A stretch of 37,657 nucleotides of DNA, taken from NCBI GenBank assembly GCA_004356955.1, contig SMXS01000043.1, positions 1 through 37,657 of the forward strand, given 5' to 3'. Source of the DNA: Alphaproteobacteria bacterium (lineage in GTDB: Bacteria; Pseudomonadota; Alphaproteobacteria; SMXS01). Shown here one piece after another: positions 1-37,657 of this stretch (position 1 is its first letter; each line of letters starts with the position of its first letter). The notes below the pieces were generated by a model. That model searched no databases. It saw only the letters and a program-made list of their open reading frames with translations, and was not told the DNA's origin. The translations under genes were made by a program, and so were the position numbers.

Positions 1-253
1 AATTAAAATAGCGTCGACACAGCGTCTTCAGATTAAAGAGCGCACGCGGTACGACGGTCGAGATAATGGCGCCCTTTACCGGTTTTTCGTTGAGGCCTTC
101 ATGGCGCATCAACTGATCCAACCAAACGAAATATTCGTCCGCCGTGCGTTCTGCGCTGGTTGCAATGCGCCATTGGGTAAAGTGATCGCCATTTTCATCA
201 TCGAAAAGGGCAAATACGATATTGGTGTTTCCTGCATCAATTGTCAGCAGCAT
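1..253 (-). CDS. coaX: Type III pantothenate kinase, N-terminal part (cut by window edge)
   Basis: Phosphorylates pantothenate, the first step of coenzyme A synthesis, in the cytosol. The reverse strand from an ATG at 253 reads [20 protein letters not shown], which carries the DAGNTN phosphate-binding motif that opens CoaX proteins of the ASKHA fold. The frame stays open for 84 codons to the window edge; the family is usually about 255-260 residues, so roughly two thirds is missing. A GGAGAG ribosome site lies just before the ATG. It follows birA by 23 bases, so it is probably the last or next-to-last gene of the nuo transcription unit; nuoN-birA-coaX is a common alphaproteobacterial order. 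The ORF track does not list it because it has no stop inside the window. Confidence 0.9.
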
Positions 254-276
254 AGCTGTCTCTCCAGACCCTTCAA

Positions 277-1059
277 TCAAGCACCAGCTGGGAAAAACAC
301 GTCACCAGCATGGATCACCACTTCATTGCCATCTTCGACCTCGATACGCAAGGCGCCAGTGGCATCAAGATCGCGCATGATCCCTTTGATTCGGTTGTCA
401 TTTTGTTGCACTTCGATGGGCTCGCCCAGCCTATAGGCGGCCTTCAGCCACTGTTGGCGAAGGGCATTGAACCCGTTGGTGACCCAAGATTGGTAAATTT
501 CATCGAATGAAACAGTCAATTGGGCGACAACGTCTTCTGGTTTTAGGCTAATACCGGTGGCCGCGATCATATCAGTGGCAGGATAAGGCGTGTCTTCCGG
601 GTGATGCTGCAGATTGATGCCAATACCAATGATCAGATAGTCTGTTTGGGCATAACCGCCGTGTCGTGCGGGTTTGCTGGAACCCTCCAACAGGATGCCC
701 GATATCTTGGCCCCGTCTACCAGCACATCATTGGGCCACTTTAGCGCAAACCCGATGGCTTGCTGCGACAGGACTTCCAACGTGTGTTTGACCGCAAGCG
801 CTGCGGCAAAAGACAATTGCGATGCATCGGCCAGCCTTGCCTGCGGCCTGATCAGGATTGATGCAAATAGATTGCCTGGCTTCGACACCCATTGGCGACC
901 CCGACGGCCCCTGCCCGCGGTTTGTTCGACGGCCCAGACGATACATTTGCCCGGGTCGCCGGCCATGGCCAGGCGCTTGGCTTCCTCGTTGGTGCTGTCG
1001 ATAATCTCGTGCGAAAACACCCGATATCCACTGGGGAGCTCGCTCACTCGCTCACTCAC
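277..1059 (-). CDS. birA: Biotin--[acetyl-CoA-carboxylase] ligase, short form
   Basis: Activates biotin to biotinyl-AMP and attaches it to the carrier lysine of biotin enzymes such as acetyl-CoA carboxylase. Family motifs are all visible: GRGRRGRQW (residues 49-57), KWPND (107-111), a lysine in AKISGILLE (118) and IGIGINL (about 144-150). At 260 residues it lacks the N-terminal winged-helix domain of E. coli BirA, so it should be a ligase only and not a repressor. The start is a GTG that overlaps the nuoN stop by four bases (GTGA); a second in-frame GTG four codons later is also possible. The tight overlap implies translational coupling with nuoN. Confidence 0.93.
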
Positions 1060-2486
1060 ATAAACAGGCTGGTCGCGGCCAGGTTAGCAGCTGCAATCAG
1101 CGGTGCAGGCCAGACAAAGCCAAGGACAATGAGAGCAGCCGCCCCACCAGAGATAATTTTCATACCCCGGCTGGGGCCAACATCAAACTCGCCGACGGGT
1201 TCGTCGAAATACATGATCTTGACGATCCGCAAATAATAGAAAGCACCGATGACGCTCATCAACACACCAAAGATAGCCAACGTCGTCAGGCCGGCTTCCA
1301 GCGCCATCATAAAGACAAAAAACTTGCCAATGAATCCAGCCATTGGTGGAATGCCCGCCAATGAGAACATAAAGATTGCCAAGGCAGCAGCCATACCGGG
1401 GCGTGTCCGTGCAAGGCCGGCCAGGTCATTGATGTTTTCTGTCATGCCCTCTTTCCGGCGCATGGACATGATTAGCGCAAACGCACCGATGTTCATAACC
1501 AGATAGATCGTCAGGTAGATCAGCACCGACGCCACGCCTGATTCAGTCCCTGCACTCAGGCCGACCAAAGCAAATCCAACATGACCGATAGAGCTAAAAG
1601 CCATCAGACGTTTGATATTGGTTTGCACCAGGGCCAGCACGGCACCGACGGCCATAGAGGCAAAAGACAGGAATATGATGATCTGTTGCCACTGGTCTTG
1701 CATTGCCGGGACAACGTCAAACAGCACACGGATCAACAGTGCCATGGCGGCCACTTTGGGCGCGCCGGCCAAAAAGGCCGTAACCGGGGTTGGCGCCCCT
1801 TCGTATACGTCGGGCGTCCACATATGGAATGGGACCGCCGAGATTTTGAAGGCCAGACCCGACAACAGGAACACCAGGCCAAAGATCATCCCGAAAGGGA
1901 CGCTTTCGACTGCGACAGCCTGCGAGATCTCGCCAAAGTCCAACGAGCCTGCAAAGCCATAGATCAGCGAGCTACCATAGAGCAGCATGCCCGATGACAA
2001 GGCGCCCAGAACAAAGTACTTCAAACCGGCTTCGGTCGAGCGGCTGGAATCGCGATTGATCGCGGTCAACACGTAGAGCGCCAAGCTTTGCAGTTCGATT
2101 CCCATATACAGTGAAATCAGATTACTGGCGGACACCATCATGGTCATGCCGGCGGTGGCCAACAATATCAGGACGGCAAATTCAAATCGTTTCAGGTTTT
2201 CTTTGGCCAGAAAATCGAACGACATCATGATTGCCATTGCTGCGCCAATCAGGATCAGGATTTTGTTGAAGATCGCGAACCCATCGATAACAAACATGCC
2301 ATTGAAAGCGTAGGTGCGTTCAACTGGCAGACTGACAGTCGATATCATCGCCACGACCAAGACACCGACGCTGAGCCACGACACGGTCTTGAAGGCTTTT
2401 TTGCCGGAAAATACGCCGACCATCAGCAAGGCCATGGCCCCGACAACGATGATCAGTTCTACAATAGCTGGTGCCAGAGATTGCAT
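1056..2486 (-). CDS. nuoN: NADH-quinone oxidoreductase subunit N
   Basis: One of the three antiporter-like membrane subunits of respiratory complex I, involved in proton pumping. The 476-residue product is almost entirely hydrophobic with about 14 helices. The core antiporter signature is present as DVYEGAPTPVTAFLAGAPKV, with the lysine on the broken helix, and an upstream SLYMGIELQSLALYVL segment contains the conserved glutamate. Its ATG shares one base with the nuoM stop (TAATG). It is the last complex I gene of the operon and overlaps birA at its 3' end. Confidence 0.97.
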   Translation of the reverse strand: MQSLAPAIVELIIVVGAMALLMVGVFSGKKAFKTVSWLSVGVLVVAMISTVSLPVERTYAFNGMFVIDGFAIFNKILILIGAAMAIMMSFDFLAKENLKRFEFAVLILLATAGMTMMVSASNLISLYMGIELQSLALYVLTAINRDSSRSTEAGLKYFVLGALSSGMLLYGSSLIYGFAGSLDFGEISQAVAVESVPFGMIFGLVFLLSGLAFKISAVPFHMWTPDVYEGAPTPVTAFLAGAPKVAAMALLIRVLFDVVPAMQDQWQQIIIFLSFASMAVGAVLALVQTNIKRLMAFSSIGHVGFALVGLSAGTESGVASVLIYLTIYLVMNIGAFALIMSMRRKEGMTENINDLAGLARTRPGMAAALAIFMFSLAGIPPMAGFIGKFFVFMMALEAGLTTLAIFGVLMSVIGAFYYLRIVKIMYFDEPVGEFDVGPSRGMKIISGGAAALIVLGFVWPAPLIAAANLAATSLFM

Positions 2487-4012
2487 TAGCGGGCCCCTTC
2501 CATGGCTATTGCGCCGATATTGTGGTGGGCATTGAGGGCTGTTTCCATATGGGTCACTAGGTTCTCAACGGAAACATGCAAGACATTAAGGATGGGTTCT
2601 GGGTAGATTCCCATCCACAGAACAACCAGGATCAACGGCGCAAACAAAGCCACTTCACGCTTGTCGAGGTCGAGGATATCCATCAGGTCTTCTTTCACCA
2701 GTTCGCCAAAGATAACGCGACGATACAGCCACAACATATAGGCTGCGCCCAGTACGAGGCCCGTGGTAGCCAGCGCGGCGACCAGAGTGTTGACCTTGAA
2801 GACGCCGACGAGAATGAGCAATTCGCCTACAAAACCGCTGGTACCAGGAAGGCCAATTGAGGCCATGGTAAAGATCATAAAGACCAGCGCATAAGACGGC
2901 ATACGATTAACCAGGCCGCCATAGCGGTCGATCTCGCGTGTGTGCATGCGGTCGTAAATGACCCCAACACACAAGAACAAGGCACCAGAGACAATGCCAT
3001 GGCTAAGCATCTGGAAGATCGAGCCTTCGATTCCCTGTTGATTAAAGACGAACAGGCCGATGGTCACAAACCCCATATGCGCAACGGATGAATAGGCGAT
3101 CAGCTTTTTCATGTCTTCTTGCCGCAAGGCGACCAGTGATGTGTAGATGATGGCGACCACGCTGAGGGTAAAGACCATCGGTGCGAATAACTCGCTGGCA
3201 ATTGGGAACATCGGCAACGAAAAGCGCAGGAAGCCATAGCCACCCATCTTCAGCAGAACGCCTGCCAGAATAACAGACCCGGCAGTTGGCGCCTCGACAT
3301 GGGCATCGGGCAGCCAGGTATGCACCGGCCACATCGGCATTTTGACGGCAAAGGACGCGAAGAAGGCTAGCCAGAACCAGGTTTGCAGATCGGCATCAAA
3401 GCCATAGGACATCAAGGCCGGGATGCTGGTTGTGCCAGCTTCCAGATACATGGCGATCAATGCCAACAGCATCAAAACAGAGCCAGCCAGCGTGTAGAGG
3501 AAGAACTTGAAGGATGCGTATACTTTGCGCGCGCCACCCCAGACACCGATGATCAGATACATCGGGATCAGGCCGCCTTCAAAGAACAGGTAGAACAGCA
3601 CGAGATCGAGCGAGCAGAACACGCCGATCATCAGCGTTTCCAGCAACAAGAAGGCGATCATGAAGTCCTGAACGCGGTCGGTTATAGACTTCCAGCTGGC
3701 CAAGATGCAGAACGGCATCAAGAAGGTGGTCAGGATCACGAACAGCAACGAGATGCCATCAACGCCCATGCGGTATTCGATGCCACCCATCAGCCATTCG
3801 GCTTCTTCGACAAACTGGAAGTCAGCTGTGGTTGGGTCAAACAATACCCACAGAACCAGCGACAACAAGAAGGTCGCAATGGTGACAAACAGCGCAACGG
3901 CACGCGCGTTGCGGGCGACCATGGCTTTGTCGCCACGGATCAGCAAGATCATCAGCACGCCGAACAAGGGCAGGAAGGTCACAAAGGACAGAAGCGGCAG
4001 ATCGGTAATCAT
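2486..4012 (-). CDS. nuoM: NADH-quinone oxidoreductase subunit M
   Basis: Second antiporter-like, proton-pumping membrane subunit of complex I. The 508-residue sequence has the expected multi-helix pattern and the signatures [20 protein letters not shown] (conserved glutamate) and [20 protein letters not shown], typical of NuoM rather than NuoL or NuoN. The start overlaps the nuoL stop in an ATGA, and the stop overlaps nuoN, so the three antiporter genes are probably translated in a coupled way. Length is normal for the family. Confidence 0.97.
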
Positions 4013-5943
4013 TGCACGTCCCCGATCCGTACACCGTACCAGGTCAACAGCGCGACAACGCCGATCAACATGGCAAAGGCATAATGATACAGATAGCCCG
4101 TATGCATAAGTCGTGCCTTGCCAGCAACCCAGGCAATGGCGCCAGAGACGCCATCTGGACCAAGGCCATCAATGATGCGGCCATCGCCGATCTTCCAGAA
4201 TTGATAACCAATCCACTTGGCCGGACGGACAAAGATCAGATCGTAGAGTTCGTCGAAATACCACTTGTTCAACAGAAAGCGATAAATTGGGCCATTGGTT
4301 TCAGCCAGCGCCTTGGGGATATCGGGACGACGGATATAAAAGAACCAGGAAAGCCCCAGGCCTGCAGCGCCCATGACCAGCGGCAGATATTTGACCCAGG
4401 CCGGGACATGATGCGCGGCGTCCAGGATGTTATCACCCGCCACGAACAAGGCTTCGCCCCAGAAAGCATCATAATCATGGCCGACAAAATATTCGTAGAA
4501 GACAAAGCCGGCAATGACAGCGCCAATGGCCAGAATAATAAGCGGGATCATCATGATCTTGGGTGACTCGTGCACATGGCTCATGACTTCTTCGCTGGCA
4601 CGTGGTTTGCCGTGGAAGGTCATGAAGATCAATCGGCCAGAATAGAATGCCGTCATAAACGCGGCAATGATGCCCATGGCAAAGGCATATTCACCCATGC
4701 CCTCACCCGCGGCATAAGCTGACTCGAGGATCATGTCTTTCGAGAAGTAACCTGCGAACGGGAAAATACCGATCAGAGCCAGGGACCCAATCCACATCAG
4801 GGCATAGGTGCCCTTCATATGCCTCCAGATGCCGCCCATCTTGCGCATGTCCTGTTCGTCTGACATGCCATGAATGACCGAGCCAGAACCAAGGAACAAC
4901 AGCGCCTTGAAGAAGGCATGTGTGAACAGATGGAAAATCGCCGCGCCATAAGCAGAAACGCCCAGCGCAAAGAACATGTACCCTAATTGCGAGCACGTTG
5001 AGTAAGCGATGACACGCTTGATGTCGTTTTGGACCAAGCCAACTGTGGCGGCAAAAATTGCCGTGGATGCGCCAACGAAGATCACAACATCCAGTGTAAA
5101 CGGCGCGAGCTCGAACAATGGCGAACAGCGTGCGACCATAAACACACCAGCTGTCACCATGGTGGCGGCATGGATCAGGGCGGACACAGGTGTCGGGCCT
5201 TCCATCGCGTCTGGTAGCCAGGTGTGCAGACCAAGCTGGGCCGATTTGCCCATGGCGCCAATAAACAGCAACATCGTGATGGTGGTCAGCACATCGACCT
5301 GATAGCCCAGGAATTCGAATGTCTCGCCTGTGTGGTCAGAGGCTGTCGCAAAGACGGTTTCAAAATCCATCACGCCAAAGGTCAAGAAGATCGCCAGGAT
5401 CCCCAACATAAAGCCAAAGTCACCAACGCGATTGACCAAAAAGGCCTTGATAGCAGCGGCATTGGCTGCTGGCTTTTTGTACCAAAATCCAATCAGCAGA
5501 TAAGATGCAAGCCCCACGCCTTCCCACCCGAAAAACATCTGGACGAAATTGTCGGCGGTGACCAGCATCAACATGGCAAAGGTAAACAGGGACAGATAAG
5601 CCATGAAACGCGGCTTGGCTGGGTCGTGGCTCATATATCCGATGGAATAGATATGAACGAGCGAGGACACGCCATTGACGACGACCAGCATCACAACGGT
5701 CAGCGTATCGATTTTCAGGGCCCAGTTGACGTCAAAGCTGCCCGAGGATACCCAGGTCAACAATTCGACATGCACGGTCTGATGGCCCAGACCAATCTGG
5801 GTAAAGGCATAAATAGACAGCAGCGCCGATATAACGACAGCAATGCAGGTGACCAATTGTGCCCCACGGTCACCAAGCCAACGGCCACCAAAGCCTGCAA
5901 TGATTGCCGCAATAAGCGGCAGAAAGACTATCGCGAAATACAC
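4009..5943 (-). CDS. nuoL: NADH-quinone oxidoreductase subunit L
   Basis: Largest antiporter-like subunit of complex I, sitting at the far end of the membrane arm; its long C-terminal lateral helix (HL) braces the other pumps. The 644-residue product has [18 protein letters not shown] and [20 protein letters not shown], both diagnostic of NuoL. The C-terminal 120 residues contain the amphipathic stretch expected for helix HL and a final hydrophobic anchor ([15 protein letters not shown]). The ATG is five bases after the nuoK stop. Nothing about length or motifs is unusual. Confidence 0.97.
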
Positions 5944-5948
5944 GCCTG

Positions 5949-6257
5949 TTATCCCTTCAACTGGCTAATATCTTCGACCGCGATAGAACCGCGATTACGG
6001 AAGTAGATGACTAGGATGGCCAGGCCAATGGCGGCCTCAGCGGCGGCCACAGTCAGGACGAACATGGCAAATATCTGCCCCGAGATGTCATGAAGAAAGA
6101 CCGAAAATGCGACCAGGTTGATATTTACAGCCAGCAGCATCAGCTCGATGGCCATAAGAATGATGATGACGTTCTTCCGATTCAGGAAAATGCCAAACAC
6201 ACCCAGCGTGAACAGGATGGCGGCAATCGTCAGATAATGAGTAAGACCGATTTCCAT
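5949..6257 (-). CDS. nuoK: NADH-quinone oxidoreductase subunit K
   Basis: Small three-helix membrane subunit of complex I (102 residues, the standard size), homologous to MrpC antiporter subunits. The two membrane glutamates needed for proton transfer are present in [17 protein letters not shown] and [15 protein letters not shown]. It lies between nuoJ and nuoL with 15 and 5 bases of spacing. Confidence 0.97.
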
Positions 6258-6272
6258 GGTTCTGTCCGCTCC

Positions 6273-6887
6273 CTATATGCCCTGCCCTGGTGGAATTTTC
6301 TTTAATTCCACAGCGCTTTCGGGGGTGCGGTGCACCTGATTTGTTATGTTTTGTTTTTTGACACCGGGCCGTGACCGATGGGTCAGGACGATGGCACCGA
6401 TCATGGCGACCAGCAGGATAATCCCCGCCGCCTGAAAGGCGTAGATATAGTCGGTGTACAGCACAAGACCAATGCTTTGGGTGTTGCCGACTTCAGAAAC
6501 AACCGGTCTTGCCGTTGCTGCGATCAACGACGTGTCGCCGCCAAAGCTCCAACTACTGACAATAAACAGCAGCTCGATGGCCAGGATCGCGCCGATTACC
6601 CCGCCGATAGGCAGATATTGCAAAAATCCCTGTTTCATATCGACGGAGTTGATGTCCAACATCATCACCACGAACAGGAACAGCACAGCGACGGCGCCGA
6701 TATAGACAATCAGCATAATCATCGCCAGGAACTCTGCACCCATCAGGACAAACAGACCGCCCGACGTGAAGAATGCCAGAATGAGATACAACACTGAATG
6801 CACCGGGTTACGACTGGCGATGACCATAAAGCCGGCGGCCACTGCAATGGTTGCGAATAGGTAAAAAGTTAACGCCTGAATAATCAT
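6273..6887 (-). CDS. nuoJ: NADH-quinone oxidoreductase subunit J
   Basis: Membrane subunit of complex I with five predicted helices, located near the quinone-binding end of the membrane arm. The 204-residue product contains the conserved helix-3 stretch EFLAMIMLIVYIGAVAVLFLFVVMML, including the pi-bulge region known from the family. The start ATG follows the nuoI stop by nine bases, with AGGA as ribosome site. The C-terminal 30 residues are hydrophilic and variable, as is normal for NuoJ. Confidence 0.95.
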   Translation of the reverse strand: MIIQALTFYLFATIAVAAGFMVIASRNPVHSVLYLILAFFTSGGLFVLMGAEFLAMIMLIVYIGAVAVLFLFVVMMLDINSVDMKQGFLQYLPIGGVIGAILAIELLFIVSSWSFGGDTSLIAATARPVVSEVGNTQSIGLVLYTDYIYAFQAAGIILLVAMIGAIVLTHRSRPGVKKQNITNQVHRTPESAVELKKIPPGQGI

Positions 6888-6896
6888 GATGTCGTC

Positions 6897-7385
6897 CTAG
6901 CGATACGGTGCGTCTGCGACAATATTGGCAGCGATTTCCTGCTCCCACCGATCGCCATTGGCTAGCAGCTTTGCTTTGTCGTAATACAGTTCTTCGCGGG
7001 TTTCGGTTGCGAATTCAAAATTTGGACCCTCGACAATGGCGTCTACAGGGCAGGCTTCCTGGCAGAAGCCGCAATAGATGCATTTGACCATGTCGATGTC
7101 ATATTTGGTGGTCCGGCGGGATCCATCTTCGCGCTCTTCGGCCTCGATTGTGATGGCCTGTGCCGGGCAGATGGCTTCACACAATTTGCAGGCGATGCAG
7201 CGCTCTTCGCCATTGTCATAGCGACGCAGGGCGAGTTCACCGCGGAAGCGCGGGCTCAGCGGCCCTTTTTCGTAGGGATAGTTGATTGTCAGCTTTGGCT
7301 TGAAAAAGTATTTCAGGGTCAGTTTCATCGCGATGACGAACTCCCACAGAAAAATCGTTTTTGCAACCTGGGATATTCTGCTCAT
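6897..7385 (-). CDS. nuoI: NADH-quinone oxidoreductase subunit I (two 4Fe-4S clusters)
   Basis: Carries clusters N6a and N6b that pass electrons towards cluster N2 in NuoB. Two ferredoxin-type motifs are complete: [12 protein letters not shown] (Cys63, 66, 69, 73) and [12 protein letters not shown] (Cys102, 105, 108, 112). I use the ATG at 7385, giving 162 residues (usual for alphaproteobacteria), because an AGGGGAT ribosome site sits before it. The ORF track extends 12 codons further upstream into the nuoH stop region, which looks like read-through. The N-terminal amphipathic part should rest on the membrane surface near NuoH. Confidence 0.96.
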
Positions 7386-7395
7386 GATCGATCCC

Positions 7396-8442
7396 CTAAC
7401 TGGCGTTTGGCAGCATGTCAAAGGCTACCAGCACACCGGCAGTAACAATGACAGCAACAAGTGACAAAGGCAGGAAGACCTTCCAGCCCAGGCGCATCAA
7501 TTGGTCATAGCGGTACCGGGGTACCGATGCCTTGATCCAACTGAATACAAAGAAGAAGAAGAACGTTTTTAGCAAAAACCAGACCAGCCCAGGCATAAAG
7601 GCGTTGAAGGCTTCCATGCCGGGGATCCAGTTGAACAGAAAATTGTCGAAGGGCGACAACCAGCCACCAAAGAACAAAGTAGTCGTCATGGCGCACATCA
7701 GCAGCACTGCGGTGTATTCACCCAGCCAGAACAGGGCAAAGGTTAGTGACGAATACTCAACCTGATAACCAGCCACCAATTCGGCCTCGGCTTCGGGCAA
7801 ATCAAACGGTGCACGGTTGGTTTCAGCCAGTGCCGAGATAAAGAAGATGATGAACACCGGGAATAGCGGGATGAAGAACCACAGGCCCTCTTGGGCCATA
7901 ACGACATCAGACAGGTTCAAAGAGCCAACGCACAACAGCACGGTGACAATCACAAACCCAATGGAGACTTCGTAAGACACCATTTGCGCGGCAGACCGCA
8001 TAGCCCCGAGGAATGCATAGCGTGAATTGGACGCCCAGCCCGACATGATGATGCCATAGACGCCCAAGGACGAGATTGCGAACAAGTACAGCACGCCGAC
8101 ATTAAGGTTGGATAGCACCAAGCCATCGTCAAAGGGAATAACCGCCCAGGCAACGAAAGCGACTACAAACATCAGAACCGGTGCGATGATGAAGACGCCC
8201 TTGTTGGCACCCGACGGAACAATCGTTTCTTTTAACAACAGCTTCAGGCCATCGGCAAAGCTTTGCAGCAAACCCCAGGGCCCGACGACATTGGGGCCGC
8301 GCCGCAATTGAATAGCCGCCCAGATTTTACGATCAAAGTAGATCGCATAGGCAACGGCCAGCAACAACGGGACGACAATCAGCAATACCTTGCCGAGAAT
8401 CCACAGGCCAGGGAGCAGGTAAATGTCAATAAATTCAGCCAT
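7396..8442 (-). CDS. nuoH: NADH-quinone oxidoreductase subunit H
   Basis: Membrane subunit that joins the hydrophilic and membrane arms and forms part of the quinone chamber of complex I. The 348-residue polytopic product contains the highly conserved cytoplasmic loop [20 protein letters not shown], rich in acidic residues, and the early motif [20 protein letters not shown]. Its ATG lies inside the last codons of nuoG (8-base overlap). Length and motifs are normal. Confidence 0.97.
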
Positions 8443-10495
8443 TTGTACCGGTTCCCTCAGAAACTTCGTTTTGGATATTCGTGCATTCTTCCATGGTGTT
8501 GGAAGCGCGGCAGATCGGGTTCACCTGGTAATGGTCGATGCTGTTGCCTGCAAAAGGCTCATCGCTCGTGTCGCCTGCGGTACCAGCGCCTTGCCAGTCT
8601 GCGGCGACAATTTGGTCTGCTTCGGCAAGATGCGGGGCAATTTCTGCCATGCGGTCACGCAGCGCATCCAATGTGTCATAGGGCAATGTCTTGCCAATGA
8701 CGCCAGAGAGCGCCCGCAAGATGGTCCAGTCTTCACGGGCATCACCCGGTGGGAACGCAGCACGATTACCAAGCTGTACCCGACCTTCGGTATTGACCCA
8801 AGTGGCGGCTTTTTCGGTATAGGCGGCGCCTGGCAGGATTACATCGGCATGTTGAACACCGGCATCACCGTGCGAGCCCTGATAGATCACAAAGGCGTTC
8901 TGCAGTTTGGAAACATCAATTTCATCGGCATGGTGCAGGAAGACTATTTCAATATCGCCAGAGGCGGCACCATCCAGGATACCCGCGACGTCACGACCAC
9001 CATCTTGTGGTACGAAACCGATATCGAGGCCCCCTACCCGTCCAGCAGCCTGATGCAGGACGTTGTAGCCGTTCCAGTCTGCAGTGATAGCACCAACATT
9101 GTCGGCCAGTTGTGCAGCCATCGCCGCAATGGCCTGACCATCAGCCCGCGACAGAACATTCTGACCAATGATGATCATGGGATGCGAGGCATCTTTCAGC
9201 GTTTGTGCAAAAGCGCCATTGTCCGATACCAGATCAGCCAGTGTTTGGGCGCCTGCACCCAGATAATCATAATCATAAGTCAGATCGAGCGTTTCGCCGA
9301 TCACCGCAATTTGCAGATTGCCCGTCAGCGATTGTTGGCGAATACGGGCATTGATGATGGGTGCGTCTTCACGAATATTGGCACCGATGATTAAAAGGGC
9401 ATCAACCTGATCGATGCCGCTGATTGTCGAGTTGAACAGGTATGACGCGCGGTTGCTGGCATCATACTGAACACCATCTGTGCGGCAATCAAGATTGGCA
9501 GAGCCCAGCGAAATCAACAGGTCTTTCAATGCAGTCATGGATTCGACATCTGCAAGGTCACCAGCAATACCAGCGATTTTGCTGCCATCAGTACCAGCGA
9601 CCTTGTCAGCGATAGTTTTGAAAGCGTCTTCCCACGTGGCTTCGGTTAATTTGCCATCGATACGAACATAAGGCTTGTCCAGACGACGTTTCTTCAAGCC
9701 GTCATAGGCAAAGCGAGACCGGTCTGCGAGCCATTCCTGGTTCACATCTTCATTGAGGCGCGGCAGGATACGCATGACTTCTTTGCCACGAACATCAACA
9801 CGGATGTTGGAACCCACAGCATCATGAACATCGATGCTTTCTGTCTTTTCCAGCTCCCACGAACGGGCAGTAAAGGCATAAGGTTTGGATGTCAGAGCAC
9901 CGACCGGGCACAGATCGATGACATTGCCAGACAATTCTGACGTCATGGATTGTTCCAGATAGGTGCTGATTTCCATGTGTTCGCCGCGACCGAGCGCACC
10001 AATTTCTTCAACACCGGCAACTTCTTGTGCAAAACGGATACAGCGAGTGCAATGAATGCAGCGGGTCATCACGGTCTTGATCAGCGGACCCATATTCTTT
10101 TCGGTGACGGCGCGCTTGTTTTCGTCATAGCGACTGTCGTTGCCGCCATAGGCCATGGATTGGTCCTGCAGATCACATTCGCCACCCTGATCACAAATCG
10201 GGCAATCGAGGGGATGATTGATCAGCAGGAATTCCATCACCCCTTCCCGCGCTTTTTTGATGCTGGGGCTATTTGTGTGGATCACCATGCCATCAGCGGC
10301 AGGCATGGCACAACTCGCGATGGGCTTAGGCGCGTTTTCCTGTTCGACCAGGCACATGCGGCAATTGCCAGCAATGGACAGGCGGTCGTGATAACAAAAA
10401 CGAGGAATTTCTGCACCAGCCTCTTCGCAGGCCTGCATCAGTGTCACGCCGCTATCCACGGTAATTTCGACACCATCGATGGTTAATGTGGGCAT
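8435..10495 (-). CDS. nuoG: NADH-quinone oxidoreductase subunit G
   Basis: Large Fe-S subunit of the peripheral arm (686 residues with the chosen start). The N-terminal 2Fe-2S domain has Cys34, Cys45, Cys48 and Cys62 (cluster N1b). The His-Cys motif [18 protein letters not shown] binds N5, and [13 protein letters not shown] plus a later cysteine in [11 protein letters not shown] binds N4. The rest is a degenerate molybdopterin-oxidoreductase domain. The ATG at 10495 is preceded by AGGAG and begins [11 protein letters not shown]; the ORF track runs 21 codons longer into the end of nuoF. The C-terminal sequence after about residue 640 is poorly conserved, as usual in this subunit. Confidence 0.96.
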
Positions 10496-10505
10496 GTCGG
10501 CGCTC

Positions 10506-11795
10506 CTATGCGGCCCGCGTATTTGCAGCTTGTTTGGCAGTTGCAATACGCGCTTCAAGTTCTGGCCGGAAGTGGCGGATCAAACCCTGGATGGGCCATG
10601 CGGCGGCGTCACCCAAGGCACAGATGGTGTGGCCTTCGATTTGAGTGCTGACATCCAGCAGTGAATCAATTTCTTCGACTTCCGCGTCGCCCCGCACCAT
10701 GCGGTCCATCACACGGGCCATCCAGCCTGTACCCTCGCGGCATGGTGTGCACTGGCCACAGCTTTCGTGCTGATAAAAGCTTGCCAGGCGGGCAATAGCA
10801 GCGACGATATCGGTGGATTTGTCCATGACGATGACAGCCGCTGTTCCCAGGCCGGATTTTTCGGCTTTCAGCGAGTCAAAATCCATCAGGACTGTGTCGC
10901 AGATGTCTTTGGGCAATACTGGAACTGACGAGCCACCAGGGATGATGGCCAACAGATTGTCCCATCCGCCAATGACACCGCCTGCATGTTTTTCGATAAG
11001 TTCCTTGAGCGGGATGCCCATTTCTTCCTCGACATTGCACGGGTGGTTGACGTGGCCCGAAATGCTGAAGATTTTCGTGCCTGTGTTGTTTTCTCGGCCC
11101 AGACCGGCAAACCAGGCACCGCCCCGGCGCAAGATTGTGGGCACAGCTGCGATGGATTCAACATTGTTCACCGTCGTTGGACAGCCCCATACGCCAACAT
11201 TGGCAGGGAATGGTGGCTTTAGGCGTGGTTGGCCTTTTTTGCCCTCTAGGCTTTCAATCAATGCGGTTTCTTCGCCACAGATATAGGCACCCATGCCGCG
11301 ATGAACGTAGACATCAAATGTATAGCCAGTACCGCAGCAGTTTTCACCCAACAGGCCGGCCGCGTAAGCTTCATCAATCGCGGCCTGCAATTGTTCAGCC
11401 TCGCGGTAGAACTCGCCGCGGATATAGATGTATGCGGCCTCGGCGCGCATGGCGACGCCTGAGAGCAAGCAACCTTCGACCAATTTGTGCGGATCGTGGC
11501 GAATGATTTCGCGGTCTTTACAGGTGCCAGGTTCGCCTTCATCGGCGTTCACCACCAGATAATGCGGACGGCCATCGCTTACCTTGGGCATGAACGACAT
11601 CTTGAGGCCCGTTGGGAACCCTGCCCCGCCGCGACCACGCAGGCCGGACTCTTTCAATTCGTCAACGATCCAGTCATCGCCCTTGGCAATCAGGTCGGCA
11701 GTACCGGCCCAGTCACCGCGTGCCCTGGCACCATCAATGCCGGGGTCTTTCAGGCCGTAGAGATTGGTGAAAATACGATCCTTGTCACTCAACAT
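10506..11795 (-). CDS. nuoF: NADH-quinone oxidoreductase subunit F (NADH and FMN binding)
   Basis: Electron entry subunit: binds NADH and FMN and holds 4Fe-4S cluster N3. [10 protein letters not shown] (from residue 54) is the NADH-binding glycine loop, [12 protein letters not shown] belongs to the FMN site, and [12 protein letters not shown] near residue 345 supplies three N3 cysteines, with the fourth in [11 protein letters not shown] chose the ATG at 11795 (429 residues). A GTG one codon earlier is also open, and a GGAG site is usable by either. The ATG overlaps the nuoE stop by one base (TGATG). Confidence 0.97.
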
Positions 11796-12400
11796 CACGA
11801 AGTCTCCTGCAGAGAGGTCAGGCCGCCAGCAGGCTCTGACTTTTTGCGGCCACTCTGAGGGCCCGGTGTTGGTGTGTCGCCCGCTTGCAGGGCGTCGAGA
11901 ACCTTGGTGGTCGTGTCTGCGGTCAGGTCTTCATAATAGTCGTCGCCGATTTGCATCATCGGGGCGTTGGCGCAAGCACCCAGGCATTCCACTTCGATAA
12001 TCGTGAATTTACCGTCTTGGGTGGTTTCGCCCATATTGATGCCCAGTTTGTTTTTGCAGGCACTGACAATGTCGTCAGACCCGCGCAACCAACAAGGGGT
12101 TGTGGTGCAGACCTGTACGAAATGTTCGCCAACGGGTGCCAGATTATACATGGTGTAAAAGCTGGCAACTTCGAGCACACGAATAACCGGCATGTCCAGC
12201 ATAGTTGCAACGCAACGAATGCCTGCCTGGGGCAACCATCCACCGTTTTGGCGTTGGGCTATGTCCAACAGGGGCATGACCGCGCTGGCCTGTCGGCCTT
12301 CGGGGTATTTTGCAATGTGTTCTTTGGTTTTTTGCAGGTTCTCCGCAGTGAACTCAAAGTGCTCGGACTGCTGCGCCTGGGTTTGTCCGCTCATACTCAT
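11795..12400 (-). CDS. nuoE: NADH-quinone oxidoreductase subunit E (2Fe-2S, N1a)
   Basis: Thioredoxin-fold 2Fe-2S subunit that packs on NuoF. Cluster N1a ligands are visible as Cys98 and Cys103 (CTTTPC) and Cys139 and Cys143 ([12 protein letters not shown]). The QNGGWLP motif near residue 51 is typical. At 201 residues it is longer than the E. coli protein because of a C-terminal tail ending [14 protein letters not shown], which is common in alphaproteobacterial NuoE. The ATG overlaps the nuoD stop (ATGA); a second ATG two codons later is possible. Confidence 0.96.
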
Positions 12401-13575
12401 CGGTCCACTTCGCCGAATACAATATCGATAGAGCCCAAGATCGCGGGAATATCTGCGAGCATGTGGCCTTTGGTCAAAAAATCCATTGCCTGAAGGTGGG
12501 CAAATCCAGGTGCTCTGATTTTACAGCGATAAGGCTTGTTGGAGCCATCTGACACTAGATACACACCAAACTCGCCCTTTGGGGCTTCGATGGCGACATA
12601 GACCTCACCCTCGGGGACTTTGTAGCCTTCGGTGTACAGTTTGAAGTGCTGGATCAGCGCTTCCATGGACTGTTTCATTTCCGCCCGCGGTGGCGGTACG
12701 ATTTTGCGATCCATTGAAGAAACCGGACCTGCGGGCATCTCGTTAAGGCATTGCCGAATCATACGGATCGACTGTTTAATTTCTTCGAACCTAACGATGA
12801 AGCGAGCATAGCAATCGCCGTGTTTACCGACGGGTACATCGAAATCCATTTTTTCATAGCCGTCATAGGGCTGCGATTTGCGCAAGTCCCATGCAATGTC
12901 GCTGCCACGAAGGCACGGACCGGTGAAACCCCAATCGATGGCTTCGTCACCGGTGATCACACCGATATCAACACAGCGTTGCTTGAAGATACGATTGCCG
13001 ATCAACATCGTTCCAATATCTTCCAGAACTTCAGGGAAGGTCTCGGTCCATTCCCAAATATCGGTCAACAGTTCCGGCGGAAGGTCCTGATGAACACCAC
13101 CCGGGCGAATATAGCATGCATGCATGCGCGCACCACTGGCCCGTTCGCGGAACACCATCAGCTTTTCGCGTTCTTCAAAACCCCACAAAATTGGCGTCAT
13201 CGCGCCCACATCCATCGCGTGGGTTGTCAGGTTCATCAGATGGCTGGAAATGCGCCCCATTTCAGAATAGAGGATACGGATCATTTTGCCGCGATCAGGC
13301 ACTTCACAATCCAGCAGCTTCTCGACGGCCAGCGCAAAAGCATGTTCCTGATTGATCGGCGATACATAGTCTAGCCGGTCAAAATATGGCACAGCCTGCA
13401 GGTATGTCTTGTGCTCGATCAGCTTTTCGGTGCCTCGATGCAGCAGACCGATATGCGGATCGATGCGTACGACAATCTCGCCGTCCAGCTCGGTAATCAG
13501 GCGCAGCACGCCATGGGTTGCGGGATGCTGTGGACCAACATTCAGATTGTAATTTTTCAGTTGAACTTCAGCCAT
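12397..13575 (-). CDS. nuoD: NADH-quinone oxidoreductase subunit D
   Basis: Forms the quinone-binding pocket together with NuoB and is related to the large subunit of NiFe hydrogenases without the metal site. The 392-residue product begins with [16 protein letters not shown], the beta-hairpin containing the quinone-contacting histidine, and ends in the conserved [13 protein letters not shown]. The start codon shares one base with the nuoC stop. NuoC and NuoD are separate genes here, unlike the fused NuoCD of E. coli. Confidence 0.97.
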
Positions 13576-14198
13576 TAGCCTTCACCTTCTACGGCGTCTT
13601 CCGTGCCTTTTTCGTCACCTGGCAAGATGTATTTGGCGCCTTCCCATGGACTCATGAAGTCAAAGGTGCGCAGATCCTGCATCAGGCTGACTGGTTCGTA
13701 GACCACACGTTTGTGCTCGTCAGAATAGCGAACTTCCACATAGCCAGACAAAGGAAAGTCTTTGCGTAGTGGAAAACCCTGAAAACCATAATCCGTCAGG
13801 ATGCGGCGCAGATCAGGGTGGTTAGAGAACATCACGCCATAAAGATCCCAGCATTCGCGCTCGAACCAGTTGGCAGTACTGAATATACCACTAGCCGATG
13901 GCACCGGCGTCTCTTCATCAGTGTGAATCTTTACGCGTATGCGCTGGTTCTGTTTAAGGCTAAGGAGGTGATAAACAACGTCAAAGCGCTCGGTCCGGCT
14001 GGGATAGTCGGCGCCGCAGATATCCATCAACTGACGAAACTGACATTGGCTATCGTCCCGTAGGTAGGTCAGAACTTTGATGATGCAGTCGGGTCGGCTG
14101 ACGATGGTGAGTTCATCATTCACGACGTCTGTGCTGATGATCTCGTTATCCAGAGAATCGCTTATCAGTTCGCCCAATTCAATGAGAGCCTGGTCCAT
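13575..14198 (-). CDS. nuoC: NADH-quinone oxidoreductase subunit C
   Basis: Structural subunit of the complex I connecting module (207 residues). Recognised by the 30-kDa-subunit signature [20 protein letters not shown] followed by [20 protein letters not shown]. The C-terminal ~25 residues are acidic and lie beyond the conserved fold. The ATG is 16 bases after the nuoB stop and the TAA overlaps the nuoD ATG. Confidence 0.97.
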
Positions 14199-14214
14199 GG
14201 TGGGTTCCCTGCCC

Positions 14215-14769
14215 CTATCTTGTCAGAGTGCCTGTACGGCGGATTTTGCGCTGCAGTTGCAGGACGCCGTATACCAGCGCTTCAGCGGTCGGTGGACAGC
14301 CAGGCACATAGATGTCAACGGGTATAATGCGATCACAGCCGCGAACCACAGAATATGAATAGTGGTAATATCCACCGCCATTGGCACAACTGCCCATGGA
14401 AATTACATACCGGGGTTCTGGCATTTGGTCATAAACTTTGCGCAGCGCCGGGGCCATTTTATTGGTCAGCGTACCGGCAACGATCATGACATCGGATTGA
14501 CGAGGAGACGCACGAGGCGCAAAGCCAAAGCGTTCCAGGTCGTAACGCGGCATATTTGCCTGCATCATTTCAACAGCGCAGCAGGCCAGACCAAAGGTCA
14601 TCCACCATAGTGATCCGGTGCGTGCCCAATTGATGACGTCATCAAGCTTGGCAACAATATAGCCTTTGTCGCCCAGGTCATCGGAAAGGGACTGAAAATA
14701 TTCACTAGAAGCCGCCGTCGAGGCAGCGAGGTCTTGATTGGCTGACGCCACTTTGTCCTCTACTCCCAT
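14215..14769 (-). CDS. nuoB: NADH-quinone oxidoreductase subunit B (cluster N2)
   Basis: Carries the terminal 4Fe-4S cluster N2, which reduces the quinone. The unusual adjacent cysteines Cys63-Cys64 (LACCAVEMM) plus Cys128 (GSCANGGG) and Cys158 (VPGCPPTAE) match the family ligand set. The start at 14769 is supported by a GGGAG site and gives 184 residues; the longer ORF in the track reads back into nuoA. The start lies inside the end of nuoA (10-base overlap). Confidence 0.97.
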
Positions 14770-15125
14770 TCCAAGGCTCCCTTTTTCCACTCGTAGATAA
14801 AGCCGACGGTCAGCACACCCAGGAAGACGACCATTGACCAAAAGCCAAAGATGCCGATGTCACCCAAAGTCACAGCCCATGGGAACAGGAAGGCGACTTC
14901 CAGATCGAAGATGATAAACAGGATGGCCACCAGATAGAAGCGCACATCGAAATGCCCGCGTGTGTCGTCGAAGGGTTCGAAGCCACATTCATAGGGTGAC
15001 AGTTTTTCACTATCCGGATTTTGCTTGGCAACAAGATATGCGCCAACAACGAATAGCAATGCCAAAACAATGACTACTGCTAGAAAGACCAGAATCGGCA
15101 AGTATTCCAGTAACAGTTCTTCCAT
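14760..15125 (-). CDS. nuoA: NADH-quinone oxidoreductase subunit A
   Basis: First gene of the complex I operon; a 121-residue membrane subunit with three helices. The loop [20 protein letters not shown] contains the family cysteine that becomes exposed in the deactive enzyme, and [22 protein letters not shown] is the signature second helix. A GGAA stretch nine bases before the ATG is the likely ribosome site. A strong promoter is visible about 130 bases upstream. Confidence 0.97.
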
Positions 15126-15254
15126 CGATTTTATTCCAACCTCTCAAGTCGCTGATTAGCGTTCTAGACAGAGTACCGGGTATTATTCAGGAGATCACGC
15201 CCGAACTCTACATCGTCCGATTCACTGCCCAGATAGGGCCTTGATTCGGCGCGC

Positions 15255-15282
15255 AGTATATAGTGGCAAACACACGTGTCAA
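15255..15282 (-). promoter_or_regulatory. Sigma70-type promoter of the nuo operon
   Basis: On the minus strand TTGACA and TATACT are separated by 16 bases, a near-perfect housekeeping promoter. Predicted transcription start is near 15248, leaving an untranslated leader of about 120 bases before nuoA. No other gene lies between it and nuoA. The 248 bases between nuoA and tRNA-Asp hold nothing else I can support. Confidence 0.7.
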
Positions 15283-15373
15283 AGGGCAATGGCGCGCGTC
15301 TGCTGGGAAAGTTTTGCAGGGTGGAATTGCCGAGATGGGGGCTGCCATTTTTTACAGATATGTGTCTGCGAAA

Positions 15374-15450
15374 TGGCGGGAGTGACGGGACTCGAACCCG
15401 CGACCTCTGGCGTGACAGGCCAGCGCTCTAACCAACTGAGCTACACCCCC
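15374..15450 (-). tRNA. tRNA-Asp (GTC)
   Basis: A 77-base cloverleaf on the minus strand. The acceptor stem GGGGGTG pairs with CACTCCC, the anticodon loop CTGTCAC gives GTC, the T arm contains GGTTCGAGTCC, the discriminator base is G and the CCA end is encoded. It sits alone upstream of the nuo promoter and has its own promoter. Confidence 0.96.
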
Positions 15451-15469
15451 AATCTCGGAAGGCGGGCTT

Positions 15470-15498
15470 GATGTACGGCAGAGCCTGCGACCTGTCAA
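15470..15498 (-). promoter_or_regulatory. Promoter for tRNA-Asp
   Basis: TTGACA followed after 17 bases by TACATC on the minus strand; the start would fall about 13 bases before the mature tRNA end. The -35 box is perfect and the -10 box weak. Confidence 0.5.
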
Positions 15499-15732
15499 GG
15501 GCTTGGATAACATTCCTGAAATAATATTAAAAATTGTTCATTTGCCGCAGAAGTCTGGGCCTTTTGGACCCATACTATTTCGTCAATCAACGTCATTTAT
15601 GAGAGCGATTCCACAATAAAAAAAGCCGCCGAAACGACCTTGATCATTTTGCCTGTTTTTGATTCCCGGTGCGTATGCCGCAACAAAGTGCGATGGAATA
15701 TCATCAGGCTAATTGTGCAGACCGTGGGGTGG

Positions 15733-15808
15733 TGGTGGGCGATGACAGGCTCGAACTGCCGACCCTCTCGGTGTAAACGAGATGCTCTACCAACTGAGCT
15801 AATCGCCC
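15733..15808 (-). tRNA. tRNA-Val (TAC)
   Basis: A 76-base cloverleaf on the minus strand. GGGCGAT pairs with ATCGCCC, the anticodon loop TTTACAC gives TAC, the T loop TTCGAGC is standard, and discriminator A plus CCA are encoded. It lies downstream of hup and may be read from its own weak promoter or from hup read-through. Confidence 0.96.
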
Positions 15809-15870
15809 TCAACCACCCTACTGGTCTTCAATTAAGAAACGGCCACCCTTTCAAGCGACCGCGTCCTAAA

Positions 15871-15889
15871 CTAAACCAAATTGGTTTTA
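15871..15889 (-). terminator. Possible hup terminator hairpin
   Basis: Immediately at the hup stop codon the minus strand reads AAACCAA-T-TTGGTTT followed by AGTTTAGG. The dyad is perfect but the loop is very short and the T tract is weak, so it may act only partly. Confidence 0.35.
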
Positions 15890-16162
15890 GTGGTTTACAG
15901 CTTCCTTCAGCGCCTTACCAGCCTTGAATTTAGGCTGCTTGGATGCAGGAATCTGAATTGCTTCGCCAGTACGAGGGTTGCGACCCGTCGTAGCTGCACG
16001 ATTTGCAACACTAAAAGTACCGAAGCCAACGAGGCGAATTTCGCCACCACCAGCCAGGGCATCTGTTACAGATTGAAGCACCGCATCAACAGCGGCTCCT
16101 GCATCTGCTTTGGACAGACCAGATGCTTCGGCAACACTTGCAATAAGATCATTCTTGTTCAT
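15887..16162 (-). CDS. hup: HU-family DNA-binding protein
   Basis: Histone-like nucleoid protein of 91 residues that bends DNA as a dimer. It begins [20 protein letters not shown] and contains the family signature [21 protein letters not shown], with the DNA-intercalating proline in the RNPRTGE arm. The length matches HU-beta. A GGGGGG ribosome site precedes the ATG. It stands between lon and tRNA-Val with its own promoter; lon-hup adjacency is conserved in many proteobacteria. Confidence 0.97.
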
Positions 16163-16224
16163 GGCTAACCCCCCTTATATGGAACTGTTATATTCGAAAA
16201 ATATCCCCCGATAGAGACGGCGTC

Positions 16225-16253
16225 AGTCTAGAGCGACGCATTATCCCGGTCAA
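16225..16253 (-). promoter_or_regulatory. Sigma70-type promoter of hup
   Basis: Minus strand TTGACC, 17-base spacer, TAGACT. The predicted start near 16218 leaves a leader of about 55 bases. The 157-base gap between lon and hup also contains an imperfect inverted repeat (GCGTCCGCC and GTGGACGC) that could be part of the lon transcript end. Confidence 0.6.
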
Positions 16254-16319
16254 AGGAAAAGCCGCGTCCACCCTCATTTTTTGCAACTTTTTTGCTGCTT
16301 TCTGGCGGACGCAGATACC

Positions 16320-18713
16320 TTAGTGGGTCACAACCTCTTCCGGGTTGCCATTGGCCTCTTCTGCAACCGCGCCAATGATCTCTTCTTCCCATTCAATTGG
16401 CACGACCGGTTGCGTCAGGGCATGACTCAAAACTTCATCCACGGTTGTTACGGGGATAATTTCCAATCCCTTTTTGACGTTGTCCGGTATGTCGGCGAGG
16501 TCTTTTTCGTTGTCCATTGGAATCAATACCTTCTTGATCCCGCCACGTTGTGCGGCTAGTAGTTTTTCCTTCAATCCACCAATGGCTAAGATACGACCAC
16601 GCAGCGTAATTTCACCCGTCATGGCGACGTATCGGTCAACCGGTATCCCCGTTAAAACCGAAACAATGGAGGTCACCATTCCAACACCAGCGGACGGCCC
16701 ATCTTTGGGAACAGCCCCTTCTGGTACATGGATGTGGATATCGCGTTTTTGAAACACGTCTGGATGAATACCGAATTCGGCAGCGCGAGACCGTACATAA
16801 CTGGCCGCAGCCTGAATCGATTCTTGCATCACTTCACCAAGTTTCCCGGTAATGGTCATCTTTCCCTTGCCTGGAAGTTTTAGTGCCTCGATCGACAACA
16901 GCTCGCCGCCGACTTCTGTCCAGGCAAGGCCCGTGACGACGCCAACCTGGTCTTTATCTTCGATCATGCCATAGCGGAATTTTCGCACCCCGGCAAAGTC
17001 ACCCAGATTATCTGGCGTAATCTTAACCACGGTGACGTCGGACGACACAATCTGGCGCACTGCCTTGCGGATCAGGCTTGCCAATTCACGTTCCAGGCCA
17101 CGCACGCCAGGTTCGCGCGTGTAGTGGCGAATAAGGTCGCGCAGGCCTTCATCTGTGATGGACCATTCTTCAGCGTTCAGACCATTGGCCTTGATTTGCT
17201 TGTCGATCAGGTGACGACGCGCAATCTCCAGCTTTTCCTCTTCCGTGTAACCGCTGATGCGGATTACTTCCATCCGATCAAGCAATGCACTTGGGATATT
17301 CAGCGTATTGGCGGTAGTGACGAACATCACCTTGGAAAGGTCGTAGTCAACCTCTAGATAGTGGTCGTTGAAGGTGCCATTTTGTTCTGGGTCCAAGACT
17401 TCCAACAATGCCGAGGATGGATCGCCACGGAAATCGGCGCCCATTTTGTCAATTTCGTCCAGCAGGAACAGCGGATTGGACGTGCCAGCCTTCTTCATGC
17501 TTTGGACGATTTTGCCTGGCATAGAGCCAATATAAGTCCGCCGATGGCCACGAATTTCGGCTTCATCACGCACGCCACCAAGCGAAACGCGAATAAAGTC
17601 GCGCCCCGTGGCCCTGGCAATGGACTTGCCCAGCGAGGTCTTACCAACACCTGGGGGGCCGACGAGGCACAGGATTGGACCTTTGATCTTGCGGGTGCGT
17701 TGCTGCACAGCAAGATATTCGATGATCCGTTCCTTGACCTTCTCTAGCCCGTAGTGATCGGCGTCCAGAATTTCAATCGCCTTGTTGAGGTCTTTCTTGA
17801 CCTTGCGGTTCTTGCCCCAAGGAATACCAAGCAGCCAATCCAGATAGTTGCGAACAACAGTGGCTTCTGCCGACATCGGGCTCATGGCCTTCAGCTTCTT
17901 CAGCTCGGCTGTAGCTTTGGTCTTTGCTTCCTTGGATAGCTTGGTTTCCTTAATCTTTGCTTCAAGCTCAACCAGTTCATCGCCGTCTTCTTCGCCGTCG
18001 CCGAGTTCCTTCTGAATGGCTTTCATTTGCTCATTCAAATAGTACTCGCGCTGGGTCTTTTCCATCTGGCGTTTGACGCGGCCACGGATGTTCTTTTCAA
18101 CCTCCAAGACACCGATTTCGCTGTCCATCATGCCAAAGACGCGTTCCAGCCGTTCGCTGGCGCTGGTGGTTTCCAGCAATTCCTGCTTTTCAGATATTTT
18201 GACGGACAGATGCGACGCCAGTGTATCGGCCAGGCGTTCTGGTTCTTCAATCTGATTGACCGAGACGAGTACCTCTGGTGGCACCTTCTTGTTCAATTTC
18301 ACATATTGTTCGAACTGACTGACGACAGATCGGGCCAGTGCTTCGATGTCGGCGCCTGTCTCGGTATCCTCTTCGATGATCTCGACTGTGGCTTCAAAGA
18401 AGTTTTCATTGTCGACGAAACTGGAAATACGCGCACGCGCCCCACCTTCGACCAACACTTTAACCGTGCCGTCTGGCAGTTTCAGCAATTGCAGAACAGA
18501 GGCAATCGTCCCGATCTGGTACAGGTCGTTTTCATCAGGGTCGTCTTGCCCTGCATCCTTTTGGGTGACCAGGAATATCTTTTTGTCATTTGCCATCACA
18601 TCTTCGAGAGCGCGCACTGATTTGTCCCGCCCAACGAATAGGGGAACAATCATGTGTGGAAACACAACGATGTCTCGTAAAGGCAATACGGGATGGGTTG
18701 ATTCAGAGGACAT
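16320..18713 (-). CDS. lon: ATP-dependent protease Lon
   Basis: AAA+ serine protease that degrades damaged and regulatory proteins. The N-terminal LON substrate domain begins PVLPLRDIVVFPHMIVPLFV. A coiled-coil region precedes the AAA+ module with Walker A GPPGVGKTSLGKS near residue 355 and Walker B LFLLDEIDKM. The protease domain has the catalytic serine in KDGPSAGVGM and the lysine further on in GGLKEKLLAA. I chose the ATG at 18713 (797 residues) because AGGT lies just before it; the track start four codons upstream has no ribosome site. It follows clpX and is preceded by an RpoH-type promoter, so heat induction is expected. Confidence 0.96.
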   Translation of the reverse strand: MSSESTHPVLPLRDIVVFPHMIVPLFVGRDKSVRALEDVMANDKKIFLVTQKDAGQDDPDENDLYQIGTIASVLQLLKLPDGTVKVLVEGGARARISSFVDNENFFEATVEIIEEDTETGADIEALARSVVSQFEQYVKLNKKVPPEVLVSVNQIEEPERLADTLASHLSVKISEKQELLETTSASERLERVFGMMDSEIGVLEVEKNIRGRVKRQMEKTQREYYLNEQMKAIQKELGDGEEDGDELVELEAKIKETKLSKEAKTKATAELKKLKAMSPMSAEATVVRNYLDWLLGIPWGKNRKVKKDLNKAIEILDADHYGLEKVKERIIEYLAVQQRTRKIKGPILCLVGPPGVGKTSLGKSIARATGRDFIRVSLGGVRDEAEIRGHRRTYIGSMPGKIVQSMKKAGTSNPLFLLDEIDKMGADFRGDPSSALLEVLDPEQNGTFNDHYLEVDYDLSKVMFVTTANTLNIPSALLDRMEVIRISGYTEEEKLEIARRHLIDKQIKANGLNAEEWSITDEGLRDLIRHYTREPGVRGLERELASLIRKAVRQIVSSDVTVVKITPDNLGDFAGVRKFRYGMIEDKDQVGVVTGLAWTEVGGELLSIEALKLPGKGKMTITGKLGEVMQESIQAAASYVRSRAAEFGIHPDVFQKRDIHIHVPEGAVPKDGPSAGVGMVTSIVSVLTGIPVDRYVAMTGEITLRGRILAIGGLKEKLLAAQRGGIKKVLIPMDNEKDLADIPDNVKKGLEIIPVTTVDEVLSHALTQPVVPIEWEEEIIGAVAEEANGNPEEVVTH

Positions 18714-18750
18714 GGCTACCTGCATATTGTGGTACTGTTATTAGCATACA

Positions 18751-18772
18751 CCATATCTCGTATGAGAGATGG
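18751..18772 (-). other. Imperfect 22-base dyad in the lon leader
   Basis: CCATATCTCGTATGAGAGATGG matches its own reverse complement at 18 of 22 positions. It falls between the predicted lon transcription start and the lon ATG, so it could be an operator or an RNA hairpin in the leader. No known consensus is recognised. Confidence 0.4.
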
Positions 18773-18791
18773 TAATTATTTCGACACATTC

Positions 18792-18823
18792 TAAGTGGGG
18801 AGCGAAAGCGAATACGTCAAGGG
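18792..18823 (-). promoter_or_regulatory. RpoH (sigma32)-type heat-shock promoter of lon
   Basis: Minus strand reads CCCTTGA, a 16-base spacer, then CCCCACTTA. This matches the sigma32 consensus (CCCTTGAA, 13-17 bases, CCCCATNTA) very closely. Transcription would begin near 18785, about 70 bases before the lon ATG. lon is a classical sigma32 target, which supports the call. Confidence 0.7.
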
Positions 18824-18835
18824 CTCTGACGTATT
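18811..18835. other. 9-bp perfect hairpin between clpX and lon
   Basis: AATACGTCA, a 7-base loop and TGACGTATT form a perfect stem about 30 bases after the clpX stop. There is no T tract on the minus strand, so it is either a weak clpX terminator or a 3' stabilising hairpin. It overlaps the -35 box of the lon heat-shock promoter. Confidence 0.5.
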
Positions 18836-18865
18836 TCTCTGCTGATTCCGATAGAAAACTAGATT

Positions 18866-20137
18866 CTAGGCACCCTGACCGACATTGTTGTCAACGCGAT
18901 CGGCGTAGATATAGAGCGGTTGAGCCCTGCCCTCGACGACTTCGTTACTGACGACGACTTCTTCAACGCCTTCAAGCGAGGGCAATTCATACATGGTTTC
19001 CAATAGGATGGACTCCATGATGGATCGCAAACCACGCGCCCCTGTCTGGCGTTTGATCGCCTTTTTGGCCACGCCAGCAAGAGCGTCTTCGCTAAAGGTC
19101 AGGTTTACATCTTCCATGGCAAACAGACTTTGGTATTGCTTGATCAGCGCGTTCTTCGGCTTGGTTAAAATCTCTATCAGAGAGCTTTCATCCAAATCTG
19201 TCAGTGTCGCGATCACCGGCAAACGACCCACGAATTCCGGAATCAGGCCGAATTTCAGCAGATCTTCGGGTTCTACTTCTGCCAGAATTTCGCCTGTTCG
19301 ACGATCTTCAGGCCCCACCACTTTGGCACCAAATCCAATGGACTTGTCGGTGCCGCGGGCATCAATGATTTTCTCCAAGCCCGAGAAAGCACCACCACAG
19401 ATAAACAGGATGTTCGTCGTGTCGACTTGCAGAAATTCCTGTTGTGGATGCTTGCGGCCGCCTTGCGGTGGGACGCTGGCAATTGTGCCTTCCATAATCT
19501 TGAGCAAGGCTTGCTGTACGCCCTCGCCCGACACATCGCGGGTGATCGACGGGTTGTCTGACTTGCGGCTGATCTTGTCGACTTCATCTATGTAGACAAT
19601 GCCACGTTGCGCACGCTCGACATTATAGTCAGCCGATTGCAGCAGCTTGAGGATGATGTTTTCGACGTCTTCACCAACATAACCAGCTTCGGTCAGCGTG
19701 GTGGCGTCAGCCATTGTAAAGGGCACGTCCAAAATCCGCGCCAATGTCTGAGCCAACAGCGTTTTGCCGCAGCCGGTTGGGCCAACCAACAGAATGTTGG
19801 ACTTTGACAATTCCACCTCGCTGCTTTTGCTAGCGTGCTTCAGACGTTTGTAGTGATTGTGCACGGCAACAGACAAAACGCGCTTGGCGCGTTCCTGGCC
19901 GATGACATAATCATCCAGAACGCCGCAAATATCGGCAGGCGATGCGATGCCCTCTCCTGCCTGTACGACAGTCGTTTTGCTTTCTTCGCGGATGATGTCC
20001 ATGCAAAGTTCGACGCATTCATCGCAGATGAAAACGGTTGGGCCGGCAATAAGCTTCCGCACTTCGTGCTGGCTCTTGCCGCAGAAAGAGCAGTACAAAG
20101 TATTCTTGGAATCGCCAGTGCCACTGGATTTGGTCAT
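18866..20137 (-). CDS. clpX: ATP-dependent Clp protease ATP-binding subunit ClpX
   Basis: Hexameric AAA+ unfoldase that feeds substrates to ClpP. The N-terminal zinc-binding domain has CSFCGKSQ and CDECVELC. Walker A is [13 protein letters not shown], the pore loop [10 protein letters not shown], Walker [11 protein letters not shown], and the ClpP-docking IGF loop is present as [10 protein letters not shown]. At 423 residues it is full length. It is 125 bases downstream of clpP and 150 bases upstream of lon, the standard clpP-clpX-lon order. Confidence 0.97.
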
Positions 20138-20164
20138 ATTTTCACCAATTTGTGTATTTCATTC

Positions 20165-20194
20165 ATGCTAGCCGCGCAAAGGCCCGCCAATCAA
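20165..20194 (-). promoter_or_regulatory. Possible promoter of clpX
   Basis: TTGATT, 18-base spacer, TAGCAT on the minus strand, about 25-30 bases before the clpX ATG. It is moderate in quality; clpX may also be read from clpP. Confidence 0.4.
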
Positions 20195-20202
20195 CACTAT
20201 TT

Positions 20203-20224
20203 GTCGTTCGAATCGTGAAACGAC
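20203..20224. other. Dyad in the clpP-clpX intergenic region
   Basis: GTCGTT and AACGAC flank ten bases that contain a smaller TTC/GAA dyad. It lies just upstream of the possible clpX promoter. It could be an operator or the end of the clpP transcript; there is no T tract. Confidence 0.35.
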
Positions 20225-20262
20225 GCTGAGTTGATGGTTAAAACATTGAACTTGAAAGAGAA

Positions 20263-20892
20263 TTATCCCTCTGCAGATTCAACTTCAGAGCGTTTAGAGA
20301 CGACTTCGTCAATCAATCCGAATTCCTGTGCCCCCTCAGCTGTGAGAAATTTGTCACGCTCGAGCGATTGGCGGACCGTTTCGATATCCTGACCAGTGTG
20401 GTGGGCATATATCTTGTTCAACCGTTCACGGATTGCCAGAATCTCACGGGCATGGATTTCGATATCTGTTGCCTGACCTTGCGCGCCGCCAGATGGCTGA
20501 TGCAGCATGATGCGCGAATTGGGCAGCGCGAAACGCATACCTTTTTCGCCCCCAGCCAACAATAGCGAGCCCATTGAAGCCGCCTGCCCAATGCAAAGGG
20601 TAGAAATCTTTGGTTTCACATATTGCATGGTGTCGTAGATGGCCAGTCCGGACGTCACGACCCCACCAGGTGAATTGATGTAAAGCGAGATTTCCTTGTT
20701 GGGATTTTCGGCTTCCAGGTACAAAAGCTGCGCTGTCACCACCGAGGCGACACTGTCATCGATGCCACCGACCAGGAAAATGATCCGCTCTTTGAGCATA
20801 CGAGAATAGATGTCGTATGAGCGTTCTCCCCGATTGGTTTGCTCGATCACCATCGGAATGAGTGCGCTGGCTGTTTCGACAATATCCTTCAT
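20263..20892 (-). CDS. clpP: ATP-dependent Clp protease proteolytic subunit
   Basis: Barrel-forming serine peptidase partner of ClpX. The 209-residue product has the catalytic serine in [14 protein letters not shown], the histidine in [15 protein letters not shown], and the conserved [12 protein letters not shown] segment between them. The start ATG is preceded by CGGAG at good spacing. It lies between tig and clpX, the usual neighbours, so newly made proteins are handled by folding helper and degrader from one locus. Confidence 0.97.
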
Positions 20893-20916
20893 TACGTGCT
20901 CCGTTTATTAGCGCTG

Positions 20917-20930
20917 GGGTCTAATGACCC
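20917..20930. other. Short hairpin between tig and clpP
   Basis: GGGTC-TAAT-GACCC is a perfect five-base stem in the 79-base gap between the tig stop and the clpP ATG, close to the clpP ribosome site. It lacks a T tract, so it may attenuate or modulate clpP translation rather than terminate. Confidence 0.35.
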
Positions 20931-20971
20931 AATCTTGTTTGGCTATACTAGGCTGTATGACCACGCAGAGC

Positions 20972-22480
20972 CTAGTCGGCTTTCTTCTTCAACGCAGCCT
21001 TCTTCTTTGGTGCTGCCTTCTTTTTTTCTGTAGCCGCCTTGGTATCAGTCTTTTTTGCGGCCGCTTTCTTCGCGGCAGGCTTTTTGTCCACTGCTTTTTT
21101 GGCGGATGCCTTCTTCACAGAAGATTTTTTCTTGGCTGGCTTCTTCTCTTCTTCCTCGGCACCTGGCAGCTGCATCAGGGTATCCTGATCAACTTCCTTT
21201 TCGGTAACTGATGCCAATTCCAGAATAAAATTGATCACCTTGTCTTCATATATAGGTGCGCGCAATTGCTGCATGGCCTGCTGGTTCTGTTGATATAACT
21301 GGAAGATCTGCTGTTCCTGGCCAGGATAGCGCTGGGCTTCCTGCATGATAGCGCCATTCAGCTCTTCAGCCGAAACGGTGATATCGTTGGTGTCGCCGAC
21401 CTGGGCCAGCAACAGGCCAAGGCGGACACGTCGATTGGCCATGCCCTGGTATTCTTCACGCAGTTCTTCTTCTGACTGGTCTTCGTCTTCGATTGTTTTT
21501 TCTTGTGACTCCAGTTGCTTGGTAAAGTCACTCCAGATTTGGTCGAACTCCATGGTGACCATGCCAGGGGGCACATCAAACTCATAGGTATCGGCAAGCT
21601 GATCCAGCAAACTGCGCTTCAACTTGGCCCGCGTGAACTGGCTAAATTCACTGCTAATCTGATCTGTGATCTTGGTGCGCAATTCAGCCAGGTCGGTCAG
21701 ACCAACCTGAACGGCGAGGTCGTCATTGATTTCGACTTCCGCCGCCAATTGTATTTCACGAACTTTGACTTCAAAGATTACGTCTTTACCAGCTAGGTGT
21801 TCAGCGTTGTAATCTCCAGGGAACGTTACGGGCAGGTCTTTTTCATCACCAGCTTTGACGCCGACCAACTGCTCTTCAAACCCTGGGATGAAGCTATTGG
21901 AACCCAGCACCAGCTGGAATTCTTCTGAGTTGCCACCCTCAAAGGGTTCGCCATCCAGCTTGCCAGTGAAGTCGATAACGACAGCATCGCCGTCTTTGGC
22001 CGCATAGCCTTCTTCTTCAGTCTTCTCAAACCGGGTCTGTTGTTCGGCCAGGTTCTTGATCGCATCATCAATGTCGCTGTCGGCGACTTTGGCGACTTCT
22101 TTTTCCAATGAGATTTTGGAGAAATCACCCACTTCGATGTCGGGCATGATTTCGACATTCATGGAATATTCCAGGTCGCTGCCCTGCTTGTAATCGGTGA
22201 TTTCGATATCCGGCTGCATGGCGGGACGAACGTCGTCCTTTTCCATAGCTTCCTGAGACGTGGTGTTGACTGTTTCTTCCAGCACTTCACCCATCAGGGC
22301 ATCACCATGAAGATTGCGCACATGCGACACCGGCACTTTGCCGGGGCGGAAACCATCAATCCGGATTTCACTGGCGATTTTCACCAGCTTTTCGGTCAGC
22401 TTCTTTTCAAGGACGGCTGCTTCGACCGTGATTTTGTAGGCTCGTGTCAGCCCTTCTGCGCTTGTCTGTTCAATTTGCAT
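20972..22480 (-). CDS. tig: Trigger factor with lysine/alanine-rich C-terminal tail
   Basis: Ribosome-bound chaperone and peptidyl-prolyl isomerase. The N-terminal ribosome-docking motif is IDGFRPGKVPVSHV. The FKBP-like domain spans AVVIDFTGKLDGEPFEGG to GFEEQLVGVKAGDEKDLPVT, and the helical arms follow. The ATG at 22480 (502 residues) gives the normal MQIEQTSAEGL start; the track begins at a TTG four codons earlier. The last 61 residues after GAEEEE are almost only K, A, P, S, T and D, resembling a histone H1 tail, and exceed the usual length of about 430-450. Similar tails occur in some other alphaproteobacteria; their role is unknown to me. Confidence 0.95.
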   Translation of the reverse strand: MQIEQTSAEGLTRAYKITVEAAVLEKKLTEKLVKIASEIRIDGFRPGKVPVSHVRNLHGDALMGEVLEETVNTTSQEAMEKDDVRPAMQPDIEITDYKQGSDLEYSMNVEIMPDIEVGDFSKISLEKEVAKVADSDIDDAIKNLAEQQTRFEKTEEEGYAAKDGDAVVIDFTGKLDGEPFEGGNSEEFQLVLGSNSFIPGFEEQLVGVKAGDEKDLPVTFPGDYNAEHLAGKDVIFEVKVREIQLAAEVEINDDLAVQVGLTDLAELRTKITDQISSEFSQFTRAKLKRSLLDQLADTYEFDVPPGMVTMEFDQIWSDFTKQLESQEKTIEDEDQSEEELREEYQGMANRRVRLGLLLAQVGDTNDITVSAEELNGAIMQEAQRYPGQEQQIFQLYQQNQQAMQQLRAPIYEDKVINFILELASVTEKEVDQDTLMQLPGAEEEEKKPAKKKSSVKKASAKKAVDKKPAAKKAAAKKTDTKAATEKKKAAPKKKAALKKKAD

Positions 22481-22551
22481 CGACTTATCCAAAACGTTGA
22501 TTCTGTTGTTGGCATTGTGCCCAATGCTTGGGGCTGAAAGGGTCAGTCACC

Positions 22552-22636
22552 TGGTGCGGGCGGAGGGACTTGAACCCCCACGAGTTGCCTCACTGGTACC
22601 TAAAACCAGCGCGTCTACCAATTCCGCCACGCCCGC
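22552..22636 (-). tRNA. tRNA-Leu (TAG)
   Basis: An 85-base class II tRNA on the minus strand. Acceptor GCGGGCG, D loop with GGAATTGGTAGACGC, anticodon loop TTTAGGT giving TAG, a variable arm (TGAGGCAACTCGT), T loop TTCAAGT, discriminator A and encoded CCA. It lies about 70 bases upstream of tig, so a joint transcript is possible. Confidence 0.96.
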
Positions 22637-22770
22637 ATTCAGTGTTCTGACCGGTTCAGCACAGCCAAAACCAGGCCGGGCTGCCAAATTCGGCGCAACC
22701 TATAGCAATGTCATCGGCAAAATGCCAATCGCAAATTTCACTCTTTTTGTCGTAACCGTGATTTTGTATC

Positions 22771-23958
22771 CTAGTCGACGATTTTAACAGCCAAAGCTGT
22801 TGCCTCGCCACCCCCAACACAAAGGGCTGCGACGCCCCTTTTTAGGCCTCTGTTCTGCAGCGCAGCAATGAGTGTGGCCACGATGCGGGACCCCGACGAA
22901 CCGATGGGATGACCAAGGGCGCAGGCCCCGCCTAGCACATTGACCTTTTCATGCGGGATGTCCAGGTCGCGCATGGCGATCATGGTTACCGCTGCGAAAG
23001 CTTCGTTAATCTCGAACAGGTCAACGTCGTCAACCGACCAGCCAGCTTTTGCCAGAACTTTTTCGATTGCGGGTACCGGGGCCGTTGTGAACAAAGCTGG
23101 TTCATGCGCATGGGCGGCATGGGCCACGACGATGGCTGCAATGCTTAGCCCCTTTTCTTCGGCGACGCTTTGGCGCGTCATAACCAAGGCTGATGCGCCA
23201 TCAGAAATCGAAGACGCATTGGCCGCTGTTATGGTGCCGTCTTCGGCAAAGGCCGGCCGCAGATGAGGGATCTTGTCTGGTCGGCTGCGGCCTGGTTGTT
23301 CGTCCTCCGTGACAATGACACTGCCTTTGCGGCCTTTGACTTCGACCGAGACCAGTTCCCGCTCGAAGGCCCCATTTGCAATGGCTGCTTTGGCGCGTGA
23401 CACGCTTTCGATGGCAAAGGCGTCTTGTTCTTCACGGGTGAATTGGTACTGCCTGGTCGATTCCTCGGCAAAGGCGCCCATCAGTTTGCCAGGGTCGTAA
23501 GCGTCTTCCAGCCCGTCCAGATACATCGAGTCCTTGATGACGTCGTGGCCGACGCGGGCCCCGCCCCGATGCTTGGCCATCAGGTAGGGCGCGTTGCTCA
23601 TGCTTTCCATACCGCCTGCGACAATGATGTCTGCCGAACCCGCGACCAGGGCATCATGCGCCATGATGGCCGCCTGCATGCCACTGCCGCACATCTTGTT
23701 AACGGTCGTGGCTTGCGTGCTGAGTGACAAGCCAGCGCCCAGTGCGGCCTGTCTGGCTGGTGCCTGACCCAATCCACCCGGCAAAACACAGCCCATAAAG
23801 ATTTGATCGACATCATCTTTTGATGCACCTGACCGGTCGATGGCGGCCTCTACGGCTCACGCCCCTAATTCAATCGCTGACAAGGCTGACAAATTGCCTT
23901 GAAAGCTGCCTTGCGGCGTGCGGGCGTAGGATGAAATAACAATGGAGTCTGCACTCAT
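22771..23958 (-). pseudogene. Acetyl-CoA acetyltransferase (thiolase) interrupted by in-frame TGA
   Basis: A 396-codon reading frame for a type II thiolase, which condenses two acetyl-CoA to acetoacetyl-CoA or cleaves 3-ketoacyl-CoA. It starts at an ATG (23958) behind AAGAGAG and reads MSADSIVISSYARTPQGSF. Codon 34 is TGA (23857-23859). The same frame then continues with AVEAAIDRSGASKDDVDQIF and the whole remaining enzyme: nucleophile NKMCGSGMQA, NEAFAA, GHPIGSSGSR and CVGGGEA. The ORF track therefore splits it into two pieces. No other damage is visible, so the change is recent or a sequencing error. A restart at the ATG at 23796 would lack the first 54 residues, including the first core strand, and is unlikely to fold. 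The gene follows nnrD by 17 bases. Confidence 0.82.
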
Positions 23959-23975
23959 GATGAACTCTCTTGGGC

Positions 23976-25493
23976 CTATTGTAATTTTCGCAACACAAAG
24001 GGCAGCGCCTCGGGGATGTCTTCTGCGATGAGGCCGACACCAAAGGCCCGCCCCGCCTCGCCGTGCAGCCAGACACCTGCACAAGCTGCCTCAAAGGCCG
24101 GCATTTGCTGTGCCAACAGTCCGCAAATAATGCCAGCCAGCACATCGCCCGACCCAGCCGTCGCCAGGGTTGGTGGTGCATTGCTGTTGATGGCAGCCCG
24201 GCCATCTGGAGACGCAATGACAGTATCGGCGCCCTTCAACACAATGATGGCGCCGGATCGAACCGCGGCCGACCGGGCCTTTTCCAGCTTGCTTGCAGTA
24301 GTATCTTTGGCCAGATCGGGGAACAAACGTTGGAATTCGCCATCATGTGGCGTTAGCACGCTGTGATCGTCAAGCGCCTCAAATAGCGCATCCGGATCGT
24401 CCTTAAAGCTGGACAGAGCGTCCGCATCAAGCACACAGGATCGGCCAGCACCAAGTGCGGCCAAAGTATTGCGACGGCAAGGTTCGCCAATGCCGTTGCC
24501 AGGACCAATGACCAATGCATTCTTGCGCTCGTCATCCAGCAGCTCTTGCAAATTATCGAAGCCCCGCACCATAACAGCGTCTAGCTTCGACGCATGAGCC
24601 AGCACAGCCCCCGGAGGCGATGCCACTGTCACCAGCCCAGTGCCTGCACGCAGGGCACCGCGAGCGGCCAGTCTGGCGGCCCCACCTTGCGCAACCCCGC
24701 CCGAAACAACGACCGCGTGTCCCCGGCTATATTTATGGGCATCGATTTTGGGCCACGGATAAAGCGGCAGCCAGTTTGCTGGGATGTTTTCGCACTGCTG
24801 TGGCTGAATGTCGTCGAGGACACTGTCAGGGATGCCAATATCGGCACAGATGATCTCGCCGCAATGAATACGGCCTGGCAGTAACAGATGGCCCGGCTTT
24901 TTTCGGAAAAAGGTAACGCTGATGTCTGCCTGGACTGCGGCCCCCAATATTTGGCCAGTGGTGCCCTGGACGCCAGAGGCAACATCGACCGCAACACACG
25001 GCGCACCCGATGCGTTGATCGCCTCGACAACCGATATGACTTCGGGCGACATAGCACGCGACAGCCCTGCCCCAAACATCGCATCAACAATGACAGAGGC
25101 GCCGTCCACCAAGTCGGGTGACAGGGGCAAGATATCGCCCGTCCATTTGTCGGCGTTGGTGGCAGCATCACCCTTCAGTTTTGATTTGTCGCCAAGAAGG
25201 CCAAGCGTTACCGGCCAACCCGCCTCGGACAATAGTCTTGCGACCACAAAACCGTCGCCACCATTATATCCGGGACCGCAAAGAACGCTCACGGGGCCTT
25301 GCGGATAACGGTCAATAATTGTGTCTGCAATCGCCTTACCGGCTTCTTCCATCAGCACAAGGCTGTCGATACCTGCCGCCTCAGCCAAGGCATCAGCCTG
25401 GTACATTTCTTCTGTCGTCAAAAGAACAGATTCTGGGTTCAACGGTGAAAGAGACAAAGTGACACTCTTCAGGTTCAGCCGATAGGGATACAA
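23976..25493 (-). CDS. nnrD: Bifunctional NAD(P)H-hydrate epimerase / ADP-dependent dehydratase
   Basis: Repairs damaged NADHX and NADPHX. The N-terminal half is the YjeF_N epimerase domain (LLTTEEMYQADALAEAAGID, GPGYNGGDGFVVARLL, VDAMFGAGLSR). The C-terminal half is the ribokinase-like dehydratase domain (VVSGGVAQGGAARLAARGAL, VIGPGNGIGE, LTPHDGEFQRLFPD, TLATAGSGDVLAGIICGLLA). The start is uncertain. The track limit is a TTG at 25493; a TTG at 25457 has a better GAAGAG site; the first in-frame ATG (25406) would cut into the conserved LLTTEEM stretch. Next to glnB in many relatives, but here an accessory block separates them. Confidence 0.93.
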   Translation of the reverse strand: MYPYRLNLKSVTLSLSPLNPESVLLTTEEMYQADALAEAAGIDSLVLMEEAGKAIADTIIDRYPQGPVSVLCGPGYNGGDGFVVARLLSEAGWPVTLGLLGDKSKLKGDAATNADKWTGDILPLSPDLVDGASVIVDAMFGAGLSRAMSPEVISVVEAINASGAPCVAVDVASGVQGTTGQILGAAVQADISVTFFRKKPGHLLLPGRIHCGEIICADIGIPDSVLDDIQPQQCENIPANWLPLYPWPKIDAHKYSRGHAVVVSGGVAQGGAARLAARGALRAGTGLVTVASPPGAVLAHASKLDAVMVRGFDNLQELLDDERKNALVIGPGNGIGEPCRRNTLAALGAGRSCVLDADALSSFKDDPDALFEALDDHSVLTPHDGEFQRLFPDLAKDTTASKLEKARSAAVRSGAIIVLKGADTVIASPDGRAAINSNAPPTLATAGSGDVLAGIICGLLAQQMPAFEAACAGVWLHGEAGRAFGVGLIAEDIPEALPFVLRKLQ

Positions 25494-25496
25494 ATG

Positions 25497-26102
25497 TCAT
25501 CTTACTATAGGAGAACGCCACAGGCACAACAGCTTTACTGACCAGTATGGAGGCGAAAATGCTCCAGATGGCCCAAGATAGAAAATCAAATTACTCTGAC
25601 CCCATTGATTGCGTTTTTGCTCGTTTTTGCTAATGATGGTAGTCCTATATGGCAACGCTCTATCGTGAATTTGATAGGGGGCGGGGCTGTGGGGAACCAA
25701 AAAGCTATTCGCGTTGCAAAGAGATTCGTTCAAAACCCGACTATATATGTATTGAAATTCGCCGAATTGCTGGAATTCCCAGCCCTCAAGATCAAGATCT
25801 TCTTGTGAATATCTTGGATGAGGCAAATCTTTCTGCACCCCATACTTCCCCTCCGATGGAGCCGAGTGAATTTGACGGAATGCCAGAAAGATAGAGATTG
25901 CAAGAACAAGCAATGAGCAGAAGATCCTATAGGCAGTCTTAAGGAAGGGATCTGCGTTAGAGTAAAACTGAGGATCTAAAAGCTCATGCACACTAGGGGC
26001 GAAAAATCCTATGAACATTCCTATGAATGTAATTATTAGAAATTTGTAAAAACCAATCCTAAAGGCCACCAAGTCTCTGAAGCTCCTAATCATACGATAC
26101 AT
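25497..26102 (-). CDS. Orphan two-helix membrane protein inside an inverted-repeat-bounded segment
   Basis: I do not recognise a family. The ATG at 26102 is preceded by AGGAAGGA, a much better start than the track's, and gives 201 residues. There are two hydrophobic segments, about residues 18-36 (YKFLIITFIGMFIGFFAP) and 57-75 (AYRIFCSLLVLAISIFLAF), then a soluble C-terminal part rich in aromatic and acidic residues (EDLDLEGWEFQQFGEFQYIY). Residues 165-174 (NQWGQSNLIF) are simply the translation of the left copy of the 27-base repeat. The frame then runs on to a stop four bases before nnrD, so the last 37 or so residues are probably accidental. AT content is visibly higher than in neighbours. 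Confidence 0.55.
   Translation of the reverse strand: MYRMIRSFRDLVAFRIGFYKFLIITFIGMFIGFFAPSVHELLDPQFYSNADPFLKTAYRIFCSLLVLAISIFLAFRQIHSAPSEGKYGVQKDLPHPRYSQEDLDLEGWEFQQFGEFQYIYSRVLNESLCNANSFLVPHSPAPYQIHDRALPYRTTIISKNEQKRNQWGQSNLIFYLGPSGAFSPPYWSVKLLCLWRSPIVR
25583..25609 (+). repeat. Left copy of 27-base inverted repeat
   Basis: Contains TTACTCTGACCCCATTGAT. It matches the right copy (26206-26232, opposite strand) at 26 of 27 positions. The GGGGTCAGAGTAA core resembles, from memory, a motif often seen next to IS200-like (Y1) REP-associated transposase genes; no such transposase is in this window. Confidence 0.8.
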
Positions 26103-26205
26103 TCCAAATTCCTTCCTCAAATAATCTGCCCTGTTAGTGGCGTTGGGTGCCGAGCAACTTCCTCTGCCATACTCCATCGGCTAAAAATTATATTCTACCA
26201 ATTAG

Positions 26206-26232
26206 ATCAATGGGGTCAGAGTAAATTGATTT
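26206..26232 (-). repeat. Right copy of 27-base inverted repeat
   Basis: Reverse complement of the left copy with one mismatch. It lies about 100 bases upstream of the orphan membrane gene, so the two copies bracket the ATG and nearly all plausible coding sequence. No matching target-site duplication is visible in the outer flanks. Confidence 0.8.
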
Positions 26233-26277
26233 AGGATTAGAGACTTCTCGCGTGATCGCAATATTCCTCTAACGTCC

Positions 26278-26637
26278 TCATACCCACTCAATTTCGTCAA
26301 TTGTCATATCCCCGCCCGCATCACCTGTATTAACTGTCTCAGCAGGCTCTATCACCAGGGCCCAGCATTCTTCGCTAGCACTAGGTTTATGCTCAACGCC
26401 CTTTGGCACAACAAAAAGGCAACCCTCTGTTAGATGGACAGCCTCGTCACGCATCTCAATGGTTAGCTGACCTTTGGTCACCAGGAAGAGCTCATCGGTA
26501 TCGTCGTGTTTGTGCCAGACGAACGAGCCCTGCATTTTGACAAGCCGGACATGATAGTCGTTCAACATAGCGACTGCTTTAGGGGACCAATGATCGCTGA
26601 ATTTTGAGGATTTCTCTTCCAGGTTAATGGCTTTCAT
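26278..26637 (-). CDS. Small single-domain cupin protein
   Basis: A 119-residue beta-barrel protein of the cupin superfamily. Motif 1 supplies His42, His44 and Glu49 (WHKHDDTDELFLVTKG) and motif 2 supplies His83 (FVVPKGVEHKP), a complete metal-binding set. Proteins of this type are often annotated only as cupin domain proteins; the substrate cannot be read from sequence. The ATG at 26637 has AAGGA eight bases upstream; the GTG just before it is less likely. It is divergent from the PhzF gene and shares a 133-base intergenic region with it. Confidence 0.85.
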   Translation of the reverse strand: MKAINLEEKSSKFSDHWSPKAVAMLNDYHVRLVKMQGSFVWHKHDDTDELFLVTKGQLTIEMRDEAVHLTEGCLFVVPKGVEHKPSASEECWALVIEPAETVNTGDAGGDMTIDEIEWV

Positions 26638-26700
26638 CACAATTTCCTTGAACTTGAAGCAGATAAATAAGTCGAGACTATATGATTTTAGGGGGTGCCT

Positions 26701-26728
26701 CTTACAAAGGACGGCTATTGGCTATAAT
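26701..26728 (+). promoter_or_regulatory. Promoter of the PhzF-family gene
   Basis: CTTACA, 16-base spacer, perfect TATAAT. The start would be near 26735, about 36 bases before the chosen ATG, which also argues against the longer ORF in the track. Confidence 0.55.
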
Positions 26729-26770
26729 CGATCAATAATATCGTACCTTGCGGATGTGGAGATTACCAAT

Positions 26771-27556
26771 ATGAAGATAGACTATTACCAAGTTGATGCA
26801 TTTACAGACAAAGTATTCCAGGGAAACCCCGCTGGCGTATGCCCGTTGGACGAATGGCTGCCCGACGACATTATGCAGTCGATAGCTGCAAAGAGTAACC
26901 TGGCCGACACCGCGTTTTTCAAAAAGCAGGGCGATAGTTATGGCCTGCGGTGGTTCACCCCAACGCTGGAGGTCGACCTCTGCGGTCACGCCACATTGGC
27001 ATCTGCCTTCGTCATTTCCAGCGTTCTGAATAATTCAGATGAACCAGTGATTTTCGATACCGAGCAGGCTGGCAGACTGGTGGTTGAGAAGATGGGATCC
27101 CGTCTGGTGATGGACTTGCCGTCGCGAGCACCCGAAGCTGTTGAAGTGCCTGAACTAGTCGCTGATGGTCTAGGGTGTCAGCCAGCTGAAGTGCTTGGGT
27201 CGCGAGATTATCTGGCGATATTCGATCATGCCGATGACGTCGCCAACCTGGCACCAGACCTTGCAAAACTGGCGCGCATTGACCGTTTTGGTGTTATCGC
27301 GACCGCGCCGGGCAAGGGTGACGTGGACTTTGTGTCTCGTTTCTTTGCGCCAGGCAGCGGCATTCCTGAAGACCCCGTGACTGGTTCCGCGCATTGCACC
27401 CTCATTCCGTATTGGGCACGGCGGCTCGGGAAAAGGGAATTGCTCACCAGGCAGATATCCTCCCGTGGGGGTACTCTCTTCTGTGAAGACAAGGGTGATC
27501 GCGTGTCTGTGGGTGGAACTGCAGCACTCTACTTATCCGGGACGATAGAACTTTGA
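26771..27556 (+). CDS. PhzF-family isomerase/epimerase
   Basis: A 261-residue member of the PhzF family (diaminopimelate-epimerase fold), which includes PhzF of phenazine synthesis and many enzymes of unknown substrate. It starts MKIDYYQVDAFTDKVFQGNPAG, has DLCGHATLASAFVI in the first half and EDPVTGSAHC in the second, both typical of the active site. The track start 48 codons upstream lies before the promoter; the ATG at 26771 has GGAG upstream. The residue equivalent to the catalytic Glu45 of Pseudomonas PhzF is Asp46 here (SNLADTAFF). No other phenazine genes are present, so phenazine synthesis is not implied. Confidence 0.88.
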   Translation: MKIDYYQVDAFTDKVFQGNPAGVCPLDEWLPDDIMQSIAAKSNLADTAFFKKQGDSYGLRWFTPTLEVDLCGHATLASAFVISSVLNNSDEPVIFDTEQAGRLVVEKMGSRLVMDLPSRAPEAVEVPELVADGLGCQPAEVLGSRDYLAIFDHADDVANLAPDLAKLARIDRFGVIATAPGKGDVDFVSRFFAPGSGIPEDPVTGSAHCTLIPYWARRLGKRELLTRQISSRGGTLFCEDKGDRVSVGGTAALYLSGTIEL

Positions 27557-27661
27557 AGTCAGGGTTGTCTCGGGCTTTGACGTTTGATTGATTCCAGCTG
27601 TAGCTAATTGACCAATATCACCCGACATGGGTCGGCATCATTCATACTATTAGGGGGATAA

Positions 27662-27739
27662 TGGGGTGGCTGACGGGAATTGAACCCGCGACCTCCGGAA
27701 TCACAATCCGGCGCTCTAACCAACTGAGCTACAGCCACC
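27662..27739 (-). tRNA. tRNA-His (GTG)
   Basis: Cloverleaf on the minus strand with the extra 5' G(-1) opposite C73 that marks tRNA-His. Acceptor GTGGCTG pairs with CAGCCAC, the anticodon loop TTGTGAT gives GTG, T loop TTCAATT, and CCA is encoded. It is 47 bases downstream of the aminotransferase stop on the same strand. Confidence 0.96.
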
Positions 27740-27756
27740 ACTGAAAATCGAAGGTG

Positions 27757-27785
27757 TTAATACGCGCAAGTTTTGCGTCATGCAA
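27757..27785 (-). promoter_or_regulatory. Possible promoter of tRNA-His
   Basis: TTGCAT, 17-base spacer, TATTAA, with a predicted start about 11 bases before the tRNA. The spacer contains a small perfect stem (CGCAA-AAC-TTGCG). Both boxes are only fair matches. Confidence 0.4.
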
Positions 27786-27786
27786 G

Positions 27787-28941
27787 TCAGAACAGTCGTC
27801 CCAGGCGATGAATTGCTTCATCCAGCATGTCGTCGCTCTTGGAGAAGCAAAAGCGGACGAAATTTGTCGCTGGGTCTTCTCCGTAAAAAGGGCTCATTGG
27901 AACGGCAGTCACCTGGGCTTCTTTGGTTATGTGGACGCAGAATTCTTCGTCGGTGCCAGCATAACCAAGTGAGCCAATATCTGTTGTGACAAAATAGGTG
28001 CCGCCACAGGGCATAACGCTGAACCCCAAACTGTCGAGGCCCGCCGACAATCGATCACGTTTAGACTGCAGCCCACTGGCGAGGTCATTAAAATAGGCGT
28101 CGTCCTGCCCCAACCCCCACGCGACGGCCCGTTGTAAATTGGGCGGGGTCGTAAAGGTCATAAACTGGTGCGCCTTGCCAATCGTCTCGATCAGATGCAA
28201 TGGGCCGCTGATATAGCCGACCTTCCACCCTGTTACAGAGAACGTCTTGCCGGCTGAACCCACGCGAACACAGCGTTCTGCCATCCCGGGAAAAGTGATA
28301 AGCGGCGTGTGTTTGAAGCCTTCGAAGACCAGATGCTCGTAGACTTCGTCACAGATGGCATAAAGGTCAAAATCCAGCACAATCTGGGCAATGGCCTGCA
28401 GGTCCTTATCTGAGAAAACAATGCCCGTCGGGTTCATGGGTGAATTGATAATGATAGCCTTGGTTTTGTCAGAACATGCCGCGCGGAGTTCCGCTGGGTC
28501 CAGGTGCCAATCTGGTGCATGCAGACGGACAAATTTCGGGATCGCGCCGGCCAGCCGGATGATGGGTAGATAGGAATCATAATAGGGTTCGATCAGCACA
28601 ACTTCGTCGCCAGGATTGGTCAGCGCCAGGATAGAATCCGCCAACGCTTCTGTGGCACCCGATGTCACCAGGACTTGTGACTGCCAGTCCATATCCAGTC
28701 CGTAAAACCTTTTGTTGTTGTTGGCGACAGCCTGGCGCAGTTCAGGCAAGCCCTGGCTTGGTGGATACTGATTGGGGCCCTCAATCGTAAATTCAGCCGC
28801 CTTGGCCTTAAGGTCCTTTGGGCCGTCGCCTTCAGGTATCCCCTGCCCCAGATTGATGGCATCATATTCTCGCGCCAGGGCCGACATGGTCGTGAAAATC
28901 GTCGTGCCCAGACTGTCGATGGTTTTGTTTTTAATCTTCAT
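27787..28941 (-). CDS. PLP-dependent class I/II aminotransferase
   Basis: Fold-type I aminotransferase of 384 residues. Conserved elements are INLGQGIPEGDGP, YPPSQGLPELRQAVA, VTSGATEALADSILAL (cofactor phosphate), NSPMNPTGIVF, CDEVYEHLVFEG and the PLP lysine in GSAGKTFSVTGWKVGYISG. The arginine for the substrate carboxylate lies in FVRFCFSK. The pattern is closest to the kynurenine/methionine aminotransferase (YbdL-like) and DapC groups; the amino donor cannot be decided here. The ATG at 28941 is used because the track start is a TTG three codons earlier. It is divergent from glnB with a 220-base shared upstream region. Confidence 0.9.
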   Translation of the reverse strand: MKIKNKTIDSLGTTIFTTMSALAREYDAINLGQGIPEGDGPKDLKAKAAEFTIEGPNQYPPSQGLPELRQAVANNNKRFYGLDMDWQSQVLVTSGATEALADSILALTNPGDEVVLIEPYYDSYLPIIRLAGAIPKFVRLHAPDWHLDPAELRAACSDKTKAIIINSPMNPTGIVFSDKDLQAIAQIVLDFDLYAICDEVYEHLVFEGFKHTPLITFPGMAERCVRVGSAGKTFSVTGWKVGYISGPLHLIETIGKAHQFMTFTTPPNLQRAVAWGLGQDDAYFNDLASGLQSKRDRLSAGLDSLGFSVMPCGGTYFVTTDIGSLGYAGTDEEFCVHITKEAQVTAVPMSPFYGEDPATNFVRFCFSKSDDMLDEAIHRLGRLF

Positions 28942-29056
28942 GGAATTCAATCTGCTAGAAAGTTACCAGAGAGGATGCATAATTATTGTTCATTTGCCCA
29001 ACAATTAGACATAAATTGATGTGACAAATGGCTGGGGGAATTGATTCTCCAGTGAA

Positions 29057-29073
29057 TTGCAGCCAACCTGCAA
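29057..29073. promoter_or_regulatory. Perfect dyad upstream of the glnB promoter
   Basis: TTGCAG-CCAAC-CTGCAA, twelve bases before the -24 box. Its position suggests an activator or repressor site. The TGC-GCA spacing is 9, not the 11 of the NtrC consensus, so assignment to NtrC is unsure. A weaker dyad (CTGGGGGAAT and ATTCTCCAG) lies just upstream at 29032-29052. Confidence 0.45.
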
Positions 29074-29084
29074 TCCGACTATGG

Positions 29085-29102
29085 TTGGCATGCATTATGC
29101 AT
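29085..29102 (+). promoter_or_regulatory. Sigma54 (-24/-12) promoter of glnB-glnA
   Basis: TTGGCATGCATTATGCAT places GG and GC exactly ten bases apart, close to the TGGCACG-N4-TTGCA consensus. Transcription would begin near 29112, 50 bases before glnB. Control of glnB-glnA by RpoN and NtrC is well known in proteobacteria, which supports the reading. Confidence 0.65.
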
Positions 29103-29143
29103 TGGTTCTGAGTGAGCATTTACGACCATCCGACTAACGTTAA

Positions 29144-29500
<357 letters not shown>

Positions 29501-29563
29501 GTCAGCCCAATCATCCCCCTTTAGATTCGACTACTTTCCTACAAGTTCGAGAGGTAAACCTTC

Positions 29564-30973
29564 ATGACTACTGTACAAGACATCCTCAAAAAGATTGAAG
29601 ACGAGGATATCCAATTCGTCGACCTTCGTTTCACCGATCCGCGCGGCAAGTGGCATCATCTTGCCATGGACGTATCGATCGTTGATGAAGACATGTTCGC
29701 CGATGGTGTGATGTTCGACGGTTCGTCCATTGCTGGCTGGAAGGCCATTAATGAATCAGACATGACGTTGATGCCTGATCTGGAAACCGCTGTGATGGAT
29801 CCATTCTCTGCGCAAAGCCAGTTGATCATCACTTGCGATATTCTAGAGCCCTCTACCGGCGAACCTTATGATCGCGATCCCCGCTCTACCGCCAAAGCTG
29901 CCCTGAAATATATGGAATTTGTCGGTATCGGTGACACAGCCTATTTCGGTCCAGAACCAGAATTCTTCGTGTTTGACGATGTTCGTTTTGAATCCAGCTA
30001 TAATCGTTCGTTCTATGAATTCAGCGATGTTGAAGGCCCTTATAATTCAGGCGCCGAAATGGATGGCGGCAATATGGGCCATCGTCCTCGCGTCAAGGGT
30101 GGTTACTTCCCGGTTGCACCCGTTGACCATGGTTCAGACCTGCGCGGGGAAATGCTGTTGACCATGAAGGAAATGGGTGTCGAAGTTGAAAAGCATCACC
30201 ACGAAGTGGGTGCCTCACAGCACGAACTTGGCATCAAGTTCGATACGCTGATTACGACTGCTGACCGCGTTCAGATCTATAAGTATTGCGTGCACAATGT
30301 TGCCCATGCCTATGGCAAGACAGCCACCTTCATGCCCAAGCCTGTTGCAGAAGACAATGGCTCTGGTATGCATGTGCATCAGTCAATCTGGAAGGATGGC
30401 AAGCCTATGTTTGCTGGCAACCAATATGCTGATCTGTCTGAGATGGCGCTTTACTACATTGGTGGTATCATCAAGCATGCCAAGGCAATCAATGCTTTCA
30501 CCAATCCATCGACCAACAGCTACAAGCGTCTGGTCCCTGGTTTTGAGGCTCCTGTCTTGTTGGCTTACTCGGCCCGCAACCGTTCTGCTTCTTGCCGCAT
30601 TCCATATTCTCCAAACCCTGCTGGCAAGCGCGTCGAAGTGCGCTTCCCTGATGCGGTCGCCAACCCTTACCTGGCATTTTCGGCCATGCTGATGGCTGGC
30701 CTTGATGGTATTCAGAACAAGATCCACCCAGGCGATGCCATGGACAAAGATCTGTATGCTCTGTCGCCTGAAGAACTTGCCGGTGTACCCACCGTCTGTG
30801 CCACGCTGGAAGAAGCCATTGCAGCACTCGATGCTGATCGCGACTTCTTGACGGTTGGTGATGTGTTCAGTGATGATCAGATCGATGCCTATATCGAACT
30901 GAAACAGGAAGAAGCGACCCGCCTTGCGCAGTCTCCTCACCCTGTTGAATATGATATGTACTACAGCTCGTAA
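29564..30973 (+). CDS. glnA: Glutamine synthetase type I
   Basis: Converts glutamate, ammonia and ATP to glutamine as a dodecamer. At 469 residues it is the standard GSI size. Signatures include [17 protein letters not shown] near the N terminus, the ATP site [18 protein letters not shown], and [13 protein letters not shown]. The adenylylation tyrosine lies in [13 protein letters not shown], so GlnE control, itself governed by the upstream GlnB, is expected. The ribosome site is GAGAGG 10 bases before the ATG. An intrinsic terminator follows the gene. Confidence 0.97.
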
Positions 30974-30996
30974 GGGTTGTTTACATAACAGCTTTG

Positions 30997-31028
30997 AAAA
31001 GGCCCCGGTGATTGCTGGGCCTTTTTTT
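30997..31028 (+). terminator. Intrinsic terminator of glnB-glnA
   Basis: AAAAGGCCC, a 10-11 base loop, then GGGCCTTTTTTT starting about 24 bases after the glnA stop: a GC-rich stem with A and T tracts. Confidence 0.85.
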
Positions 31029-31200
31029 GTGGCAATGCCTGGGCGGGCCTCGTAAGGCCTATTCTCGATCATGTGTGGGGCTTGACCGCACTCGCAGTGA
31101 TTATCAGCGCCTACAGCGGGAATATTGCGGCATTGTCCGCACTATCAGGCAACAGATACAGCACCATGTCCGAGTAAAATTTCCCCATATTTCGCCAGAC

Positions 31201-31217
31201 ACACCATATCTTGGTGT
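31201..31217. other. Perfect dyad upstream of parE
   Basis: ACACCA-TATCT-TGGTGT, about 20 bases before a TATAGT (31238-31243) that could be the parE -10 box. It would cover the expected -35 region, as an operator might. The rest of the 31029-31274 gap holds a small GGCCT-CGTA-AGGCC stem (31046-31059) and no supported gene. Confidence 0.4.
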
Positions 31218-31274
31218 TCTAACCTAACTTGCTACCGTATAGTGAGTTATCGATTCACTTAGTTTCAGGCGCCA

Positions 31275-33308
31275 ATGGACGACAAAGATACCCCAAAAGA
31301 CCTATTTGCCGCTATTCCCAAAGGCAGTGACGACTATTCCGCCAAGGACATTGAAGTCCTTGAGGGGCTGGAACCCGTACGCCGTCGACCGGGCATGTAT
31401 ATTGGCGGGACGGATGAAAAGGCCCTGCACCATCTGGCGGCCGAAGTGCTCGACAATTCCATGGATGAGGCTGTTGCGGGTCATGCAACATGGATAGAAA
31501 TGTCGCTGAATGGCGATGGATCGCTGACGATCCGGGACAATGGTCGCGGTATCCCCATAGACAAACACCCCAAATTCAAGACCAAGTCGGCGCTGGAGGT
31601 GATTTTCACAACCCTGCATTCAGGTGGTAAATTCACGAGTGGGGTCTATCAGACCTCTGGTGGCCTGCATGGGGTTGGCATTTCCGTTGTGAATGCCCTC
31701 TCTGAGTTTCTGGACGTTGAAGTTGTGCGCAACCAAGTAGCCTGGCGCCAAACTTTCAGCCGTGGGGAACCGACTTCTAAGTTGGAAAAGGTCGGGTCTG
31801 CCAAAAACAGGCGTGGCACGACGGTGACTTTCAAGGCAGATCCCGAAATATTTGGTGACCAGCTCCAATTGGTGGCCAAGCAATTGTACCGTATGGCGCG
31901 ATCCAAGGCGTATCTGTTTCGCGGGGTTGAAATTCGTTGGTCGTGTGACCCCAAACATTTGACTGCAAAAGATGACACGCCTGAAAGTGAAACTATCCAT
32001 TTTCCCAATGGGTTGTTAGACTTTCTTGAACAGGAACTTGGCGATTCTGGAACCGTTACACCAGCGGCCTTTACGGGTCAGGCTGGTTTTGTGGCCAATG
32101 GCAACTCTGCAGGCAAATCAGGGGGTGCTGCCGACGGGAGTGCTGGTCGCGCTGAATGGGCGATTGCATGGCCGACAAGCCGAGACGGTTTTATCAATTC
32201 CTATTGCAACACAGTGCCCACCATAGAAGGCGGCAGCCACGAAGCTGGCATGCGCGCAGCATTGGTTAAAGGTCTGAAAGCCTATGGCGAGCTGGTGAAT
32301 AACCGCCGCGCAGCCAGCATCACGGCCGACGATCTGCTGGGCAACATCATCGTGATCCTTTCGGTCTTTCTGCCCGACCCGCAGTTCCAGGGCCAGACAA
32401 AGGAAAAATTGACCTCTACTGGCGCTACGCGCCTGGTGGAACAGGCCATGCGTGATCATTTTGATCATTGGTTATCCGGTGCACCCGATATGGCCAATGC
32501 CCTTCTGGCCTATGCGGTTTTGCGTGCTGAAGAACGCCAACGCCGCAAGCAGGAAAAGGAGATAAGTCGCAAATCCGCCACCCGAAGACTGCGGCTGCCC
32601 GGTAAACTGACCGATTGTTCCCGCAGCGGTGCTGACGGCACCGAGATATATCTGGTTGAAGGGGATTCTGCGGGCGGGTCTGCCAAGCAGGCACGCGACC
32701 GTGCGACCCAGGCCGTGTTGCCATTGCGTGGCAAAATCCTGAATATTGCCAATGCCAGTCAGGAAAAGATCAAGGCTAACCAGGAACTCAAAGATCTTAT
32801 CCAGGCCCTGGGTTGTGGGGTGGGCGAAAACTATCGGGAAAGTGATCTGCGTTACGAAAAAGTGGTCATCATGACTGATGCCGATGTCGACGGCGCCCAT
32901 ATTGCCACCCTGTTGATGACGTTCTTTTTTCGGGCCCTTCCTGAACTGGTGGCCCAGGGGCACTTATATTTGGCGCAGCCGCCTTTGTACCGCCTGGCCC
33001 ACAAGGGCAAGTCGATCTATGCCATGGATGACGCTGAGAAAGACCGGATTTGGAAAGATGAATTTGGCGGCAATGAAAAAGTTGAGATCAGCCGCTTTAA
33101 GGGCCTCGGAGAAATGCCGCCCGCCCAGTTGAAAACAACAACAATGGCGCGCGCCAGCAGGACCCTGTTGCGGGTGGTCTTGCCTAAAGGGTTCGTCGAA
33201 AAAGAAGAGACGTCGGACCTCGTAGAACGCCTTATGGGCAAAAAGCCCGAGCTTCGATTTGAGTATATCCAGAAGCATGCCCCCGATGTGCAGGATGTGG
33301 ACATTTAG
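31275..33308 (+). CDS. parE: DNA topoisomerase IV subunit B
   Basis: ATPase subunit of topoisomerase IV, which separates linked daughter chromosomes with ParC. The GHKL ATPase domain has EVLDNSMDEA, RDNGRGIPID and QTSGGLHGVGISVVNALS. The TOPRIM domain has EGDSAGGSAKQARDRATQAV and MTDADVDGAHIATLL. At 677 residues it is ParE-sized rather than the ~800 of GyrB. There is a Gly/Ala/Ser-rich stretch (NGNSAGKSGGAADGSAGRAE, near residue 280) just before the conserved WAIAWP strand, slightly longer than I expect. The ATG has only a weak AGG upstream. Confidence 0.94.
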   Translation: MDDKDTPKDLFAAIPKGSDDYSAKDIEVLEGLEPVRRRPGMYIGGTDEKALHHLAAEVLDNSMDEAVAGHATWIEMSLNGDGSLTIRDNGRGIPIDKHPKFKTKSALEVIFTTLHSGGKFTSGVYQTSGGLHGVGISVVNALSEFLDVEVVRNQVAWRQTFSRGEPTSKLEKVGSAKNRRGTTVTFKADPEIFGDQLQLVAKQLYRMARSKAYLFRGVEIRWSCDPKHLTAKDDTPESETIHFPNGLLDFLEQELGDSGTVTPAAFTGQAGFVANGNSAGKSGGAADGSAGRAEWAIAWPTSRDGFINSYCNTVPTIEGGSHEAGMRAALVKGLKAYGELVNNRRAASITADDLLGNIIVILSVFLPDPQFQGQTKEKLTSTGATRLVEQAMRDHFDHWLSGAPDMANALLAYAVLRAEERQRRKQEKEISRKSATRRLRLPGKLTDCSRSGADGTEIYLVEGDSAGGSAKQARDRATQAVLPLRGKILNIANASQEKIKANQELKDLIQALGCGVGENYRESDLRYEKVVIMTDADVDGAHIATLLMTFFFRALPELVAQGHLYLAQPPLYRLAHKGKSIYAMDDAEKDRIWKDEFGGNEKVEISRFKGLGEMPPAQLKTTTMARASRTLLRVVLPKGFVEKEETSDLVERLMGKKPELRFEYIQKHAPDVQDVDI

Positions 33309-33349
33309 TGGCCAAACTTCCTTGTATCACCTGCGATTCACGCAGAAAC

Positions 33350-33396
33350 GTTGACTTATCAGGGAAACGTCCTATGTTGCCCCGAAGTAAGTCAAC
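33350..33396. other. 9-bp inverted repeat bracketing the helicase promoter
   Basis: GTTGACTTA and TAAGTCAAC are perfect complements separated by 29 bases. The left arm contains the -35 box and the right arm lies at the predicted transcription start. It could be a pair of operator half-sites or a DNA/RNA loop. Confidence 0.5.
33351..33378 (+). promoter_or_regulatory. Promoter of the DEAD-box helicase gene
   Basis: TTGACT, 16-base spacer, TATGTT. The start near 33385 gives a leader of about 100 bases, long for this window. A small perfect stem CTGCG-ATTCA-CGCAG (33331-33345) lies just upstream. Confidence 0.5.
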
Positions 33397-33483
33397 CGAC
33401 AACGACAACAAGATGCCGATTTGACCCCGCAAAGATGGCTTTGCACCGGTCTGATAACAGGCATCAGAGTAAGAATTTCTTGA

Positions 33484-35460
33484 ATGAGCTTTGAACTTAT
33501 GGGGCTCGCTGACGAGACCCTGCGAGCAATAACAGAAGCTGGCTACACAACGCCAACGCCAATCCAAAAACAAGCCATTCCCGTGGTGCTGCAAGGCCGC
33601 GATGTCATGGGTATTGCCCAGACGGGAACTGGCAAGACGGCAGGCTTTACGCTGCCGATGATCGACATTTTGTCGCAGGGCCGTGCCCGCGCACGAATGC
33701 CCCGATCCCTGATTTTGGAACCCACCCGCGAATTGGCAGCCCAGGTTGCCGAAAGCTTCGAAACCTATGGCAAATACCACAAGCTAACCATGGCGCTGTT
33801 AATCGGTGGCGTTAGCTTTGAGGAACAGAATAAATTGCTGGACCGCGGCGTGGACGTGCTGATTGCCACCCCTGGCCGCCTGCTCGACCATTTTGAGCGT
33901 GGCCGACTGATGATGTCAGGTGTTGAAGTGCTGGTGGTTGATGAGGCCGACCGTATGCTCGATATGGGCTTTATCCCTGATATCGAGCGCATCTGTAAGA
34001 TGATGCCGCAACGTCACCAAACCTTGTTTTTCTCGGCAACGATGCCAGCCGAAATCAAGCGTCTGTCCGATACGTTTCTGGACGATCCCAAGCATATTGA
34101 AGTGGCCAAGCCGACCTCACCTGCCGAGACTGTTGAACAGTTTTTGGTCATGGAAAGGTCCAAGGAACCAAAGTCCAAGCGAGATCTTCTGCGGACCTTG
34201 ATTCAGGGTGAAGAAATTGGCAATGCTATCGTCTTTTGTAATCGCAAAAAAGACGTCGATATCGTTGCCAAATCCCTGAAGAAACACGGTCACAACGCCG
34301 CCGCATTGCATGGCGATATGGATCAGATAAGCCGTATGAGGGTTCTGGCTAAATTCAAGGCCAGCGAAATTAAGATATTGGTCGCGAGTGATGTGGCTGC
34401 CCGAGGCCTGGATATCCCTGCTGTGTCGCATATCTTTAACTTTGATGTGCCAAACCATGCAGAAGACTATATCCACCGTATTGGCCGCACGGGCCGTGCT
34501 GGGCGATCAGGTCGTTCCTTTACGATTTGTTCGCCATTCGACACCAAGTATTTGGCCGCGGTTCAGGATTTGATCGGGCGCAAAATCCCGTTGTTTAACG
34601 CCTCCCAGTCCAACGAGGTTCCCCAGTCCAAAGAGGTCCCGCAATCCAAAGAAGCCGGGGCGACTTCACAAACCGAAGAAGACAAGCCAAGGCGGCGTAA
34701 TCGTCGTCGTCGCGGTGGTCGTCGTTCTGAAGAAACAACCTCGCAGCCAACCACACAAACAGCCACGCAAACAGATGCCGCTGTTGCAGTTGCAGCTGAA
34801 GTCGTGTCCGAGGACAGACCAGCAGAGTTGAAAGCTGAACAGCAGACCGAAGAAAACCCCCGCCGCTCGCGATCACGGGGTGGCCGGAATCGGAATCGCA
34901 ACAATCGTGGCGACACGCAGGACAATGGGTCCCAATCTCGTAATCGCACGCATCACGGTGATAAAATTCCCGAGCCCAATGGCATCAAGGGTCTAGGTGA
35001 TCATACGCCGGCCTTCCTGCTGCAGCCGGTCATTTTCCCTAGTTCAAAAAAACTAGACGACGCCGAGGACGAGGAAAAACCCAAAAAGACTACCGCCAAA
35101 AAAGCGGCGGCCAAAAAGGCTGACAAGCCGAAGAAAGAAGCCAAGGCCAAGTCGAAAACTGAAGGCAAGCCAGAAGTTGCTGCAGAGGAAAAGCCAAAAC
35201 GCCGCCGGCGTACCAAGAAGGTTGAGGCTGTTGAAGAGGCCCCTGTTATCGAGACTGTAGAAGCCGCTACTAAAGATGCTGCCGAAGAGGCTACCAAAGA
35301 AGCAGTCGTCGAGGAAAAGCCCAAGCGCAAACGGGCACCACGCAAGCGTAAAACAGTGGCCGAAAAGGCAGCAGCAGAAGCAGCCAAGGTTGAGGCAGCC
35401 AAGGTTGTTGAGGCAGCGCCAGCTAGCACCGACGAGGCTCCCCAGGCTGACGCAGGTTAA
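33484..35460 (+). CDS. DEAD-box RNA helicase with long basic low-complexity tail
   Basis: ATP-dependent RNA helicase, RhlE/CsdA-like. All core motifs are present: Q motif (TTPTPIQKQAIP), AQTGTGKT, PTREL, TPGRLLDHF, DEAD, SATMP, ARGLDIP and HRIGRTGRAGRSG. The core ends near residue 365. The remaining ~290 residues are low complexity: a triple QSKEVP repeat, RRRNRRRRGGRR, then long runs of K, A, E and P. Such tails bind RNA or ribosomes in relatives. The core resembles RhlE, but the subfamily is not certain, so no symbol is given. It converges on the TfoX-domain gene with 14 bases between stops. Confidence 0.93.
   Translation: MSFELMGLADETLRAITEAGYTTPTPIQKQAIPVVLQGRDVMGIAQTGTGKTAGFTLPMIDILSQGRARARMPRSLILEPTRELAAQVAESFETYGKYHKLTMALLIGGVSFEEQNKLLDRGVDVLIATPGRLLDHFERGRLMMSGVEVLVVDEADRMLDMGFIPDIERICKMMPQRHQTLFFSATMPAEIKRLSDTFLDDPKHIEVAKPTSPAETVEQFLVMERSKEPKSKRDLLRTLIQGEEIGNAIVFCNRKKDVDIVAKSLKKHGHNAAALHGDMDQISRMRVLAKFKASEIKILVASDVAARGLDIPAVSHIFNFDVPNHAEDYIHRIGRTGRAGRSGRSFTICSPFDTKYLAAVQDLIGRKIPLFNASQSNEVPQSKEVPQSKEAGATSQTEEDKPRRRNRRRRGGRRSEETTSQPTTQTATQTDAAVAVAAEVVSEDRPAELKAEQQTEENPRRSRSRGGRNRNRNNRGDTQDNGSQSRNRTHHGDKIPEPNGIKGLGDHTPAFLLQPVIFPSSKKLDDAEDEEKPKKTTAKKAAAKKADKPKKEAKAKSKTEGKPEVAAEEKPKRRRRTKKVEAVEEAPVIETVEAATKDAAEEATKEAVVEEKPKRKRAPRKRKTVAEKAAAEAAKVEAAKVVEAAPASTDEAPQADAG
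34606..34659 (+). repeat. Three tandem 18-base units in the helicase tail
   Basis: Units beginning CAGTCCAACGAGGTTCCC, CAGTCCAAAGAGGTCCCG and CAATCCAAAGAAGCCGGG encode QSNEVP, QSKEVP and QSKEAG. The frame is kept, so the copy number can vary without breaking the protein. Confidence 0.8.
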
Positions 35461-35474
35461 ACGGCACCCGTCAT

Positions 35475-35840
35475 CTAATTCTTCTTTTTTAGGCTTTTTG
35501 TTTTTTGCGCGTTTGCACGCAAGGCAGCGTCGAGCGCTTTGCGGGCCCAGTCGGCCATTTCTTCAGGTTCGTCATAAAGAAAATCTGGAGCGGTATAGTA
35601 GGACATCAACGCGCGCTTGCCGTTCTTGGCTGAATAGGTGAATTGTTCACAATCCTCGGCTTCAAAGTCAGGGCGATTACCATCGTCCACCTTGAAATAT
35701 AATCGCTCGTCGGCGATGAGCGCGATCATCACCCCATGGCAAAAAACACCGGCGCCGCCAAACATTCTTCGGATACTGGCACCCTCCAGTGGTTCCAGCA
35801 TTTCCAGTATGAAGGCGTTATATTCGGGGCTGATGGCCAT
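35475..35840 (-). CDS. TfoX N-terminal domain protein
   Basis: A 121-residue protein matching the TfoX_N family: SIRRMFGGAGVFCHGVMIALIADERLYFKVDD is the recognisable core. It lacks the C-terminal TfoX domain of the competence regulator Sxy/TfoX, and the function of stand-alone TfoX_N proteins is unknown. The ATG at 35840 is preferred to the GTG just upstream and has GGGAT nearby. The start abuts the ferredoxin stop, so it is probably the last gene of the cysteine desulfurase-ferredoxin unit. The C terminus is lysine-rich (KTKSLKKKN). Confidence 0.85.
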   Translation of the reverse strand: MAISPEYNAFILEMLEPLEGASIRRMFGGAGVFCHGVMIALIADERLYFKVDDGNRPDFEAEDCEQFTYSAKNGKRALMSYYTAPDFLYDEPEEMADWARKALDAALRANAQKTKSLKKKN

Positions 35841-35842
35841 CA

Positions 35843-36175
35843 CTATCCCGTCATATTGATCGTTTGGCCCGGCAGCGACAGCTCTAACCCGTCAAGTTCC
35901 GCTGTGATGTTAATCTGACATCCCAATCGTGATGTCGGCTTCAGACCATAGGTTAGGTCCAGCATATCTTCTTCAAATTCTGATGCGGTTGGAATTTTGT
36001 CAAACCAGTCTGGGCTGACAACGACATGGCAGGTCGAACACGCCATAGAGCCTTCACACGCCCCTTCGATGTCGATATCATTCTCATGTGCCAGTGACAG
36101 GATTGATTGCCCGATTTCGGCTATACATTCTGTTCGATGCGATCCATCAGCGGCTATGAAGGTGACTTTTGGCAT
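35843..36175 (-). CDS. 2Fe-2S ferredoxin, adrenodoxin/Isc type
   Basis: A 110-residue plant/vertebrate-type 2Fe-2S ferredoxin. Ligands are Cys40, Cys46, Cys49 and Cys86 (ACEGSMACSTCHV and RLGCQI), the C-x5-C-x2-C-x36-C pattern of adrenodoxin-like proteins that give electrons to Fe-S assembly. The ATG directly follows the stop of the cysteine desulfurase gene (TGAATG), so the two are co-translated and the ferredoxin probably serves Fe-S cluster building. Confidence 0.93.
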   Translation of the reverse strand: MPKVTFIAADGSHRTECIAEIGQSILSLAHENDIDIEGACEGSMACSTCHVVVSPDWFDKIPTASEFEEDMLDLTYGLKPTSRLGCQINITAELDGLELSLPGQTINMTG

Positions 36176-37339
36176 TCAGGCATTAACTCTCAGTTTTTTG
36201 ACGGCGCCGACAATGTGGTCGACCGCATAGGTGATTTCAGCTTTTGTGGTTTGCCTTCCCAGACCAATACGCAGGGATGACTGGGCCAGATCGTCAGTAA
36301 CACCAATGGCTTGCAACACATAAGACGGCCCCACGACTGCAGAGGCACAAGCTGCCCCGCTGGACACAGCAATATCGCGCAAGGACGCCAACAACATCTC
36401 TCCATCGACGCCAGCAATGCTGACGTTGATATTGCCTGGGATCCGATTGTCGGGATGACCATTCAGCTGCACGCCTTCCAGGGAATGGGTCAGCCCGGAA
36501 AGTAGCTGGTCGGCCAATCCTGAAATTCGTTCAGCCTCGGCATCCATTTCTTGCAAAGCCAGGTCACAGGCCCGGCCAAAGCCCACACATAAGGCCGGCG
36601 CCAATGTGCCTGATCGCAATCCGTTTTCCTGCCCACCACCTGACATGACCGGTTGTGGCTTTAGCCGTGATCCTGCGCGTAGATAGAACGCGCCAACGCC
36701 TTTGGGCCCGTAAATTTTGTGGCCAGACAGGCTCATCATATCAATATTCATGGCACCGACATCGATAGGGATTTTACCAATTGCCTGGGCGGCATCGGTA
36801 TGGAAAAACGCTCTCTTTTCCCGACATAGAGCGCCAATTTCCGCAATGGGTTGGATGACCCCTATCTCGTTATTCACCGTCATGACAGAAACCAACAGTG
36901 TATTGTCATCGATCGCCGCGGCGACGTCATCCAGATTGATCAATCCGTCGGCCTGTACGCCAAGCATAACGACTTCCATGCCTTCGTCGGCCATGACCTG
37001 AACGCTTTCGAGCACGCATTTGTGTTCTGTCGCGACGGTGATGATCTTATTGCGGTGGCTGCGATACGCCCGCCCAACGCCTTTGATGGCCAGATTATTA
37101 GATTCTGTGGCGCCCGAAGTGAATATAATTTCGTTCGTTCGTGCACCAATTAAACTGGCGATCTGTTCGCGCGCCTTGTTGACAGCTTCCTCGGCCATCC
37201 AGCCAAAGCTGTGCGAGGTCGAATGTGGGTTGCCGAAATGCTCGGTAAAAAATGGCATCATGGCATCCAGCACCCGTGGATCGAGCGGCGTGGTTGCCTG
37301 ATAATCCAGGTAGATCGGCAGCTTGGGCTGGTTCGACAT
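36176..37339 (-). CDS. Cysteine desulfurase, IscS/NifS type
   Basis: Takes sulfur from cysteine as an enzyme persulfide for Fe-S clusters and thio-modification. The 387-residue fold-type I PLP enzyme has YLDYQATTPLDPRV at the start, His106 (ATEHKCVLE), the PLP lysine Lys208 (LSGHKIYGPKG) and the persulfide cysteine Cys331 (SSGAACASA). Its ATG directly follows the stop of a second desulfurase gene (TAGATG). Which of the two fills the main IscS role cannot be decided from this window, so no symbol is given. Confidence 0.94.
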   Translation of the reverse strand: MSNQPKLPIYLDYQATTPLDPRVLDAMMPFFTEHFGNPHSTSHSFGWMAEEAVNKAREQIASLIGARTNEIIFTSGATESNNLAIKGVGRAYRSHRNKIITVATEHKCVLESVQVMADEGMEVVMLGVQADGLINLDDVAAAIDDNTLLVSVMTVNNEIGVIQPIAEIGALCREKRAFFHTDAAQAIGKIPIDVGAMNIDMMSLSGHKIYGPKGVGAFYLRAGSRLKPQPVMSGGGQENGLRSGTLAPALCVGFGRACDLALQEMDAEAERISGLADQLLSGLTHSLEGVQLNGHPDNRIPGNINVSIAGVDGEMLLASLRDIAVSSGAACASAVVGPSYVLQAIGVTDDLAQSSLRIGLGRQTTKAEITYAVDHIVGAVKKLRVNA

Positions 37340-37657
37340 CTATTGCGCAGCCTTGCTGGCCTGACGCTGATAAATCTCTTCCCAAGCCTCGACCATCTTG
37401 TCGACTTCTGCCGACTGTGTGTTCCAACCCAGGCTGATGCGGATGGCGTTACCACCGATTGCATCATCGACATGCATGGCTGCGAGGACATGCGAGGACG
37501 CAACCTTGCCCGACGAACACGCCGATCCTGCGCTGATGCAAAACCCTTCAAGGTCAAATGCCATCACCTGTAATTCATTGCGGACACCGGGCATGCCGAT
37601 GCAGGTGGTGTTGGGAAGTCGGTCCGCATCCTGGCCGAAAACGACGGCTTGTGGGGC
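37340..37657 (-). CDS. Second cysteine desulfurase, C-terminal part (cut by window edge)
   Basis: The frame is open from the window edge (APQAVVFGQDADRLPNTTC...) to the stop at 37340, 105 codons. It contains the persulfide cysteine loop FCISAGSACSSGK and the C-terminal IRISLGWNTQSAEVDKMVEAW, both typical of NifS/IscS-type (group I) enzymes. The ATG shown in the ORF track is internal. It lies directly upstream of, and coupled to, the complete desulfurase gene; the two are clearly different sequences, so this is an old duplication. Confidence 0.9.
   Translation of the reverse strand, partial: APQAVVFGQDADRLPNTTCIGMPGVRNELQVMAFDLEGFCISAGSACSSGKVASSHVLAAMHVDDAIGGNAIRISLGWNTQSAEVDKMVEAWEEIYQRQASKAAQ

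Follow-up and report, generated by a model that had tools for sequence, protein, structure and literature searches.

We analysed a 37,657-nucleotide contig of an alphaproteobacterium (SMXS01000043.1, hereafter the window) in which two near-identical copies of a 27-bp repeat stand on either side of an orphan open reading frame (ORF). Both copies are probably solo terminal repeats of the TIRYT type, and the orphan probably arrived within a larger variable block rather than as cargo bounded by the repeats. An original prediction, made from the letters of the window, had instead described the segment as a mobile cassette.

A repeat pair and an orphan reading frame

The left repeat, a solo copy of the TIRYT-type terminal inverted repeat, lies at 25583-25609 on the minus strand and the right repeat at 26206-26232 on the plus strand, which gives the pair a '- ... 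+' or inside-out orientation. The first 26 bases of the right copy are those of the majority form in other genomes, and the left copy differs from the right by one mismatch. As the original prediction had it, the two 27-nt arms match at 26/27 positions (96% complementary); they are separated by 596 bp and form the sole inverted repeat detected within 25400-26400. The 13-base core GGGGTCAGAGTAA occurs exactly in both arms and at no further position in the window. When up to two mismatches are allowed, the core has three matches in the window against 0.40 expected, a number reached in 0 of 100 shuffles. The predicted AT-richness of the segment also holds, with a G+C content of 42.6% between the arms compared to 52.7% for the window, a value undercut in just 0.3% of 596-bp windows. 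So does the predicted lack of a transposase: neither a Y1 gene nor Y1-element end sequences were found inside 25583-26232.

On the minus strand, the orphan has an open frame of 226 aa between 26177 and 25497. Its likeliest start is the ATG at 26102, behind GAGGAAGGAATTTGG and with a good ribosome site (GAGGAAGGAATTTGGAATG), which yields a predicted protein of 201 aa (25497-26102, minus strand). Two hydrophobic stretches, at about residues 11-39 and 53-80, fit membrane helices, and the single-sequence fold consists of two long helices at low confidence (mean pLDDT 63). The codon-usage z score of the part inside the repeats is 2.4, compared to 4.9 for the neighbouring cupin gene, 6.1 for the PhzF-like gene and 3.1 for one opposite-strand frame. 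Because this signal is positive but below that of the neighbours, it is plausible rather than proven that the orphan is a real gene. Relatives are absent from Pfam, NCBIfam, PHROGs, PDB, plasmids and viral contigs, and no convincing one was found in 385 genomes of the class, where the weak matches (E 8e-4 to 8e-3) come from frames that contain stops. A two-helix membrane effector of the Pycsar or CARF kind was considered and rejected, since the PADLOC matches (PycTM, E 0.014; CARF_TM, E 0.03) cover the membrane helices alone and are no evidence of function. The original prediction was right about the ribosome site, the two predicted helices and the lack of a recognisable family, but not about enclosure: the 3' part of the ORF extends across the left repeat (…NQWGQSNLIF…) to a stop at 25497, 86 bp past it.

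The orphan lies in a lineage-specific block

Four relatives have nnrD, tRNA-His and an aminotransferase gene side by side. In the window, a block of about 2.1 kb (25497-27661) that is absent at this place in the same relatives separates nnrD from the 3' end of tRNA-His (gtg anticodon; 27662-27738, minus strand), the conserved neighbour of nnrD. Besides the orphan, the block comprises a cupin-domain gene adjoining the right repeat (26278-26640, minus strand; Cupin_2, E 5e-12) and a PhzF-like gene (26771-27556, plus strand; PhzC-PhzF, E 1e-50), relatives of which occur elsewhere in one sister genus and are lacking in the same-genus genome. Compared between these genomes, the insertion therefore amounts to the entire block, about 2.1 kb long, and is not the 650-bp segment; the repeats are not its borders. 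The segment had also been placed between nnrD and glnB; this is correct on the nnrD side, but glnB lies farther along, at 29147, and the cupin, PhzF-like, tRNA-His and aminotransferase genes intervene.

Lying between conserved nnrD and aminotransferase and adjoining the 3' end of tRNA-His, the variable block (25497-27738 with the tRNA) may mark a small hot spot for integration. At the end of the block away from the tRNA, no attachment-site repeat longer than 8 bases was found.

The repeat ends Y1 transposase elements in other genomes

In its extended form, ATCAATGGGGTCAGAGTAAATTGATTT, the repeat serves as the terminal inverted repeat in Y1 (HUH, IS200-like) transposase elements. Scanning for 25 exact bases of the repeat returned 24 stretches from Gamma- and Alphaproteobacteria, mainly marine assemblies; an exact 23-mer was not found in viral contigs. 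Both the repeat and the Pfam family Y1_Tnp were subsequently mapped in 15 repeat-bearing genomes, that is the 14 behind the 24 stretches and the same-genus genome, which together hold 103 repeat copies. Six loci, spread over five alpha- and gammaproteobacterial genomes, have a Y1 gene (decayed in some cases) inside an inward-reading '+ -' pair of the form 'ATCAATGGGG… gene …CCCCATTGAT', with the copies 805 to about 930 bp apart. These are G073:C66 (7802+/8615-), two elements on G066:C3 (38215+/39026- and 42066+/42871-), G069:C5 (6438+/7364-), G062:C74 (2126+/2942-) and G072:C71, where the right copy is degenerate. Further Y1 loci, for example G067:C16, G067:C82 and G065:C127, have the repeat at one end or in another arrangement. 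The repeat-flanked genes match Y1_Tnp with E values of 1e-12 to 1e-16.

Shorter '+-' pairs of 57-183 bp are also present in other genomes. Several of them share inner ends with the same Y1 elements or recur at two loci, so we regard them as MITE-like deletion derivatives. A 124-bp MITE of the family occurs at two loci of the alphaproteobacterial assembly NORP63 (L050:1257-1380 and L054:2721-2844), once inverted, which suggests recent mobility. Unlike these MITEs, the window pair faces the other way and lacks conserved inner ends. One locus, L033 (3820+ to 5181-, with a 370-aa ORF), was considered as a correctly oriented cargo element and rejected: its right end keeps the start of a Y1 gene (MARLARLN...), and it therefore reads as a decayed, interrupted Y1 element. 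At L042, L050, L052 and L040 the repeat often provides the stop codon of the preceding gene (ORFs ending SMGSE), which indicates gene ends altered by repeat insertion. Within the class the repeat is rare (4/385 genomes), and this rarity together with its patchy spread suggests horizontal arrival.

These features fit a published class rather than a new one. In TIRtrons, or TIRYT elements, inverted repeats bearing the motif GGGGWSAS enclose a Y1 gene, and the repeats occur single, dimeric or grouped as well (PMC3733652, Di Nocera et al. 2013); the motif is likewise found in TnpA-Y1 subclass 2.1 (PMC6006769, Quentin et al. 2018). Both window copies carry it, as GGGGTCAG. Unlike the complete elements, the window has solo repeats alone, in an inside-out pair and with no transposase. 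Subclass 2.1 has a C-terminal helix-turn-helix; in five full-length transposases of the present family, Pfam found Y1_Tnp and no helix-turn-helix model at E<=1. Searching the literature with the letters of the repeat gave nothing related among the matches listed.

The original prediction had linked the repeat core to IS200-like, REP-associated transposases. The kind of transposase was right, but the features of a classical REP are lacking. Like REP, BIME and REPIN sequences with their RAYT enzymes, the repeats are small, dispersed, intergenic and tied to Y1 transposases, and they occur as paired short units; in place of GTAG or GTGG at the foot of a strong hairpin they have a conserved GTCAG core. 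The predicted fold is weak, with a 6-bp stem, a 13-nt loop and -1.7 kcal/mol. Across 45 distinct variants GTCAG is invariant while the outer arms vary. Compensatory changes are absent at arm positions 1-5 and seen in four variants at position 6, where pairing is broken in 12/45. We therefore rejected a classical REP/RAYT repeat: an invariant core with arms that vary almost without compensation looks like a terminal repeat recognised by its sequence, not like a REP hairpin.

Solo copies in the genome of the window

Further copies of the repeat, which the original prediction required, were found in the genome of the window (G000) on contigs C158 (two in direct orientation), C57 and C102, on C53 and, degenerate, on C116. 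The same-genus genome (G001) has three weaker copies. Copies in both genomes share the 27 bp alone, with unrelated flanks on both sides except for tandem decay at C158 and C116. Homology that ends at 27 bp between unrelated flanks identifies them as solo repeats. Outside the window all own-genome copies found are solo or direct doublets (the latter at C158, C57 and C116), and many lie close behind stop codons. Beyond the ORFs adjoining the copies on C158, C57 and C102, no partner repeat was found above the level of shuffled sequence. Nor was a Y1_Tnp gene detected, beside a repeat or elsewhere, in G000 or G001; the assembly of G000, in 171 contigs, is 91% complete, so a Y1 gene could be missing from it.

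Several of these sites have features of their own. On C57 (L009:4589-5161) the ORF adjoining the two direct copies encodes a TIR_2 protein (Pfam, E 9e-7, just above the cut-off); Toll/interleukin-1-receptor-like domains are common in anti-phage defence. On C158 (L008:3284-4219) a 311-aa ORF, without relatives in 95 further genomes of the class or a family match that passes a curated cut-off, ends beside the two direct copies. The two degenerate copies on C116 (L011:5769-6133) sit in an apparent transposase-start remnant, MARFTRRRFSPAEKTELWDRW, which we take to be that of an IS30-like transposase. In G001, about 250 bases from the repeat copy on C145, there is a near-perfect long inverted repeat, AACTGGCTGCAAATACGGGGGCAAGGTCA (L013:1170-1250), which is another mobile-element signature.

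Orientation and origin of the window pair

Among inverted pairs less than 1 kb apart in the 15 genomes, 27 have the '+-' orientation of transposons and one is '-+'; this lone pair lies between the remains of two elements. Taken at face value, the '-+' orientation of the window pair places the orphan outside both repeat units. Together with the lack of Y1 sequences inside, it led us to reject the segment as a complete TIRtron or a non-autonomous derivative of one. The reading originally predicted, in which repeat, orphan and repeat form a 650-bp unit mobilised in one piece and in trans by a Y1 transposase, is unlikely. It would account for an AT-rich orphan, with no credible relative in the 385 class genomes, being enclosed by two near-identical inverted copies of a repeat that ends real transposons elsewhere. 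However, every Y1 element and MITE seen has the reverse orientation, the one further short '-+' pair is a gap between element remains, the ORF extends past the left repeat, and the genome has neither a detected Y1 gene nor a second unit with cargo between paired copies. It is highly improbable that inside-out solo TIRYT repeats mobilise the DNA between them and spread orphans as a new kind of Y1-mobilised cassette, with the gene's border on the 3' side formed by the repeat; ORFs of no known family or of defence-like look do adjoin the repeat at two or more further sites in the genome. Were inside-out pairs mobile, they would be a novel means of gene mobilisation, of which these data give no sign.

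An orphan left between two former insertions would fit the orientation exactly: the left repeat would be what remains of one element's right end, and the right repeat what remains of a second element's left end. Similar '-+' gaps separate adjacent elements in G060, G061, G066, G067 and G073. Such relics are nevertheless a rather unlikely source, since no inner end or partner repeat could be traced outside either copy and the own-genome copies all stop at 27 bp, as solo repeats do and unlike varied truncations. The frequent position behind stop codons would also suit a shared regulatory or terminator-like signal, but this is scarcely credible for a repeat that flanks transposase genes and MITEs, is patchily distributed and combines so weak a hairpin with arms lacking compensatory change at positions 1-5.

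We favour solo TIRYT-type repeats. A TIRYT-type Y1 element family would have spread horizontally among Proteobacteria, and a Y1 transposase from a past resident or passing element, now absent or never resident, would recognise the ATCAATGGGGTCAGAGT end and leave single copies at scattered intergenic positions, in most cases on the downstream side of a gene. The orphan would have received one such copy at its 3' end, and the other would have landed about 45 bp past the 3' end of the cupin gene, so that the two would enclose the orphan by chance and in inside-out orientation. Placement by a Y1 enzyme and independent landing of the two window copies are inferred. The closeness of two good copies is the weak point of this history: by a hand estimate, about seven random sites in 2.19 Mb would give ~0.02 close pairs, so two near-perfect copies 596 bp apart oblige us to assume local clustering or a shared event. 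The direct doublets on C158, C57 and C116 provide a precedent for clustering in the same genome.

Most likely, then, the orphan is a lineage-specific gene that has stray repeats as neighbours on both sides. These results tie a little-studied family of transposon ends to solo repeats in an alphaproteobacterium without a detectable Y1 transposase, and within this family the orientation of the repeats separates real elements from chance enclosures.
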